NCBI GenBank assembly: GCA_035651655.1
Contig: DASRFG010000001.1
Coordinates: 156,001 to 220,000, forward strand
Length of the DNA stretch: 64,000 nucleotides
From: Terriglobales bacterium
Lineage (GTDB): Bacteria; Acidobacteriota; Terriglobia; Terriglobales; Acidobacteriaceae
Direction of reading: 5' to 3'
A model generated the notes under the pieces. The model had not been told where the DNA came from. It saw nothing but the letters and a program-made list of their open reading frames with translations, and searched no databases. Shown one piece after another: positions 1-64,000 of the stretch (positions are counted from its first letter, which is position 1; each line of letters begins with the position of its first letter). Position numbers and translations under genes: made by a program.

Positions 1-342
1 TGCAACATCGAATTTCGAATAGTATTTCTTCACGTCCGCCTCTCCATACTTCTTGCGGAATTTCTCAACGACGGACTTGACGATTTTGGGGTCGGTCACT
101 GGATTGGCGTCGAATTCAGCTTGTACCCCCTCGGCAGAAATTCGGATTCGCCGGTTCTGAAGTACGTTCTTGTACCACTGTGTGTCTGAGCCTTTCACCG
201 GCAATAGATACAACGTGTTCCCCTCAACTACGAACCACACCGGGTTAGAGATTCTACGGCCGGTCTTTCTTCCGACCACGCTGATTTCGATTTCCTCGGC
301 CCGGGTGAGACGATCTTTGAGTTCTTCAGTTTTGGTTGGCAT
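1..342 (-). CDS. Split beta-barrel flavin-binding-like protein, C-terminus outside the window
   Basis: The reading frame runs from an ATG at 342 leftward off the window edge, giving 114 codons without a stop. The start is supported by a GGAGG five to seven bases upstream. The protein contains VVGRKTGRRISNPVWFVVEG followed by a segment LYLLPVKGSDTQWYKN, a pattern of the small PNPOx/deazaflavin-reductase-like split barrel families (DUF385 or DUF2255). Members of those families bind FMN or F420, but no cofactor residue can be proved here. It lies 44 bases downstream of the hydroxyacid dehydrogenase gene on the same strand and could be cotranscribed with it. Family assignment is from pattern recognition only. 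Confidence 0.6.
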   Translation of the reverse strand, partial: MPTKTEELKDRLTRAEEIEISVVGRKTGRRISNPVWFVVEGNTLYLLPVKGSDTQWYKNVLQNRRIRISAEGVQAEFDANPVTDPKIVKSVVEKFRKKYGEADVKKYYSKFDVA

Positions 343-386
343 CACGACCTCCATATTTCCGAGCTGCGGCATAGACCAGCAGCCAC

Positions 387-1265
387 TCAGAGTCCGGCGT
401 TTCGCGCCGAGATCTGTGAAACCGCGGACCAGTCGGCGTCGGCCAAACCTTGCGCGACGGCGGCCACAAAATGGTCGTGCACAAGACTGGCCATGGGCAA
501 AGGCGCCGCTGCTGCTTCCGCGGCAGCGATGACCAGGCGGTTGTCTTTCAATCCGAGTTGCAGTTTGAATCCAGCCGGTTCGAACTTTTGTTCAGTGATG
601 AGAGCTCCGTAAGTTCGATAGATTGGGGCATCGAACAGAGAACCGGTCATAACTTCCAGGAACTTTTTCGCATCAACGCCCGATTTCCGGACCAATGCCG
701 AGGCTTCTGCAAAGCTCTCAATGACGGTGCTGATCAGGAAATTTCCCGCTAATTTTGTAGTATTTGCTGCCGGAGGATTGTCGCTGATCACAAACGTCTT
801 TTGTCCCATGACTTCGAACAAAGGGCGGCAGCGCTCGACCTGCTCGGATGGGGCGGCGGTGACAATAAAAAGTTTCGCGGCAGCAGCTGCATCGGGACGC
901 CCGAAAACGGGCGCAGCAACATAATGCTGCTTGTTTTGCCGATGAGCGTCCACTAACCGCTGGGAAAGGGCAACACTGATCGTGCTCATGGAGACATGAA
1001 TGGCGTTCGCAGGGAGTGACTGAAGCACTCTGCCCGGCTCGAACACTACACCTTCCAGCGCGTGATCATCTGCCAACATGGTGATCAACACTTCCACCCC
1101 GGAGGCAGCGTCTGCCGGGGTCTCGGCGACCTTGGCGCCCAGCACCTTGAACTCTTCTGCGCGCTTGGGTGTCCGGTTGTAAACGGTGAGTGCGTGTCCC
1201 GCCTTAATGAGGTTGCGGACCATACCAGACCCCATGTTGCCCAAGCCGATGAACCCTACTTTCAT
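387..1265 (-). CDS. NAD(P)-dependent beta-hydroxyacid dehydrogenase (3-hydroxyisobutyrate dehydrogenase / tartronate semialdehyde reductase family)
   Basis: A 292-residue soluble oxidoreductase of usual family length. The N-terminal Rossmann motif GFIGLGNMGSGM (residues 4-15) binds the dinucleotide; the catalytic lysine is K171 in the NTTKLAGNF segment, and VSMST near 91-95 matches the substrate-binding strand. The family interconverts beta-hydroxyacids and semialdehydes such as 3-hydroxyisobutyrate, tartronate semialdehyde or succinic semialdehyde. The usual DAPVSGG motif reads AAPVFGRPDAA, so the exact substrate is uncertain. The retained lysine argues against an imine reductase. The neighbouring hydroxyacid oxidase on the same strand suggests hydroxyacid metabolism, but the 193-base gap means the two may be separate transcripts. 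Confidence 0.85.
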   Translation of the reverse strand: MKVGFIGLGNMGSGMVRNLIKAGHALTVYNRTPKRAEEFKVLGAKVAETPADAASGVEVLITMLADDHALEGVVFEPGRVLQSLPANAIHVSMSTISVALSQRLVDAHRQNKQHYVAAPVFGRPDAAAAAKLFIVTAAPSEQVERCRPLFEVMGQKTFVISDNPPAANTTKLAGNFLISTVIESFAEASALVRKSGVDAKKFLEVMTGSLFDAPIYRTYGALITEQKFEPAGFKLQLGLKDNRLVIAAAEAAAAPLPMASLVHDHFVAAVAQGLADADWSAVSQISARNAGL

Positions 1266-1458
1266 TTCCTGTTATCTCCCGTCTTGAACTCAATTGGCGA
1301 ACACGCGCCTTCGCTGAACTGTAATGTTCTTTAGGTGAGATGCCCAGTAAAGAAAGATCGGCCCAATTTAATGGATGGACGCCATTACCAGCGTAGGTGT
1401 TGTAGCGTAAACGTGATCGGGGAAAAAGAAAAACCAGGTTCCACCGTGGTGATACACG

Positions 1459-2661
1459 TCAGTAGGACTTTTGCGGTAAGCAGTGGTCAACTGGAGCAGT
1501 CACATACGATCGGTCGAGCTTCGCCACCGAAGTACATCCCAGGAGCTTCAGCGTGCGTTCCATGTCCGAACGCACAATCTGAAGCGCGCGCGTGACCCCA
1601 GCCTCACCGGCAGCGGCCAGACCATAGGCATATGCCCGGCCCATGAGAACAGCCCGGGCCCCAAGGCAAACTGCTTTAATAATGTCGCTGCCGCGACGGA
1701 TCCCTCCGTCCATCAGAACCTCAACCTGGCCATTAACGGCCGCCAGAACTTCGGGAAGCACGTCCAGCGTGGCTGGAACTCCGTCCAGTTGCCGCCCGCC
1801 ATGATTTGAAACCACTACCGCCGCTGCGCCTTCATCCACCGCCCGCTTTGCATCTTCGCCCGTGAGCACACCTTTGACGACGATGGGTCCGGGCCACAAT
1901 TCGCGCAGCCATCGCAAATCCTCCCAGGTAACGGTGGAACTGGCGAGTGCCGCGCCGACGTCAGTCATTGGGAGCGGACCTGAACCAGGAAAAACTACGT
2001 TGGGGAGCCGCGGTACGCCGCCATCGGCGAGGAAAGATACCAGCCATCCCGGATGCGATAGCAATTCCGGCAGAAAAGGAATCTTGGCAAAAATGCTGCC
2101 GCTCATAAGCTCGATCATGCCATTTCGCAAATCGCGCTCGCGCAGCCCGGACACGGCGGTGTCAATGGTGACCACCAGCGCTGAAAAACCAGCGGCCCGC
2201 GCTCTGGCGATGCTGGCCTCGGCCACTTCGCGCCCACCTACCAGGTAGAGTTGGTACCAGACCGGACCCGACGAGGCCGCTCTCACATCTTCCAGCTTGT
2301 GACCAGAAAGAGTGGAAAGGATGTACCCCGTCCCCGCTGCACCGGCTGCGCGGGCAGCGGCCGGTTCGCCTGTGGGATGCATCAGCCGGCTGTACCCAAC
2401 TGGAGCCAGCATGGCGGGCAAAGAAAGCTCCGCTCCCAAGACTTTTGTGCGCAGATCACAGGCGGGAAGCGCCACCGCATGTCGCGGCCGAAAAGTCACG
2501 CGATCGAAGGCACGGCAGTTTTCGCGAAGTGTGACCTCGCCATCGGCTCCGCCATCAATGTAGTCGAATACGACCCGTGGCACACGACGGCGCGCCATCC
2601 GCCGCAGATCTTCAATGTTGATCACACGCGGAGACGCAACCGCGCGGGCTGCTCTGGTCAT
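1459..2661 (-). CDS. FMN-dependent alpha-hydroxyacid oxidase (L-lactate dehydrogenase / glycolate oxidase family)
   Basis: A 400-residue TIM-barrel flavoenzyme that oxidises L-lactate or a related 2-hydroxyacid to the 2-oxoacid. Family residues are visible: Y34 in FDYIDGGAD, K263 in VVKGVLTGEDA, the catalytic H287 and R290 in SNHGGRQLDG, and the phosphate-binding DGGIRRGSDIIKA (318-330). An upstream in-frame extension of more than 200 residues exists but is antisense to the permease; the ATG at 2661, preceded by GGGGAA, gives the normal family length. It is transcribed divergently from the lactate permease across 114 bases, which supports lactate as the substrate. Whether electrons go to oxygen or quinone cannot be told from sequence. 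Confidence 0.85.
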   Translation of the reverse strand: MTRAARAVASPRVINIEDLRRMARRRVPRVVFDYIDGGADGEVTLRENCRAFDRVTFRPRHAVALPACDLRTKVLGAELSLPAMLAPVGYSRLMHPTGEPAAARAAGAAGTGYILSTLSGHKLEDVRAASSGPVWYQLYLVGGREVAEASIARARAAGFSALVVTIDTAVSGLRERDLRNGMIELMSGSIFAKIPFLPELLSHPGWLVSFLADGGVPRLPNVVFPGSGPLPMTDVGAALASSTVTWEDLRWLRELWPGPIVVKGVLTGEDAKRAVDEGAAAVVVSNHGGRQLDGVPATLDVLPEVLAAVNGQVEVLMDGGIRRGSDIIKAVCLGARAVLMGRAYAYGLAAAGEAGVTRALQIVRSDMERTLKLLGCTSVAKLDRSYVTAPVDHCLPQKSY

Positions 2662-2775
2662 CTGCAGTTCCCCAATATTGCAAGTCTCAGACGCTGGCGA
2701 AGCGATTATCATACATGGCGATTCGCTGGGTTTGAGGAAAGGCGTCCGGGAGTTTCTCCGGCAAGGAAGAGCCGA
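2662..2775. promoter_or_regulatory. Divergent promoter region between hydroxyacid oxidase and lactate permease
   Basis: The 114 bases between the two divergent start codons must hold both promoters and ribosome binding sites. An AAGGAAG Shine-Dalgarno sequence precedes the permease start and GGGGAA precedes the oxidase start. I see no clear operator palindrome, and no LldR-like regulator gene lies nearby. Confidence 0.45.
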
Positions 2776-4542
2776 ATGCACTGGAACCAGGTGTACGACC
2801 CGCTGGGTCACTGGTGGTTGTCCACACTCATTGCTGCGCTTCCCATTTTCGTGCTGCTGGGTATGCTCGCCGGCCTCAAAGTGAAGCCGCACTGGTGTGC
2901 TATTGCGGGAGCCTTCACCGCGATCGTGGTGGCAATGGTATTTTTCAAGATGCCGGCGATTTTGGCGGTGATGAGCTTCGGCTATGGCGTAGCCTTTGGG
3001 CTGCTTAAGATTGCCTGGATTGTCCTCGCCGCTGTTTATCTGTACGACATTTCTGTAGAAACCGGCCAGTTCGAAATCATGAAGGAGTCGGTGGCCACCA
3101 TCACTCCGGACCGCCGTTTGCAGGCGTTGCTGGTCGCCTTCTGCTTCGGCGCGTTTATTGAGGGAGCAGCTGGATTTGGCGCCCCGGTGGCGATTGCCGG
3201 CGCCTTCATGATTGGACTTGGGTTCAAGCCTTTCCATGCAGCCGTCTTGAACCTGATTGCGAATACGGCCCCGGTTGCGTGGGGCTCCATCGGAACGCCC
3301 ATTCACACGCTGGCGGCAGTTTGCGGCTTACCAGAATCTGACCTGAGCGCCATGATTGGCCGCATCCTGCCCTTTACCGCCGTGATTGTTCCGTTGTGGT
3401 TAGTTCGAACCATGGTGGGCTGGAGCGAAACCCTTGAAGTGCTCCCCGCGATCCTGGTTGTCGGCTTTTCTTTCGCTCTGACTCAGTTCTTCTGGTCGAA
3501 CCATGTGGACAGCAATCTGGTGGACATCATCAGCGCGGTGGTGGCGATCGTTGTCACCGTAGCTTTTCTCCGGTTTTGGAAGCCTAAGAACATCTGGCGC
3601 TTCGAAGAGGACAAAGCCACGCCCCCGGCCTCTGCGCTGCCACAAATTATGGACGACGTAGGCGGGAGATGGGCCGCTGCGGACTTTGACAGGTACGTCA
3701 AACCGCGCTCATATTCTGCCGGCAAAGTGTTCAAGGCGTGGATGCCATTCGCCATCCTCTCCGTTTTTGTACTGGTATGGGGATTACCCTCGATCAAGCG
3801 CTCCATAAATCAAGCCACGACTCCGGCGTTTACTGTTGTGCTAGCGGATGGAAAAGTTAGACCTGGACCGCCGGGTTGGGATGTCCCCCACCTGCACAAT
3901 GCGGTGTATCGTTCTGCGCCGGTCGTGGCCAAGCCAAGCCCCGAACCGGCGCGATACGATTTCAACTGGCTGTCAGCCACGGGAAGTGCCTGTTTTCTAG
4001 CGGCGCTCGTCTCTGGCCTGCTGCTCGGCCTGAGTCCGCTCAGGCTAACGAAAATCTTCTGGAGGACACTGGTCCGCATGCGCCTGGCTATGATCGCCAT
4101 CTCCTTCATGCTCGGACTCGGCTACGTGACCCGGTACTCGGGGCTGGATGCAGTCTTAGGGCTCGCCTTTACTCGCACCGGCTGGGCCTATCCTTTCTTT
4201 GGCACATTCTTGGGTTGGCTCGGGGTCGCCCTCACGGGCAGTGATACTTCATCCAATGCACTTTTTGGAAGCCTGCAGCGCATCACCTCACAGCAGCTCG
4301 GCATTGATCCTGTCCTTATGTGTGCTGCCAATAGTGCCGGGGGCGTCATGGGCAAGATGGTTGACGCTCAATCCATTACCATCGCCACCTCAGCTACGGA
4401 GCAGGTAGGCAATGAGGGAATTGTTTTCCGTTTTATGTTTTGGCACTCAGTTTCCTTGGGAGCTATCGTGGGAATTATTGTGATGCTGTACGCGTACGTC
4501 TTCCCGCATGCGGTGCCTCATGGGTTGACGTTCGTGAAATAG
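2776..4542 (+). CDS. lctP: L-lactate permease family transporter
   Basis: A 588-residue polytopic inner-membrane protein of the LctP/GlcA family, which imports lactate or glycolate with protons. The family signature FGAFIEGAAGFGAPVAI sits around residues 130-146, and the second conserved block LTGSDTSSNALFGSLQ is near the C-terminus. The protein begins MHWNQVYDPLG, as in known members, so the ATG at 2776 with AAGGAAG upstream is chosen over the much longer in-frame extension that overlaps the divergent oxidase. A loop of about 100 residues around 290-400 separates two membrane halves. Context with the hydroxyacid oxidase and CstA makes lactate uptake the best supported role. Confidence 0.9.
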   Translation: MHWNQVYDPLGHWWLSTLIAALPIFVLLGMLAGLKVKPHWCAIAGAFTAIVVAMVFFKMPAILAVMSFGYGVAFGLLKIAWIVLAAVYLYDISVETGQFEIMKESVATITPDRRLQALLVAFCFGAFIEGAAGFGAPVAIAGAFMIGLGFKPFHAAVLNLIANTAPVAWGSIGTPIHTLAAVCGLPESDLSAMIGRILPFTAVIVPLWLVRTMVGWSETLEVLPAILVVGFSFALTQFFWSNHVDSNLVDIISAVVAIVVTVAFLRFWKPKNIWRFEEDKATPPASALPQIMDDVGGRWAAADFDRYVKPRSYSAGKVFKAWMPFAILSVFVLVWGLPSIKRSINQATTPAFTVVLADGKVRPGPPGWDVPHLHNAVYRSAPVVAKPSPEPARYDFNWLSATGSACFLAALVSGLLLGLSPLRLTKIFWRTLVRMRLAMIAISFMLGLGYVTRYSGLDAVLGLAFTRTGWAYPFFGTFLGWLGVALTGSDTSSNALFGSLQRITSQQLGIDPVLMCAANSAGGVMGKMVDAQSITIATSATEQVGNEGIVFRFMFWHSVSLGAIVGIIVMLYAYVFPHAVPHGLTFVK

Positions 4543-4597
4543 CATTCTCAGCGCCGGCGGCTGCATCGATTTTTTTCTCGAGGTTATCTATAACGAT

Positions 4598-4993
4598 ATG
4601 CGATATCTAGTTCGAGCCCGCGTTAGACCTGGCTGTGAACGCGCCCTCCTGGACGCGATTGACCGCGGCACACTGGGAGAAGGCTCGGTTGCTGAAGGCG
4701 AGTACCTGCGCAACATGAACGACGCGAGGCTATGCGCCGACCAGACCGCGCGCTGGGTTGAGGTCTGTTACTGCCCTACGCCTTTGCAGGAAGAACGTCC
4801 TTACTGGGAAGAGTATTTCGATTTGGTCAAGGTGCAGGACGCGCATGACCGGCGCAAGTGCCGCGATCAGAATGGGAGCGAACCCTGGGCCTGCGGGGAT
4901 TGCGACTGCACGACACGTCTCGAAGAAAAGCTGAGGAACACCGGCAAGTCATTTCTGGAAGGTCTGCACAATTCCGTGCTTAAGACTCCTTAA
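4598..4993 (+). CDS. Cysteine-rich small protein coupled to CstA, function unknown
   Basis: A 131-residue soluble protein that I cannot assign to a named family. It holds eight cysteines: C13, C46, C57 and C59 (CYC), C88, and C99, C102, C104 in the cluster WACGDCDC, a layout able to bind a metal or act in redox. The first 80 residues, starting MRYLVRARVRPGCE, resemble a small alpha/beta ferredoxin-like fold by their hydrophobic pattern, which is inference. The stop codon overlaps the cstA start (TAATG), so the two are probably translationally coupled. The gene lies between two organic-acid transporters, suggesting a role with CstA or its substrate. Confidence 0.7.
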   Translation: MRYLVRARVRPGCERALLDAIDRGTLGEGSVAEGEYLRNMNDARLCADQTARWVEVCYCPTPLQEERPYWEEYFDLVKVQDAHDRRKCRDQNGSEPWACGDCDCTTRLEEKLRNTGKSFLEGLHNSVLKTP

Positions 4994-7053
4994 TGAACCG
5001 AATACTCCGTATTGGCTTGTGGATTGGGATCTCCGGATTTGGCGCTGCCTCGGTTGCCACCATCGCGCTACGGCGTGGTGAGTCCATAAATGCCATGTGG
5101 CTGGTCGTAGCCGCGGTTTGCAGCTACGCACTCGGCTACCGCTTCTACAGCAAATTTCTTTCAGCGAAGGTTCTGGTGCTCGACTCAACGCGAGCCACTC
5201 CCGCTGAGCGCCTGGAGAATGGCCGCGACTTTGTGCCTACAAACAAGTGGGTGGTTTTCGGTCATCACTTCGCGGCCATTGCAGGACCCGGGCCGCTGGT
5301 GGGCCCAGTGCTGGCGGCCCAATTCGGATATCTGCCCGGTACGCTTTGGGTCCTGGCGGGCGCGGTGTTCGGCGGTTGCGTGCAGGATTTTGTGATCCTG
5401 CTCTTTTCCGTGAGGCGCGACGGCAAATCACTGACCGAAATGGCGCGGGATGAGATCGGGCGAATTGGGGGTTTCGTAGCTTATGTCGCGGTCCTGGTGA
5501 TCATTACCATTCTGCTAGGTGTCATCGCGCTCATTGTAGTGAACGCGCTGAAGAACAGTCCCTGGGGAACCTTCACTATCGCGATGACGATCCCTATTGC
5601 GCTGTTGATGGGAGTCTATCTGCGCAGGATTCGTCCGGGGAAAGTTCTGGAGGTTTCCTTCATTGGATTCGTGCTGGTGCTGGCCGCTATCTGGGGTGGG
5701 CAGTGGGTTTCGCAATCGGCAACCATCAGCCCGTATTTCACTCTGAGTGCCGGCACCCTCGCGGTGGCCATGATTGTTTACGGTTTTGCGGCTTCGGCAT
5801 TGCCGGTCTGGCTGCTACTTGCCCCGCGAGACTATCTGAGCACGTTCGTGAAGTTGGGGACAATCGCGGTCCTGGCGGTCGGAATTGTGATCCTTCACCC
5901 GACGATGCACATGCCGGCGCTGACGCGATTCACCGACGGTTCGGGGCCGGTGTTCGCGGGCAAAATCTTTCCGTTCGCTTTCATCACCATCGCCTGTGGC
6001 GCCATCAGCGGCTTTCATGCCTTGATCTCCAGCGGCACAACTCCAAAGTTGATTACTCGGGAAACCGAGACCCGTATGGTGGGTTACGGCGCAATGGCGG
6101 CAGAGTCGTTTGTGGCCATCATGGCGACAATCGCAGCCTGCGTGCTGCAGCCGGGTGTGTATTTTGCGATCAACAGTCCTGCAGGAGTGGTGGGCGCCGC
6201 TCCCGCAGCGGCTACGGCCACAATTTCCTCGTGGGGTTTTCCCGTGACTGCGACGGAGATGACGGCTTTGGCGCAGGCCGTTGGCGAACGCACGTTGTTC
6301 AATCGTACCGGCGGCGCACCTGCATTTGCAGTTGGCATGGCGCACATCTTTGCCAGCAGCCTGGGCGGGAAAATCCTAATGGCCCTTTGGTACCACTTCG
6401 CCATCATGTTTGAGGCGTTGTTTATCCTCAGCATTCTCGATGCCGGCACGCGCGTCGGCCGCTTCATGGTTCAGGAGGCGCTCAGCCACATCTGGGAGCC
6501 GCTTGGCCGTACCAGCTGGTACCCCAGCGTGATCACCACCAGTGCGCTGATCGTGGGCGCCTGGGGTTATTTTCTGTGGCAGGGGATCAAAGACCCGCTG
6601 GGCGGAATCAATTCCCTGTGGCCACTGTTTGGAATTTCAAACCAGTTGTTGGCGACAGTAGCTTTTTGCGTGGCTACTACCATACTCGTCAAAATGAAGA
6701 AGGCCCGTTACGCGTGGGTGACGGTGGTCCCACTCGGATGGCTGATTGCGGTGACCTTCAGCGCGTCCTACCAGAAAATCTTCAGCGAGAATCCGCGCAT
6801 TGGATTCCTGGCACACGCGCGGCAACTGACCACAGAGTCCGGCGCAACGCCTGCGCGAGCTAGCGAGATTGCGCGCCTGGTATTCAACGATAGACTGGAC
6901 GCCGCCGTCAGCGGCGTTCTGGTGCTACTGGTGGTGCTGATTGTGGCCGAGTCCGCGCTGGAGTGGTCTCGCGTGCTCACTGGGCGAAAGCTGCCGCGGG
7001 TCAACGAAGCGCCTGCGATACCAAGCCGTTTCGCTGCCGACGAGATCGTGTAA
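4993..7053 (+). CDS. cstA: CstA-family pyruvate/peptide transporter (carbon starvation protein)
   Basis: A 686-residue inner-membrane protein with many hydrophobic segments. It shows CstA hallmarks: GHHFAAIAGPGPLVGPVLAA near residue 89, VFGGCVQDFVILLFSVRRDG, and ALISSGTTPKLI in the middle. Members such as CstA and BtsT take up pyruvate or peptides, often during carbon limitation. The length is close to the family norm. The start ATG overlaps the stop of the preceding cysteine-rich gene by one base. Together with the lactate permease and hydroxyacid oxidase this gives a C3-acid uptake locus; pyruvate is the likely substrate here by context rather than by a specific residue. Confidence 0.9.
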   Translation: MNRILRIGLWIGISGFGAASVATIALRRGESINAMWLVVAAVCSYALGYRFYSKFLSAKVLVLDSTRATPAERLENGRDFVPTNKWVVFGHHFAAIAGPGPLVGPVLAAQFGYLPGTLWVLAGAVFGGCVQDFVILLFSVRRDGKSLTEMARDEIGRIGGFVAYVAVLVIITILLGVIALIVVNALKNSPWGTFTIAMTIPIALLMGVYLRRIRPGKVLEVSFIGFVLVLAAIWGGQWVSQSATISPYFTLSAGTLAVAMIVYGFAASALPVWLLLAPRDYLSTFVKLGTIAVLAVGIVILHPTMHMPALTRFTDGSGPVFAGKIFPFAFITIACGAISGFHALISSGTTPKLITRETETRMVGYGAMAAESFVAIMATIAACVLQPGVYFAINSPAGVVGAAPAAATATISSWGFPVTATEMTALAQAVGERTLFNRTGGAPAFAVGMAHIFASSLGGKILMALWYHFAIMFEALFILSILDAGTRVGRFMVQEALSHIWEPLGRTSWYPSVITTSALIVGAWGYFLWQGIKDPLGGINSLWPLFGISNQLLATVAFCVATTILVKMKKARYAWVTVVPLGWLIAVTFSASYQKIFSENPRIGFLAHARQLTTESGATPARASEIARLVFNDRLDAAVSGVLVLLVVLIVAESALEWSRVLTGRKLPRVNEAPAIPSRFAADEIV

Positions 7054-7176
7054 AACGGGGTGCGGCAGGCACTTACCAGTAATTGAATCTTGTGGGGCCC
7101 GCGTCTACTCAAAACCACTGCAGAATCCGGAATAACTGGGTGGTACAGGGTTTATAGTAGCTGGTGAGGCACTCCT

Positions 7177-8226
7177 ATGAGATATCGTGCGCTCGCGCTC
7201 ATCGCGGCAGTTCTGTTTAGCGTCGGCGGTTTTGCTAGCGATAAGGACACCACCAAAGACGAGAAGTTACCGAAGGAGATCACCGACGGCAGCCTCAAAG
7301 ACGTCTCCGCGATTGGCAATCGCAACGTCGGCTGCAACCGCGGCTTTGGTAACTGGATGAGCCTGGAAAAACAGGTCGCAATGGGACGGCAGTATTCCCA
7401 GATGGTGGATTCTTCCAGCAAGCTGGTCAAAGACGCCCTGGTTGGCGAATATGTAAATCGGCTCGGCCAAAACCTGGTGCGCAACTCGGACTCCAAGGTT
7501 CCCTTCACCATCAAAGTCATTGATTCCGACGTGGTGAATGCTTTCGCTCTGCCGGGCGGATTTTTTTACGTGAATTCCGGCCTGATTCTGGCTGCGGACA
7601 ACGAAGCTGAACTCGCCGGCGTCATGTCCCATGAGATTGCGCATGTTGCCGCGTGCCACATTGCTCGCGAGCAGACACGCGGCCAACTTGCCAATCTGGC
7701 TTCCATTCCTTTGATTTTTGTGGGCGGCGGGATTGGCTACGCAGTCCAGAGTGCCGCGGGATTGGCCCTGCCTGTGACGTTCATGAAATTTTCCCGCGGC
7801 TTCGAGGCCGAGGCCGATTATCTGGGCGTGCAATACATGTACAAGGCCGGCTACGATCCGCAGTCCTTCACCAGCTTTTTCGAGAAGCTTTCGGCGATGG
7901 AAAAGAAGAAACCTGGATTTTTAGACAAGACTTTTGACAGCCATCCGCAGACCCCGGAGCGCGCGGCAAGATCGCAGGAGGAAATCGCTACCATTTTGCC
8001 GTCGCGACAGCAGTACGTAGTGGACACGTCGGAATTCCAGGACGTGAAAGCCCGGCTGGCGCAGATTGAAAACCGCCACAAGGTCACGAATCCGAAGGAC
8101 AAAGAGCCTACCTTGCGACGGACGCAGAATCCTGAGCAGAAAAAGGGTGGCAGCGACGATGATCGTCCTACCCTGAAACGGCAAGATCCTGGTTCTTCCC
8201 CGCGGGGCAGTTCCCTTCTTAACTGA
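7177..8226 (+). CDS. Exported M48-family zinc metalloprotease
   Basis: A 349-residue protein with a signal peptide (MRYRALALIAAVLFSVGGFA) and a mature periplasmic M48 peptidase domain. Zinc ligands are H152 and H156 with catalytic E153 in the MSHEIAHVAACH segment, and E210 in FSRGFEAEAD. This places it near BepA/LoiP-like quality-control proteases that act on outer-membrane proteins. The C-terminal 60 residues are charged and low complexity (KDKEP, QKKGG). It converges with the aspartyl protease gene, with only six bases between the stops and no terminator visible. Substrates cannot be predicted. Confidence 0.88.
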   Translation: MRYRALALIAAVLFSVGGFASDKDTTKDEKLPKEITDGSLKDVSAIGNRNVGCNRGFGNWMSLEKQVAMGRQYSQMVDSSSKLVKDALVGEYVNRLGQNLVRNSDSKVPFTIKVIDSDVVNAFALPGGFFYVNSGLILAADNEAELAGVMSHEIAHVAACHIAREQTRGQLANLASIPLIFVGGGIGYAVQSAAGLALPVTFMKFSRGFEAEADYLGVQYMYKAGYDPQSFTSFFEKLSAMEKKKPGFLDKTFDSHPQTPERAARSQEEIATILPSRQQYVVDTSEFQDVKARLAQIENRHKVTNPKDKEPTLRRTQNPEQKKGGSDDDRPTLKRQDPGSSPRGSSLLN

Positions 8227-8232
8227 CTACGG

Positions 8233-9177
8233 TCAATGGCTCCAACCAAAGGTGTTGCGTTCAAAGTTGAAACTGATGCGGCTGGGGTGAAGGAACGGAA
8301 TCCCCATCAAACCATCAAATTGCCTGCCCCAATCTAGCTGGTCGTCCACTACGGAAACGTATTGCTGACCGAAGTTGACGCGTCCTAGTTTCGCTGCCGG
8401 AACGACCATCGTCTGGTATCGAAAGCGGCCACCAATGTTGTGGGAACTACCGTTCACCTTAGTCATTTCTGCGTCCAGTCCGCGTACCTGGCTGCCAAAC
8501 AACATCAGTCCGAAGGTGCCGGTGTCTACTAATAACCGCATGGGCCGGTTAGCAATCTTGATAGCCACCGTGATAAAGGGCGGCCCGCTGGAGAATGGGA
8601 CCTCTTGTGAATCCTGTGCCGCTCCAAACGAGATCAGCTTGTGCTTGTAATCAATGCTGAAGCTTCTCTCCCCGATCAAATCCAAACCAATAATCGCATC
8701 CACGCGTAACTTGAGCTGCCGCTCGATCGAGGACAAATCTGCGACCAGGACGGGGAGGATGTCTCTGTGCACCGGGCCGAAGACGACATTTTTTACGACT
8801 GCATTTTGCGCGGGAACGTTGCGATTGAACAGCGCTAACTTGGCGAGCTCGCGTTTGAGCCCGAGCTTATCGGCCGCCCTCTGATCAATGATCGTGGGAC
8901 TTGCTCCTGTGTCTATCAGCAGGTTTTGACTGGTCAGGCCGCCGATCGTCCCTTGAGCGATGATGGTGTATCCGTTGTAGAGCCTGAACGGGACGGTTGA
9001 CTGTTCAAGCGGCACGATCTTCCGCGTGCTCTCGGTCAGGTCCGCACCGCCGCCGGCCAGCATGAATTCACTTGCCATCAAGATGAATATCAATGTTGCT
9101 GCAGGTCCCAAGTTCCAGCGACGTGGTGTTCCGTTCGAGCAACTCTGCTGCTTGCCTCTCAACCCTTGATCGGTCAT
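8233..9177 (-). CDS. Two-lobed retropepsin-like aspartyl protease, membrane-anchored or secreted
   Basis: A 314-residue protein with an N-terminal hydrophobic segment (about residues 26-42) followed by two aspartyl-protease lobes. Lobe one has LLIDTGASPTIID with D89, and lobe two has LLVDTGTFGLML with D218, so both catalytic aspartates are in one chain, pepsin-like in arrangement but with retropepsin-like motifs. I chose the ATG at 9177, preceded by GGGGGG, rather than a TTG four codons upstream. The export segment lacks a clear signal-peptidase site, so a membrane anchor is possible. Its neighbour is another exported protease, convergently oriented. Biological substrates are unknown. Confidence 0.75.
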   Translation of the reverse strand: MTDQGLRGKQQSCSNGTPRRWNLGPAATLIFILMASEFMLAGGGADLTESTRKIVPLEQSTVPFRLYNGYTIIAQGTIGGLTSQNLLIDTGASPTIIDQRAADKLGLKRELAKLALFNRNVPAQNAVVKNVVFGPVHRDILPVLVADLSSIERQLKLRVDAIIGLDLIGERSFSIDYKHKLISFGAAQDSQEVPFSSGPPFITVAIKIANRPMRLLVDTGTFGLMLFGSQVRGLDAEMTKVNGSSHNIGGRFRYQTMVVPAAKLGRVNFGQQYVSVVDDQLDWGRQFDGLMGIPFLHPSRISFNFERNTFGWSH

Positions 9178-9357
9178 GACGCCCCCCAACGACCACTGCT
9201 CAAATGTTCATTGGGCATTCGACGGGGTGGCAGTTGTGGGGTTTCGCAGGATGGGACAGCTCGCCAGGTTTGCTAGGACGAGCTGTGTTGCATTAGGGCT
9301 GAGGGATTTTTAGAGCCGAAAGCACAGAGAAAATAACATTTCAAGTGTAATTGTCTT

Positions 9358-9418
9358 CGTGTAGCGCGGGCACTCTTGCCCGCGAACATGTGGCGGACAA
9401 GAGTGTCCGCCCTACACG
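9358..9418. repeat. 61-bp composite palindrome, REP-like
   Basis: Outer arms CGTGTAG (9358-9364) and CTACACG (9412-9418) are perfectly complementary. Inside are two 18-base palindromic units, GCGGGCACTCTTGCCCGC and GCGGACAAGAGTGTCCGC, which also pair with one another with only G-T type mismatches. It can therefore fold as one long hairpin or as two small ones. It begins six bases beyond the stop of the LytTR regulator gene and has no T-tract. It resembles a repetitive extragenic palindrome; whether other copies exist in the genome cannot be seen here. Confidence 0.65.
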
Positions 9419-9424
9419 TGTTCT

Positions 9425-10210
9425 TCAGATCGCGCGTATTCGCTTGCTGGCAGGAGTATCGCTTCCAAGGAGTTGGTCAAGCCGGTCGCGGAAACTGCGA
9501 CTCAGAGACAGGCCTTTGCCGTTGTAGAGCTGCACGATGTATTCGCCGTTGCCGCAGGGCTCCAACTCCTTGATGCTTTCGACGTTAACGATAATGGAGC
9601 GGTGAATGCGAAGAAACATGGAAGTGTCTAACTTGCTCTCCATCGAGTTCATGGTCTCGCGCACCAGATGGCAGTGCTCCCCTGAGTGGATTTGCACGTA
9701 ATTGCCCGCGGCCTCAATCCAGTCAATTTCACGGGTCTTCAGAAAAACGATGCGGCCGCCAGAGCGAATCACCAGCCGATCGGCAAACTTGGGGCCCACA
9801 TCCTGCAACAAGTTGAACAAGCGATGGGCCAGCTGTTCATTTTCCGAGCGCTGAATATGTGTGCGGGCCCGGTTCAGGGCCTGCTTGAGTCTGGTTTCGT
9901 CGAAGGGCTTGAGTAAATAATCGAGAGCATGCATATCGAAGGCCTTCACTGCATAGTGGTCGTACGCAGTGGTAAAAATCACCACCGGGCAGGCATCGGG
10001 ACCAACTTCATCCAGGACCCCAAAGCCATTTACGTTTGGCATTTCCACGTCGAGAAACAATAAATCCGGCTTCAGGGCGCGCACTGCATTGATGGTTTCC
10101 TCTCCATCCTTGCAGTCGCCGATTACCTGAATATCCTCTTCCTGCGTGAGCAGAGTGCGCAGCCGCTCGCGCGCGACGGGCTCGTCTTCAGCAATCAAGG
10201 TGCGGATCAT
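9425..10210 (-). CDS. LytTR-family response regulator
   Basis: A 261-residue DNA-binding response regulator. The receiver domain (1-120) has the acidic pair E8-D9, the phosphoacceptor D54 in LFLDVEMPN, the conserved threonine in VIFTTAYD and the lysine in YLLKPFD. The LytTR DNA-binding domain occupies about 155-250 with IDWIEAAGNYVQIH and FLRIHRSIIVN. It follows the sensor kinase gene by 18 bases on the same strand, a standard LytS-LytR arrangement. Homologues control envelope, fimbrial or pyruvate-related genes; the target set here is not evident. Confidence 0.92.
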   Translation of the reverse strand: MIRTLIAEDEPVARERLRTLLTQEEDIQVIGDCKDGEETINAVRALKPDLLFLDVEMPNVNGFGVLDEVGPDACPVVIFTTAYDHYAVKAFDMHALDYLLKPFDETRLKQALNRARTHIQRSENEQLAHRLFNLLQDVGPKFADRLVIRSGGRIVFLKTREIDWIEAAGNYVQIHSGEHCHLVRETMNSMESKLDTSMFLRIHRSIIVNVESIKELEPCGNGEYIVQLYNGKGLSLSRSFRDRLDQLLGSDTPASKRIRAI

Positions 10211-10228
10211 GGTCTCCCTGCATCACGG

Positions 10229-11377
10229 CTAATCGGCCGCGGAAAAAACGTGTGCCGGCTGCTCAACGGCAGGAGCTGACTTAAAAGGTATGCGGACCTG
10301 CACTTCAGCGCCTCCGGTGGCCAGGTGCTCCATCGTGAAGTCGTGACCGGGGCCATACAGCCGACGGAGCCGGGCACGGGTGTTGCTCAGTCCCATACCA
10401 CCACTGCGGACAACACCTCCGCCATTCGCTGGTGGGCCATCATTCCGTATGGAAAGTAAGAGGTGGCCGTTCTCTCGACTAGCAAATATCTCTATTCTTC
10501 CTGGCAACGACCGCCTCGCTATGCCGTGTTGCACGGCATTCTCTACCAATGGTTGCAGCAGCAGATAGGGAACACAGGCGTCCCAGGTGTTCGGTTGAAT
10601 ATCAATGTTCACCTGCAAGCGCTCCTGGAAGCGCACTTGCTGTATGTCGAGATAACGCTGCAAGAAATCCACCTCGCGTTTTAGCGTCACCTCTTCTACG
10701 TTCACGCCTTCAAGCGTGAGTCTGAGCAAATCGCCAAGCTGCATAATCATCTGCTCCGCTCGGCGAACGTCTTTGTGCATCATGGCCGCAATTGTGTGCA
10801 GGGTGTTGAACAGAAAATGCGGGTGCAGTTGCATTTTCAGCAGCTGTAACTCGGTACTCGCCAGCTGCGCTTCCAGGCGGGCAGCTTTCAATTCACGATC
10901 TTTGAATCGCGAGTAGTACAGCAGCACATGGAGGACCCCCACCACCGCCAGGTACATCCAGATGTCGGCTTCCATGAGCACGAACACCTCACCTCGGAAG
11001 CGCTGCCACGGGCTCAAGGAAATGAGGTCAGGGCACAGAAAACGGCAGAACGGAAGTCGAATGAGAGATTCCACAACTCCCATGGAGAACATGCCAACCA
11101 AGTGCACCGGTATAGCGCGGCCCAGCCTGCCACGCTCCAAGGGAAAATACCAACAGATGAGCAAAATGAGCGGCGTGAGAACCAGAGCCCATGAGCCATA
11201 CGCGACCAGGTTCATCATCCCGGCGTGGTGCCATGTGATGGGGTGCTTGGAAAAGATGTATTGGTTGTGGTTGACCCAAGTGCCAACAACGCTCAGGGTC
11301 ATCCAGAAACAGGCGAGCAAGAACCAGATGAACCACTGCCGCTGTAGCAGACGTCGCTCAATAGCGTCCGAATGCAT
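10229..11377 (-). CDS. LytS/YpdA-type sensor histidine kinase
   Basis: A 382-residue membrane kinase. The first 155 residues carry four probable membrane helices separated by short loops, followed by a short coiled linker. The His_kinase domain has the phosphorylatable H187 in QLHPHFLFNTLHT, and the ATPase domain has the N-box LLQPLVENAVQHG (N280) and a glycine-rich GMGLSNTRARL. It lacks a classical periplasmic sensor domain, so the signal is probably sensed in or at the membrane. The LytTR regulator gene follows immediately and is its presumed partner. Confidence 0.92.
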   Translation of the reverse strand: MHSDAIERRLLQRQWFIWFLLACFWMTLSVVGTWVNHNQYIFSKHPITWHHAGMMNLVAYGSWALVLTPLILLICWYFPLERGRLGRAIPVHLVGMFSMGVVESLIRLPFCRFLCPDLISLSPWQRFRGEVFVLMEADIWMYLAVVGVLHVLLYYSRFKDRELKAARLEAQLASTELQLLKMQLHPHFLFNTLHTIAAMMHKDVRRAEQMIMQLGDLLRLTLEGVNVEEVTLKREVDFLQRYLDIQQVRFQERLQVNIDIQPNTWDACVPYLLLQPLVENAVQHGIARRSLPGRIEIFASRENGHLLLSIRNDGPPANGGGVVRSGGMGLSNTRARLRRLYGPGHDFTMEHLATGGAEVQVRIPFKSAPAVEQPAHVFSAAD

Positions 11378-11670
11378 AGTCGTTAGACCTTGGTCTTCTC
11401 AAAACGATGCGAAATTCGGTCACAGAATTCCGACGTCTTGACCCTCTTAACGCCCGCTGCACCCCATCTTCAACAGTAGGCGCCTGTTTTGGCACAGACG
11501 ATAGCCTCAACCCTGAGGCTGATTACGAAGCAGACAGGCGAGTTGTTCCGTAGAATCCAGCCCGCCGTGTTAGCAGTAAGACGTACGAGGACTGCAATGG
11601 ACAGCGTATTTTGAGTTGTAAAAGAGGATCACCGGGTCAATAGAGGGGAAGTACCACTAAGTAGCTGAAA

Positions 11671-12690
11671 CTACTGCGCGCGGCTGCTGGCGTGCTCGAA
11701 GTGATTCAGAACTTTTTGCAACGAGGCTTCGTCTTCAACATTCATGCAGGTACTCGCGCGGTCAATCTGGCGCATAAGACCACAGAGCACCTTGCCCGGC
11801 CCAACCTCAATGTAACTTGAGACTCCACGGCCGATCAGCAGACGCATGGAGTCCGACCATCGTACCGCTCCCGTCACCTGGCGAAGAAGCGTGTCGCGGC
11901 ATCTCTCAGCGGTTTCCACCAGATCGGCATCAACATTGCATACAACCTCTGTCTCGGGATCATCGAGGTGCAACGCTCGAAGGTCGGGCTCGAGCCGGTC
12001 CTGCGCCGGCCGCATCAGCGAGCAATGGAATGGCGCGCTCACCGGCAGCAGGATGGCGCGTTTTGCCCCTCGTTGTTTGGCCAGTTCGGCTGCGCGCTCC
12101 ACGGCGGCTTTGCTGCCGGATATCACGATCTGCTCGGGAGAGTTAATATTTGCCGGCTCGCACACTTGTCCCTGTGCGGCTTCGCGACAAAGCTCGGTTA
12201 GCTTCTCCAGTGACATCCCCAGCACCGCAGCCATGGCGCCCTCGCCCACCGGCACCGCCTCCTGCATATATTTGCCGCGGTTGCGCACAGTGCGTATGGC
12301 ATCGGGGAAGCTCACAGTTTCGGCCGCCACGTGTGCCGAGTATTCGCCCAAGCTATGGCCGGCGGCGTACTGCGGCACGATCCCTTTCTCCTGCAAAACG
12401 CGGAATGCGGCTATGGACATTGTCAAAATTGCCGGTTGCGTAATCTCGGTGAGGCGAAGCTTCTCCTCCGGCCCTTCCCAGCAAATTTTGGATAACTTGA
12501 AGTTGAGGGCCTCGTCGGCTTCCTCGAAGGTGTGCTGTGCTACCGGGTACATGGCAGCGAGTTCCCGCCCCATTCCTACTGATTGCGACCCCTGCCCAGG
12601 AAACAAAAATGCCAATGGCGCGAGATGTTTCTTCTGCGGCCCCTGCAAGTGGCCACTTGGGTTGTGAGCTTTCTGGGAATCTTCGGGCAT
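11671..12690 (-). CDS. fabD: Malonyl-CoA:ACP transacylase
   Basis: A 339-residue cytoplasmic enzyme that transfers malonyl groups from CoA to acyl carrier protein, starting fatty-acid elongation. The sequence shows FLFPGQGSQSVGMG (29-42), the nucleophile S113 in GHSLGEYSAH, R138 in RNRGKYMQ and catalytic H222 in SAPFHCSLM. It has about 25 extra residues before the conserved core; the ATG at 12690 has no obvious Shine-Dalgarno, so an internal start cannot be excluded. It is the last gene of the yceD-rpmF-plsX-fabD set, 16 bases after plsX. fabH and acpP, which often accompany this group, are not present here. Confidence 0.95.
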   Translation of the reverse strand: MPEDSQKAHNPSGHLQGPQKKHLAPLAFLFPGQGSQSVGMGRELAAMYPVAQHTFEEADEALNFKLSKICWEGPEEKLRLTEITQPAILTMSIAAFRVLQEKGIVPQYAAGHSLGEYSAHVAAETVSFPDAIRTVRNRGKYMQEAVPVGEGAMAAVLGMSLEKLTELCREAAQGQVCEPANINSPEQIVISGSKAAVERAAELAKQRGAKRAILLPVSAPFHCSLMRPAQDRLEPDLRALHLDDPETEVVCNVDADLVETAERCRDTLLRQVTGAVRWSDSMRLLIGRGVSSYIEVGPGKVLCGLMRQIDRASTCMNVEDEASLQKVLNHFEHASSRAQ

Positions 12691-12706
12691 GGTGGCTCAG
12701 CGATCG

Positions 12707-13756
12707 TTAGACCGGTTTAGCGGTGGTGGTTTCAGGCGTCAAAGGGGTAACGGTGTGGCCCTTTGCCAGTTCGTGTTCAATCTTGGCGTTGATGCCCCGT
12801 TCAGAAAATTCGGAGGCCACTCTGATTGCGTTCTTGATCGCGTTCGCATTCGAGGAACCGTGGCTTACGATGCAAACGCCTTTCAGCCCCAGCAGCGGAG
12901 CTCCGCCGTACTCGGAATAATCCAAGCGCTTTTTGAAATCAATAAACGCCTTGCGGGAGAGCAGCGCACCCACCTGGCGGGTAATTGTCGAACGAAGGGA
13001 ATCCTTCAAGGCCTCCCGCACCAACTCGACCACGCCCTCAGAGATCTTTAGGGCAACATTGCCGACGAACCCATCGCAGACAATTACGTCCACCTGGCCG
13101 TTATAGAGGTCCCGGCCCTCCACGTTTCCGATGAAATAAATCGGAAGATGCTTCAACAGCTCATAGGCCTCGCGGGTCAGGTCGTTCCCTTTGGTCTCTT
13201 CCTCGCCGATGGAAAGCAAGCCCACGCGGGGTTGCCGCTTGCCGAAGATACTCCGAGAATAGATTTCGCCCATGATGGCGAATTGTTCGAGGTTTTGCGG
13301 CTTGCAATCTACGTTCGCTCCAACATCCACCAGAATCGCGGCAGTCCCGGGAGCCGTCGGAAAGACGGCGGCGAGCGCCGGACGATCCACTCCCGGCAGC
13401 GCGCCTAAGACCATTTTCGCGGTCGCCATCGCCGCTCCGGTATTTCCGGCGGTAATGAATCCAGCGGCGCGGCCTTCGCGCACCAGACGCAGACCGACTC
13501 GCATGGAGGAATCCCGCTTAGAGCGGATTGCCTGCGAAGCCTTGTCCTGCATGGTGATTACTTCGCTGGCATGCACAATGTCAATGGGAAGCCCAGCGGC
13601 AAGGTGGTGGTGGTCAAGCTCCGCGCGGACTTGCGGCTCGCGTCCCACCAGGAGAACGTGGATTCCGAGATGCCGCGCCGCCTGAATCGCGCCCTCGACT
13701 TCAGGCTTGGGGGCACGGTCCGAACCCATCGCGTCCACCGCTATGACGGTTGGCAT
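12707..13756 (-). CDS. plsX: Phosphate acyltransferase PlsX
   Basis: A 349-residue peripheral-membrane enzyme that turns acyl-ACP and phosphate into acyl-phosphate for phospholipid synthesis. The start [19 protein letters not shown] and the internal [14 protein letters not shown] are hallmarks of the family, and the length is standard. It sits 15 bases downstream of rpmF and upstream of fabD, the arrangement shared by many bacteria, which couples ribosomal protein L32 and lipid-precursor synthesis. Confidence 0.96.
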
Positions 13757-13771
13757 CTGGCTAGATCAGAG

Positions 13772-13957
13772 CTATTTTGCCTCTTCGACTTCCAGGACTT
13801 CACGGCCCTTATAGTAACCACACTTGGGGCATGCGCGGTGCGGCATTTTCTTCTCGTGACAGTTCGGGCACTCAGAGAGCGAGTGTGCCGTAAGATGATC
13901 GTGCGCGCGCCGGGTTGACGTGCGCCGTTGGGAATGTCTTCGTTTTGGGTTTGCCAT
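13772..13957 (-). CDS. rpmF: Ribosomal protein L32, zinc-binding form
   Basis: A 61-residue basic protein of the large ribosomal subunit. It begins MANPKRRHSQRRTSTRRAHD and carries four cysteines as CPNCHEKKM and CPKCGYYKG, the zinc-ribbon (C+) form rather than the zinc-independent paralogue. It lies 26 bases after the yceD gene and directly before plsX, as in most bacteria. Confidence 0.97.
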   Translation of the reverse strand: MANPKRRHSQRRTSTRRAHDHLTAHSLSECPNCHEKKMPHRACPKCGYYKGREVLEVEEAK

Positions 13958-13983
13958 TCAATCCTCAGTATTGCGGGCTGCGA

Positions 13984-14535
13984 TTAGTGCTGCCGCTTAT
14001 TTTTGATTTCTTTCAGCGCCGACCAGCGCGGATCATCGGGCTGCTCGACGCAGGAGCATTGTTCTACGTTAAGGTTCCTGCCGCAATGCCGACATAACCC
14101 GCGGCAGTCCTCGCGGCACAATACCCTGAGCGGAACGGAAAGCAGTACCTGCTCGCGCAGTACATCTTCCAACAGCAGGCCTTCGCCAGTGTAATAGCTG
14201 ATCTCAGCTTCCGTGCTTTGCACAGCGGCTTCTTTAACTCCCGCGTCAGCGCCCTGCGGGCGATACAACAGATCGAAGTCCCGCTGAATATTGTGCACCA
14301 CCGGCTCCAAACAGCGGGCGCAAAACAACTCCACGCCAGTGGAGAGATCGCCTGCTATTCGGATGTCTTCCAGCGTTCCACGACGGCCATGGTGCTCTTC
14401 CACCAACTGCGCCCGTCCCGAACTCTTGAGCGGCATGCGCTGACGCACGTCCGGGCCCAAATCGAGCGTGTCTGGGCGAAACTCTTCCTGGAAGTCGAGG
14501 TGGTGAAGCCCTAATTCGTGGAGACTGATGAACAT
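13984..14535 (-). CDS. yceD: YceD/DUF177 family protein, 23S rRNA accumulation
   Basis: A 183-residue protein of the DUF177 family whose members sit upstream of rpmF and are linked with 23S rRNA accumulation. Conserved features are ELFCARCLEPV in the middle and a cysteine-rich C-terminal part with CREDCRGLCRHCGRNL and CSC, likely a metal site. I placed the start at the ATG at 14535 (MFISLHELGLHHLDF), twelve codons inside a longer frame, because the core begins there. It is the first gene of the yceD-rpmF-plsX-fabD operon, whose promoter should lie in 14536-14752. Confidence 0.85.
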   Translation of the reverse strand: MFISLHELGLHHLDFQEEFRPDTLDLGPDVRQRMPLKSSGRAQLVEEHHGRRGTLEDIRIAGDLSTGVELFCARCLEPVVHNIQRDFDLLYRPQGADAGVKEAAVQSTEAEISYYTGEGLLLEDVLREQVLLSVPLRVLCREDCRGLCRHCGRNLNVEQCSCVEQPDDPRWSALKEIKNKRQH

Positions 14536-14752
14536 CCGAAACCCCCGCACGCCTCCAACCACTACCATAAGGCCCGCGGGAACCGCTTAGCCATCCCGGC
14601 CATCGCTGGGATGCCCCGGCTCAGAGGCGCCTACTATCCAGGCAGCAAACTTAAAGGATATCGGCCCGCGCGCAGGAGTGTCAAGGAAGGCACAGGCGAG
14701 TGGTTCCAACCCGGGGACTGAAAATCTTGCCATTCTCGAGTAGGATTCTGCC

Positions 14753-15589
14753 ATGTCAAGCCACCTCTCACGCCGTTCGTTCATTGCACTGTCAGCGATG
14801 CTTCCCTGGGCCTTTCGTGAACACACGGCCACATCGCTGCCTGTTGGCTTGGAACTGTATTCCGTTCGCGTGGAATTGAAGCGTGATCCCGAGGCTACTC
14901 TGCGCGCCGTCGCGCGGATGGGATATCAATGCGTGGAATTTTACGCTCCCTACTTCGAATGGAGCGAAGACCGAACCAAGCTGATCAGGAAGTTACTGGA
15001 TGACCTCGGCGTGCGTTGTTATTCAACCCATAATGACGAAGAGTATTTCAGTCCCAAAAACCTCAGTCGAGTGCGGGACCTGAATTTGATTTTAGGGACC
15101 AAGTACGCGGTACTTGCCTATTCTGACAAAAAGGCCAGCTTGTCTGAGTGGAACCCTATCTCCGACCTGCTGAACCGTGCTGCCGATCAATTAGAACCAT
15201 CAGGGCTGAAGGCCGGCTATCACAATCATGAAGCCGAGTTCACTCCCATCGAAGGCCAACGCCCGATTGAGCTAATAGCGAAAGCGACCAAACCTTCAGT
15301 CGCGTTGCAACTCGATGTGGGCACGTGTTTAAAGGCAGGATCGGATCCCGTCGCCTGGATTCGCAGCAACCCGGGAAGAATACGCTCCCTTCATTGCAAA
15401 GACTGGTCGCCCAACAAAGATTACAAGGTCTTGTTTGGAGAAGGGGCAGCCGACTGGAAGAACATTTTTAAGGCAGCCGAGACGGTGGGCGGAACTGAGT
15501 ATTACCTGGTCGAGCAGGAAGGCAGCAGGTTTTCCGAGCTGGAGACTGCGCGCAGATGCCTCAAGACTTTCCGGGCGACGCACGCTTGA
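14753..15589 (+). CDS. Tat-exported sugar phosphate isomerase/epimerase-like TIM barrel
   Basis: A 278-residue protein of the xylose isomerase-like/AP endonuclease 2 fold. Metal-ligand regions are visible as GYHNHEAEF, LQLDVGTCLKAG, SLHCKDW and YLVEQEGS. The N-terminus SHLSRRSFIALSAM is a twin-arginine signal with a hydrophobic stretch, so the enzyme is probably folded in the cytoplasm and exported. Related acidobacterial and planctomycete proteins act on inositols or keto-sugars; the substrate here is unknown. It is transcribed divergently from the yceD operon. Confidence 0.8.
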   Translation: MSSHLSRRSFIALSAMLPWAFREHTATSLPVGLELYSVRVELKRDPEATLRAVARMGYQCVEFYAPYFEWSEDRTKLIRKLLDDLGVRCYSTHNDEEYFSPKNLSRVRDLNLILGTKYAVLAYSDKKASLSEWNPISDLLNRAADQLEPSGLKAGYHNHEAEFTPIEGQRPIELIAKATKPSVALQLDVGTCLKAGSDPVAWIRSNPGRIRSLHCKDWSPNKDYKVLFGEGAADWKNIFKAAETVGGTEYYLVEQEGSRFSELETARRCLKTFRATHA

Positions 15590-15606
15590 AATCTGCTCAA
15601 GGGAAC

Positions 15607-15629
15607 GCAGGCCGGGTTCTCCGGCCTGC
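15607..15629. terminator. GC-rich hairpin between convergent genes
   Basis: GCAGGCCGG (15607-15615) pairs perfectly with CCGGCCTGC (15621-15629) around a five-base loop. It lies 18 bases past the isomerase stop and between two convergent genes. There is no proper T-tract, so it may be a weak bidirectional terminator or only a stabilising hairpin. Confidence 0.45.
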
Positions 15630-15651
15630 TAATCTGTTAATTATAAGGGAG

Positions 15652-15912
15652 TTACACTCCCGAGGGAGACTCGGTACCGGTGGCGCGTTGCCGTTCGCCG
15701 GTAGCCACATCGCGCAATGCGGTGACGCCACGCTTCACCCGCTCACGGCCCTGATCAATGGTCTCGCGCGCCGATTCCACGCTTTCCCGCGCCGAACTAG
15801 CCAGGTCACTGGCCCGCTCTGCGATCTGGTCACGGGTCTCCTGCCCGCTCATGGGAGCAAACAGAATACCCAGTCCGACTCCCACACCCAACCCAAATAG
15901 AAATGCCTTCAT
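15652..15912 (-). CDS. YtxH-domain small protein
   Basis: An 86-residue protein with a glycine-rich hydrophobic N-terminus (MKAFLFGLGVGVGLGILFAP) followed by an amphipathic, charged helix (SARESVESARETIDQGRERV), the layout of YtxH general-stress proteins. It is likely anchored in the inner membrane by the single N-terminal segment. A GGAGG lies just upstream of the ATG at 15912. Family members are often stress induced; no regulatory site is recognised here. Confidence 0.75.
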   Translation of the reverse strand: MKAFLFGLGVGVGLGILFAPMSGQETRDQIAERASDLASSARESVESARETIDQGRERVKRGVTALRDVATGERQRATGTESPSGV

Positions 15913-16073
15913 GACTGCCTCCTGAAATCCACGGTGTCTTTTCCCAGCCTATAAAGGTGGGCTGTCCTAAGAGATGCGGAAGTCGTCTGAAGGTTTGCTG
16001 CCGAGAATTGCAGCAGAGTTGGCTTTCGTGAGCTGCATTCTATATCGAGAGCTGCAGCTCGCTAACGCTCACG

Positions 16074-16766
16074 TTAATGCCTTCTGCCGTCAACCCTTCC
16101 GCCGCGCCCATTGTTGCCTCTGCTGTAAGTGCGGACGTAATCCGGGACTGCCGTGGGATGATTCATCCGCGGATCAGCAATCGGCTCTCCTGGCACCATC
16201 TTTAAGGGAAGGACACCCGCCCACACCGGCATAGCGTAATCTTCTTCATCATCGAGCGGTGGTCCAGTGCGTACTTTGGCGGACGCCTCTTGCAGAGGAA
16301 CGGCCAGGACGATGGTTCCGCTGAGTTCCTGCGGGCTGGGCGGGCGGATCTCTGCCCAGCGACCCGGCATTACGTGTTCAGAGAAAGTACGCAGCGCCTC
16401 CGCCTTCTCTGCCGGATCCTGGAGCATGGTTGCTTTTCCAAAGACTACGACCGAGCGGTAATTCATTGATGAATGGAAACCCGATCGTGCCAGTACCAAT
16501 CCGTCCACCAAAGTGACGGTTATGCAGATTTCTATTCCGCTGGCGGCGCCGCGTAGCATCCGGCTGGCGGCCGAGCCGTGAATGTAAAGTGTGTCTGCGG
16601 AGCGGCCGTAGCCCGTCGGAATCACAACCGGGTGCCCCTCTGACACGAATCCCACATGGCAGATGAATCCCTCATCCAGGATCTGGTACACCGTCTTGCG
16701 GTCGTACACTCCACGTTTGGCAAGACGCTTTACCTGCGTGCGCTGGGTGGGAACAAAGTCGGTCAT
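16074..16766 (-). CDS. Pyridoxamine 5'-phosphate oxidase-like FMN-binding protein
   Basis: A 230-residue cytoplasmic protein of the PNPOx split-barrel group. The core segment GFICHVGFVSEGHPVVIPTGYGR and the LYIHGSAASRML strand are typical of the 'pyridoxamine 5-phosphate oxidase family' with FMN-binding loops; NYRSVVVFGKA is the later strand. The ATG at 16766 (MTDFVPTQRT) with GGAGG eleven bases upstream is preferred to an upstream in-frame start. Many homologues are heme- or flavin-binding proteins of unknown substrate rather than true PdxH. It stands alone, with a small basic protein gene upstream. Confidence 0.8.
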   Translation of the reverse strand: MTDFVPTQRTQVKRLAKRGVYDRKTVYQILDEGFICHVGFVSEGHPVVIPTGYGRSADTLYIHGSAASRMLRGAASGIEICITVTLVDGLVLARSGFHSSMNYRSVVVFGKATMLQDPAEKAEALRTFSEHVMPGRWAEIRPPSPQELSGTIVLAVPLQEASAKVRTGPPLDDEEDYAMPVWAGVLPLKMVPGEPIADPRMNHPTAVPDYVRTYSRGNNGRGGRVDGRRH

Positions 16767-16867
16767 AGTGATGAAAGCCTCCGTGGGGCCGGGTCTGAGC
16801 AACAACAACATACCTTACGATGAAACCCCTTCGCGGTGAGGTTCAGTTCTTTAGACAACCGAAACGA

Positions 16868-17032
16868 CTACTCATCCTCCAACAGCTTCTCCAACGTGGG
16901 CTTATGCTTTTCCAGATTTTTCTTTATGCGCTGCTCCACCCGCCGGGTCGGTGGGGGCATGCCCACGTGCTCCCGGGCCGCTGCTTTAACGGCCTTTACG
17001 GCCCGGAACTTTTGTTTTCGCTTCCTTGCCAT
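16868..17032 (-). CDS. Small basic protein, 54 residues, function unknown
   Basis: A short reading frame runs from ATG at 17032 to TAG at 16868. The protein begins MARKRKQKFRAVKAVKAAAR and ends RIKKNLEKHKPTLEKLLEDE. It is very rich in lysine and arginine at the front with an amphipathic helix at the end, and has a central GMPPPTRR turn. The composition and natural-looking ending support a real gene, possibly nucleic-acid binding, but I cannot name a family. No Shine-Dalgarno sequence is strong. It is followed on the same strand by the PNPOx-like gene. Confidence 0.6.
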   Translation of the reverse strand: MARKRKQKFRAVKAVKAAAREHVGMPPPTRRVEQRIKKNLEKHKPTLEKLLEDE

Positions 17033-17136
17033 AGTCAATGTCGAGGGCGAAGTGAGCTGTGTCCCGCTGCTACATTAACGCTGCAATTATGCAATAATCC
17101 TGGCTGCTACGGTGTTCGATTGTCGGTGCGGACCGC

Positions 17137-17418
17137 ATGGGATTGGAAGAGCGCGACTTTTTCGACGAGCGGCTGGAAACCAAACCAGCCAATTTGAACT
17201 GCCCGCATTGCAAGCAGACGGGGGAATACGCCCTCGGCTGGTTTGTGCGCAACAAGAAGAAGCAGCTCCCCAGAGGCGCTGACGAACGAGATCGTGCCCG
17301 CTTCGCCAAGGCCCGCTCCTACATGCTCCGCCGTGACGATGTTATCGCCTGCAACAACCCCCGCTGCCGCAAGCGCTTCGAAATTTCTGGGGTGCAATCC
17401 GTAGTTTTTACGGAGTAG
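17137..17418 (+). CDS. Small zinc-ribbon-like protein, function unknown
   Basis: A 93-residue protein with two cysteine pairs, NCPHCKQ near residue 22 and CNNPRCRKRFEI near residue 74, spaced so that they could form one treble-clef or ribbon zinc site. The intervening segment is basic and helical. I do not recognise a named family. It sits between the small basic protein gene (divergent) and the ETF genes, about 150 bases upstream of etfB, but no functional tie is shown. Confidence 0.65.
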   Translation: MGLEERDFFDERLETKPANLNCPHCKQTGEYALGWFVRNKKKQLPRGADERDRARFAKARSYMLRRDDVIACNNPRCRKRFEISGVQSVVFTE

Positions 17419-17567
17419 GCTGGCCTGTCGCTTCGCTGAGCGCAGGTTGGGCAGCAGTTTTTCGTTCTCCCCATCGTTAATCTATACTGAATAGTTTTCC
17501 ACCGACGCCGACGCAGTTCAGAGTGTGATTCGCTCCGGACTGGCTGCCGGGTAACACGGGGTGATGG

Positions 17568-18338
17568 TTGAAGATTCTGGTCTGCATGAAGCAGGTCCCG
17601 CAAAAGGATGCGCCGCTCAAGCTCAATGAGAGCGGCGCCTGGATTCGGGAAGACGTCTCTTACGAAGTGAACGAACCCGACGCTTACGCGCTGGAAGAGG
17701 CCTTGCGCCAGAAAGAAAAGCATAGCGGCGAAGTGGTCGTGATTACCGCAGGTCCGGCACGCGCCCAGCAGGTTCTCCGGGGGGCCCTGGCCAAAGGCGC
17801 CGACCGGGCTATTCACCTTGAGGACGCGGGCTTCGTTGGACTCGACGCCTTCAACACCTCTCGCGCCATAGCGGCCGCCATTCGCGAAGAGAAATTCGAC
17901 CTGATTTTTACCGGGCTGCAGTCAGACGATTACGGCTACGCTCAGACCGGAGTGATATTGGCCGAACTGCTCGGTTGGCCGCACGCGACCATCATCATGC
18001 AAATCGAGAAATCTGACTCCGGCATTCGAGTAAAGCGCGAACTGGAAGCCGGATTCTTCCAGTTTGTAGACATGCCGTTGCCGGCGGTGCTCACTATTCA
18101 ATCAGGTATCAACAAGTTGCGCTATGCAACGCTGATTGGCATCAAGCAAGCCAAGAACAAACCGTTGCGGAAAGTAAGCATGGGCGAGGTGCAGAGCGCG
18201 CTTGGCCCGAATGGACTGAAAATCGAGAAACTATATGTCCCGGAAAAAACCAAAAATACCGAAATGCTAGAGGGCTCGCCCGCAGAAATCGCAAAGAAAC
18301 TGGTTGAGAAGCTTCGCAACCAGGTCCGGGTGCTGTGA
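17568..18338 (+). CDS. etfB: Electron transfer flavoprotein beta subunit
   Basis: A 256-residue soluble subunit that, with EtfA, carries electrons from acyl-CoA and other dehydrogenases. It starts MKILVCMKQVPQKD, as in the family, but the start codon is TTG at 17568, preceded by GGGGTGAT. The beta signature appears as VKRELEAGFFQF, then LPAVLTIQSGINKLRY and KNKPLR; TGLQSDDYGYAQTG is the AMP-binding region. It is first in etfB-etfA-ETF:QO, 86 bases before etfA. Confidence 0.95.
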   Translation: MKILVCMKQVPQKDAPLKLNESGAWIREDVSYEVNEPDAYALEEALRQKEKHSGEVVVITAGPARAQQVLRGALAKGADRAIHLEDAGFVGLDAFNTSRAIAAAIREEKFDLIFTGLQSDDYGYAQTGVILAELLGWPHATIIMQIEKSDSGIRVKRELEAGFFQFVDMPLPAVLTIQSGINKLRYATLIGIKQAKNKPLRKVSMGEVQSALGPNGLKIEKLYVPEKTKNTEMLEGSPAEIAKKLVEKLRNQVRVL

Positions 18339-18424
18339 GGCCCGGACGGCGTGCATGCGGTGTGCGACGAAACACGTAAGTAGCTTACGAAGCAGTGTGT
18401 GTAACTTTCTATTAAGAGATCTGA

Positions 18425-19416
18425 ATGGCTGACACCATCCTGGTTGTTGTCGAACAACGCGAAGGCAAACTGAACCGCGTTTCCTGGGAGACGCTCACCG
18501 CCGGACAAGGAATTGCGGCAGACATGGGCTGGACACTGGAAGCGGCGGTGCTCGGCAAAGGGGCGAGCGGTTTGGCCAGCGAAATTGCCGCCAAACAACT
18601 AGCAAAAGTTTATGCGATCGAGTCTCCCGCTCTCGAACCGTACACGCCGGATGCTTACGTTTTTGCCTTGAAGCAATTTTTGGCCTCGCACCAGCCGCGC
18701 CTGGTGCTGATGCCGCACACCTATCAGGTGCGCGATTTCGCTCCCCAACTGGCCGCCGCTCTCAAACGGGCGCTGATCAGCGATTGCATCGGCTACAAAC
18801 ACGAAGGCGGAAAACTGCTCTTTACGCGCCAAATGTTTCAGGGGAAATTTGCGGCTGACGTTTCTTTCTCCGGAGAACCGCCATGGTTCGCCACTTTTCA
18901 GAATGGCGCCTTCCGCGGCGACCAGGTAAAGGCCGGCTCTGCCGCTGCACCTATCGAAACGGTAACCATCCAGATTCCCGAGGGTACTGTTCGCAATCGC
19001 CCCCATGAGGTCTTCAAAGAGGCGAAGCAAGCGGTAGACCTCACCCAGGCAGAGATTATTGTGGCTGTCGGCCGCGGCATAAAAGAGCAGAAGAACATCG
19101 AGCTTGCCAAGCAACTCGCTGAGGCACTGGGCGGCGAGATCGCCGCTTCGCGGCCCATTTGCGATGCGGGCTGGCTTCCCATGGACCGCCAGATTGGCTC
19201 CTCTGGCCAGACCGTCGCGCCCAAACTTTATTTAGCGCTGGGTATCAGTGGCGCCATCCAGCATATCGTGGGCATGAAGGGATCGCGCACCATTGTCGCC
19301 ATCAACAAAGATTCTGAGGCGCCGATCTTCGAGGTTGCAGATTTAGCCGCCGTTGGGAATTTGTTCGACATCGTTCCGCCCCTGATTGAGGCGATCAAGA
19401 AGGCGAAGGCGGGTGC

Positions 19417-19420
<4 letters not shown>
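18425..19420 (+). CDS. etfA: Electron transfer flavoprotein alpha subunit
   Basis: A 331-residue subunit binding FAD at its C-terminal domain. The signature [18 protein letters not shown] followed by [16 protein letters not shown] (about 275-305) is the FAD-binding stretch; the [11 protein letters not shown] loop just before it also contacts FAD. A residue usually aspartate in the ADxGxVGD end is asparagine (VGN), a common variant. The stop overlaps the GTG start of the quinone oxidoreductase gene by four bases (GTGA), so translation is probably coupled. Confidence 0.96.
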
Positions 19421-21138
<1,718 letters not shown>

Positions 21139-21214
21139 TCGTCGGTACCGAGCGGCGGCCGCAATTCGGTCTCAACTCCCACTAAGGCTGCCCAATCCGT
21201 TATTCTGGTAAGAC

Positions 21215-21655
21215 ATGAGCCTGCTAGACGCCCCGGTTTACGATCCGGTGAAGGAACGCCGCCGTAAGATCAAAATCGCGATCATCATTACCGTTGCCCT
21301 CGTATTAGGGGCCTTGATTTACCTGAATCGCTATTATCCGGAAAAGCGCATCGTGGACCGTTTCTTCACCGCCTTGGAGAAACAGGACTACAAAACCGCG
21401 TACGGCATCTGGATGCACGACCCCAACTGGGAGCAACACCCAGAACGTTACGCACGCTATCCCTACAATGAATTCCACACCGATTGGGGGCCGGGCGGAG
21501 AATGGGGACTGGTTCACAATCATAAAATCCTTGCCATGCTCCACCCCAGGGGCGGAAGCGGGGTAGTAGCGATCGTGGAAGTGAATGGCCGCACCGAGTA
21601 CGCGCGGGTGTGGGTAGAAACTTCCGATAAGACGTTGAGCTTCTCACCGTACTAA
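21215..21655 (+). CDS. Small membrane-anchored protein, function unknown
   Basis: A 146-residue protein with a basic N-terminus (KERRRKIK), one membrane helix at about 22-40 (IAIIITVALVLGALIYL) and a soluble C-terminal domain of NTF2-like flavour judging by FFTALEKQDYKTAYGIW and the final beta strands. That fold assignment is inference. It lies 76 bases downstream of the ETF:quinone oxidoreductase gene on the same strand and may share its transcript. Confidence 0.6.
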   Translation: MSLLDAPVYDPVKERRRKIKIAIIITVALVLGALIYLNRYYPEKRIVDRFFTALEKQDYKTAYGIWMHDPNWEQHPERYARYPYNEFHTDWGPGGEWGLVHNHKILAMLHPRGGSGVVAIVEVNGRTEYARVWVETSDKTLSFSPY

Positions 21656-21752
21656 CTGTTATTGTCCGCAGTTTCGCTATTACTTTTTCTGCTTCTTCTG
21701 ATCCAGAATTGCAATCTAGATGGCACCGATCGCTCCAGAAGAGGTGAAACCC

Positions 21753-22283
21753 ATGCAGCCGGAAATAATCTCCGAATCGGTGGAAGTCCTTAAGAGGACA
21801 CCGAAAGCGCTCACCGCCATGCTCAGCGGGCTTCCAGACGTTTGGCTGCACTGTAACGAAGGCGAGTCCACGTGGAGCGCATACGATGTGATCGGGCACC
21901 TTATCCACGGAGAACTCACTGACTGGATCCCGCGCCTGCAGATCATCTTAAAGTCCGGAGAGAGCCGGCCTTTTACACCCTTTGACCGCAGCGCACAATT
22001 CAAGGCAAGTCAGGGAAAGAGTATGAAACAGCTTCTGCGGGAATTCGCAAAATTGCGGCGAAAGAATTTGGCGGTTTTAACGCGCCTGAAACTTACCTCA
22101 GCCGATCTCAAATTACGAGGAATGCACCCTGAACTTGGGCCCGTGACTTTGGGTCAACTGATTTCTACCTGGGTGGTGCACGACATGACTCATATCAACC
22201 AAATCAGCCGCGTATTGGCCAAACGTTTCAACGAAGAAGTTGGTCCCTGGCAGGCCTATTTGTCTGTGCTCACCAGAAGATAA
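21753..22283 (+). CDS. DinB-family putative metal-dependent protein
   Basis: A 176-residue four-helix-bundle protein of the DinB/YfiT superfamily. Three histidine regions that usually bind a metal are visible: DVIGHLIHGE, and HDMTHINQISR in the last helix. The ATG at 21753 with GAGGTGA just upstream is preferred to an ATG 33 bases earlier that lacks a ribosome binding site. Family members include thiol-dependent S-transferases, but most have no known substrate. Confidence 0.8.
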   Translation: MQPEIISESVEVLKRTPKALTAMLSGLPDVWLHCNEGESTWSAYDVIGHLIHGELTDWIPRLQIILKSGESRPFTPFDRSAQFKASQGKSMKQLLREFAKLRRKNLAVLTRLKLTSADLKLRGMHPELGPVTLGQLISTWVVHDMTHINQISRVLAKRFNEEVGPWQAYLSVLTRR

Positions 22284-22565
22284 GTCGGTTGGATTTAGCG
22301 TCTGGGTAATCGATCACAACACTATTTTTACTGGTATCTGGTCCCTGCGAAAATACAAGAAACTGTACTTGTACGCCGCTTTCTTAGACGCAACTCGCAT
22401 TCCTCCATCCCCTCCCTGCAACGACTCACAATCAATTCCTAACTTTCGAGAACTCCGCCACGTGGGCGCGTCCCACCTAGACACAGAGACCCGAGAACGC
22501 GGCAGGGTAACTGCCTACATCAAGGCAGGCCTTCCCACGTAAATCGGCGGCCCAGAGGGAACGGG

Positions 22566-25500
22566 ATGAAAAACACAAATTTGTTATTGAAACTGATTGC
22601 GACCTTTATTCTGCTGTTGGTGGTTATTGCCATCTTTGGCGAACCGGCAGCCGCTCAGGCCACGATTCAGACGGGCAGCATCCAGGGAACGATCACCGAT
22701 TCGTCGGGCGCCGTCGTCCCTGGCGCCAAGATAACTATCAACAACAATGCCACTGGCCAGACTGTCCAGCTTACCGGAACAGGTACCGGATCGTACTCCT
22801 CCGGCGCACTAATTCCTGGCGAGTACTCAGTGAAAATCGAGAAAGAAGGATTCAGCACACAACTGCTTAAACTCACGGTGCAGGTCGGAGTGGTGACCGC
22901 CGGAAACGCCAGGCTGCAGGTCGGCCAAGCTGCACAAGAGGTAACGGTTGAGGGGTCCGCGGTGCAGGTGAACACCGAGCAGGCGACGTTGCAGGGTGTG
23001 CTTAACGCACAGCAGATTGACCAACTTCCTATCAATGGCCGCAACTTCATTGATCTGGCACAGCTCGAGCCGGGTGTGCAGATCCAGGATGGAGGAAACT
23101 TCGATCCCACGAAGAACGGTTACTCCGCGGTTTCTTTTGGGGGACGTGAAGGCCGCACCTCGCGCATCGAGGTGGATGGCATTGACATCAGCGATGAAAA
23201 CGTGGGCACCACCACGCAAAACATTCCCGCCAGCGCGATTCAGGAGTTTGGAATCAGCCAGTCGTCGCTTGATCTTTCTACCGAGCTCACCTCATCGGGA
23301 GCGATCAATGTGACCACCAAGTCGGGCAGCAACACTATCCACGGCGGCGGGTTTTACCTGTTCCGCGACGCCGCAGCGGCGGCCAACCAGGTGACCGGCG
23401 GCGAACCCTTCCAACGTCATCAATATGGAGGTAGTTTCGGGGGAGCTTTCATCAAGAACAAGCTCTTCTACTATGTTGACGCGGAGCGTACCAAGCAGGA
23501 CGTTAACGTGCGCGTTCTCTCCGGCCGGGCCCTTTCCGGAGGATCGTTCCCCAGCGGCAGCTTCGCCTCGCCATTTCGTGAATCCATGGGGATCGCCAAG
23601 CTGGATTGGCAGGTGCGTCCCAACAATTATCACCTGTTCTACCGTTTTTCCTACGACCAGAACCGCAACGTTGCGGGCTTCGTTCCCAATACCTTCTCGC
23701 CGTTCGCGAACGTGGACCACGCGCCCGTGCACGCTGCCGGCTTCGACTTCAGCACCGGCTCGTATACGCACAGCATTCGCGCGGGATACACGAAGTTCCG
23801 TAATGCCATTGCCGATGCAGTAGGCGGCTCGAGCATCTTCAATCCAGCTCCTGCGATTACACTCACTATCGGCCCGACCTTCCCGGATTTTACTTGTACT
23901 CGCGGCCAGGAAGCGTTTTGCTCAGGGCCCAACATCCTGGCGCCGCAGCAGACGTTCCAGAGTGACAAACAGTTGAAGTATGACGGCAGCAAGACCTTCC
24001 GTTCGCATATCTTCCGATACGGCGTCGGCGTAAACAAAATTCTGGGCAATGCTTTCTTTTCGTTCTTCGGAATCGCGCCAGCCGTAAATTCCCAGGCCAC
24101 CGACTACAATCCAGCGATTTGTATGCCATTCAATGGCTGCGCTGGGGGTGATACTAATCCGTTGAACTATCCTGCACAGTTTGTGCTGATGGGCAACGGT
24201 CAGGGCTTCAGCACTGAGATTCCGTCGTTTGGCCGGCCTGCTGGTGGGCTCTTTGACACGCGATTCTCCTGGTATGTAGGAGACACCTGGAAGGTGAAAC
24301 CCAACCTCACGGTGAATGCTGGGTTAAGGTACGTTCGCGATACCGGGCGTTCGGATGCAGACCTTCCGCCGATTCCGGTTCTCAACCAATTCGCCCCTGG
24401 GTTGGGAAATCGCGTCAACCAGCCGAACCTCAACTTTGCTCCGCAATTGGGGATAGCCTGGGACCCGTGGAAGAACGGCAAGACTTCGATCCGCGCGGGC
24501 ATCGGGTTGTTCTATGAAAACGACATCTTCAACAACGTCCTGTTTGACCGTCCTGGACGACTTCAGAAAGGACTGTTTTTCAGCACCGGGGTAGCCTGCT
24601 TTGGTGGCACCAACCTCCCCGTACCGCTGCCGGGTGGCAAGAGCCTCACACCTGATTTTTGCGGCAAGCCGATCGGCCAAGTTGCGAACGAAATCGGCGC
24701 GGCACAGCAACAGTATCAGCAGGCGGTGGCTGCGGCCGGACCACAGGAGAACCTCAGCTTCATCGGCAATACGCTTGCTTTTTCACCCAACATCAACGGC
24801 GTGACTTTCTTTGCGCCCAACTATAAAACACCACGGTCGGTACAGATGAACATCGGCGTGCAACGTGAACTGCGGCAAGGCACGGTGTTGAGCGTGGACT
24901 TTGTACGCAACGTCGTAACTCACAGTCTGCTCTTCTGGGATGTGAACCACGTCGGCGATGCACGTTTCCTGAACGTAGCCAACGCCAATGCCGCCATTAC
25001 GGCGACGAATACTCAATTTGGTTGTGGAGCGGGGCTGCCAGGAATAAACTGCGCCATTACCAATGGCGCCACCATTGATGATTATGCCGGTAATGGTCTT
25101 GACTCCGGCGGTTCGCTCTGCGGCGGCACTCCGTGCGCGGCCGCGGCATTCCAGGGGGTGAATCCCAACGTCGGCCAGGGGCTTACTAACTTCCCCAGCG
25201 GACGCTCGGTATACAACGCCCTGCAAGCATCGTTCCGCCAGGACATCAACCGTCCCTTGCCGGGAATCCGCCATGCGAACCTGATCGTCTCGTACGCGTA
25301 CTCTCGGTTTGCAGCAGTTGGCGCAGCCTCTAACGACATAGACTTTAGTGGCGGCGCTTTCGACAACAACAATCCGCTACGCTACTTTGGTCCAGGCAGC
25401 CTGGATCGCCCTCACCAATTGTCCTTCGGCGGCGTTATTGACCTGCCGCTGGGATTCAGGGCGAGCACCACCGCACACTTCAACAGCGCTCTGCCGCAAA

Positions 25501-26063
25501 ACCTTACCCTTCCGACCACTGGCACGGCAGACATTTTCAAGAATGACCTCACCGGAGATGGCACGGCGGGTGACATTCTGCCGGGGACCAATATTGGGGC
25601 CTTTGGAAGGGACGTCTCGGCCGGGTCGCTCAACAACAAAATCACCGGCTTCAACAACAGTGTTGCGGGAACACTTACGCCGGCGGGCCAGGCCCTGGTA
25701 AACGCCGGCGTAATCACCGCGCAACAGTTGGTCGCCCTGGGCGGCGACGTTCAGCCCATCAAGTTGGCGCCCAGCGGCAACGTAGGACTCTCTCCCCTGA
25801 AAACGCTGGATGCCAAAATCAGTTGGGCTTACCGCTGGCACGAGCGGCTGACATTGGAACCCAGCGTGGCCATGTTCAACGCGCTGAACTTCGCCAATTT
25901 CGATCCTCCTAACCAGAGAATCAATGGCGTGCTGGACGGCGCACCGACCTCGGTCAACGGGATAACAGGGGCCACCCGCTTTAACCGCATTGGTCCGGGG
26001 ACGGGAGTGTTCGCTCTGGGCGCTCCGCGCGTGCTTGAATTTGGAATGCGCTTGGCGTTCTGA
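22566..26063 (+). CDS. Oar-like TonB-dependent receptor with carboxypeptidase-regulatory domain
   Basis: A 1165-residue outer-membrane receptor. A signal peptide spans residues 1-31 (ending in EPAAAQA). A carboxypeptidase-regulatory-like domain follows (about 36-120, GSIQGTITDSSGAVVPGAKI), then a plug domain with QIDQLPINGRNFIDLAQL and GRTSRIEVDGIDISD, then the beta-barrel ending in LEFGMRLAF with the terminal phenylalanine expected for outer-membrane insertion. Such receptors are abundant in Acidobacteriota and take up oligosaccharides or other large ligands using TonB energy. The gene stands alone with AGAGGGAACGGG before its start; the ligand is unknown. Confidence 0.93.
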   Translation: MKNTNLLLKLIATFILLLVVIAIFGEPAAAQATIQTGSIQGTITDSSGAVVPGAKITINNNATGQTVQLTGTGTGSYSSGALIPGEYSVKIEKEGFSTQLLKLTVQVGVVTAGNARLQVGQAAQEVTVEGSAVQVNTEQATLQGVLNAQQIDQLPINGRNFIDLAQLEPGVQIQDGGNFDPTKNGYSAVSFGGREGRTSRIEVDGIDISDENVGTTTQNIPASAIQEFGISQSSLDLSTELTSSGAINVTTKSGSNTIHGGGFYLFRDAAAAANQVTGGEPFQRHQYGGSFGGAFIKNKLFYYVDAERTKQDVNVRVLSGRALSGGSFPSGSFASPFRESMGIAKLDWQVRPNNYHLFYRFSYDQNRNVAGFVPNTFSPFANVDHAPVHAAGFDFSTGSYTHSIRAGYTKFRNAIADAVGGSSIFNPAPAITLTIGPTFPDFTCTRGQEAFCSGPNILAPQQTFQSDKQLKYDGSKTFRSHIFRYGVGVNKILGNAFFSFFGIAPAVNSQATDYNPAICMPFNGCAGGDTNPLNYPAQFVLMGNGQGFSTEIPSFGRPAGGLFDTRFSWYVGDTWKVKPNLTVNAGLRYVRDTGRSDADLPPIPVLNQFAPGLGNRVNQPNLNFAPQLGIAWDPWKNGKTSIRAGIGLFYENDIFNNVLFDRPGRLQKGLFFSTGVACFGGTNLPVPLPGGKSLTPDFCGKPIGQVANEIGAAQQQYQQAVAAAGPQENLSFIGNTLAFSPNINGVTFFAPNYKTPRSVQMNIGVQRELRQGTVLSVDFVRNVVTHSLLFWDVNHVGDARFLNVANANAAITATNTQFGCGAGLPGINCAITNGATIDDYAGNGLDSGGSLCGGTPCAAAAFQGVNPNVGQGLTNFPSGRSVYNALQASFRQDINRPLPGIRHANLIVSYAYSRFAAVGAASNDIDFSGGAFDNNNPLRYFGPGSLDRPHQLSFGGVIDLPLGFRASTTAHFNSALPQNLTLPTTGTADIFKNDLTGDGTAGDILPGTNIGAFGRDVSAGSLNNKITGFNNSVAGTLTPAGQALVNAGVITAQQLVALGGDVQPIKLAPSGNVGLSPLKTLDAKISWAYRWHERLTLEPSVAMFNALNFANFDPPNQRINGVLDGAPTSVNGITGATRFNRIGPGTGVFALGAPRVLEFGMRLAF

Positions 26064-26144
26064 ACTGTTAGGCAGCTCAGCCGGCCTCGCGTCCCGGAGC
26101 GTAGAGTTTCGGGATGCGGGGCCAATTTTTCTGTCAGGAACCGG

Positions 26145-28160
26145 CTACACAGCCGCGGCGCGCATTGGCAAAAGGATCCGGAATACGGTGCCGCTTCGAT
26201 CGGAGTTGGTGGAGCTGCGGACGCGGATCGAGCCCCCGTGCTTGCGAATTATCCCTTGAGATACCCACAAACCAAGGCCGCTGCCCTTGCCCTGCTTGCT
26301 AGTGAAGAACGGCTCAAATATCTTTCGCATTGCTTCCGGAGGAATACCTGTACCGTTATCTGCTATTGTGATGCGCACCACCTCCGGAGATTGACCGTCT
26401 CTACCCAGCCGCGGCCCCACTCGGATTTTGATTTGGCCGCGCACCCGCAAGGCATCAATGGCATTAAGCAACAGATTGGCGAATACCTGCCGAAATTCGG
26501 CCGCATGCCCCCAGGCGCTGGCAGGGCCGCGGTATTCCCTCTCAATACGGATGGCTTTTTTGCGAATCGCAGGCGTACACAATTCCAGCACGCTATCGAG
26601 GACCTCAGGGATTTCAACATTCACCGGATTGGCCGTGTCCTTATAGAAAGACAGCACCTGGCGGGAAATCTGGCTGGCGCGCGACACTTCGTCCAGCAGC
26701 ATATTGGCGTAACGCTGAGCCTCCGCATCCAGGGAGGGGTGAGTACTCAAGAGATAGCCGAGGTTAGTGATCGCTTCCAAGGGATTATTTACTTCGTGCG
26801 CGATCGCGGCTGACATGCGCCCAATGGCAGCCAGTTTCTCTGACTGAATCAGCGCGGCTTCGGCCCGCTTGCGGTCGGAAATATCACGAGCGATCTTAGA
26901 GGACCCAATCACCCGGTCATTTGCGTCCCGGACGGGTGAGATGGTGAGCGAAACCTGCACCCGTTCGCCATTTTTCTTCAGGCGCTCAGTTTCGTAATGC
27001 TTGATCGGTTCTCCTGCCCGCAGCCTGGCCAGGATCTCGTATTCTTCTGAATGCAGCTCGGGAGGGATCAGGGTGAGAATGGATTTCCCGATAATTTCTT
27101 CCGGGTTATACCCGAAGAGGCGGGTTGCTGCCTCATTCCAGCTGTTGATAACTCCATTCAGGTCCGTTCCGATAATGGCATCGCTGGCCGACTGAACAAT
27201 CGCCGCCAGCCTGGATCGAACCTCATCGGCTTGGCGGCGCTCACCGATGTCGCGTGCTATCTTCGAGGCCCCAATTACCTTGCCCGTTGTATCCTTGATA
27301 GGAGAGATGGTCAGCGAGACGTATATGGTCTCGCCATTCTTCCTTACTCGTCTCGTTTCGTAATGGTCGATCTTCGAACCCCCTGCCAGCTTGCGCAGGA
27401 TCTCGGGCTCCTCGCCGTGCAATTCGGGGGGGATCAACTCCAGAACGGACTTACCGATGATTTCCTCGGGGGCATAACCGAACAAACGCGATGCAGCCGC
27501 GTTCCAACTGGTGATGATACCGCGCAAATCCTTTCCGACAATGGCGTCGTCGGAGGAGTCCACGATGGCCGCAAGTTGCAACTTTGACCTGTACGTCAAA
27601 GCATTCTCAATCGCCAGCGCGGCGCCCTGGGCTAACAACATAAGAATGTGCTGGTCCGCCAGATCAAAAGGTCGCCCGTCGAGTCTGTTATGGAGTTGGA
27701 CAAACGCGATCACCTCTTCGTGCCGGTCAACGACAGGGACACTCATGGCTGACCACACATTAAAATTCTCGTTGAGTTCTGGCCTTATCTGGGGATCCTC
27801 GGCTGCCGAGTTGGTTACATACGGCCGTTTGTTCACCAGCAGCCATCCTGGCAGCCCGTGGCCAGGAGGAAATGTGCGTTCGAAAGGCAACGCTTCCTGT
27901 TGGCGACGAAAGGAGCGCGAGACCAACTCTGCTCCTTTGCGCACCCCCACAAAGCCTGACTCTGCTCCCAGCAATGTCAATGCATCGTCCAGCAGCCAAT
28001 CTAATAGCTGGTTCGTGTCCAAGCTGGAACTTAACCGGGCGGTACTGCGCAGCAGACCTTCAACCGTGGCGGTGCTCAGGGTGTGTTCGACCCGAGCAAG
28101 GTATTCTCCCTGAGGTGTCGGCGCAGGCTTGGGGGTTCGGAACTGCGTAGATTCACTCAT
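26145..28160 (-). CDS. Soluble GAF-PAS-PAS hybrid sensor histidine kinase
   Basis: A 671-residue kinase without membrane segments. Domains in order: GAF (about 45-185), PAS 1 (195-310), PAS 2 (317-433), HisKA with phosphoacceptor H455 in [14 protein letters not shown], and HATPase_c with [11 protein letters not shown] (N box), [11 protein letters not shown] and [13 protein letters not shown]. The two PAS units are closely similar, sharing [23 protein letters not shown] and YETxRxxKNGE blocks, so they look like a recent tandem duplication. No receiver domain or partner regulator gene is adjacent. It is convergent with the TonB receptor gene. Confidence 0.92.
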
Positions 28161-28491
28161 TCTGGTGATCTGCTTAACCCTGAAGTAAGATGCAGGTCCT
28201 GGGCGGTAGTCCGCCTTGATTGAGCAATTTACATATTAACCCCGCCCGCTGCGATTGCGCAGCAGCCGTCGCTTCGAAACACATTGCCTGCACCTCAAAG
28301 ATACCCATCCTAAGGCCTGCCGCGCGGGCAGGCTAAGCAAAAAATGGAACTTTCCTTGATGGCTTCTCCGGACTGCTTTTCGTTCCAGAGCTGGTTACCC
28401 TCCAGATAACACAACAGCAAGCCAAAGCGGTTGCCGCCGTCCTGAACGGCTGCTCCTCACCGCGTATCTCGATCCCGATTGGAGGAATCCA
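28161..28491. other. Gene-free region between divergent kinase and GH lipoprotein genes
   Basis: No convincing coding frame. A short hairpin CCTGCCGCGCGGGCAGG lies near 28315-28331. The right end has the GGAGG ribosome binding site of the lipoprotein gene. Promoters for both flanking genes should be here, but I cannot pin them. Confidence 0.5.
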
Positions 28492-29820
28492 TTGCAAAAA
28501 GCATTATGTATGTTTTTGTTTTCTTGCGTGCTTGCGCTGACGGCGTGTGGTGGCAGTGCGTCCTCGAGTTCCCCCCGGGCTCTGGCCGCATCTGCTCCTC
28601 TTCCCACTGGTCTCTCGCTGACCGACCTGGTCAGCAACAATACGAGCGCCGCCAGCAGCTTTCGGACCCAGCGCAACGGGAATATCGAGCCAAAGAATGT
28701 GAGCAAGGTATCGGTCCGCAGCCAGTTAAACGTCCCGGCCAGCACCCGGATTTACGCCCACCTGATGGTGTGGTTCGGAACTTCCCGCCACATGGACGTT
28801 GGATACAACTCCGCTGACCCTAAACAGGTGCATAGGCAGCTCGACGATATGCAAAGCCGCGGGATCCAGGGCGCCATCGTGGACTGGTATGGAACCGACC
28901 CAAGCCATCAGCACGAAGAGACGGCCACCGCCGCGGTAATGGAGGATGCCAGCCAGCGCAATGACTTCCAGTTTGCGATCATGGAGGATGGAAATGGCGG
29001 GCCGCTGGTTTGCGCCAAGAAACCCGGGTGCAGCATCACCAAGCAGGTGATTTCCGATGTGAAGCATATCGCTCGTAAGTACCAGGGTTCTCACGCTTAC
29101 ATGACCATCGGCGGACGCCCGGTGGTGTTCTTCTTCGGGCTGGAGATATACCCTGTGGACTGGAACGCGGTACGGGCCGCGGTGGGAAAGGACCAGGTAT
29201 TCATTTTCCGCAACGCAGTGGGCTTTCAATACCCTCAGACCAACGGCGGCTTCGGATGGGTAAACATTACCCCGGGAAACCCTCAGGATTGGGGGCAGAA
29301 CTACCTGGATTCATTCTATGCGGCCGGCTTGGAACACGCGGACCACACGGTAATTGGAAGCGCTTACAAGGGATTCAACGACACAATCTCCGGCTGGAGC
29401 CAGCGGCGGGTTGTGAATCAAAAGTGTGGGCAAACCTGGTTGAAAACCTTGGACGAGATCGGAAAGTTCTACTCTCAGAGCTCTCAACTTGCCGGGATCC
29501 AGTTGGTCACCTGGAACGACTACGAGGAAGGTACCGAGATCGAATCCGGGATTGACAATTGCGTCAGCGTTCGCGCGCGCGCAACCGGCGGGAGCATTCA
29601 GTGGACCCTGCAGGGCGATGAGGGCACAGTGGATCACTACGAAATCTGGAGCACGACCAACGGCGAGCACATGCATGCATTAGCCAGCGTTCCGGCGGGT
29701 ACGCGTTCCTTCGATGTTGCGGGGAATGGGATCAAACCTGGAACTGGCCACAGCATTTTGGTGCAGGCGGTGGGCAAGCCCAGCCTCCGAAACCAGATCT
29801 CCGGGGCAGTGAAGTTCTAG
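28492..29820 (+). CDS. GH71/99-like lipoprotein
   Basis: A 442-residue lipoprotein. The signal peptide ends with the lipobox LTAC (C19), followed by a serine-rich linker. The rest is a glycoside hydrolase family 71/99-like TIM barrel, seen from IYAHLMVWFG, GIQGAIVDWYG, GGRPVVFFFGLE and QLVTWNDYEEGTEIESGID, with a C-terminal beta domain. The start is TTG at 28492 with GGAGG seven bases upstream. Such proteins are thought to cleave alpha-glucans or mannans; catalytic acids were not assigned. It is a paralogue of the next gene, which is convergent. Confidence 0.75.
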   Translation: MQKALCMFLFSCVLALTACGGSASSSSPRALAASAPLPTGLSLTDLVSNNTSAASSFRTQRNGNIEPKNVSKVSVRSQLNVPASTRIYAHLMVWFGTSRHMDVGYNSADPKQVHRQLDDMQSRGIQGAIVDWYGTDPSHQHEETATAAVMEDASQRNDFQFAIMEDGNGGPLVCAKKPGCSITKQVISDVKHIARKYQGSHAYMTIGGRPVVFFFGLEIYPVDWNAVRAAVGKDQVFIFRNAVGFQYPQTNGGFGWVNITPGNPQDWGQNYLDSFYAAGLEHADHTVIGSAYKGFNDTISGWSQRRVVNQKCGQTWLKTLDEIGKFYSQSSQLAGIQLVTWNDYEEGTEIESGIDNCVSVRARATGGSIQWTLQGDEGTVDHYEIWSTTNGEHMHALASVPAGTRSFDVAGNGIKPGTGHSILVQAVGKPSLRNQISGAVKF

Positions 29821-29833
29821 GCCGGCAACAGAC

Positions 29834-29867
29834 AAAAAGGGGAGCGCCCTGGGGGCGCTCCCTTTTT
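29834..29867. terminator. Bidirectional rho-independent terminator
   Basis: The stem GGGAGCGCC / GGCGCTCCC is flanked by AAAAAG on the left and CTTTTT on the right, so it works as an intrinsic terminator on both strands. It sits between the tail-to-tail GH71/99-like genes and would end both transcripts. Confidence 0.9.
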
Positions 29868-29898
29868 CAGGTTCAGGGGTTCTAGGGTAGGCTCAGGA

Positions 29899-31671
29899 CT
29901 AGATAATTCGTAATGTAACCGGAACCGAGTTTCGGGACGACCCCGAAACTGCGTTCACCATGAAGCTGAAGGTCCCGGCAGGAGTCGGCAGCTGGCCCGA
30001 TTTGGCGCTGGCGTTGCTGGCCCCCACTCCGCCACAAGAGCAAAGCAGGACACAAACCAGCAGCAAGGCACCGAGCAAAACCCGCATCCGCTGCTTGCGG
30101 CTTCCTGTGAGCACCAAGCCTACGAGACCGAATCCCGGCATTGATAGTGCATATACCAGTCCTGGCGCTAAGTTAGCGGCTTGTGTGTGTGAGGTGGTGA
30201 TGGTAAGTCCAGCAGCGCGGCCAGGCAGCACGGAAGCAGGCGAGAAGACACAGCTCGTTCCCACCGGAAGCTGAGAGCAGGAAAGTGAAACCGGCGCGCT
30301 GGCGGCGTCGGATGATGAAACCGTGATCTGCAGCTTCCCGGATTGACCTGGAGTTAGACTCAAGCTCGAGGGTGCCGCCGCGACTGCAAGGCCTGAGCCG
30401 TTCGCGGCGTAAGTTACTGCCCGGGACATATGGTTCCGCAACGACGGCTTTCCTACCGCCTGCACGAACACCTTGTAACTTCCAGTTGCCAGGTTATATG
30501 AACCCAGGTTAAGAGAGCGGTTACCGGTGGCTACGTCGGTTAGCCGCATCAGGTTTTGTCCATCCAGAGAAATGTAAATACTGTAGTGGTCGAGGGTGTT
30601 TTCATTTCCCGAGATTGTCCAATTCAGCGCTGTGCCAGACACTGAAGCCGAAACACTCAGGCAGTTGTCTATTCCAGACTCGATCTCGGTCCCTTCCTCG
30701 TAGTCATTCCAGGTGACCAGTTGCACAGCGTCAAGCGGGCGGGTGGAGTTGTACAGGCTTCTGATCTTGGCGAAAGTGTTCAACCAGGTTTGGCCACACT
30801 GTTGTCCGCTGATGCGGTTTTTGGTCCAGGAGGCCAGGGTGTCATTGAAGCCCTTGAACACCGAGCCAAAAGTATGAAGGCTGGGATGGGCCTGCCCGGT
30901 TGTGTAGAAAGTGCTCAAGTAGGGTTGCCCATAGCTCGAGCTGCTCGGCCCCCAGCCATAGCTGCCACTCGTCATGTTGTGGGTGAAGCCGGGGCTATTA
31001 CCGAAGATATATACCGGGCTACCGGGAATGATTCCCGCCAAAGCGGTCCAGTCAATAGTGTAGTGAAGGTCGATGTCGAAGTTGGTGACCAGTGGCCGGC
31101 CGTTGAGACGCATGTATGCCGGTGATGGGAAATAGGTCTGAGCAATATAGTTCAGCTCGTTGACGAGCACTTGCTGCGCCGTACAACCTGAGCAGCCATT
31201 CTTGATCGCACCTTTATCGATCACGATCGCGAAGCTGAACCCGGGATGCTTTTCAGCCTCCGCCATCACCAGCTTGGTGGCCTGGTCCTCGAGGTTTCCA
31301 GGACCATACCAATCAATCATGACGCCTGAAATTCCGCGGCTGATCATGTCCACAATCTGTTTGTGCACCTGCGCCGGGCTGGTGGAGGAATAGCCGACAT
31401 TCATGTGGTTGGTTCCCCCGAACCATAGCATCAGATGGGCATATATCTTGGTGGTGGCGCCAGGGTAAAGCAGCGTTCTGATGTCTATCTTGCTGACATT
31501 GGTCGCGCCCATATTGCCGTTGCTCTGTGTGGCGAAGCTGTTGGCTGCGCTGGTGTTGTTGGCGAGCTGGGCTGCCAGGGTTGTGTTCGGAACAGGAACT
31601 ATCTGGTTTAACCCGAATGAACTTGAAACGAACAAGGCGAGCAGGACTGACGTTGCAAGTGTGTTGCGCAC
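29899..31671 (-). CDS. GH71/99-like secreted protein with Ig-like tail and internal hydrophobic hairpin
   Basis: A 590-residue exported protein starting at a GTG preceded by GGGAGG. After a signal peptide (about 1-20) comes the GH71/99-like barrel (YAHLMLWFGG, ISGVMIDWYGPG, QLVTWNDYEEGTEIESGID) that matches the neighbouring lipoprotein throughout. A C-terminal Ig-like segment (LSLTPGQSGKLQITV ... SLSCSQLPVGTSCVF) is interrupted at about 511-548 by two hydrophobic stretches separated by GSRKQRMR and ending in a CSCGG, after which Ig-like strands resume (TPAGTFSFMV). The enzyme substrate is unknown, and the odd tail may anchor the protein. Confidence 0.72.
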   Translation of the reverse strand: MRNTLATSVLLALFVSSSFGLNQIVPVPNTTLAAQLANNTSAANSFATQSNGNMGATNVSKIDIRTLLYPGATTKIYAHLMLWFGGTNHMNVGYSSTSPAQVHKQIVDMISRGISGVMIDWYGPGNLEDQATKLVMAEAEKHPGFSFAIVIDKGAIKNGCSGCTAQQVLVNELNYIAQTYFPSPAYMRLNGRPLVTNFDIDLHYTIDWTALAGIIPGSPVYIFGNSPGFTHNMTSGSYGWGPSSSSYGQPYLSTFYTTGQAHPSLHTFGSVFKGFNDTLASWTKNRISGQQCGQTWLNTFAKIRSLYNSTRPLDAVQLVTWNDYEEGTEIESGIDNCLSVSASVSGTALNWTISGNENTLDHYSIYISLDGQNLMRLTDVATGNRSLNLGSYNLATGSYKVFVQAVGKPSLRNHMSRAVTYAANGSGLAVAAAPSSLSLTPGQSGKLQITVSSSDAASAPVSLSCSQLPVGTSCVFSPASVLPGRAAGLTITTSHTQAANLAPGLVYALSMPGFGLVGLVLTGSRKQRMRVLLGALLLVCVLLCSCGGVGASNASAKSGQLPTPAGTFSFMVNAVSGSSRNSVPVTLRII

Positions 31672-32067
31672 GTGTTCCTCCCTAAAGCGTCGCTATTCGG
31701 GGGAAACGCTTTGCGTGAAAATGAATTGTTCGGCCTTGAGGTGAGCAGATTGTATGTCGGTTTCTGGGTATTTGGAACTAGACGAAAGACCGTAGTACTA
31801 CTTAGATTTTGACCCTATGGTGCGTTGTCCAACATCCTGCCCAATGCTCACTGTAGGTAGTTGCAAATGCGAGGGAAGAGAGGCTTGGCGAGAGTTAGGG
31901 AAAGTCGCTAAACCAGAGTACTAGTCAACTATTGTGCCTGCTGTCTTGCCGGACAATCTTAGTTCTAAAGAACCATAGAGCGACCGGGGGCGACTGGCTG
32001 CCGCTGGATGGGTGCCTCGGGTGGTTTTACAAGATCTCAGAGCTATTCCCTATACGGCCGATCGGGA
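31672..32067. other. Gene-free region upstream of the GH71/99-like gene and downstream of prmC
   Basis: No coding frame is convincing. A perfect 10-base palindrome GTAGTACTAC lies at 31792-31801, and AACCAGAGTACTAGT at 31911-31925; the first ten bases of the latter recur at 49234 upstream of the XRE regulator gene. These could be regulatory sites, but nothing proves it. Confidence 0.4.
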
Positions 32068-32913
32068 TTATCTTCGTGCTGCTATGACTCGGCGAATTCC
32101 TTGCAAGTCTTTTGTGGCGCGCACCTCTTGCCATTTTTTTAGGGCCTCGCGGACTTGCTCGTAGCTGGAGTGGCCGATCTCCATTACCAACCACCCACCG
32201 GGTTTGAGGACCCGATGCGCCTGTGGAGTCAGATCACGAATAATCTCCAAGCCGGTCTGGCCACCAAACACGGCATGTCTGGGCTCAAACTTGCGGACCT
32301 GCGCCTCCACCGTGTCGGCTTCCCATTCACCGACATACGGCGGATTCGAAACCACAAAGTCGAATTGCCCCGTTAAACCCGCAAGCAGGTCGATTTCGTG
32401 AAAGTGAATCCGCGTATCAAGCTGATGGCGGGAGGCATTGGCGCGAGCAATCTCCAGCGCCGCTCCAGATATGTCGGTGGCGTGAATCTCGGCATCGGGC
32501 AGCTCCCTGGCCAAAGCCAGCGCAATGCACCCCGAGCCTGTACCAACGTCAATGATTCGAAGATTGTTGGGCGTCTGCGCTCCGGCCTTGGCCAACTCCA
32601 AGACGGTTTCGATGACATGCTCGGTTTCTGGGCGGGGAATGAGCACCGCCGGCGTGACCACAAGGTCCATGCCCCAGAATTCCTGATGGCCGGTGATGTA
32701 CTGGGCGGGTACCCCGCGTGCGCGCTCCGCCAAGGCTTCGTCGTAGCTGAGCAATTCGCCCGCGACAAGCGGGCGCTCGCCGTGGGCGTAGAGGTATGCC
32801 CGATCGCAGTTCAGGACAAACATCAGCAGGAGTTCGGCGTTGAGGCGGGGCGAGCCTATATGCGCGTTAGTCAGGCGCTTGACAGCCGATTGCAGGGCGT
32901 CCCGAAGCTGCAT
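32068..32913 (-). CDS. prmC: Release factor glutamine methyltransferase
   Basis: A 281-residue SAM-dependent enzyme that methylates the glutamine of the GGQ motif in release factors. It has IDVGTGSGCIALA (121-133) for SAM and the diagnostic NPPY (190-193) of N-methyltransferases acting on amide nitrogens. The N-terminal 75 residues form the release-factor-binding domain, with ending YITGHQEFWG. It follows prfA, its substrate gene, by 59 bases on the same strand. Confidence 0.95.
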   Translation of the reverse strand: MQLRDALQSAVKRLTNAHIGSPRLNAELLLMFVLNCDRAYLYAHGERPLVAGELLSYDEALAERARGVPAQYITGHQEFWGMDLVVTPAVLIPRPETEHVIETVLELAKAGAQTPNNLRIIDVGTGSGCIALALARELPDAEIHATDISGAALEIARANASRHQLDTRIHFHEIDLLAGLTGQFDFVVSNPPYVGEWEADTVEAQVRKFEPRHAVFGGQTGLEIIRDLTPQAHRVLKPGGWLVMEIGHSSYEQVREALKKWQEVRATKDLQGIRRVIAARR

Positions 32914-32972
32914 GAGGTTATTTCAACACCGAGGGACGATCTTCTTCTAATTCGCGAGCCGGAAGCTTGGGT

Positions 32973-34052
32973 TTAACGGACCGCAGCGGTTTCTTGCTTC
33001 AATTTTTCGGTCTGGTAATGCGCAATCAAGGCGTCAATCAGGGGCTGGAGTTTGCCGTCCATGACGTTTTCGAGCTGATGCAGGGTAAGCCCGATACGGT
33101 GGTCGGTTACGCGGTTCTGCGGGAAATTATAAGTGCGGATCTTCTCGCTGCGGTCCCCGCTGCCCACCATGGCACGGCGTTCTTTGGCCAGCGCCTCCTG
33201 TTGTTTCTGCATTTCCACCTCGTACAGGCGGGCACGCAGCACGCGCATGGCTTTCTCGCGGTTCTTGATTTGCGATTTCTCGTCCTGACAGCTGACCACA
33301 GTGTTCGTTGGCAGGTGGGTGACCCGAACTGCCGAATAAGTCGTGTTTACGGACTGGCCACCTGGACCCGAGGAACAGAAAGTATCAACGCGCAGGTCTT
33401 TGGGCTCGATTTTAATGTCCACGTCTTCGGCCTCCGGCAGCACCGCCACGGTTACCGCCGAGGTGTGGACCCGTCCCTGCTGCTCGGTTTGAGGAACACG
33501 CTGCACCCGATGCACTCCGCTTTCATATTTGAGCCGGGAGTAAACGCGATCCCCTTCGATGATGGCAATGACTTCTTTTAGCCCTCCAACGCCCGACTCC
33601 GAAGTGGAAAGGACCTCGACTTTCCAGCGCTGCGTCTCCGCGTATCGGGTGTACATGCGGAACATCTCAGCCACGAAGAGAGTGGCTTCGTCGCCGCCGG
33701 TGCCGGCGCGGATTTCCAATACGATATTTTTTTCGTCATTGGGATCTTTGGGCAGCAACAGGACTTTTAGTTCCTCCTCCACGGCATCGACCCGCTGCTG
33801 GAGCTTGTCCAATTCTTCCTGGGCATAGGCCCGCATCTCGGCATCGGCCTCGTCCGCCAAGACTACCTTGCTCTCCGCAATGCCGCGTTTCAGGTCTTTA
33901 TATTCCCGATATTTGCTGACCACGTTAGCCAATTCGCTATGGGCCTTCGCGGCTTTCTGATAACGCCCGGAATCGGAGATCACCTCAGGCGAGGCGAGCG
34001 ACTTCTCCAGCTCTTCGTAACGGGCTTCGATTTGGTCAAGACGTTCGAACAT
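32973..34052 (-). CDS. prfA: Peptide chain release factor 1
   Basis: A 359-residue translation factor that reads UAA and UAG and triggers peptide release. The GGQ motif is at 231-233 in [14 protein letters not shown], and the codon-recognition P-x-T is PQT (187-189) in [16 protein letters not shown], which marks it as RF1 rather than RF2. The ATG at 34052 ([15 protein letters not shown]) was chosen; a longer frame adds 53 residues of no similarity. prmC, which modifies the GGQ, follows directly. Confidence 0.96.
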
Positions 34053-34138
34053 GGTATGGGCAGCGAATGAAAGCTCCAGCTTATTGTAAGCGGATTGTGG
34101 TACGCACAGAGTTCGGAAAGAATTGCGCGGCGGGGCCG

Positions 34139-35125
34139 CTAGGCAATCACTAATTCGCCGCCGCGCTGTTCCTCGAGCGCCATGGCGGAGTTCAGGGCTG
34201 CAATTGCGCATTCCACCTGGTCATCGCTTGGGGGTTGGGTAGTAATACGCTGCAGCCACAGACCAGGAGCGGTCATCAGCGCAAAAAGCGAGCCGCGGTG
34301 CTTGGCGGCGAAACGGATGATTTCGTACGAGATTCCCGCGATGACCGGCAAAAGCGCAATGCGAACCGCAAAACGCGCCCAGAATGTGGTCACCGGAACC
34401 AGCGTATAAATCACGATGGAGATCAGCATCACCGTCATGAGGAAGCTGGTTCCACAACGCGGATGGAAGGTGGAGTACTTCTGTGCTGCCTCAATGCTCA
34501 GAGGATCTCTTGACTCAAACGCAAATACCGTCTTGTGCTCGGCGCCGTGATACTCATAAACCCGCCGAATGTCCTTCCAGAGCGATACCGACCAGATGAA
34601 CAGTAAGAAGAGCCCGATGCGAATGACGCCATCCACCAGGTTAAATGCGATCTGCCCGCTCAAAGCAGGCGACACCTTCTTCAGTTCAGTGGCCGCCAAG
34701 AGGGGCACGAACTTGTACATGAAGATAAAAAAGCCGACGGATAGGAAGATGTTGATCGCCGCCAGCCACCCGCTGAATTCGAGCTTCTTGCCTGACTCCG
34801 GTTGAGGCACTTGATCCAAGGCGACGTTCGCGGAAAACTTAAGGGCCCGAAAGCCCAGCGTCATGGCATGACCTAGAGTCACAACACCACGAACTATTGG
34901 CCACCCCATCCACTTGTGCTTCTCGGAAAGGCGGTCCAGCGGCTCAGTGTGCGAGGCAATCTCACCCGAGGGCTTACGGACCGCGATGGCCCAGGCGTGA
35001 GGGGAGCGCATCATAACGCCCTCGAGAACCGCTTGGCCGCCGACCAGGGTCTCTTCACCGCTCTCGAGCGCAGGGAGCAGCTGTACGGCAATCAAGAAAC
35101 GTAGCATCTGACGAAAAAAGGGCAT
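34139..35125 (-). CDS. DUF1385 (YqhQ-like) membrane protein
   Basis: A 328-residue inner-membrane protein of the DUF1385 family. The N-terminal soluble part has [19 protein letters not shown] and the middle [14 protein letters not shown], both family hallmarks, with HPRCGTSFL nearer the C-terminus; four or five hydrophobic helices lie between. The role is not established; homologues in many bacteria lie, as here, immediately upstream of prfA and prmC. Histidine and glutamate residues in the GAEHK and HPRCGT motifs might bind a metal, which is inference. Confidence 0.88.
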
Positions 35126-35264
35126 GCTGATTAGATGTCCTTCAAGCAGGTGGAGTAACGCTAAACCAGGCTCGTTCCTTTAAGAGGTTACCGCAGGTAG
35201 TCTGAATTGTCACGAATCGCCGCTGCTGAGCCCCACCTCACCGACGTGGCATCAAAACTAACGA

Positions 35265-37043
35265 ATGTACCTGCTCGCGCCCGCTTGCGAAGCCATTGCC
35301 GCAACTACCAAGAAGCTGGAAAAGACGCGCATTGTTGCCGAGTACCTGAAGTCACGCACCCCTGAGGAGGCGGCGGTCTCCGCGGTGTTTCTCTCCGGCC
35401 GGGCGTTTCCCGCCTACCAGGAAACTACTCTACAGCTGGGCGGGACTCAGCTCTGGAGAATCGTGCAGGACCTGTCGGGAAAATCGGAGGCCGCGATGGC
35501 GGCTGCCTATCGCAAACACGGAGACCTGGGCGCGGCTGCCCACGACCTGCTGGCAGCGCGATATAAGAGTGCGCCTTCCAATCCGCTCAGCGTAATCGCA
35601 GTAAAAGAGATTTTCGAGCAGATCGCGCGCACGCGAGGTGCAAACGCCAAGATGGCTATCGCGCTCGAGTTGCTCTCCGAAGCCACACCGCTCGAAGCCA
35701 AGTACCTGATCAAGATCATGACCGGCGACCTGCGGATCGGCATGAAGGAGAGCCTGGTGGAGGAAGGGATTGCTAAAGTATATGGCGCCACAGCACGCGA
35801 GGTGCAGCGGGCAAATATGTTGCTGGGCGATATTGGGGAGACGTGCCGTTTGGCTATCGAAGGGCGCTTATCCGATGCACGCATGCGGCTTTTTCATCCT
35901 ATCGGCGCGATGCTGGCGACTCCCGTGGAGACCGCAGAGGAAGCCTTCGAGTTTTTTCAACATGCCGCGGTGGAAGACAAGTACGACGGTATCCGCGCGC
36001 AAGCCCATTGCCGAGACGGTACGGTCCGCTTGTTCTCGCGAACCCTGGACGATGTCAGCGAATCATTTCCCGAACTTACAGAGGCCTTGGGCCGATTTTC
36101 AGGGCAGCTGATCCTGGATGGTGAAATCGTCGCCTGGAGCACAGATCTCGAGGACGCGGACTTGGCAGAGTCTTCTGCACAGCGAAATGGGAACAGCTCG
36201 GGACGGGCGCTGCCATTTTCGGAGCTGCAGAAGCGCCTGGGACGCAAGAAAGTCGCCGAAACCCTGATGCGCAGCGTTCCGGTGGCTTACGTAGCCTTCG
36301 ATGTGCTTTACGCCGATGGGGAGCTGGTGATTGATCGGCCGCTGCACGAGCGCGCCAAGGTCCTGGATGGAGTTTTCGGCCGCGTGCGGAGGCCGGCCAC
36401 CGTGCGCACCGCCGACCCTCAGGGCAAGCTGACCTTTGAACCAGCAATCACGGTGGAAGACGAGGCGGGCATTCAGGCGGAGGTCATTCGTGCGCCTGTA
36501 TTGCGGGCCGATTCCGCGCAGCACCTGGATAAGTTGTTCGAGGCTGCCCAAGCTCGCGGCAATGAAGGATTGATGATCAAGGATTTGGAATCGCCCTACA
36601 CTCCCGGCCGGCGCGGCCAATCCTGGCTAAAGCTTAAGCGCGAACTCGCAACCTTGGACGTAGTTGTCACCGCGGTTGAATATGGCCACGGAAAGCGTGC
36701 CGGGGTGCTCAGTGATTACACGTTCGCTGTACGCTCCGGCGACCGGCTCGTGAACATTGGGAAAGCCTATTCTGGACTGACGGACAAAGAGATTGCTGAG
36801 ATGACGCAGTGGTTTCTCGCTCACACCCTTGTGGACCGCGGGTTCATCCGCGACGTGGAACCAAAGATCGTGCTGGAGGTTGCATTTAACGCCATCATGC
36901 GGTCTGACCGGCACGAGAGTGGATTTGCACTGCGCTTTCCGCGGATCTTCCGCATCCGCGATGATAAGACTCCGGAAGCGATAGATACTCTGGAGACTGT
37001 CGAAGAAATCTACCGGCGGCAAATTCAGCGTTCGCCTGGCTAA
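35265..37043 (+). CDS. lig: ATP-dependent DNA ligase, archaeal/eukaryal type
   Basis: A 592-residue ligase. An N-terminal DNA-binding domain (1-200) precedes the adenylation domain, where motif I is EDKYDGIR with the AMP-accepting K239. Later motifs include RLFSRTLDD, LDGEIVAW, FDVLYADG, EGLMIKD and WLKLKRE, all in the expected order, followed by the OB fold. Bacteria use NAD-dependent LigA for replication, so this enzyme is probably for repair. No Ku or LigD partner is near. The stop overlaps that of the convergent CDF gene by four bases. Confidence 0.92.
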   Translation: MYLLAPACEAIAATTKKLEKTRIVAEYLKSRTPEEAAVSAVFLSGRAFPAYQETTLQLGGTQLWRIVQDLSGKSEAAMAAAYRKHGDLGAAAHDLLAARYKSAPSNPLSVIAVKEIFEQIARTRGANAKMAIALELLSEATPLEAKYLIKIMTGDLRIGMKESLVEEGIAKVYGATAREVQRANMLLGDIGETCRLAIEGRLSDARMRLFHPIGAMLATPVETAEEAFEFFQHAAVEDKYDGIRAQAHCRDGTVRLFSRTLDDVSESFPELTEALGRFSGQLILDGEIVAWSTDLEDADLAESSAQRNGNSSGRALPFSELQKRLGRKKVAETLMRSVPVAYVAFDVLYADGELVIDRPLHERAKVLDGVFGRVRRPATVRTADPQGKLTFEPAITVEDEAGIQAEVIRAPVLRADSAQHLDKLFEAAQARGNEGLMIKDLESPYTPGRRGQSWLKLKRELATLDVVVTAVEYGHGKRAGVLSDYTFAVRSGDRLVNIGKAYSGLTDKEIAEMTQWFLAHTLVDRGFIRDVEPKIVLEVAFNAIMRSDRHESGFALRFPRIFRIRDDKTPEAIDTLETVEEIYRRQIQRSPG

Positions 37044-37984
37044 TGTGTATGCTCGGCCTGTTCGTTGACCGTGATTACGCATCCATGCGCAACTTCGCAC
37101 ACTACGTTTTCAAACTGAATCGTGGTGTGGACGATATGGAAGTTGCGGCGCAAGGAATCCTTTACTTCCCGCAGAATGCGCTCGCTTGCCGAAGGCGGAA
37201 TATCAGCAATGCTGATATGGCAGGAGAGCGCGTGTGTATCTGATCCGATGCTCCACACGTGCAAATCGTGCACGTCATTCACGCCCTCGATGCTGGCAAT
37301 GGCATCCGAAATTTTCTCGAGTTCCATACCGCGCGGGATACCTTCCAGCAGGATGTTCAAAGTTTCACGGACTATGGCGAAGGAAGACCAGAGAATCAGA
37401 GCGCCAATGCCGAAGGAAAGTGCGGAATCAATCCACACCTGCCCGGTAAGCAGGATCGCCCATGCGCCGGCAATGACCGCCGCCGTGGACAGAGTGTCGC
37501 CAAACATGTGCAGAAAGGCGCTGCGGATATTGAGGTCGCGGCTGCTGCGATACAGCAGGACCGAGATCACACCATTCATCAAAACGCCCGCAGCGGCCAC
37601 CCAGATCATCAGGCGCGGGTGCACATGGGCAGCCGAATGCAGACGGTGGAAGGCGGCGTAGAAAATGTAAAACGCGATTCCAACCAACGCGATGGCGTTC
37701 AAGAAAGCGGCCAGCACTCCGGCTCGGTGGTATCCAAAGGTCTTGGTGGCGCTGGGAGGGCGGGCCTGCAGGTACACCGCCGCCAAAGAGAGTAGCAGGG
37801 CCAGAAAGTCGGAGGCGTTGTGCCCTGCCTCGGAAAGCAAGGCCAGACTGTGCGCCTTAATTCCGGCAACGATAAGCAGGCCGATATAGGCGAGAGTGAG
37901 GACCAGAGAAATGCGCAGCACCTTGGACGTATGGGCCTGATTGGGGGACGTACCTTCCTGCCGCTGTCCGAGATGCACGTGCAT
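37040..37984 (-). CDS. Cation diffusion facilitator family metal exporter
   Basis: A 314-residue inner-membrane protein with six hydrophobic helices and a cytoplasmic C-terminal domain. The zinc-site pairs are H55/D59 in EAGHNASDF and H159/D163 in LHMFGDTLS; the HxxxD in both helices points to zinc (or cobalt/cadmium) rather than iron or manganese transporters, which usually use DxxxD. It begins MHVHLGQRQ, with further histidines, and ends in AEHTH. It is a lone gene, with no metalloregulator nearby. Confidence 0.92.
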   Translation of the reverse strand: MHVHLGQRQEGTSPNQAHTSKVLRISLVLTLAYIGLLIVAGIKAHSLALLSEAGHNASDFLALLLSLAAVYLQARPPSATKTFGYHRAGVLAAFLNAIALVGIAFYIFYAAFHRLHSAAHVHPRLMIWVAAAGVLMNGVISVLLYRSSRDLNIRSAFLHMFGDTLSTAAVIAGAWAILLTGQVWIDSALSFGIGALILWSSFAIVRETLNILLEGIPRGMELEKISDAIASIEGVNDVHDLHVWSIGSDTHALSCHISIADIPPSASERILREVKDSLRRNFHIVHTTIQFENVVCEVAHGCVITVNEQAEHTH

Positions 37985-38345
37985 TATGGTTCCAGTTTAA
38001 GTTGAGCTGCGATGGGCTTCAACCTTCCATTTTTGTGTAGAGCGGAACCTTCACGTAGGGGCAGCCGCCCTCGGCTGCCCGGCACAGGCGAGGCGCCACG
38101 TATGTAGAGAAGCTGCCCAAGACGAGAATACCCACTTTGGGGGCAGACGCACTCGGCTGCTCTGGCTAGCGTAGCTCGCCAGCTACTCTCGAATTCGGCA
38201 AATGGTGGACGATCCTTCGGGGCCTAGCCTGCTTCTAAGCTAGAGAAGAATCTTTCTCTAAGCTGGCCGAAGCTACCCTGGCGCACTTCTTCGTCGCAGG
38301 CGCATTCGCCTGTATCTCAGAGCACTTGATGGAGGGAACACCGTA
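37985..38345. other. Gene-free region with inverted repeats upstream of the BON-domain gene
   Basis: Contains no convincing gene. The hairpin GGGCAGCCG / CGGCTGCCC is centred near 38069, and a degenerate copy (GGGGGCAGACGCACTCGGCTGCTC) begins near 38138. A further near-palindrome with AGCTAGAGAAGA and TCTTTCTCTAAGCT arms lies at about 38238-38264. The promoter of the BON gene, with GGAGGGAA before its start, is expected in the right half. Confidence 0.5.
38058..38079. repeat. GC-rich inverted repeat
   Basis: GGGCAGCCG and CGGCTGCCC surround a four-base loop; a degenerate copy occurs about 80 bases to the right. It could be a REP-like extragenic element of the kind seen at 9358. Confidence 0.5.
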
Positions 38346-39467
38346 ATGAAGGTACAAAATATATTCTTGACCGGTGCACTCGCTTTGGCAACAAGCTACG
38401 GCCTGGCACAAAGCCAGACACCGAGCGGCAATCCACCGATGAGTGAACAGCCGTCAACTCAGCAGTCTTCGCCACAGCCCTCAACCCAGCAACCTTCGAC
38501 GACGGCGCCCGACCAGACCGCGCCTTCGACGCAACAGCCTTCCAGCACAAGTCCTGATCAGACTCAGGCCAAGGCCGGAGGCAGCGCCCAGGTCTCTGAC
38601 GACACGTTGGTGCAGGAAGTGAAGCAGAAACTTTCGGCCGACGCGAATCTGAGCGGCATCAATGTCGAAGCCAAGAACGGCGTCGTCATCCTCAGCGGAA
38701 CGGTGAATTCGAAGGATGCGCGCAAGCAGGCCAAAGAATTGGCCAAGTCGGTATCTGGCGTACGCAAGGTCAAAGAGAAAATCAGCGTATCCAGCACCGC
38801 CAGCACCTCCAGCAACATGGGACCTGGCTCCAGCGAAACCCAGAACAACAATGCTGGCAGCATCGCTGGCAATACCACGCAACAGAGCGGCGTAGCGGCG
38901 GGTTCGGCAGCTGGTGGTAATCCCAGCAGCGCCCAGACCGAAAGCGCGCCCAGCGGTTCAACCGCAACTTCCCAGAGCAGCACTTCGGCAAGCACCTCCG
39001 GCAGCAGCTCTGGCAATATGAACGGCAGCATGCAGCCCAGCACGCAGGCTTCTTCTCCGCAGCTGCAATCGCAAGTGCAGAATGCGCTTCAGCAGGAGCC
39101 CACGCTCGCCAATACCACCATCATCGTGGCCGTAACTGATAGTGCGATTGATCTCAGCGGCAACGTCAATGCGGAAAAGGACAAGCAAACCGCTGAGCGC
39201 ATCGCCCAGTCGTATGCGGGCAACCGTCGCGTTACTGACCACTTGAACGTGGCTGGCAGCGGAGCCAACGCTGGTTCGCAGTATCCTTCGACCGCGAACC
39301 CGCCGAGCTCAACTCCTTCGTCCACTGCGAACCCACCGAGTTCTAACCCGGGACAGGTAGAAAATCCGAACGCGGCGCCGCACGGTTCACCGAGCGGTGA
39401 TGTTCCGCAGTCCACGCCTCCCACGGTCCCACCGCAGAGCCAGGGATCAGTTCCTCCCCAGCACTGA
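38346..39467 (+). CDS. Exported double BON-domain protein with serine/glutamine-rich linkers
   Basis: A 373-residue periplasmic or outer-membrane-associated protein. The signal peptide is MKVQNIFLTGALALATSYGLA. Two BON domains are visible, at about 85-148 (VSDDTLVQEVKQKLSADANL ... GVRKVKEKI) and 238-304 (PQLQSQVQNALQQEPTL ... RRVTDHLNV), separated and flanked by low-complexity serine, glutamine, proline and glycine repeats. BON domains bind phospholipid in OsmY-like proteins, so a role in envelope stress is reasonable. A strong terminator follows the gene. Confidence 0.85.
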   Translation: MKVQNIFLTGALALATSYGLAQSQTPSGNPPMSEQPSTQQSSPQPSTQQPSTTAPDQTAPSTQQPSSTSPDQTQAKAGGSAQVSDDTLVQEVKQKLSADANLSGINVEAKNGVVILSGTVNSKDARKQAKELAKSVSGVRKVKEKISVSSTASTSSNMGPGSSETQNNNAGSIAGNTTQQSGVAAGSAAGGNPSSAQTESAPSGSTATSQSSTSASTSGSSSGNMNGSMQPSTQASSPQLQSQVQNALQQEPTLANTTIIVAVTDSAIDLSGNVNAEKDKQTAERIAQSYAGNRRVTDHLNVAGSGANAGSQYPSTANPPSSTPSSTANPPSSNPGQVENPNAAPHGSPSGDVPQSTPPTVPPQSQGSVPPQH

Positions 39468-39490
39468 GCGGGAGCTTAGTTAGGAACAGC

Positions 39491-39517
39491 AAAGGCGGCC
39501 TTCGGGCCGCCTTTTTT
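39491..39517 (+). terminator. Rho-independent terminator of the BON-domain gene
   Basis: AAAGGCGGCC TTCG GGCCGCCTTTTTT: a perfect stem with a stable TTCG tetraloop and a run of T. It ends the BON-domain transcript and may also act on the opposite strand, since A residues precede the stem. Confidence 0.92.
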
Positions 39518-39521
39518 ATTC

Positions 39522-40076
39522 TCAGGATGCCACCGTGTTCACGCGAAACAAAGGTTCCTGAAACTGCGCTGCCACCCGGGCAGAAAGGCGCACGCCTTCC
39601 AATTCCAGCAGATGTTTTTTGAGCGGGAGACCTCCACCATAGCCGCCGAGGGTACCGTCAGAAGCGATCACCCGATGGCAGGGCACTACGATGGCGACCG
39701 GGTTGTCATGATTGGCGAGCCCCACGGCCCGAAATCCGCGAGGACACCCGATCGTGCGCGCCATGTCGGCGTAGCTGCGCACTTCGCCATAGGGAATTGC
39801 CAGCAGGGCCTGCCAGCAGCGCTTTTGGAATGAGGTCCCCCACAGATCGATGGGGATACTGAATTGACGGCGCCTGCCGGAAAAATATTCTTCCAGTTCG
39901 GCCACGTAAGGTGCAATCGCAGCCTCCCAAGGTTCCCACGAAGCGTCTGCGAACATTCGACCTTTGGGCGGAAAAAGGTGATTGGCAAACTGTAGCAGCG
40001 CCAGGCCCCGTTCGGAGACGGCCAGCCTCAGCGGTCCCACCGGTGAGTTGTAAATTGAATGATGCAGGATCTGCAT
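39522..40076 (-). CDS. ogt: Methylated-DNA--protein-cysteine methyltransferase
   Basis: A 184-residue DNA-repair protein that removes O6-alkyl groups from guanine by transferring them to its own cysteine. The active-site motif is IVVPCHRVIASDG with the acceptor cysteine at about residue 133, and NHDNPVAI is the conserved loop before it. The helix-turn-helix lies at IPYGEVRSYADMAR. The first ATG at 40076 is used; a GTG three codons upstream is possible. It lacks the AdaA/AdaB extensions, so it is the constitutive Ogt type. Confidence 0.93.
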   Translation of the reverse strand: MQILHHSIYNSPVGPLRLAVSERGLALLQFANHLFPPKGRMFADASWEPWEAAIAPYVAELEEYFSGRRRQFSIPIDLWGTSFQKRCWQALLAIPYGEVRSYADMARTIGCPRGFRAVGLANHDNPVAIVVPCHRVIASDGTLGGYGGGLPLKKHLLELEGVRLSARVAAQFQEPLFRVNTVAS

Positions 40077-40115
40077 GGCAGTCACAGGCTACCACTGAGC
40101 CTGTTCGCGGCCGAA

Positions 40116-40147
40116 AATAAAAAGCCCCTTGCCTGAGCAAGGGGCCT
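40116..40147 (-). terminator. Rho-independent terminator of the OmpA-family gene
   Basis: On the minus strand, GGCCCCTTGC TCAG GCAAGGGGC is followed by TTTTTATTTT. The stem is long and the T-run clear, so it should end transcription of the OmpA-family gene just upstream. Confidence 0.9.
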
Positions 40148-40164
40148 TGGTGACGCTTTGGTTC

Positions 40165-41136
40165 TTACTGCTGGGGTTGGGCTGAGGTGGCCGGTGCGGC
40201 ATTGGCGCCGTTCGAGCTTAGCTGCTCCAGGCTGTTCTTCAGCAGGCTGATTTCAACTCGCCCGCCGCTGGTGCGCTTGGCCTTCGTGGTACCAGCATTG
40301 GCTGCGGGAACCGGGGCATTGCCCAGGCCGAGCAGATAAATGCGATACACCGGAATCTCGTGGTTGAGTACGAGGTAACGGACCACCGACTCCGCCATTT
40401 TCTGGGAGTTGGCAATTGCGGACTGGCCACGTCCTGACGAGAAGCCCTGTACTTCAATGATGTAGCCGCGCTGACTCTTCAGCGGGGTGGCCATATCATC
40501 CAGTGCTTCCTTGGCGCGCTTGCTAAGGACCGTCTGGCCGGAGCGGAAACGAATTTCCGCCTGGGTAGCCGGCTTGTACTGGTCAATGTTGCTTACTACT
40601 TGCTCGACGCTGCTCAGCCGGGTGTTGGCCTGGGTGGCGGTCTGAGTGGCGCTCTGGGCCTTGTTGCCGGCATCAATCGCATGCTGGTCGGCTTCGTTGG
40701 CCTTAGCAGAGGCGAGTTGAATGCCCTGCTGAGCGCGCGCATCCACATCCTTGATCAGCTTGGCGTTGGACGCGGTCAGATCGTCGAGTTCGTTGACGCG
40801 ATCGCGGATCGGCGAAAGCTGGCGTTGGACGTACTTTTTACGGGCAAAGGGATTCAGCTTGCCCCAGAAGCCCTGCTGCTTGTCTACCACCAGCGGCTTA
40901 AGCGTGCCGCTTTGATCGCTGCTGGCCAGAGCCGGTTGCGAGCTCTGGGCGGCAGGCTGGGAAGACTGGGCCGCTGGCTGCGAAGATTGCGCCGCCGGCG
41001 CCGATTGGGTCGCTGCCGGCTGCTGGGCTGCCGGTGGTTGTGACTGATCAGTTGAAGTAGTAGTGCTTTGCTGAGCCAGCGCCGGCACCGTCAGGGCCAT
41101 AGCCAGCATCAGCGCTAACCACACGCGGTTCTTCAT
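40165..41136 (-). CDS. OmpA-family outer membrane/peptidoglycan-associated protein
   Basis: A 323-residue exported protein with signal peptide MKNRVWLALMLAMALTVPALA. After a region rich in glutamine, proline, serine and alanine repeats (SSQPAAQ), a helical central part leads to a C-terminal OmpA-like domain with EIRFRSGQTVLS and YIIEVQGFSSGRG, the peptidoglycan-binding region. The ATG at 41136 is preceded by CGGAGGG; an upstream extension of 41 residues has no signal and is discarded. It probably links the outer membrane to the cell wall. Confidence 0.85.
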   Translation of the reverse strand: MKNRVWLALMLAMALTVPALAQQSTTTSTDQSQPPAAQQPAATQSAPAAQSSQPAAQSSQPAAQSSQPALASSDQSGTLKPLVVDKQQGFWGKLNPFARKKYVQRQLSPIRDRVNELDDLTASNAKLIKDVDARAQQGIQLASAKANEADQHAIDAGNKAQSATQTATQANTRLSSVEQVVSNIDQYKPATQAEIRFRSGQTVLSKRAKEALDDMATPLKSQRGYIIEVQGFSSGRGQSAIANSQKMAESVVRYLVLNHEIPVYRIYLLGLGNAPVPAANAGTTKAKRTSGGRVEISLLKNSLEQLSSNGANAAPATSAQPQQ

Positions 41137-41434
41137 TGGAAAACCCTCCGATTGGGGGAGCTTCGGGGCTCCGCTCCTGCACGCCTGGGGCGTGTTGAAA
41201 AATTGGTTACTACCGTTCTCGCCGCCGTCGCTGACAGCGCCGGGCTGAACCCGGGACAAGCCGTCCTCGCGAACGTGCTCATCTACGCTGTTAACAAGTT
41301 GGATGCCAAACTCGTGAAAAACTGAGACAAGCTAAGTCTCAGAATTACAACATATTGTAACCCTTTCACGAGCTGCACGGGTGACCCAAGCGCATTCGGA
41401 GGGTAATTTTGGGAACTCAGGTATAAAAACTGCT

Positions 41435-41875
41435 TCACCTGTGCGAGGCCGCAGGCAGCGCACCGAGCGACTTTGAAAGCGCATACGCTGTCCCAGCGGA
41501 GATCAGAAACCCGATTCCCAAGGCCAACAGCACCCCACCAAACACCAGAAACGGCTCAGCAGCGCCTTCCACCCGGCTGCGCAGCAGCAGCAAGGCAACC
41601 GAAACCAGGGTCAGGAGCACTCCTGCCTGAATGGAGCCCAGGACACGGCCCAGCTGATTGCCTTGTTCAAACACCGCCGACTCCAGGCATCGCTTACCGT
41701 CATCCGTCTGAATGTAGGCGAGCAGGTCCTGAGCGCTGCCAAACCGGTCCAGAAGCCGGCTACGCAGGTCCGCCTGTAGCTTCGCAACTTTGTACGCACG
41801 AATGTTGCTGAATATGATCCAGGCAATCAAAACGAACATCCCCGGAATCATCACCAGTGCAACTATATCTTCCAT
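41435..41875 (-). CDS. Small membrane protein with three hydrophobic helices, function unknown
   Basis: A 146-residue protein. Hydrophobic segments lie near 4-23 (ALVMIPGMFVLIAWIIF), 80-98 (GVLLTLVSVALLLL) and 108-132 (FLVFGGVLLALGIGFLIS). The middle part (30-75) is a charged soluble helix region. It resembles DUF6249-type proteins in length and layout, but I cannot assign it firmly. It sits alone between the OmpA-family gene and the dGTPase gene. Confidence 0.6.
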   Translation of the reverse strand: MEDIVALVMIPGMFVLIAWIIFSNIRAYKVAKLQADLRSRLLDRFGSAQDLLAYIQTDDGKRCLESAVFEQGNQLGRVLGSIQAGVLLTLVSVALLLLRSRVEGAAEPFLVFGGVLLALGIGFLISAGTAYALSKSLGALPAASHR

Positions 41876-41969
41876 CGTCTTCTCCTCGCTGCGGTGCTGT
41901 TTCCAACCGCAGATGTGATTTCATACGTGCGTTCCAGACAAATGGTTCAATTTTGTTCCATGGAAGGGC

Positions 41970-43082
41970 TCACCCGCAGTATTTTTCGTGCTGAGCCAGG
42001 ATGTAGTGGTCGGTCATGCCGGCGATGTAATCGCAGACCACGCGGGGAAGAGGTTCTTTTCGTGCTTTCTCTCGGTAGGCAGTTGGCAGAGCGGCGGGAT
42101 TACGGATCCAGTATTCAAACAGTTCGTGGATGATTTGCTCGCCCGCCTGTTTCTCCGGTTCCAGCGCCTTACTCAAGTACAGGTTCTTGTAGAGAAACTC
42201 CTTCACTTGCCGCCGTTCTGACTCCACCTCCGGGCTGAAACCGGCCAATCGCTCCGGCCAGGCGCGCACGGCATCCACGCTACTGACCCGCGACTCAGCA
42301 ATCCGCCGCTGCGTGTTGCAGATCAGGTCGCTAACCATGCGGTCGAGCATCCGTTTGAGTGCTTCGTTGAATTTGAGCTTGTCAAGCGCACCGGGGTAGG
42401 CCTTCTCGACCTCGCTAAAAAAGCGCTGGAAGACGGGCAAGCCGGCGCAAATCTGCTCCAGCGCAAGCAAGCGCGCCTCAAACCCGTCGTCCAGATCAGC
42501 AGTGTCGTAGCCGATTTCGTCGGTGAGATCAATGAGCTGCGCCTCGAGCGGCGGGCGCTGGTCGAGCAGATATTCACCCAGTTGAGGATAGTCAGCGGGA
42601 CTGTAATCGCGGGAGTGTTTGATGATGCCCTCACGTACTTCGAAGGTCAGATTCAATCCCCGAAAAGCGGCGTAGCGAAGCTCGAAATCCTCTACGATCC
42701 GCAGGGCGTGCAGGTTGTGGTCGAACGATTCCCCATAAGCGCGCATGGCCGTGTCTAGCGCCTTCTCGCCCGCATGTCCAAATGGGGGATGGCCAATATC
42801 GTGCACCAAGGCCAGCGCCTCTACCAGATCAACATTCAGGTCCAGCTGTTCGGCAATGGTGCGGGAAATCTGCGCAACTTCGATGGTATGGGTCAGGCGA
42901 TTGCGGAAATGATCGGAGTAACGGCGGCTAAAGACTTGCGTCTTGTCTTCGAGCCGGCGGAAAGCGCGGGAATGAATGACGCGGTCACGGTCTCGCTGAA
43001 AATCGTTGCGATAAGGATGGCTAGCCTCGGGGTGGCGCCTCCCGCGGGAGTTCTCTACCCGCACCGCGAATTCGGCCAACAT
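41970..43082 (-). CDS. dgt: Deoxyguanosinetriphosphate triphosphohydrolase
   Basis: A 370-residue HD-domain enzyme that hydrolyses dGTP (or other dNTPs) to the nucleoside and triphosphate. The N-terminus has HPYRNDFQRDRDRVIHSRAF and KTQVF, with the HD residues H65, H94-D95 and H98, H103 in VHDIGHPPFGHAGE. The length fits the short bacterial dGTPase-like group. It lies downstream of the TPR gene with a terminator between them, so it has its own promoter. Confidence 0.93.
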   Translation of the reverse strand: MLAEFAVRVENSRGRRHPEASHPYRNDFQRDRDRVIHSRAFRRLEDKTQVFSRRYSDHFRNRLTHTIEVAQISRTIAEQLDLNVDLVEALALVHDIGHPPFGHAGEKALDTAMRAYGESFDHNLHALRIVEDFELRYAAFRGLNLTFEVREGIIKHSRDYSPADYPQLGEYLLDQRPPLEAQLIDLTDEIGYDTADLDDGFEARLLALEQICAGLPVFQRFFSEVEKAYPGALDKLKFNEALKRMLDRMVSDLICNTQRRIAESRVSSVDAVRAWPERLAGFSPEVESERRQVKEFLYKNLYLSKALEPEKQAGEQIIHELFEYWIRNPAALPTAYREKARKEPLPRVVCDYIAGMTDHYILAQHEKYCG

Positions 43083-43140
43083 GTGATGATTTTTAATGCG
43101 AAATAGTGGAATTGCAAGGACCGATCAGCAGTGCAAAAGC

Positions 43141-43168
43141 AAAAAGGCCACGATGTGTAATCGCGGCC
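43141..43168 (-). terminator. Rho-independent terminator of the TPR gene
   Basis: On the minus strand GGCCGCGAT and ATCGTGGCC pair around a five-to-six base loop and are followed by TTTTTG. It lies just past the stop of the TPR gene. Confidence 0.85.
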
Positions 43169-43189
43169 CTTACTCAATTAGCCAAAGAA

Positions 43190-45289
43190 CTACTTCTGCC
43201 GTTGCGCCTCAGAGGTGCTTTCCTTGGCCAGTTTAACCTTGGCCGACTCCAGTTTCTTTTGCGTTTTGGCGATATCGCTGGGGTCAACTTCAGCGGAGAC
43301 TGTGCGATTCCATTCCGCCAGCGCCCGTTCCCAGTGAGCTGCAGCCAACTTCAGACGTCCCGTCTTCTGGTAGAGATCACCGAGGTGGTCCTGAATGGTT
43401 GGGTCGCTGTTCAGGCGCTCAGAGGCCTTGCGAAGCTGCTCTTCCGCCACGTCGTAATTGCCGAGTTTAAAGTACGCCCAACCCAGGGAATCCAGGTAAG
43501 CAGCGTTAGCAGGATCGAGCTGGACCGCCTTCTTTATATAACTCACAGCCTCTTCCAGCTTGATGCCGCGATCGGCAAGCATGTAGCCAAGATAATTCAG
43601 CGCGTTGGCGTTTTGCGGATCGCGTGCTACCAAGTGCCTGAAAGTCTGTTCTGCTTCCTCATACTTCTTTTCGCGCTCGTACATGGAGGCACGCAGAAAC
43701 TCGACGTATTCTTTATCTTCCGGCTTGGTAGAAAATTCATCGGCCTTCCCCACCGCCTCTTCCGCTTCCGGCCAGCGCTTCAGGCGACTGTACATCTGTG
43801 CCAGCGCGATGTAGATCTCGCGATCGGCAGGGGTGCCCTTGAGCATCTTGCGGACTGTTGCCAGCGCCTGGTCAGGTTGACCCTGATCGGCAAGCTGCGA
43901 TGCCAGTACCAACTTCAAGTCGCGGTTCTGCGGCAGCTTGGCTACCGCTTCCTTCGCGACGGCGGTGGCCTGCGGCCACTGCTTAGCATCGCGATAGGCG
44001 TCAATCATGGCTTGGTAAGCGCGGGTGCTATTCTCATCGCCCAGCGCCAGCATCTTGCGGAAGGTCTCTACTGCCGCCGGGGTGTTGCCCATGGCGCGGT
44101 AAATGCTGCCCAGCCGCTCCAGAAATACGGCACGGTTGTTACGCTCTCCGGTGGTGTAGTTGCCATCGGGTTTCTCAGACTTTTGCAGCAGCTTCTGCAG
44201 GATCTGAGCGGCCTCGTCATAGCGGCCTTGAACTTCGTAGATTACAGCGCGGTTGTACGGCACCTCCAGGGAATCCTGGACCATGGATTCCGCTTTGGTC
44301 AGGCTCTCCAGGGCTTCGTCGAACTTGCCGTTCCGGCGATAAATCTCCGCCATCTTCAGGTAGGTTTGCGCATCCTCGGGATTGGCATCTGCGATCAGCT
44401 TGTACTGCGCGAGCGCGGCATCCAACTGGCCATCGTTGAGCAGGTTCTGAGCCAGGCCACGAATAGCGTCTAGATTGTCCTTATCGAGCGCGACTGCCTT
44501 GCGGTAGGCGGCGATCGCTTTCTTGTAATCCTTCTGCTCCTCGTAGGTATAGCCCAATGCCAGGTACAACTTGGCGGACCGGCTTTCCTCCCCGATCGAG
44601 TTCAGGGTCTGAATGGCACGTTGGGAGTCACCTTCTTCGTTGTAAAGATAAGCCAGTGTGGTGATTGCTTCTTCCGAATCGGGCTGAAGTCTGACAGCCG
44701 CTTTGAATTCGTTTTCTGCCTTCAAGAGCTCATTGTTGAGGCGATAAAGTCTGCCCAGCAGGACGTGGTTCTCAACGTTCTTGGGCTCAAGCTGCACAAT
44801 CTGAACGTACTGCTCGATCGCCAACTTGAGCACATTCTGCGACTGCGTGCCGGTCTCCATGTTGCCTAAGGAACGCAGGTAAATACGCCCCAGGAGCTTG
44901 TGGGCATCCAGATTGTTTGGGTCGCGCTTAATGATGTCCTGCGCCTCGGTGACGGCGTCGCGGATGCGCCCAGTCTTGGCGTAGAGTTCGGCCAGACCGG
45001 AGTTCAGGAATTCAGAGCCGGGATCGTTATCAATGGCCAAGCGATATTCTTCAATCGCTTTGCCAGCAAGATCGCTTCGCCCATAAACCGACACCAGCTC
45101 TTCGTAAATATGCGCCATGGTGTAGTGGTAATAGGCGGCAGAGCGGTCGGGTTTATGCGCCTGTACAGTATTGCCGGTCGCTGCCGTAGGAGCTGGTTTT
45201 TTAGCGGCCGGAGACGCTGCGGGCGGCTGCTGGGCTACGCCAACCGCGGCAAGCAGCAGTAGAGAACCTACCGAAATGAACTTTGTCAT
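43190..45289 (-). CDS. Exported tetratricopeptide-repeat protein
   Basis: A 699-residue protein with a signal peptide (MTKFISVGSLLLLAAVGVAQ) followed by about 15 to 18 TPR units in register, visible by repeats such as AxxxYxxAxxLDPxN and the closing block LDPANAAYLDSLGWAYFKLG. The protein is probably periplasmic or outer-membrane associated and a scaffold for other proteins. Such large TPR proteins have many roles; no catalytic domain is present. The gene has its own terminator and is preceded by a 310-base gap. Confidence 0.88.
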   Translation of the reverse strand: MTKFISVGSLLLLAAVGVAQQPPAASPAAKKPAPTAATGNTVQAHKPDRSAAYYHYTMAHIYEELVSVYGRSDLAGKAIEEYRLAIDNDPGSEFLNSGLAELYAKTGRIRDAVTEAQDIIKRDPNNLDAHKLLGRIYLRSLGNMETGTQSQNVLKLAIEQYVQIVQLEPKNVENHVLLGRLYRLNNELLKAENEFKAAVRLQPDSEEAITTLAYLYNEEGDSQRAIQTLNSIGEESRSAKLYLALGYTYEEQKDYKKAIAAYRKAVALDKDNLDAIRGLAQNLLNDGQLDAALAQYKLIADANPEDAQTYLKMAEIYRRNGKFDEALESLTKAESMVQDSLEVPYNRAVIYEVQGRYDEAAQILQKLLQKSEKPDGNYTTGERNNRAVFLERLGSIYRAMGNTPAAVETFRKMLALGDENSTRAYQAMIDAYRDAKQWPQATAVAKEAVAKLPQNRDLKLVLASQLADQGQPDQALATVRKMLKGTPADREIYIALAQMYSRLKRWPEAEEAVGKADEFSTKPEDKEYVEFLRASMYEREKKYEEAEQTFRHLVARDPQNANALNYLGYMLADRGIKLEEAVSYIKKAVQLDPANAAYLDSLGWAYFKLGNYDVAEEQLRKASERLNSDPTIQDHLGDLYQKTGRLKLAAAHWERALAEWNRTVSAEVDPSDIAKTQKKLESAKVKLAKESTSEAQRQK

Positions 45290-45599
45290 GAAAACCTTGG
45301 ACCCTTAAGACCGGAGTGGTACTCACCTGGGCTGTGACTTGTTTGATGCCCCTAGGCCCCGGCGGGTGCCTCTCTATTTTACCGCGATACTTGTGCTCCA
45401 AATTGAAAAGAGAAGGCGGAATCCCCCCTGCTAAGACCCAAAGAGCAGGTACTTTGGAGTGCGGGAATGGTTACCGAAGCCGCAAGAGCATTTTCACAGA
45501 ATCGGGTGCGGTTTGGATTGAAACGCGTGGCTTCCAGCCGCGCTCGGCGCTATTCTTTTTGGTCGCGTCTCGCCCAGGATGACAAAGCATTCAGGACAA
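45290..45599. other. Gene-free region between the TPR gene and purH
   Basis: No convincing gene or terminator. It must hold the promoter of the TPR gene; no hairpin with T-tract is seen after purH on the minus strand. Confidence 0.5.
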
Positions 45600-47156
45600 T
45601 CAATGGCGGAAGTGACGTACCCCGGTGAAGATCATCGCCATCCCGAGGCGGTTCGCAGTGTCAATGACTTCCTGGTCACGGACCGAGCCACCAGGCTGAA
45701 TCACCGCGGTTGCGCCCGCTTTGCCGATCTCTTCTATACCGTCCGGAAACGGGAAAAAGGCATCGGATGCGGCAACTGTTCCCTTGAGGGGCAACACCGC
45801 TTTCATAGCGCCAATTTTGCAGGAATCCACGCGGCTCATCTGGCCGGCGCCAATGCCCACGCTCTGGCCATCCCGGGCATAGACGATGGCGTTCGATTTC
45901 ACGTGCTTGCAGATTTTCCAGGCAAAGAGCAGCGCTCGTTTTTCCTCGGGAGTAGGTTGGCGCGAAGAGACCACTTTCAAGTCGGCGTCGGTTAGAGGTC
46001 GGACATCTGCGTCCTGCACCAGGATTCCCCCGGAAACATTCTTCAGCACCGGCTTGGGTGGTCCTTGGGTAATTTCAACCAGGCGAAGGTTCTTCTTGGC
46101 CGCGAACTTCTCGCGCGCTTCCGGCATGAACGACGGCGCGGCGATGGCTTCCACGAACAGCTTTGCCATTTCCTCAGCGGCCGCAGCGTCTACGGGCCGA
46201 TTCACGCCAATGACTCCGCCGAAAGCGGAAACGGGATCGCATTCCAGCGCTCTCTTATACGCCTCAGCAAGAGTAGCTCCCGTCGCCGTGCCGCAAGGAT
46301 TGGTGTGCTTGATAATGGCGCACACCGGCTCACTGAACTCTTGGGCAAGCTCCCAGGCGGCTTGCAAATCCACGATGTTGTTGTAGGAAAGTTCCTTGCC
46401 CTGCAATTGGCGGCAGTTGGCGACACCGGTGGCGGAGCCGTCCGCATACATGGCCGCTTTCTGGTGCGGGTTCTCCCCGTAACGCAGGTCCATCACTTTC
46501 TGGAACGTAAGACGAAGGTTCTGCGGAAAACCATTTTCACTGGGCAGCGAAAAGTGCCCGTTTGAGCTGACCCGCTCCAGGGTAGACGCGATCGCGGAAT
46601 CATACGCAGCTGTGGTGGCAAAGGCTTTCTGGGCCAGCCGCCACTTGCTTTCCAGCGACAGCTCGCCACCTGAACCCTCCATTTCGTCAGCAATGCCAGG
46701 GTAGTCAGCCGGACAAGTGACAATTGCCACATCCTGAAAATTTTTGGCAGCGGAGCGGATCATCGAGGGGCCGCCGATGTCTATATTTTCGATCAGCTCC
46801 TGGAAGGGAACGCCCGGCTTGGCTGCCGTCTTCTCAAAGGCGTATAGATTGACGACGACCATATCTATAGGCTGAATCTCATGCTCGGCAACGGCCGCTC
46901 GGTGCTCGGGATTGGTGCGCATGTGCAGGATGCCACCGTGTACTTTGGGGTGAAGGGTCTTCACCCGTCCGTCCAGCATCTCGGGAAATCCGGTGAGATC
47001 GGAGATGTCCTTCACGGTAATGCCGGAGTCCCGCAACAACCGCGCGGTACCGCCGGTTGAGACCAGCTCTACTCCTAACCGGGCCAGCCGCTTGGCAAAT
47101 TCGACCAAGCCAGTTTTGTCGGTCACGCTCAGGATTGCTCGCTGAATTCTTGCCAT
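45600..47156 (-). CDS. purH: AICAR transformylase / IMP cyclohydrolase (bifunctional)
   Basis: A 518-residue bifunctional enzyme catalysing the last two steps of IMP synthesis. It begins MARIQRAILSVTDKTGLVEF and has LVSTGGTARLL and KTLHPKVHGGIL in the cyclohydrolase half, then KELSYNNIVDLQAAW, CAIIKHTNPCG with the transformylase lysine/histidine, and KHVKSNAIVYA and GAGQMSRVDS. The ATG at 47156 fits the family start; 12 extra codons upstream are ignored. It is preceded on the same strand by a gene of unknown function 73 bases away. Confidence 0.96.
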   Translation of the reverse strand: MARIQRAILSVTDKTGLVEFAKRLARLGVELVSTGGTARLLRDSGITVKDISDLTGFPEMLDGRVKTLHPKVHGGILHMRTNPEHRAAVAEHEIQPIDMVVVNLYAFEKTAAKPGVPFQELIENIDIGGPSMIRSAAKNFQDVAIVTCPADYPGIADEMEGSGGELSLESKWRLAQKAFATTAAYDSAIASTLERVSSNGHFSLPSENGFPQNLRLTFQKVMDLRYGENPHQKAAMYADGSATGVANCRQLQGKELSYNNIVDLQAAWELAQEFSEPVCAIIKHTNPCGTATGATLAEAYKRALECDPVSAFGGVIGVNRPVDAAAAEEMAKLFVEAIAAPSFMPEAREKFAAKKNLRLVEITQGPPKPVLKNVSGGILVQDADVRPLTDADLKVVSSRQPTPEEKRALLFAWKICKHVKSNAIVYARDGQSVGIGAGQMSRVDSCKIGAMKAVLPLKGTVAASDAFFPFPDGIEEIGKAGATAVIQPGGSVRDQEVIDTANRLGMAMIFTGVRHFRH

Positions 47157-47229
47157 GAACTCATGGTAGTTGGAAAGGGACAGAGGGGACAAGCGCTGGG
47201 TCCACCCAGAGAAGAAAATGCGATGAGGC

Positions 47230-47847
47230 TTAGGTCTTGGCTTTGGCGGTCAATTTGACTTTGCCGCCCTGCATTTCCACGGAGTACTCAACCGCCTCGC
47301 AGCCGTACTGCTTACGGATTTCCGCAGTTTTGTTCTTAACGAATTTTTCGAATGATTCCAGGTTGCCGCTCTTTTTGACGTCTTCGCCCGCCCTTTTCTT
47401 GGCCTCCATCAGTGCCTGGAAGAGTGACTCAACCTTGTCCCGCTCTTTGCCTACGTCGGAACAGGCGACCGTGAAGCCCTCCGCTCCAGCACGCGCGGCG
47501 GCGGCTTTCTCGTCCTTTTCGTCCTCGAAGATGCGCACTCCCTGCACCGAAAGCAGGGCATCCTGTGGACGGCGGTAGCCTTCTTCGCGGATGCGCATTT
47601 TCTTTCGCCAAAGATCACTGAGCACCGCAAAGCGCTGCGCCATTTCGTTGTAGCGGTAGCGTTGCGAGAAATTCAACCGTTGGCCATCACTGTAACCGTC
47701 ACCAAACTTGCGCAGCGCATTCACTACCCGCCATTCCAGGTCTGCCGGAGGGCGCTTGTTCGGGCTGTTGAAGTAGATTTCGTACTCGATTTTCAGGCGG
47801 CGCAGGTTGCCTTCGAGAAGATTCATCTCTTCGTCGATAGTCACCAA
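47230..47847 (-). CDS. MXAN_5187-like C-terminal domain protein, function unknown
   Basis: A 205-residue protein with an N-terminal helical part (EEMNLLEGNLRRLKIEYEIYFN) and a C-terminal charged domain (GCEAVEYSVEMQGGKVKLTA). The pattern resembles the C-terminal domain first named for MXAN_5187 in Myxococcus; this naming is from memory and of medium certainty. No membrane segments or cysteine clusters are present. It lies directly upstream of purH on the same strand. Confidence 0.6.
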   Translation of the reverse strand: MVTIDEEMNLLEGNLRRLKIEYEIYFNSPNKRPPADLEWRVVNALRKFGDGYSDGQRLNFSQRYRYNEMAQRFAVLSDLWRKKMRIREEGYRRPQDALLSVQGVRIFEDEKDEKAAAARAGAEGFTVACSDVGKERDKVESLFQALMEAKKRAGEDVKKSGNLESFEKFVKNKTAEIRKQYGCEAVEYSVEMQGGKVKLTAKAKT

Positions 47848-48141
47848 CTCACCTCCTGAGCAGATTGTGCCGCCATGACGCAGGGAAGTCCCTGCAGAAT
47901 ACTGCTTTCAGGTGTGCAAAATGACAACATAACTCAGGTAATTTGCAGCCACAACCGTATCCAGTAGTTATCTCAGAGGTTACCAAGGTGCGAGTCCGAA
48001 AAGGGAGCTCCGGTTGTCCGCAGTCATGTGCCCGCCTGCTGGCAACGGCTAACCTGAAGTGTTGAGAGCACATCCAATTGGGTCGGGGAACTCCCAGGCC
48101 AGGTGCACTGACCATACTTTGCTTCGGGAGTCCGTTCAGCT

Positions 48142-48795
48142 ATGACCAGAAAGATTGGGATCATCATTGCGGACGACCATGCGGTGCTGCGCGAGTCCTT
48201 TGCCGCCCTGCTTAACGGTGAGTCGGACTTTCGGGTGCTGGCTAAAGCGGCCACCGGCCGCGAAACCCTGGCAATGGTTCAACAACATCGGCCTGATGTC
48301 CTAATTTTGGACCTCTTTATGTCCGAGGGCAGCGGTTTCGACGTGCTGCGCAGCCTGGACCGGAACGGGAGCAAAGTGGCCAGTATCGTCCTGACCGCTT
48401 CTGAGAACCACCTGGACTACGCCCAGGCGGTGCGTATGGGTGCCCGTGGGCTGGTCTTGAAGGGGGACTCCCCAGAGAAGCTTTTCCACGCCATCCGCAC
48501 GGTGGACTCGGGTCAGTTGGCATTCTCCGATGATATTGCCAAACAGGTGGTCAATTCCATCGCCACTGGGCCTGACCTCAAAACAGCCAGTGGAATGGAG
48601 CGCCTTTCCGAGCGCGAACGGCGAGTGGCATTTCTAGTAGCGCGGGGGCTGCGGAACCGCGAAATCGCAGTCGAGTTGGGAATCAGCGAGAACACCGTCA
48701 AGCGCCACCTGCAAAGCATCTTTACCAAGACCGGCGCGCGCGACCGCCTGGAACTGGCCGTAATGACCTTGAGTGATTCCTCGCAAGCCGCGTAG
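48142..48795 (+). CDS. NarL/FixJ-type response regulator
   Basis: A 217-residue regulator. The receiver (1-120) has D11-D12, the phosphoacceptor D57 in LILDLFMSEG, the threonine of IVLTASENH and K at ARGLVLKG. The LuxR-type helix-turn-helix near the C-terminus is RVAFLVARGLRNREIAVELG with SENTVKRHLQSIFTKTG. No kinase gene is adjacent, so it is an orphan regulator. It is convergent with the XRE regulator. Confidence 0.92.
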   Translation: MTRKIGIIIADDHAVLRESFAALLNGESDFRVLAKAATGRETLAMVQQHRPDVLILDLFMSEGSGFDVLRSLDRNGSKVASIVLTASENHLDYAQAVRMGARGLVLKGDSPEKLFHAIRTVDSGQLAFSDDIAKQVVNSIATGPDLKTASGMERLSERERRVAFLVARGLRNREIAVELGISENTVKRHLQSIFTKTGARDRLELAVMTLSDSSQAA

Positions 48796-48835
48796 TGTCT
48801 CCGCCCCTGCCGAGCCGGTAAAAAGACTAAAAAGG

Positions 48836-49186
48836 TCAGCGTGCCGCGGTGGCTGCCATCTTCTTGACCATGGCCAGCACCAGTTTGCGATCGCTGTCAT
48901 TCAAGCCGGAAGAGTAGCGGCGAATCTGGGTAAGGAAGCGGACCTCGTCGTCGTTGAGTTGCGGAGTGTTGTTGGATCCATTGTCGTGCGGCGCATCGCT
49001 GAAAAACTGGGACAGAGGGACTTCCATCGCGCCCGCAATTTTGGCGAGCGTGTCGAGCGAAGGAACGGTGTGTCCATTCTCGACGCGTGAGAGGTAGCAG
49101 CGGAGAAGCCCAGTGCGCTTTTCTATGTCTCCCTGCGACATGCTCTTATGCAGCCGAAGATTGCGGATCGTCTCTCCAATATTCAT
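48836..49186 (-). CDS. XRE-family transcriptional regulator
   Basis: A 116-residue DNA-binding protein. The helix-turn-helix covers residues 1-62 (IGETIRNLRLHKSMSQGDIE, RTGLLRCYLSRVENG, PSLDTLAKIAGAMEVP) and a C-terminal helical region (DDEVRFLTQIRRYSSGL) may serve for dimerisation. The ATG at 49186 gives the standard HTH start; an upstream extension of 54 residues is rejected. A motif AACCAGAGTAGTAC at 49234-49247 lies in its promoter region. Confidence 0.88.
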   Translation of the reverse strand: MNIGETIRNLRLHKSMSQGDIEKRTGLLRCYLSRVENGHTVPSLDTLAKIAGAMEVPLSQFFSDAPHDNGSNNTPQLNDDEVRFLTQIRRYSSGLNDSDRKLVLAMVKKMAATAAR

Positions 49187-49302
49187 GGTGGGTTTTGACC
49201 TGGCACGCGCTCTGTCGAGGGTTACGGCATAGTAACCAGAGTAGTACCGTCTGGCAAGTGGAAATTTGCACGTTAACAAACTTAAATTTCTTGACTGCGC
49301 AC

Positions 49303-50043
49303 TTATTTTTTGAGCGTGGTGTTGAGGAATGCGATTGTCTTTTTCCATGCGTCCGCGGCATCAGCCGGACGATATCTATCTTTGTTGGCCGGATTTTCAA
49401 AGGCGTGGCCGGCCTCAGGATAGATGATGATCTCCACGTGTTTTCCCAACTGCTTTAGCTCTTGCTCAAACTTGCGAACATCCTCTACAGGAATACCGCG
49501 GTCTTGCCCGCCAAAGACCCCCAGAATCGGCGCGTTGATTTGCCGCAGGCGATCGGGGTCCGTGGCGAGGTGTCCATAGTGGATAACGTCGGCCGCAAGC
49601 GTGGGCTCCAGAATGGCGAGATCAAGCGAATATCCGCCGCCCATGCACCACCCGATTGAGCCGATCTTCTCTGGCTTCACGTTCTTCTGGGACTTCAAAA
49701 ACTGCACCGCGGCGCGCAAGTCGCGATCTGCGCGGTCCTGGGGCAACCCCCGCATCAGCTCGTGGGCCTCATCAGGGTTGGAAGTGGATTTACCGCGATA
49801 AAGGTCCACCGCCAAAGCAACGTATCCTTCATCGGCAAACTTCGAGGCCTGCTCTTTGACCCAATCGTCCAGGCCCCACCATTCATGAATGACCACGAGG
49901 GCGGGAAACGGGCCCTTGCCTGCAGGTGTATAAAGCACGCCCTTCACCGTCTCGTTCCCGCTCTGATAAGAAACGCTCTTGCTGGTAGCCGCGGATGCGG
50001 AGAGAGCAACGGCAAACGTAGTTAGCAGTAGCAGAATTTTCAT
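49303..50043 (-). CDS. Exported dienelactone hydrolase-family protein
   Basis: A 246-residue alpha/beta hydrolase with signal peptide MKILLLLTTFAVALSASAAT. The nucleophile is C133 in IGWCMGGGYS, with the acid in FGGQDRGIP and the histidine in YPEAGHAFENP, the triad of dienelactone hydrolases. HEWWGLDDW near residue 53 is the oxyanion-side motif. Its start overlaps the stop of the GNAT gene by four bases, making it last in a fabG-GNAT-DLH operon. Confidence 0.9.
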   Translation of the reverse strand: MKILLLLTTFAVALSASAATSKSVSYQSGNETVKGVLYTPAGKGPFPALVVIHEWWGLDDWVKEQASKFADEGYVALAVDLYRGKSTSNPDEAHELMRGLPQDRADRDLRAAVQFLKSQKNVKPEKIGSIGWCMGGGYSLDLAILEPTLAADVIHYGHLATDPDRLRQINAPILGVFGGQDRGIPVEDVRKFEQELKQLGKHVEIIIYPEAGHAFENPANKDRYRPADAADAWKKTIAFLNTTLKK

Positions 50044-50564
50044 GGGGTCTCCTCCCGAAAGTCTTTTTTGCTGAGCTCCAGTTCCATGTATAAAGCGCCC
50101 TCAATGGGATTGGCGCGATAGGGCGCAATCTCTCGAAATCCCAAGCGTCGATAAATCCTGACCGCGTCCTTCATGACTGGCTCAACCGTGTCCAGGCGCA
50201 TTCGGCCGTATCCAATGGAGCGCGCTTCAGCAAATATCGCGTCCAGCAACGCTCGGCCCACCCGCTTACCACGAAACTGCTGGCGCACGAAAAGACGCTT
50301 CATTTCACAGACGTCCGGGTGAAGCTTGTGCAGCGCGACACAACCCGCGAGTTCGCCTTCCAGATGTGCAAGCAAGAGGCGGCCATGTGGTGGCGCATAC
50401 TCGCCGGGAAGGTCCGCAAGTTCTTTATCGAAATTCTGGAAGCAGAGGCTGAATCCGAGCGACCTGGCGTAGGCGAGAAAAAGTTCGCGGGCTTGCGCGA
50501 TGTGCTCTGGCGTCTCCGCCTGGTTGATCAATACTGCCGCCGCCTTGGAGGGATGCGTGGTCAA
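50040..50564 (-). CDS. GNAT-family N-acetyltransferase
   Basis: A 174-residue acetyltransferase. The acetyl-CoA binding motif is visible as MKRLFVRQQFRGKRVGRALL, followed by the YRRLGF strand end near the C-terminus. The start is a TTG at 50564, two bases beyond the fabG stop, with GGGGTAAG just upstream. The stop overlaps the DLH start (ATGA). The acceptor substrate is unknown. Confidence 0.85.
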   Translation of the reverse strand: MTTHPSKAAAVLINQAETPEHIAQARELFLAYARSLGFSLCFQNFDKELADLPGEYAPPHGRLLLAHLEGELAGCVALHKLHPDVCEMKRLFVRQQFRGKRVGRALLDAIFAEARSIGYGRMRLDTVEPVMKDAVRIYRRLGFREIAPYRANPIEGALYMELELSKKDFREETP

Positions 50565-50566
50565 AC

Positions 50567-51310
50567 TTACCCCATGAAAGCTCCGCCGTTCACGTTGAGC
50601 ACGTGGCCGGTAATGTAAGCTGCCTCCTCGGAAGCCAGAAAACCAACCGCATTGGCAACGTCCAGGTCAGTTCCAGCGCGGCCAAGGGGAATTGATTTCA
50701 GAATATTTTCTTTGAACTCCTGGGGCATGGCTCCGGTCATGGCGGTTTCGATCAGGCCTGGAGCAACCGCATTCACGGTGATATTCCGCGATGCGACCTC
50801 GCGAGCGACCGCCATGGTCAGCCCAATGAGGCCCGCCTTTGAAGCCGCATAGTTCGCCTGGCCAACCTGCCCGATTTGCCCGAAGATGCTGGTGATGTTA
50901 ATGATCCTTCCCCAGCGTTGTTTCAACATGGAGCTCATGACCTGCTGAATGCAGAGAAAGGCGCTGCTCAGGTTGGTATTAAGCACCGAGTCCCAATCGG
51001 CGCGCTTCATGCGCATCACCAGTTGGTCATGTGTAATGCCGGCATTGTTCACCAGAATGTCAATTTTCCCAAGCTGCGCGATGGCGGCGCGAATTCCGGA
51101 TTTGATTTCGTCCTCGTTGGCCACATCAATCTTGAATGCTACGGCCGTTCCGCCGCCACCCACAATTTCGTCTGCCACCTGGGAAAGCTTAGCTTCGGTG
51201 CGAGCCGCCAATGCAACCGTAGCTCCCGCCTTTGCCAGATGCAGGGCGCACGCACGACCGATCCCTTGCGATGCACCGGTGACCAGCGCGACCCGGCCTT
51301 CCAGTCCCAT
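50567..51310 (-). CDS. fabG: 3-oxoacyl-[ACP] reductase
   Basis: A 247-residue short-chain dehydrogenase. It has the NADP-binding TGASQGIGRA (11-20), NNAGIT (88-93), and the catalytic S141, Y154 and K158 in NITSIFGQ and YAASKAG. The end SEEAAYITGHVLNVNGGAFM is typical of FabG. It is first in the fabG-GNAT-DLH operon and is separate from the fabD/plsX locus, so it may be a FabG paralogue rather than the main reductase. Confidence 0.9.
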   Translation of the reverse strand: MGLEGRVALVTGASQGIGRACALHLAKAGATVALAARTEAKLSQVADEIVGGGGTAVAFKIDVANEDEIKSGIRAAIAQLGKIDILVNNAGITHDQLVMRMKRADWDSVLNTNLSSAFLCIQQVMSSMLKQRWGRIINITSIFGQIGQVGQANYAASKAGLIGLTMAVAREVASRNITVNAVAPGLIETAMTGAMPQEFKENILKSIPLGRAGTDLDVANAVGFLASEEAAYITGHVLNVNGGAFMG

Positions 51311-51397
51311 TCGTTCTCCTTAGGGTAAAAGACCGGGAATTATATCGTGAGAGCAAGAAGCGCTGTCACGGGGCGGAAACAGCATCCAGGTGAAATC

Positions 51398-52618
51398 TCA
51401 GTCTCGCGCCCGTCGTTCGAACATGCGCCGCTCGCCCCGAGCCGCAGCCAGCGCTGCCTGTTCCTGCATATCGGCCCGCAACAGGAGCCGCAACAACGGC
51501 GGGGCCAGCAATGTCGTGGTGCCGGCCATGAAGACGACAATGGCATAGGCGGAGGCCGAGACCATTTTCATTTGCAGACCAACCAGCGCGACAATCAGCG
51601 CCACCTCACCGCGTGGCATCATGCCTACCCCCACCCGCAGCACTGTCGGCCAGCCCTCGCGCAGGAGAGGCAGGCCGCAGCCGAGCACCTTGGAAGCAAT
51701 GGCCAGCAGTGAGATAACGATGGCGACCACCAGCAAGTCTCCCGAGAACAGGCGTACATTCAGGCGCGCGCCAATGGCAAAGAAGAAGAACGGGGCGAGA
51801 AATTCATTGATTGCACTAACGCGAGGCTGCAGATCCCACTGCGGAGCGTACTCCGCGAGCACCAGCCCGGCGAAAAAAGCGCCTATGATCGCGGCCATTC
51901 CGATTTTTGCCGACGCCCAGGAAAGCAGGAGACACAGAGCCAGGGAGAGGACCAAGGGCGCATTTTGTGTCGACATGCGGTAAAGCCCCGGCTCCATGCG
52001 GTGAACAATGCGCGGGCCAAAGAAGATCATGAAGACCGCGAAGCCCACTGCCTCTACAAGGATGATGCCGAGATGAACCCAGCGTATGCCGGTACCTGAG
52101 GCCATGCCCACCACTATGGCCAGCAGCACCATACCCAAAATGTCATCAAAAACCGCGGCACCCATAATGATGCGGGCGAATCTTGCGCCCATCACATGCA
52201 AGTCGCCCAGGACGCGGGCAGTTATGCCGACGCTGGTAGCCACCATGGCGGCGGCCACAAATATAGCTTCGTGGCTCGGGCCACCGCGTAATCGCATGTA
52301 TACAAATCCGAGGGCGAACGGGACAATGACGCCCGCGAGCGCGACCCGAAGGGATTCCCTGCCCACGCGGACCAGGTCTTGTGGACGTGTTTCCAGACCG
52401 GCGGTAAAAAGAACGAAGATGGCGCCAATTTCGGCAAAGGCATAGATGTTCTCACTGGGGGTAATCAGAGAGGTGGCATAAGGGCCGAGAATGATCCCCG
52501 CCAGGATCTCTCCTAGCACTGCGGGTAGCGAAAGTTGTTCGAAAAGCTCGCCAAATATCTTCGCCCACACAAATATGGCAAAGAGCTCCAGCAGCAACCT
52601 GTCAGCTCCCGTCGGCAT
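51398..52618 (-). CDS. CPA2-family cation:proton antiporter
   Basis: A 406-residue inner-membrane protein with about twelve hydrophobic helices. It has features of the CPA2/KefB group: LPAVLGEILAGIILGPY near residue 30, TAGLETRPQDL, AMVATSVGITARVL and FDDILGMVLLAIV with the conserved aspartates, and FFFAIGARLNVRLF. No TrkA-N domain follows, so it is a bare transporter. It exchanges Na+ or K+ for protons and helps pH or salt tolerance; the ion cannot be told. Confidence 0.9.
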   Translation of the reverse strand: MPTGADRLLLELFAIFVWAKIFGELFEQLSLPAVLGEILAGIILGPYATSLITPSENIYAFAEIGAIFVLFTAGLETRPQDLVRVGRESLRVALAGVIVPFALGFVYMRLRGGPSHEAIFVAAAMVATSVGITARVLGDLHVMGARFARIIMGAAVFDDILGMVLLAIVVGMASGTGIRWVHLGIILVEAVGFAVFMIFFGPRIVHRMEPGLYRMSTQNAPLVLSLALCLLLSWASAKIGMAAIIGAFFAGLVLAEYAPQWDLQPRVSAINEFLAPFFFFAIGARLNVRLFSGDLLVVAIVISLLAIASKVLGCGLPLLREGWPTVLRVGVGMMPRGEVALIVALVGLQMKMVSASAYAIVVFMAGTTTLLAPPLLRLLLRADMQEQAALAAARGERRMFERRARD

Positions 52619-52823
52619 AAGACGAACGCTTGTGGATCATTAATTGTCTAATGGGGCGGCGGTGCCAGACCACAAAAATCGTGAGCTGCAGTTGGATTTC
52701 TGCGGTCACTCATTTTATGTTTGCAACAACCAGCTACCCCGTGCGCATCTAAGCCTCGCGTGTAGCTCACAAACGATTAGTTATCATTAAATAATGAAAA
52801 ACAAGCAGGAGAGGGATTCCTCG

Positions 52824-53510
52824 ATGGCAACAACGCGAACGCCTGTGCCTTCTCCGCGCAAGGCGCCCAAACCGTTTTATTTCAATTCAGCCGCGCACCT
52901 GATGCGCATCGAACGCGAGAAGGCGTCGACACTGGGCGAACTGCTGGTGGCGCTACGTACAGTCCCGAACGAGTCTATTTTCCAGCACACGTTCCGCACC
53001 TTACAGGAGCACCATTTCATACGCGAGGGGTTTTCCAACGATTTTGCCCATTGGGCATTTGCCCACTGCAATGAAGTCGCGCTGGCCGAGGGGCTTGCGG
53101 CGGTGGACGTCCGGGAGTTCACTTCTATCCAGACGCTTCGCGAGCGCATCGTGCAGATTGTGCAGGCTTATCTGGAACGCAATCCGCGTGCGGCCGACCG
53201 GGTCGCCATGGAACCTTTTTATTTCTGCGCCTCCGATGCGGTGGTAGTTCCCACGCCGTTCGTGGCCCGCACCCTGGCGGAATTTGTGGATGCTCTGAGC
53301 CGCGTGAGCGTGTACTCGATTCATTACCACTTTATTGAAGCCAGGCTGCGCCTGAAGCTCAATTCCAACGACTTTTCTATTTGGTTGGAACAGGAGCTGG
53401 GCCTCACTACGGTAGCCGACCGGTTGAACCAAATTGATATTTACACCGCCACTCTGCAGGATGTGCGGCGCGCGATTCAGACCATCGTGGAGCGCGGGTT
53501 GCGGCAATAA
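52824..53510 (+). CDS. DUF5752 family protein with internal duplication
   Basis: A 228-residue soluble protein. Two similar halves are seen: residues 17-117 and 131-223, each opening with FYF, then TL-EL/EF...AL, SI..H, a conserved NDF..W, a leucine-rich D(V/I) stretch and R..I..IV. The protein thus looks like a fused pair of one unit. The ATG at 52824 with AGGAGAGG eight bases upstream is preferred over an ATG ten codons earlier. It lies 47 bases before the TreT-like glycosyltransferase gene and is probably its partner, but the role of DUF5752 is unknown. Confidence 0.8.
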   Translation: MATTRTPVPSPRKAPKPFYFNSAAHLMRIEREKASTLGELLVALRTVPNESIFQHTFRTLQEHHFIREGFSNDFAHWAFAHCNEVALAEGLAAVDVREFTSIQTLRERIVQIVQAYLERNPRAADRVAMEPFYFCASDAVVVPTPFVARTLAEFVDALSRVSVYSIHYHFIEARLRLKLNSNDFSIWLEQELGLTTVADRLNQIDIYTATLQDVRRAIQTIVERGLRQ

Positions 53511-53557
53511 ATTTTGGCCCAAACAGAACCAAACATAACTAAATCGTCGAGGTAGGA

Positions 53558-54949
53558 ATGGGTGAAAGCAAGCAACTGGTTGAGGAGCGAAGGTCAGAGA
53601 CCAGGTCGCCGTCCACCGACGGCAATGGTGATCAACCTTCCAGGCAGGCCAGCACCACGGAGGCTCCTGTGCGGGAACGCCGTAAGCGTCCGCGGATTTC
53701 TGAAACCCCGCCGCTTCCGCCGCCTCCTCCCAAGCTGGATGATTATGAGCCAATCATCGGAAAACCCGCGCTCGACGAGTTGCATTACCTGGCACGTCCG
53801 CTGCGCGGCAAAAACGTCAAAATGGTGAATTCGACCTCCATGGGCGGAGGCGTGGCCGAAATGCTCAACCGCCTGATCCCGTTGCTTAACGAAGTGGAGG
53901 TCAGAACGAAATGGGATGTAATCACCGGCGGCAACGACTTTTTTGAAGTTACCAAGGCGTTTCACAACGCGCTTCACGGGGGAGAGTACGTACTGACCAA
54001 GGAGGCCCGGGACATCTTCCTGATGTACAACGAGCAGAACCGCCAGCGGATGGACTTCAATGAAGATGTGATCGTTATTCATGACCCTCAGCCAGCGGGA
54101 CTGGTCACGGCTCGAGATTCCAAAGGCGGAAAGTGGGTCTGGCGCTGCCACATTGATCTCTCTAATCCTCATCCCGATGTTTGGGGCTTCTTGCGGCCCT
54201 TCATTGAGCAGTACGATGCGACGATTTTTTCTTCGCCTTCATTCGCGCGGCAGTTGATTGTCCCTCAGTACTTATTTTTCCCTTGTATAGATCCCCTGTC
54301 AGAAAAGAACAAAGACCTGGAAGAAAGCTACGTACAGAAGGTTTGCGATGATTTCGGCATTGACCGCACCCGTCCCATCGTCACCCAGATTTCCCGGTTC
54401 GATCGCTTAAAGGACCCGGTGGGGGTGGTCCAGGCCTACAAGCTCGCGAAAAAATACGTGGACTGCCAATTGGTACTCGCCGGGGGCGGCGCTGCTGATG
54501 ACCCCGAAGGCGCCGTAGTGCTACAGGAAGTGATGGATGTAGTGGGCGATGATCCGGACGTAATCATCCTCAATCTGCCGCCGTGGTCGGCACTGGAGAT
54601 CAATGCTCTGCAACGTGCTTCAACCGTGATCGTGCAGAAATCACTGCGGGAAGGTTTTGGCCTGACGGTCACTGAAGGGCTGTGGAAGGGCAAGCCGACG
54701 ATTGCCGGCGCCGTGGGTGGAATCCCGACACAGGTGATCCACAAACTCACCGGCGTGCTGGTGCACTCGGTGGAAGGCTGCGCTTATCAAATGCGTTACC
54801 TGCTCACGCATCCGGAGTTCGCCGAGCAACTCGGGAGAAACGGCCGCGAGCACGTGAAAGAAAATTTTCTGATGACGACCAACGTTAAGCGCTGGCTGCT
54901 GCTCTTCCAGATCATACTAGGCATAGTGCGGCAGGAGCGGCCTGCCTAA
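53558..54949 (+). CDS. TreT-like trehalose synthase / glycosyltransferase
   Basis: A 463-residue GT4-type glycosyltransferase. A disordered, proline-rich N-terminal tail of about 65 residues (TPPLPPPPPKLDD) precedes the enzyme core, where VNSTSMGGGVAEMLNRL, VITGGNDFFEVTK, VIHDPQPAG and QISRFDRLKDPVGV are visible and QKSLREGFGLTVTEGLWKG is the nucleotide-sugar motif. The pattern best matches trehalose glycosyltransferring synthase (TreT), which joins glucose to a nucleotide-glucose. Other glucosyl acceptors cannot be excluded. The preceding DUF5752 gene is on the same strand. Confidence 0.85.
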   Translation: MGESKQLVEERRSETRSPSTDGNGDQPSRQASTTEAPVRERRKRPRISETPPLPPPPPKLDDYEPIIGKPALDELHYLARPLRGKNVKMVNSTSMGGGVAEMLNRLIPLLNEVEVRTKWDVITGGNDFFEVTKAFHNALHGGEYVLTKEARDIFLMYNEQNRQRMDFNEDVIVIHDPQPAGLVTARDSKGGKWVWRCHIDLSNPHPDVWGFLRPFIEQYDATIFSSPSFARQLIVPQYLFFPCIDPLSEKNKDLEESYVQKVCDDFGIDRTRPIVTQISRFDRLKDPVGVVQAYKLAKKYVDCQLVLAGGGAADDPEGAVVLQEVMDVVGDDPDVIILNLPPWSALEINALQRASTVIVQKSLREGFGLTVTEGLWKGKPTIAGAVGGIPTQVIHKLTGVLVHSVEGCAYQMRYLLTHPEFAEQLGRNGREHVKENFLMTTNVKRWLLLFQIILGIVRQERPA

Positions 54950-54967
54950 GCTGCAACCCGATAAACT

Positions 54968-55726
54968 TCAGGCGATCCGGCGTAGCGGCCAGACATAGAC
55001 CTGGAGTTCGCGAGCAAAGTGCAACAGCGGTCGAACCTGAGGCAAACATATCCCGGCAGCAGCAGCCATGGTGTTCACTGCTATTTCAGCCTTCGCATCC
55101 TGCAATGGCCATTGCAGATGGTGGATTTCAGCCCGAAATATACTGCGCCGAACGACGGTATACAGACAATAGCGCTCCGTGAGCCAGTGCTCGAGCGTTC
55201 CCGGCGAGCGCAGTTGTGGCGGCGTTACGGGCCCATAGTTCCCGTGGAATTCGGCTTGCGGCGACACACGCCGTTCGCAGTGATACTCGATCCGCTGCTC
55301 CCCGGCCGTGACCCGCATCCGCGAATAAAAATATGGCAAGCGGAACCAGGCTCGGGCGGCTAACACCGCCCCCAGGCTTGCCGCATCAAGGCTGAAGAAG
55401 TACACCCCTGGTTTCCCGTCAAAAGTGACATAGGTGCGCACATTGAGTTCTGGAAATTTGGGGTGGCCGCCGATAGACGGCATCCCTCGCGGCAAAACGT
55501 GGCTCATGTGAAACGGAGTCACGGCGACCCAGCACTGGCCGTTAAAGGTCTGCAACGGTAAGACTTCAGGAACTAGCGGTCGCAATTCTTCGGGTGGCAC
55601 TTGCCAGTGAGCGAAAAGAAGATCATGCCACACCTGCGACATGATCCATGGGGCGCTGGGGAGCGGCCAAGGGCGGTGCTCTACCGCGCGCAGGACGTCA
55701 TCCATTCGAACATCCCACTCGAACAT
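54968..55726 (-). CDS. DUF2071 (YqjF-like) protein
   Basis: A 252-residue soluble protein with DUF2071 hallmarks: WHDLLFAHWQVPPEELRPLV near residue 33, WVAVTPFHMSHVLPR, FPELNVRTYV, GVYFFSLDA and YFYSRMRV. Its fold is related to acetoacetate decarboxylase, but no catalytic lysine is apparent and no function is established. It is convergent with the glycosyltransferase gene and stands alone. Confidence 0.85.
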   Translation of the reverse strand: MFEWDVRMDDVLRAVEHRPWPLPSAPWIMSQVWHDLLFAHWQVPPEELRPLVPEVLPLQTFNGQCWVAVTPFHMSHVLPRGMPSIGGHPKFPELNVRTYVTFDGKPGVYFFSLDAASLGAVLAARAWFRLPYFYSRMRVTAGEQRIEYHCERRVSPQAEFHGNYGPVTPPQLRSPGTLEHWLTERYCLYTVVRRSIFRAEIHHLQWPLQDAKAEIAVNTMAAAAGICLPQVRPLLHFARELQVYVWPLRRIA

Positions 55727-55773
55727 CCCTCATCCGCGATTTAATACCGAGAGTTACAGCCTGAGGTTAGAAA

Positions 55774-56634
55774 TCACCGCGAGACAGAACTTGCGACCGA
55801 ATTCGGTTCTTCCGAAGCCTGCTCTAAGGACCCGCGACTCGGACGGTAGTCACGGTGCGTCATATCCACCACGACGCGTCCAATGAGCCGGGCCTTAGCT
55901 TCGGAGTGTATGTGAACTGGAAAGGTGAAATTATCGATGTCGGCATAGTCCTGAGAAAAATTTATGTCTTTGACGAACAGAGAAGGCGACTTAACCATGC
56001 GACCTTCGACCCGTGCCAGGCTTCCTGAGAAGGCGTCCACGTACATGCGTCCTTTGAATAGGCCTGGACGTTTGGCTCGCGGCTTCAACTGGAAGACATG
56101 CCACGTCCTGCCGCCCACCCGCTCCGTACCTTTGTACGCGAACTTGTAATTCTTGCTGTCGAGTGCGGTTTGCGACGAGTCCTTCTGGAGATGGTCAACC
56201 TCAGACTGCAACAGCCGTGTAATCACGTTCGTCTTCACGAAGGTATCGCCGCTGAAATGCACGGCAGTGAATTGCAGGGTCGCGGGGGCAACATAGTGCC
56301 TATTGAGCTCGAATTCGGCATTCTGCTTGAGGTCGGGAAGGTTTGCATCAACCACGGTGATCGCCGAATACGAACCCAGTTCGCGAGCCTGGCGTGCCGA
56401 ACGATGCTGATAGACCTCGAGCGCCAATTCGGGGGCCATTCGCGGCAGCGTAACTGGCGTCGGCAAAGGAGCTTCGCTATGTCGAATATGGCTGACCAAG
56501 CCCAGAGCTGGCGCCACGTCAGCATTGCCACCGCCGCTCATAAAGGCAAGGCGCGTGGGCGCCATCTGCGCTCCGGCGGCAACGGAAACTACCGCGGCGA
56601 ACAAGATTACTCGTGGAAACACACGGATTACCAT
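55774..56634 (-). CDS. Exported outer-membrane lipoprotein-sorting-like protein
   Basis: A 286-residue protein with signal peptide MVIRVFPRVILFAAVVSVAAGA. Its mature part has beta-strand segments WHVFQLKPRAKRPGLFKGRM, YVDAFSGSLARVEGRMV and NFTFPVHIHSEAKARL that resemble LolA/RseB-like folds seen in 'outer membrane lipoprotein-sorting' proteins of Acidobacteriota. The ATG at 56634 has AAGGGAGC before it; a longer frame adds 13 residues. The exact cargo is not known. Confidence 0.65.
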   Translation of the reverse strand: MVIRVFPRVILFAAVVSVAAGAQMAPTRLAFMSGGGNADVAPALGLVSHIRHSEAPLPTPVTLPRMAPELALEVYQHRSARQARELGSYSAITVVDANLPDLKQNAEFELNRHYVAPATLQFTAVHFSGDTFVKTNVITRLLQSEVDHLQKDSSQTALDSKNYKFAYKGTERVGGRTWHVFQLKPRAKRPGLFKGRMYVDAFSGSLARVEGRMVKSPSLFVKDINFSQDYADIDNFTFPVHIHSEAKARLIGRVVVDMTHRDYRPSRGSLEQASEEPNSVASSVSR

Positions 56635-56823
56635 TTGCTCCCTTAACACCTTTATAAATGATGCGGCGGTCATTAAAAAGTATCAGAAGTAATTGAGTCT
56701 CTCAAGTCTTTAGGAGCCGCAAGACACTGAAAAGATACGAGGGAAGAGGCAGGGCAGTTCCCAAAGTTACTTGCCAGGGTGAGTCTCTGGATCTGGTTCA
56801 GGGATGTGATGTGGAATTGCAGT

Positions 56824-56961
56824 TCACCGGCGTTTAGCCCGGCGCTTGCCATCCTGGCCAAGTTTTTCTTCGTAGCAAGAGCGCTGGCAATATTTCTGCC
56901 CGTCAAAAATGGGCGGAAGTCCTGGTTTGAACGGATGCGGCTGGTCCCGACAGATGACCAC
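56824..56961 (-). CDS. Possible 45-residue basic protein
   Basis: On the minus strand a frame opens after a stop and runs from GTG at 56961 to TGA at 56824. Its product contains ICRDQPHPFKPGLPPIF, GQKYCQRSCYEEKL and ends GQDGKRRAKRR. The phrasing is protein-like, with three cysteines, a PF-rich middle and a strongly basic end, in a 355-base space otherwise without a gene. There is no good Shine-Dalgarno. I judge it a likely but unproved small gene; the other frames of this region look random. Confidence 0.4.
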   Translation of the reverse strand: MVICRDQPHPFKPGLPPIFDGQKYCQRSCYEEKLGQDGKRRAKRR

Positions 56962-57029
56962 CGGAGTGTATGCTCACGCTTGAGGTTTTCACCCGACTTG
57001 TGTGTAATCCTTGCAGGAGAAACTAACAA

Positions 57030-57881
57030 ATGGTGAGCAGCACGGCCAGTTTGCAGGTCCCCAAAAAGAGCAGCACTACGCGTCTCGCGGTGCTTGGCTG
57101 CGGGAAGATGGGGACAATTTTGCTCCAGGCATTCGCGGAGCACGGATTATTTTCGAAGGAGGAAACGGTCGCCACGGTGCAGCATATGGCCCGCTGCGAG
57201 GAACTTTCCTCCCAGCTCGGCATCCCGGTGGGCAGCGACAACCGGTTGGCTGTGGGGGGAGCGGAACTGATCCTGATCTGCGTCAAGCCGCAAGCCGTGG
57301 CGCAGGTGCTAGAAGAAGTTTCCGATGCCATCGCTCCCGACGCGCTGGTGATTTCGATCGCCGCCTCGGTGCCGATTTCTTTTTTGCAGCAGCGGCTCCC
57401 GGCTGGCGTAGCTGTGGTTCGTGCCATGCCCAACACTCCGGCGCAGGTGGGCTGCGCCATGACCGCGATGGCTGCGGGCGCCGCCGTCCGTCCGGAGCAA
57501 ATGGAAACCGCCCGGAAGCTTTTCGAAACCGTGGGACGCGTGGTGACGGTTGACGAGAAACACATGGATGCAATCACGGGGCTCTCAGCCAGCGGGCCGG
57601 CGTTTATATTCATCATTCTGGAATCGTTGGCGGAGGCAGGTGTAAAGATCGGGCTTCCGAGAGACCTATCCACTACACTTGCGGCACAGACATTGCTAGG
57701 CTCGGCCAAGCTGGCGCTGGACAGCGGCCTGCATCCCGCTTTGCTCAAAGACGCCGTGACAACTCCCGCCGGGTGCACCATTGACGGCATCATGGAGTTG
57801 GAAGAGGGCAAGCTGCGTGTGACGTTGATCAAAGCGGTGGTCAAGGCTGCGGAACGCGCGAAGGGACTCCAGTTCAGTTAG
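57030..57881 (+). CDS. proC: Pyrroline-5-carboxylate reductase
   Basis: A 283-residue enzyme that makes L-proline from pyrroline-5-carboxylate with NAD(P)H. The dinucleotide motif LAVLGCGKMGTILL sits near the N-terminus, and the C-terminal signature includes AITGLSASGPAFIF and DAVTTPAGCTIDG. The length is standard. An antisense frame of 273 residues lies opposite and is rejected. It is a single gene with GGAG in its leader. Confidence 0.95.
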   Translation: MVSSTASLQVPKKSSTTRLAVLGCGKMGTILLQAFAEHGLFSKEETVATVQHMARCEELSSQLGIPVGSDNRLAVGGAELILICVKPQAVAQVLEEVSDAIAPDALVISIAASVPISFLQQRLPAGVAVVRAMPNTPAQVGCAMTAMAAGAAVRPEQMETARKLFETVGRVVTVDEKHMDAITGLSASGPAFIFIILESLAEAGVKIGLPRDLSTTLAAQTLLGSAKLALDSGLHPALLKDAVTTPAGCTIDGIMELEEGKLRVTLIKAVVKAAERAKGLQFS

Positions 57882-57918
57882 GTTGGTGGGGATCCCTCGG
57901 GCTAAAGCCCTGCCATGG

Positions 57919-59292
57919 TCAGTGGCCCAAAGTAAAGTTTAGCGTGATGCGTGTCGTCGTTTCGAGGGGCTCACCGTTAAGTTCGGAGGGGTTGTAACGC
58001 CAGTACCTCACCGCCTTGATCGCTGCCCGCGCGAGCAACCCGTTGCCGCTGATGGCTCGCACATCTCTGACGCCGCCGTCTTTACCAATCACTGCATCGA
58101 GAACCACGGCCCCCTCCATGTGTTGCGCTCTCGCCATCTGCGGATACTCTGGAAGAACTTTGTGAACCAGAGCTGGTCCTGACACGCCGGTGGAGACTGG
58201 GGGTGGGGGTGGGCCTGTTACCGCCGACATAGGTAATCTGAGAATCTGCTGAACCGTCCTATGAGACTCTCCTGGTACTGGAATACCACCCAAGATTGCC
58301 TGGCTGTTTGGCGGTGAGTCGAAATCCGAAAGGTCCTTCTCGGTAAGGAGAGCACGAGTACCGTGACCGCGGTCTGCGGCAGCGATGATCACCTCAGAAC
58401 TATTGATCGGTTCGTTCTCAGGGGCAAAATTACGCCGCAGCAACTTCGCGGGTCGAGTAACCGAACCTGGCGCTGGCGGTGAGGTGAAAACCACCTGCTC
58501 AACGCTTTCGGGGCTGGCCGGCGCCGCCAGATGCGTGCTCGTGTCTGTTTGCTCGGGCATTGGGGTTGCTGGACTGCTGCGAAGCGTTAGATAAAGTACG
58601 AGCGCAAGGCTGGCGGATACCACGGTCGCGAGCATGACGTTACGAGCCAGGCGGGCGCGCGGTCGGGACAAACTGCCGATCGCTGCCGCGCGCTCGACCG
58701 CTTGGTACGTGTTCAGCGAGTTGTCGCCACTCGAGATTTCCTGGTGTTGGTTCTGAGCTACCAGCGCCGCCAATTCCATCAAGCAGGTCGCATGTGCACG
58801 AGAAAAGGCGTTGGGCCGGCTGGAAAAGACCTCGAGGACGCCGACGACTTTCGATCCTGCCTTGATAGGCACTGCCAATAACGCCCGAATACCCAACTGG
58901 TTGCATGCAGCGGCGTTAGCCCGGGGATCCCGATCAGCATCGTCAGAAAGCACAACTGCGCTTCTGCGAATACACTCTCCGGAAAGTCCCGATTGCGCAT
59001 CGAGCCGCGTTCCCGGCTCGGGTGCAGTTGTGCCGACGGAGGCCCGGCACACAAATTCTCCGTGCGCGGCCAGAGCAATAGCGGCACCGCTGGCCTGCGT
59101 CGCGCGTTGCGCACGTTCTGCCACCTGTTGAAGCAGCTGTGCCTGCGCAGTCCAGCCCGCAAGCTCAGTCATCCGTGCATGCATTATGTGAGCTGGGGTC
59201 TTCCCCACCCCAGCATATTGGTATGGAATCAGACCGACGCTCTCTATCTCACCCTCTCTTGTTCCAACTGGTGCTTGGGCCATCGCCATCAC
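57919..59292 (-). CDS. GAF-domain/TonB fusion protein
   Basis: A 457-residue protein. Residues about 40-185 form a GAF domain (GLSGECIRRSAVVL, LGIRALLAVPI, VVGVLEVFSS), a membrane helix lies at 218-237, then a proline- and serine-rich periplasmic region, and the TonB C-terminal domain at about 372-457 (LVHKVLPEYPQMARA, VRYWRYNPSELNG). The GAF part should be cytoplasmic, so a signal sensed inside could bear on TonB function outside. The N-terminus lacks a signal peptide, which fits an N-in single-pass protein. No ExbB/ExbD genes are near. Confidence 0.85.
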   Translation of the reverse strand: MMAMAQAPVGTREGEIESVGLIPYQYAGVGKTPAHIMHARMTELAGWTAQAQLLQQVAERAQRATQASGAAIALAAHGEFVCRASVGTTAPEPGTRLDAQSGLSGECIRRSAVVLSDDADRDPRANAAACNQLGIRALLAVPIKAGSKVVGVLEVFSSRPNAFSRAHATCLMELAALVAQNQHQEISSGDNSLNTYQAVERAAAIGSLSRPRARLARNVMLATVVSASLALVLYLTLRSSPATPMPEQTDTSTHLAAPASPESVEQVVFTSPPAPGSVTRPAKLLRRNFAPENEPINSSEVIIAAADRGHGTRALLTEKDLSDFDSPPNSQAILGGIPVPGESHRTVQQILRLPMSAVTGPPPPPVSTGVSGPALVHKVLPEYPQMARAQHMEGAVVLDAVIGKDGGVRDVRAISGNGLLARAAIKAVRYWRYNPSELNGEPLETTTRITLNFTLGH

Positions 59293-59427
59293 CTCTGGCC
59301 ACGTAGTGGGTTATAACGCCTCACTCGTGTAAGCGGCTGGTTTTCTGTGGAGCTTGGCTGGGATTGATAATTCGAGTTTGGTCCGGTCCGTGGGGGTTGT
59401 CAATGCCGAATTGAGGCTTTCTTCACG

Positions 59428-59445
59428 AAAAGCCTCAGGCTTTTT
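59428..59445. terminator. Weak terminator-like hairpin downstream of trmO
   Basis: AAAAGCCT and AGGCTTTT are complementary around a single base. On the minus strand the stem follows trmO and has a short T-run, so it may end that transcript weakly. Confidence 0.4.
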
Positions 59446-59469
59446 CCGCTCTGGAACTCTTTAACATCT

Positions 59470-59916
59470 TCATTTTTGTCGTGCTTCAGCTTCGGCCAGC
59501 CACCCACGGCGTAGCTTCTCGGGCGGAATGTTTGAGAGGTACGGTTTGATATCGAGAATCGGTGTGCCATTTAGCATGTCCACGCCTCGAACATGCAAGT
59601 CAACGCCCTCGCGGCGACGCAGCTCTACGACTGTGATGCCAATCGGATTCGGACGTTGCGGCGACCGCGTCGCAAATACACCGTGCGGCCGGTTGTCTGA
59701 TGGCGGCGTACCCAACAATTCGAACCCGTGGGAGCGATCGAATTCCCAAATCACGATGAGATGCGAAAAGCCCTCGATGTCGGTGAGACCCGCCTCAAAA
59801 TCGGGGAGGATTTTGAGCACGCCATCGGCCTCGTGTTTAGCCCCAAGACCTTTGGGAACCTGACTCGTGTCTTTGAACGGGCTACTCACAAATCCAATCG
59901 GCTGGGAGGTAAACAT
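59470..59916 (-). CDS. trmO: tRNA (N6-threonylcarbamoyladenosine37) methyltransferase
   Basis: A 148-residue enzyme of the TrmO/TsaA (UPF0066) family, which methylates t6A37 in tRNA. The family motif RPNPIGITVVELRRREG and the later DMLNGTPILDIKPYL are clear, and GFVSSPFKD is near the start. The ATG at 59916 is used instead of a TTG three codons upstream. The creatininase-family gene ends 43 bases upstream on the same strand. Confidence 0.92.
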   Translation of the reverse strand: MFTSQPIGFVSSPFKDTSQVPKGLGAKHEADGVLKILPDFEAGLTDIEGFSHLIVIWEFDRSHGFELLGTPPSDNRPHGVFATRSPQRPNPIGITVVELRRREGVDLHVRGVDMLNGTPILDIKPYLSNIPPEKLRRGWLAEAEARQK

Positions 59917-59959
59917 TAGGAGCAAATGCCTCCATTGGGCGGCTTAGATGAGATCAGCT

Positions 59960-60832
59960 CTATGGTTGTGTTTGTAGCGGATGCTTGCTCTTCTCGTAGA
60001 ACTCGTTCTGCAATTGCAGGCTGGTTTGGTCTGACTTAATGGCCCGAATGGCTTTTACCACATTGTCAATCCACGCCTTCATCTGGAATTCGCCTAATGC
60101 GCGGTTGCCAGCTGCGCCTTCTCCGGCGTAGTGATTGGGAAAGCTGGCATACCACCAGATACCGGTGTAGAGGCCTTCAGGGAGCTTTTGCCGGTTCAGG
60201 TCAGCGCCCGACTCGCTGGGCGCACGATCCAGGTGCACCAAGTCGGGACGAGCAATCAGAGTGTTCGAGGTTTCACCCTCGCCGGCATGACCGTCCGTGG
60301 TTGTCTTCTTGGGCGGGCCGCCCGGTGGCATCTCGCCCTGACCGTAAACGTAAACCACATAATCGTGCGGTTTGTATAGTTGGCTCTGCGCGAAGAACGG
60401 CAGCAGGTGCTCGTTGCCGCCGTGTCCATTCACAATAATGATCTTCTTGCAGCCATTGCGCGCCATCTCGTCGGTGGTTTCCTGCAGTAATTCCATTTGC
60501 ATTTCTGGACTATAGGCGATGGTGCCGGGCTCATGTCTGGCCTCGAAAATTTGGCCGAAGTAATACTCCGGGAAAACTAGGGCGTACTCCTGTTCCGCCG
60601 CGTGGAGGGCGACGTAACGAACGTTGATGAGGTCATTGCCCAACGGCAGGTGAGGGCCATGCTTTTCAAGAATGCCAAAGGGCAACACACAGGTACCCTG
60701 GGACTGACGAATACCATCGCGGAATTCCGCCGCAGTCAGCTCCTCCCATTTCACTGAGAGCCTTGACTGGGAAAATCCCTGAGAGCTGATGAAAAGCGAC
60801 AGTACTAAGCCGAAAAACCATTTATGGAGCAT
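59960..60832 (-). CDS. Exported creatininase-family amidohydrolase
   Basis: A 290-residue protein with signal peptide (MLHKWFFGLVLSLFISSQGFSQ) and a creatininase/mycofactocin-hydrolase-like core. Metal ligands are visible in GILEKHGPHLPLGND and IIIVNGHGGNE, with DGHAGEGETS nearer the C-terminus. The family opens creatinine, guanosine-related rings or peptide-derived amides; the substrate here is unknown. The ATG at 60832 with GGAGAA upstream is preferred to an extension of nine residues. Confidence 0.85.
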   Translation of the reverse strand: MLHKWFFGLVLSLFISSQGFSQSRLSVKWEELTAAEFRDGIRQSQGTCVLPFGILEKHGPHLPLGNDLINVRYVALHAAEQEYALVFPEYYFGQIFEARHEPGTIAYSPEMQMELLQETTDEMARNGCKKIIIVNGHGGNEHLLPFFAQSQLYKPHDYVVYVYGQGEMPPGGPPKKTTTDGHAGEGETSNTLIARPDLVHLDRAPSESGADLNRQKLPEGLYTGIWWYASFPNHYAGEGAAGNRALGEFQMKAWIDNVVKAIRAIKSDQTSLQLQNEFYEKSKHPLQTQP

Positions 60833-60978
60833 TGAGACGTTCTCCTCAAGCCGCCGCATTGTAGCAAACCAGAGGCAGTCGCCGGAGAGGTGATCGGGTT
60901 TGGTTTGCTACGCACTTGGTCCCATAGTTACCTTGGTGCCGAGCGTTTTCGAAAACTCGGGATATCATTCTGCAGCCA

Positions 60979-61911
60979 ATGGAAAAGTACAACTTTCTCG
61001 TCTCAGTGACCAACACTGACAATGATTATCAGCGCGAGCAGGAAACCTCCGCCAAGGAGGCCGCTCGGCGGCTGGGGATCAGTGTGCAGATTGTGGACGC
61101 CGACAACGACCCTATCAACCAAAGCCAGCAGTTACTCAAGGCGATCCAGGCAGCGCCAGCAGGTCGGCCGCATGCCATCATTTTTGAACCCGTAGGGGGC
61201 ACTGCTCTGCCGCAGGTGGCGCGCGCAGCTGCCAACGCGGGGATTGGGTGGGTAGTCCTTAACCGTGAAGTGGACTACGTTTCCGAACTCCGTAAGGGCT
61301 GCCGGGCGCCGATCTTTGCCATCAGTTCAGACCACACCGAGATTGGCCGAATCCAGGGACGGCAATTTGCCGCACTCTTGCCGAAGGGTGGCACAGTGCT
61401 TTACATCCAAGGACCCTCGGGCAGCCTAGCTGCGCAACAGCGAACCACTGGCATGTATGAGACCAAACCTGCGAACGTGCAGGTGAGAACCTTAAAAGGC
61501 CAGTGGACGGAGGCGAGCTCTTACCAAGCCGTGAGTTCCTGGTTGCGACTGCGGACATCCCACGAGGCGCGAATTGACTTGATCTCAGGGCAGGATGACT
61601 CGATGGCCTTAGGCGCGCGTAAAGCACTGGAAGAGCAAACAAGCATAACGGAACGGCAACGCTGGTTGAGTTTGCCATTCACCGGCTGCGACGGCATGCC
61701 CGACACTGGGCAAGCCTGGGTCCGCAGCGGATTGCTTGCCGCAACCGTGGTAGTACCGGCAAACACCGGCCAAGCAATTGAAATGTTGACGCAGTCACTC
61801 CGCTCGGGCTCTCAGCCCCAGGAGCGTACTTTTACCGCGCCGTTGTCGTTTCCGCCGACGGAAAAACTTGCCGAGATGTTCACCAAGAAGGCCGGCGCCG
61901 CGTCGGTTTAA
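60979..61911 (+). CDS. Signal-less periplasmic-binding-protein-like sugar-binding domain
   Basis: A 310-residue protein of the Peripla_BP_4/LacI fold. It shows AAPAGRPHAIIFEPVGG, GIGWVVLNRE, ISSDHTEIGRIQGRQF, LYIQGPSGSLAAQQRT and LISGQDDSMALGA, as in ribose-type binding proteins. There is no signal peptide and no helix-turn-helix, so neither an exported receptor nor a LacI repressor is implied. No ABC transporter gene lies beside it. It may bind a ligand in the cytoplasm. Confidence 0.78.
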   Translation: MEKYNFLVSVTNTDNDYQREQETSAKEAARRLGISVQIVDADNDPINQSQQLLKAIQAAPAGRPHAIIFEPVGGTALPQVARAAANAGIGWVVLNREVDYVSELRKGCRAPIFAISSDHTEIGRIQGRQFAALLPKGGTVLYIQGPSGSLAAQQRTTGMYETKPANVQVRTLKGQWTEASSYQAVSSWLRLRTSHEARIDLISGQDDSMALGARKALEEQTSITERQRWLSLPFTGCDGMPDTGQAWVRSGLLAATVVVPANTGQAIEMLTQSLRSGSQPQERTFTAPLSFPPTEKLAEMFTKKAGAASV

Positions 61912-62019
61912 TCTTCTCTGCTGAGAAAATTCACACCGATTTCACAACCCGCACCCGCCGCTTTAGTAGAATACGGCCCGTCTAAGAACCAATTCTGTAA
62001 GTACAAAGGAGCACATTTT

Positions 62020-62511
62020 ATGGCGCGTGCAACAAGCCCAATTCCGGAAGGATTTCACACCGTTACGCCGCATTTGATTATCCGCGGGGCGGCCAAGGCA
62101 ATTGATTTTTACAAGCGGGCATTCGGCGCTGAGGAACTCATGCGCATGGAAGGCCCTGGAGGCGCGATAGGCCATGCCGAACTGAAGATTGGCGATTCTG
62201 TCATTTTCTTAGCTGACGAATTTCCCGGTGCTCCCAGCAAGTCGCCTCAGACCCTGGGCGGCACTACTGCTACGCTGAACCTGTATGTCCCCGATGTAGA
62301 CAAAACCGTGCAACAGGCGGTGCAGGCAGGCAGCAAAGTAGTCATGCCGGTGGCTGACATGTTCTGGGGCGATCGCTACGGCACCGTCGCCGATCCGTTC
62401 GGTCACATTTGGGGCGTTGCCACGCACGTCCAAGACTTGAGCCCAGCGGAGATCGAGGAAGGCGCCAAGGCTTTTTGGGCAAGCATGCAGCCACAGGCCA
62501 AGTCCGCATAG
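62020..62511 (+). CDS. VOC-superfamily (PhnB-like glyoxalase) protein
   Basis: A 163-residue protein with the VOC fold: TVTPHLIIRGAAKAIDFYKR at the start, GHAELKIGDSVIFLAD in the middle, and DRYGTVADPFGHIWGVATH near the end, the last carrying a probable metal ligand. The family includes glyoxalases and PhnB-type proteins. The actual reaction is unknown. A strong terminator follows. Confidence 0.88.
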   Translation: MARATSPIPEGFHTVTPHLIIRGAAKAIDFYKRAFGAEELMRMEGPGGAIGHAELKIGDSVIFLADEFPGAPSKSPQTLGGTTATLNLYVPDVDKTVQQAVQAGSKVVMPVADMFWGDRYGTVADPFGHIWGVATHVQDLSPAEIEEGAKAFWASMQPQAKSA

Positions 62512-62537
62512 AAGTGAGAGATAAGGATGTCACAATG

Positions 62538-62578
62538 GACGTAATCACCCCAGACGGGTGATTGCGTCCGTTTTTTAT
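62538..62578 (+). terminator. Rho-independent terminator of the VOC gene
   Basis: GGACG(T)AATCACCC pairs with GGGTGATTGCGTCC around a CAGAC loop, with a following T-run (TTTTTTATTT). It is close to the VOC gene stop. Confidence 0.92.
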
Positions 62579-62611
62579 TTATGGTCAGGAGAGTATGCAA
62601 TGATGCGAAGC

Positions 62612-63295
62612 TTACTTTCGGGTGGCCAGTTTCTGCAGCCACTTGTGAAATGGATCGGCGGATGCTTTCGACATGTATAGGAATCGTACTCCCAGTTGAC
62701 CGGGGCCCTTCTTCCACATGACTTCCGCTTTGGTTTCAAGCAGGGCGTTGTCCAGCTCCGGCAGCTTAAACTTAAGGGAGATTGTTCCCTCGATCGCCGC
62801 GTCAGTATCGAGTTTTAGTCCAAGTCCACCCTCGCTCACGTTAACAGCAGTTGCTTTGAAGTCGCGCTCGTTGGCAGTAATTTGCACCGGCAAATCCACC
62901 CGATAGCGAAAGTAACGCCGAAATTCCCGGTTCACGAAGGTGAGCGCGACGTTCAGGTAAGCATCCAGACTCTGACGCGAGATGGGCTTTGTAAGCACGA
63001 AATTTGCACCCTGGGTGATGGCGTTCCCCGCTTTCGTCCGCCCATTCACCATGGCGATGATGGCGGAACGGTTGTTGGAGTGGCCGCTCCGAATGCGATG
63101 GATCAGCTCCGCTGCCTTGGGCACGTCGTCGCAATCAATAAAAAGCCCGTCAAAGTGGTGACGCTCGAGGAGATCAATGGCGCTGGGTGAATCGGTGCAC
63201 TGGTACACCTCTACTTTGCCCTCCTCGAGGGCCGGCCGAATCGTGCTTAAAATCTGGGTGTCCCGCGTTAGCAGCAGGCATTGCAAGCCATTCAT
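62612..63295 (-). CDS. Pseudo-receiver plus PilZ-domain protein
   Basis: A 227-residue protein. The first 115 residues resemble a response-regulator receiver with D54 in LFIDCDD and K103 in VLTKP, but the usual acidic pair is T10-R11 and the conserved Thr/Ser position is V83, so phosphorylation is doubtful. The second half (125-225) is a PilZ domain with RRYFR (R126, R130) and NVSEGG (N152, S154, G157), the c-di-GMP-binding motifs. It therefore probably binds c-di-GMP. No cyclase gene is near. The ATG at 63295 is chosen over a GTG two codons upstream. Confidence 0.85.
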   Translation of the reverse strand: MNGLQCLLLTRDTQILSTIRPALEEGKVEVYQCTDSPSAIDLLERHHFDGLFIDCDDVPKAAELIHRIRSGHSNNRSAIIAMVNGRTKAGNAITQGANFVLTKPISRQSLDAYLNVALTFVNREFRRYFRYRVDLPVQITANERDFKATAVNVSEGGLGLKLDTDAAIEGTISLKFKLPELDNALLETKAEVMWKKGPGQLGVRFLYMSKASADPFHKWLQKLATRK

Positions 63296-63413
63296 ACCCA
63301 CCAGCCAAAATGCACAGTGAAAATCCTATGCTAAGCCAACCGGCGCGGGGAGGAGTAATGACTGTCGTAATCAGGTGATCCCAACTCCCAAGACCATCTC
63401 CAGGCAAAGGACT

Positions 63414-63800
63414 TCAGCGCCGTTCTGGATCGACGGTCTGGTCGAGGTAAATCCAAAGGACACGCGAGAACAGGGTGATCGCAGGGACAAATGGAAGAAA
63501 AAGCAATATTGCGGGAAAGATGACCCTCTCGATTGGCCTGTGAGTGACCAGCCACACCAACAAAGCGAGTAGACAAATCGTTGGTAGGGCCAGCCCATAG
63601 CTGATGTACATAGCACCCAGAAAATATCCTTCTTCTCGTTCAAACTTCAAACCACAAGAAGAGCAGCGCTCGTACATTTTCGGGAACCCCCAAAACACCG
63701 ACGACCGAAATATCTTGCCCTGCCGGCATCGCGGACAGAGCTGCCGAAGTATTCCAGTTAGCCTTGACTTATCGGAGTGCACGGGTTTACCCGAGTTCAC
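63414..63800 (-). CDS. DUF983 family membrane protein
   Basis: A 128-residue protein with an N-terminal zinc ribbon (LCPRCRQGKIFRS and CSSCGLKFEREEG) followed by two hydrophobic helices (YGLALPTICLLALLVWLV and VIFPAILLFLPFVPAITLF), the layout of DUF983 proteins. The start is GTG at 63800 without a clear Shine-Dalgarno; another GTG six codons inside is possible. The function of the family is unknown. Confidence 0.85.
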   Translation of the reverse strand: MNSGKPVHSDKSRLTGILRQLCPRCRQGKIFRSSVFWGFPKMYERCSSCGLKFEREEGYFLGAMYISYGLALPTICLLALLVWLVTHRPIERVIFPAILLFLPFVPAITLFSRVLWIYLDQTVDPERR

Positions 63801-63924
63801 GGTTGCGGAGCGCTTTGCCTAGCGTCCTGACACGGTCTAAGTTGCCATCATCGCGATTTGAGACAATGGGGCGGATTCTATCCACGAGCCGCTTGAGTCT
63901 GACAACGAGGTCTCACTTTCCGGT

Positions 63925-64000
63925 ATGAGAGTATTCGCAATCAACGACCTGCTTGCCGCACGCTCTAGAAGTAGTAAACCATATTCCGAATTTCTGCGTG
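63925..64000 (+). CDS. Start of a probable cupin-domain gene, cut by the window end
   Basis: An open frame begins with ATG at 63925 and runs to the window edge, beginning MRVFAINDLLAAR and ending KPYSEFLR. The EFLR end with a hydrophobic N-terminus resembles the opening of small single-domain cupins. A GAGGT lies about 13 bases upstream. Only 25 codons are visible, so the family is a suggestion. Confidence 0.4.
   Translation, partial: MRVFAINDLLAARSRSSKPYSEFLR

Follow-up and report, generated by a model that had tools for sequence, protein, structure and literature searches.

The protein encoded at 57919..59292 of the 64,000-nucleotide stretch analysed here (the window), which comes from an acidobacterium of soil, joins a GAF domain, one membrane helix and a TonB_C domain in a single chain, and the name 'TonB' probably mis-describes it. 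With a confidence that we put about midway, we read it as an unpowered trans-envelope signalling tether, GAF-headed and passing the inner membrane once. In this scheme, where orientation, direction of signalling, docking partner, absence of powering and GAF ligand are what we infer, the cytoplasmic GAF domain with its conserved cysteines would sense a small ligand or the redox state. The state of the GAF domain would then pass via the one membrane helix and the flexible linker, and the signal would set the position or the binding of the periplasmic TonB_C domain. The latter would dock, with no powering by ExbB-ExbD, on a partner in the periplasm or the outer membrane; for the largest clade this partner is probably part of a polysaccharide export system.

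Architecture, topology and spread

The features of the gene and its protein are as follows.

57919..59292, minus strand: whole open reading frame, 457 codons counted from GTG
58753..59142, minus strand: GAF domain, residues 51-180 (Pfam GAF_2, 5.2e-17; AlphaFold2 pLDDT 94-98; VIA-align Z up to 18.8)
58903..59049, minus strand: conserved cysteine positions, C82 at 59047-59049, C107 at 58972-58974, S116 at 58945-58947 and C130 at 58903-58905
58579..58659, minus strand: single transmembrane helix, residues about 212-238 (hydrophobicity and AlphaFold2), with no S/T-x3-H/Q motif
58153..58578, minus strand: linker, residues 239-380, presumably periplasmic, of low model confidence
57928..58152, minus strand: TonB_C domain, residues 381-455 (Pfam, 1.3e-17; NCBIfam TIGR01352)

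The original prediction of a GAF domain, a single helix and a TonB_C domain in one protein is confirmed in all its parts by Pfam and NCBIfam profiles, hydrophobicity and an AlphaFold2 model. Both domains are significant in HMM searches (5.2e-17 and 1.3e-17, respectively), and all Pfam matches, which include a second one for the GAF region (GAF, 1.3e-14), exceed their curated cut-offs. TonB_C reaches 64.5 bits against a Pfam cut-off of 24.6, and the NCBIfam model tonB_Cterm (TIGR01352) 42.9 bits against 27.1. There is one membrane helix, the best 19-residue hydrophobic stretch being 215-233. In the AlphaFold2 model, based on a 32-row alignment, the GAF and TonB_C blocks are mostly at pLDDT 94-98, the helix spans residues 211-237 and the linker has low confidence. 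VIA-align matches the GAF module to solved GAF domains with Z up to 18.8; these matches of the full model cover the GAF domain only, TonB_C being supported by sequence and model, and a profile built from 10 fusions matches solved TonB chains. The likelier start of the gene is the ATG at 59283, with AGAGG 8 bases upstream and a methionine that is invariant in a 10-row alignment.

Like TonB of the E. coli type, the window protein has a C-terminal TonB_C domain, one helix and a long linker, but it differs from it by a large cytoplasmic head, the lack of a Ser-x3-His motif in the helix and the lack of an ExbD neighbour. The helix is arginine-rich on its N-terminal side (RPRARLAR) and not on its C-terminal side, as judged by eye, which fits a GAF domain inside the cell. 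The cytoplasmic location that had been proposed for this domain is thus in keeping with the charges of the window helix but not settled by those of its relatives: a simple charge count over 49 fusions is ambiguous, the N-side equalling or exceeding the C-side in 21/49, so that the orientation of the family rests mainly on the domain identities.

The build is not an oddity. It recurs in many species, and we gathered 49 distinct GAF-TM-TonB_C proteins, apparently all from Acidobacteriota. These derive from 50 fusion rows after removal of L076, a truncated copy of L117, which remains in the first set of 46 GAF domains and in the 50-row ExbD count given below. Fusions are present in at least 10 of 61 genomes (that of the window and 60 relatives, architectures checked) and in at least 11 of 299 genomes of the class, in both cases all within the window's family; both counts are lower bounds, and in the 299-genome survey five candidates were scored per genome. 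A contig scan with a six-row alignment yielded 43 loci, two of them partial matches elsewhere and 41 acidobacterial, from Acidobacteriaceae, Acidobacteria, Candidatus Sulfotelmatobacter and Terriglobia MAGs. As the protein of locus L121 is 100% identical to one in genome G006, the window's family is tied to the contig-scan loci. Among the matches listed, no open-licence PMC paper concerns GAF-TonB_C proteins by its title or the start of its abstract.

Cysteines of the GAF subfamily and other heads on the same plan

Seven members of this GAF subfamily are found in the window's genome at 166 bits or more, the next GAF match scoring 73. The GAF domain of a relative, modelled alone, has a mean pLDDT of 96.1, and in Foldseek that model best matches a free methionine sulfoxide reductase of type II, together with the GAF domain of an HD-GYP protein. 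Among 81 subfamily domains above 100 bits four cysteines are conserved, C82 in 79, C107 in 74, C116 in 67 and C130 in 50, with all four present in 42. The window domain has three of the four, with a serine at position 116, where cysteine is found in 45/46 GAF domains of the first set and the window copy is the exception. Domains without C116 tend to lack C130 as well, the latter being present in 49/67 domains with C116 and in 1/14 without it (counts that ignore kinship); the single domain that keeps C130 without C116 is that of the window protein. This pattern, read from sequence, suggests that some members of the subfamily have a function involving redox or a metal.

Two known types of cysteine-bearing GAF domain were considered and rejected. 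Free methionine-R-sulfoxide reductase (YebR; type II, Ta0848) resembles the subfamily in its GAF fold and its conserved cysteines, which in YebR have a catalytic role. In a profile alignment to YebR the positions do not coincide: no conserved cysteine of the subfamily falls on one of YebR, C130 lying one residue from Cys 101 of the probe. An AirS-like [2Fe-2S] site is at odds with the spacing, which is C-X24-C-X8-C-X13-C here and Cys-X7-Cys-X-Cys-X17-Cys in AirS according to PMC4601167.

TonB_C, with 19 matches in the window's genome, is joined there to further heads. These are PilZ (PilZ-TM-TonB_C in L050), AAA_22 (L184:6070-8163, plus strand, with a weak helix of best score 1.59 against a threshold of 1.6) and a protein kinase domain (L187:5096-6499, minus strand, one helix at 280-298), the marginal TonB_C match of the last lying just below the Pfam and just above the NCBIfam cut-off. 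An AAA head followed by a membrane span and TonB_C is encoded in genome G029 (L112:3986-6424, minus strand), PilZ-GAF-TM-TonB_C in other genomes (L117, L078 and L102) and TIR-TM-TonB_C in genome G334 (L110:337-1830, minus strand, helix at 322); in L114 a receiver-like head, under the Pfam cut-off, precedes TM-TonB_C. The heads of L184 and L112, AAA and not GAF, resemble the XrtA/PEP-CTERM-associated ATPase (TIGR03015, 225.6 and 229 bits, under the cut-off of 324.5), relatives of which are here joined to TonB_C. Since GAF, PilZ, AAA and marginally kinase heads occur in one genome, TonB_C appears to be a periplasmic tail that can be exchanged. That ordinary TonB proteins have no cytoplasmic domain, as had been stated at the outset, is true in general according to PMC8262864, but here TonB_C proteins with a head are common.

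The GAF subfamily, for its part, is also found ahead of a helix and Sel1 repeats. We mapped the TonB label on a tree of 45 GAF domains, which is built on 154 columns and weak in many of its branches. The label requires 6 changes, of which starred branches force two or more, whereas shuffled labels need 14.9 on average and 0/500 shuffles are as low as 6. The label is thus strongly clustered, and tail-swapping on this GAF domain appears real but limited. We also observed similar gene clusters at L050:4746-9788 in the window's genome and at L057:181-5155 in genome G004. They comprise a GAF-TM protein with a weak Sel1 match, a protein with GAF, a zinc-ribbon-like stretch and a membrane span, a protein of about 100 amino acids (in the L050 cluster with no Pfam match) and PilZ-TM-TonB_C.

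Polysaccharide genes beside the fusions

A gene of the UDP-glucose/GDP-mannose dehydrogenase family (polysaccharide precursors) is found in 25/49 fusion loci, always upstream and on the opposite strand. A gene for polysaccharide export is present in 7/49, always downstream and on the same strand. Where the flanks of a fusion locus measure 3 kb or more on each side, the dehydrogenase occurs in 19/37, an epimerase in 18/37 and the export gene in 5/37, compared to 1/20, 1/20 and 0/20 in comparison stretches hand-picked from seven of the genomes. Around the AAA-TM-TonB_C gene of L112 there are genes that resemble those for export, dehydrogenase and UpxY-like proteins in the fusion loci.

Genes of Wzz, UpxY/NusG and Fis type were identified in L054, and relatives of them are present in 5/37, 7/37 and 6/37 of the well-flanked fusion loci, respectively. 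The latter two are regulator genes and lend themselves to signalling in the inward direction, in which TonB_C would sense the state of the envelope or exporter and the GAF domain would relay it to the cell interior, either by dimerising or through a regulator that it binds. GAF domains often act as relay and dimerisation modules, and relatives within the subfamily carry other parts past the helix, such as the Sel1 repeats. The protein, however, has no cytoplasmic output domain, and AAA and kinase heads in proteins of this plan speak rather for active parts on the inside. We consider inward signalling unlikely.

Helix motif, ExbD and the position of the window copy

In E. coli TonB the SHLS motif touches ExbB through its serine and its histidine, the latter being essential, according to PMC12215075. 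The window helix has no ExbB-contact motif of this Ser-x3-His type. A relaxed motif, [ST]x3[HQEN], is present in the helix of 2/49 fusions compared to 30/38 short TonB_C proteins; in 5/49 and 34/38, respectively, the core of the helix holds at least one polar or charged residue. With the stricter pattern [ST]x3[HQ] there are two hits among the 50 fusion rows; that of L023 immediately precedes the helix, and that of L101 is at its far end. An ExbD gene lies at most 2.5 kb away from 0/50 fusion rows, 0/10 other headed TonB_C proteins (L184 and L187 standing outside these 10) and 20/44 short TonB_C proteins; the larger total of short proteins arises as the ExbD count took in more loci, and the flanks are mostly 1.5 kb at short-TonB loci, while for 37/49 fusions they reach 3 kb or more on each side. 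The motor gene that this search covered was ExbD. The motif is missing in 12/44 short TonB_C proteins, three of which adjoin ExbD, and is thus a good yet imperfect marker; moreover, the loci are related by descent, so that the contrasts between groups of loci, p-values included, overstate independent support. Short acidobacterial TonB proteins with Ser-x3-Gln in place of Ser-x3-His in the helix and a position beside ExbD were observed in L004, L031, L034, L035, L037, L039 and L040.

A receptor-type barrel gene adjoins two related fusions, L103 and L104. With 2/37 well-flanked fusion loci and 1/20 comparison loci, such genes are not enriched at the fusions. The link to outer-membrane transport that had been suggested is consequently weak, given these receptor counts, the lack of ExbD beside any fusion and a motif that is mostly missing. 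The protein could in principle be a dedicated TonB powered by ExbB-ExbD, in which the GAF domain gates which outer-membrane receptor is energised, or when. Its TonB_C domain is strong and TonB-like, two fusions have the receptor-type neighbour, and the window's genome contains 3 ExbD matches, none of them beside fusions; true TonB genes need not adjoin ExbD. Weighed against the near-absence of the relaxed motif and of polar or charged residues from the helix core, the lack of an ExbD neighbour in every fusion locus read and the receptor-type genes at comparison loci, a powered TonB seems to us distinctly improbable. With the powering motif missing, the protein more likely relays a signal from the cell interior to the envelope, as in the tether that we favour, than drives nutrient uptake.

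The closest precedent in print is GltG (PglI) of the Myxococcus xanthus gliding machinery (FHA-TM-TonB), for which PMC3169522 describes an FHA domain in the cytosol, followed by a membrane span and a C-terminal TonB domain (PF03544), as well as an interaction with the motor protein AglR in a two-hybrid assay. As described there, GltG shares with the fusions the combination of a cytosolic signalling domain, a membrane span and a TonB tail, and it serves a motility machine, not nutrient transport. It differs from them in having an FHA head instead of GAF and in contacting AglR, whereas no ExbD (the sole motor gene searched) lies beside the fusions. Pfam matches of the window protein up to E 1 include no FHA head. 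The head-TM-TonB plan being already known from GltG, the GAF version is a variant on it. SjdR of Anabaena, once named TonB1, has a role in septum structure according to PMC8262864.

More tentatively, it is possible that Acidobacteriota possess a range of modular trans-envelope signalling proteins in which various cytoplasmic heads (Cys-rich GAF, PilZ, PilZ-GAF, AAA ATPase, kinase, TIR and receiver) would share TonB_C, freed from ExbBD powering, as a general docking module in the periplasm. The GAF version would then sense the redox state or a metal and control polysaccharide export straight across the membrane, with no transcriptional step. The annotation 'TonB family protein' is usually taken to mean nutrient uptake, and if TonB_C is a signal-controlled docking module many such acidobacterial genes are misread. 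Second messengers, nucleotides or the redox state inside the cell would in that case have a post-translational route to the envelope, and in particular to the exopolysaccharide export of bacteria that abound in soil.

The window gene itself has no polysaccharide gene beside it, dehydrogenase included; the closest relative of the dehydrogenase in the window's genome, 70% identical, is on another contig. Its neighbour is the following gene.

57030..57881, plus strand: proC-like gene (named by eye), in tail-to-tail orientation to the fusion gene, 44 bases away by ORF ends

In 10 other fusion loci proC likewise lies downstream on the opposite strand, at a distance of 16 to 4255 bases. The tail-to-tail arrangement is thus found in 11/49 fusions, the window included, compared to 0/20 comparison loci, and in 5 of the 11 the dehydrogenase is present as well. 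Based on the shared proC neighbour and the dehydrogenase relative on another contig, the window gene probably descends from the same locus as its relatives and has been separated from the polysaccharide genes. That the window copy has lost its role and is decaying or merely structural is very improbable, as the frame is intact, both domains score strongly and the place beside proC is kept, although its GAF domain lacks the cysteine kept by 45/46 domains of the first set and 67/81 of the larger one and the gene stands apart from its relatives' polysaccharide genes.

The gene at 62612-63301 of the window (minus strand) was rejected as a conserved neighbour. Similar genes lie upstream on the same strand in 12/49 fusion loci, but a protein of one such locus, L125, matches nine other places in the window's genome better. 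The gene at 62612-63301 encodes a PilZ domain (G000:C1:218660-218920) and, as judged by eye, a receiver-like N-terminal part, and the same genome contains 32 PilZ matches.
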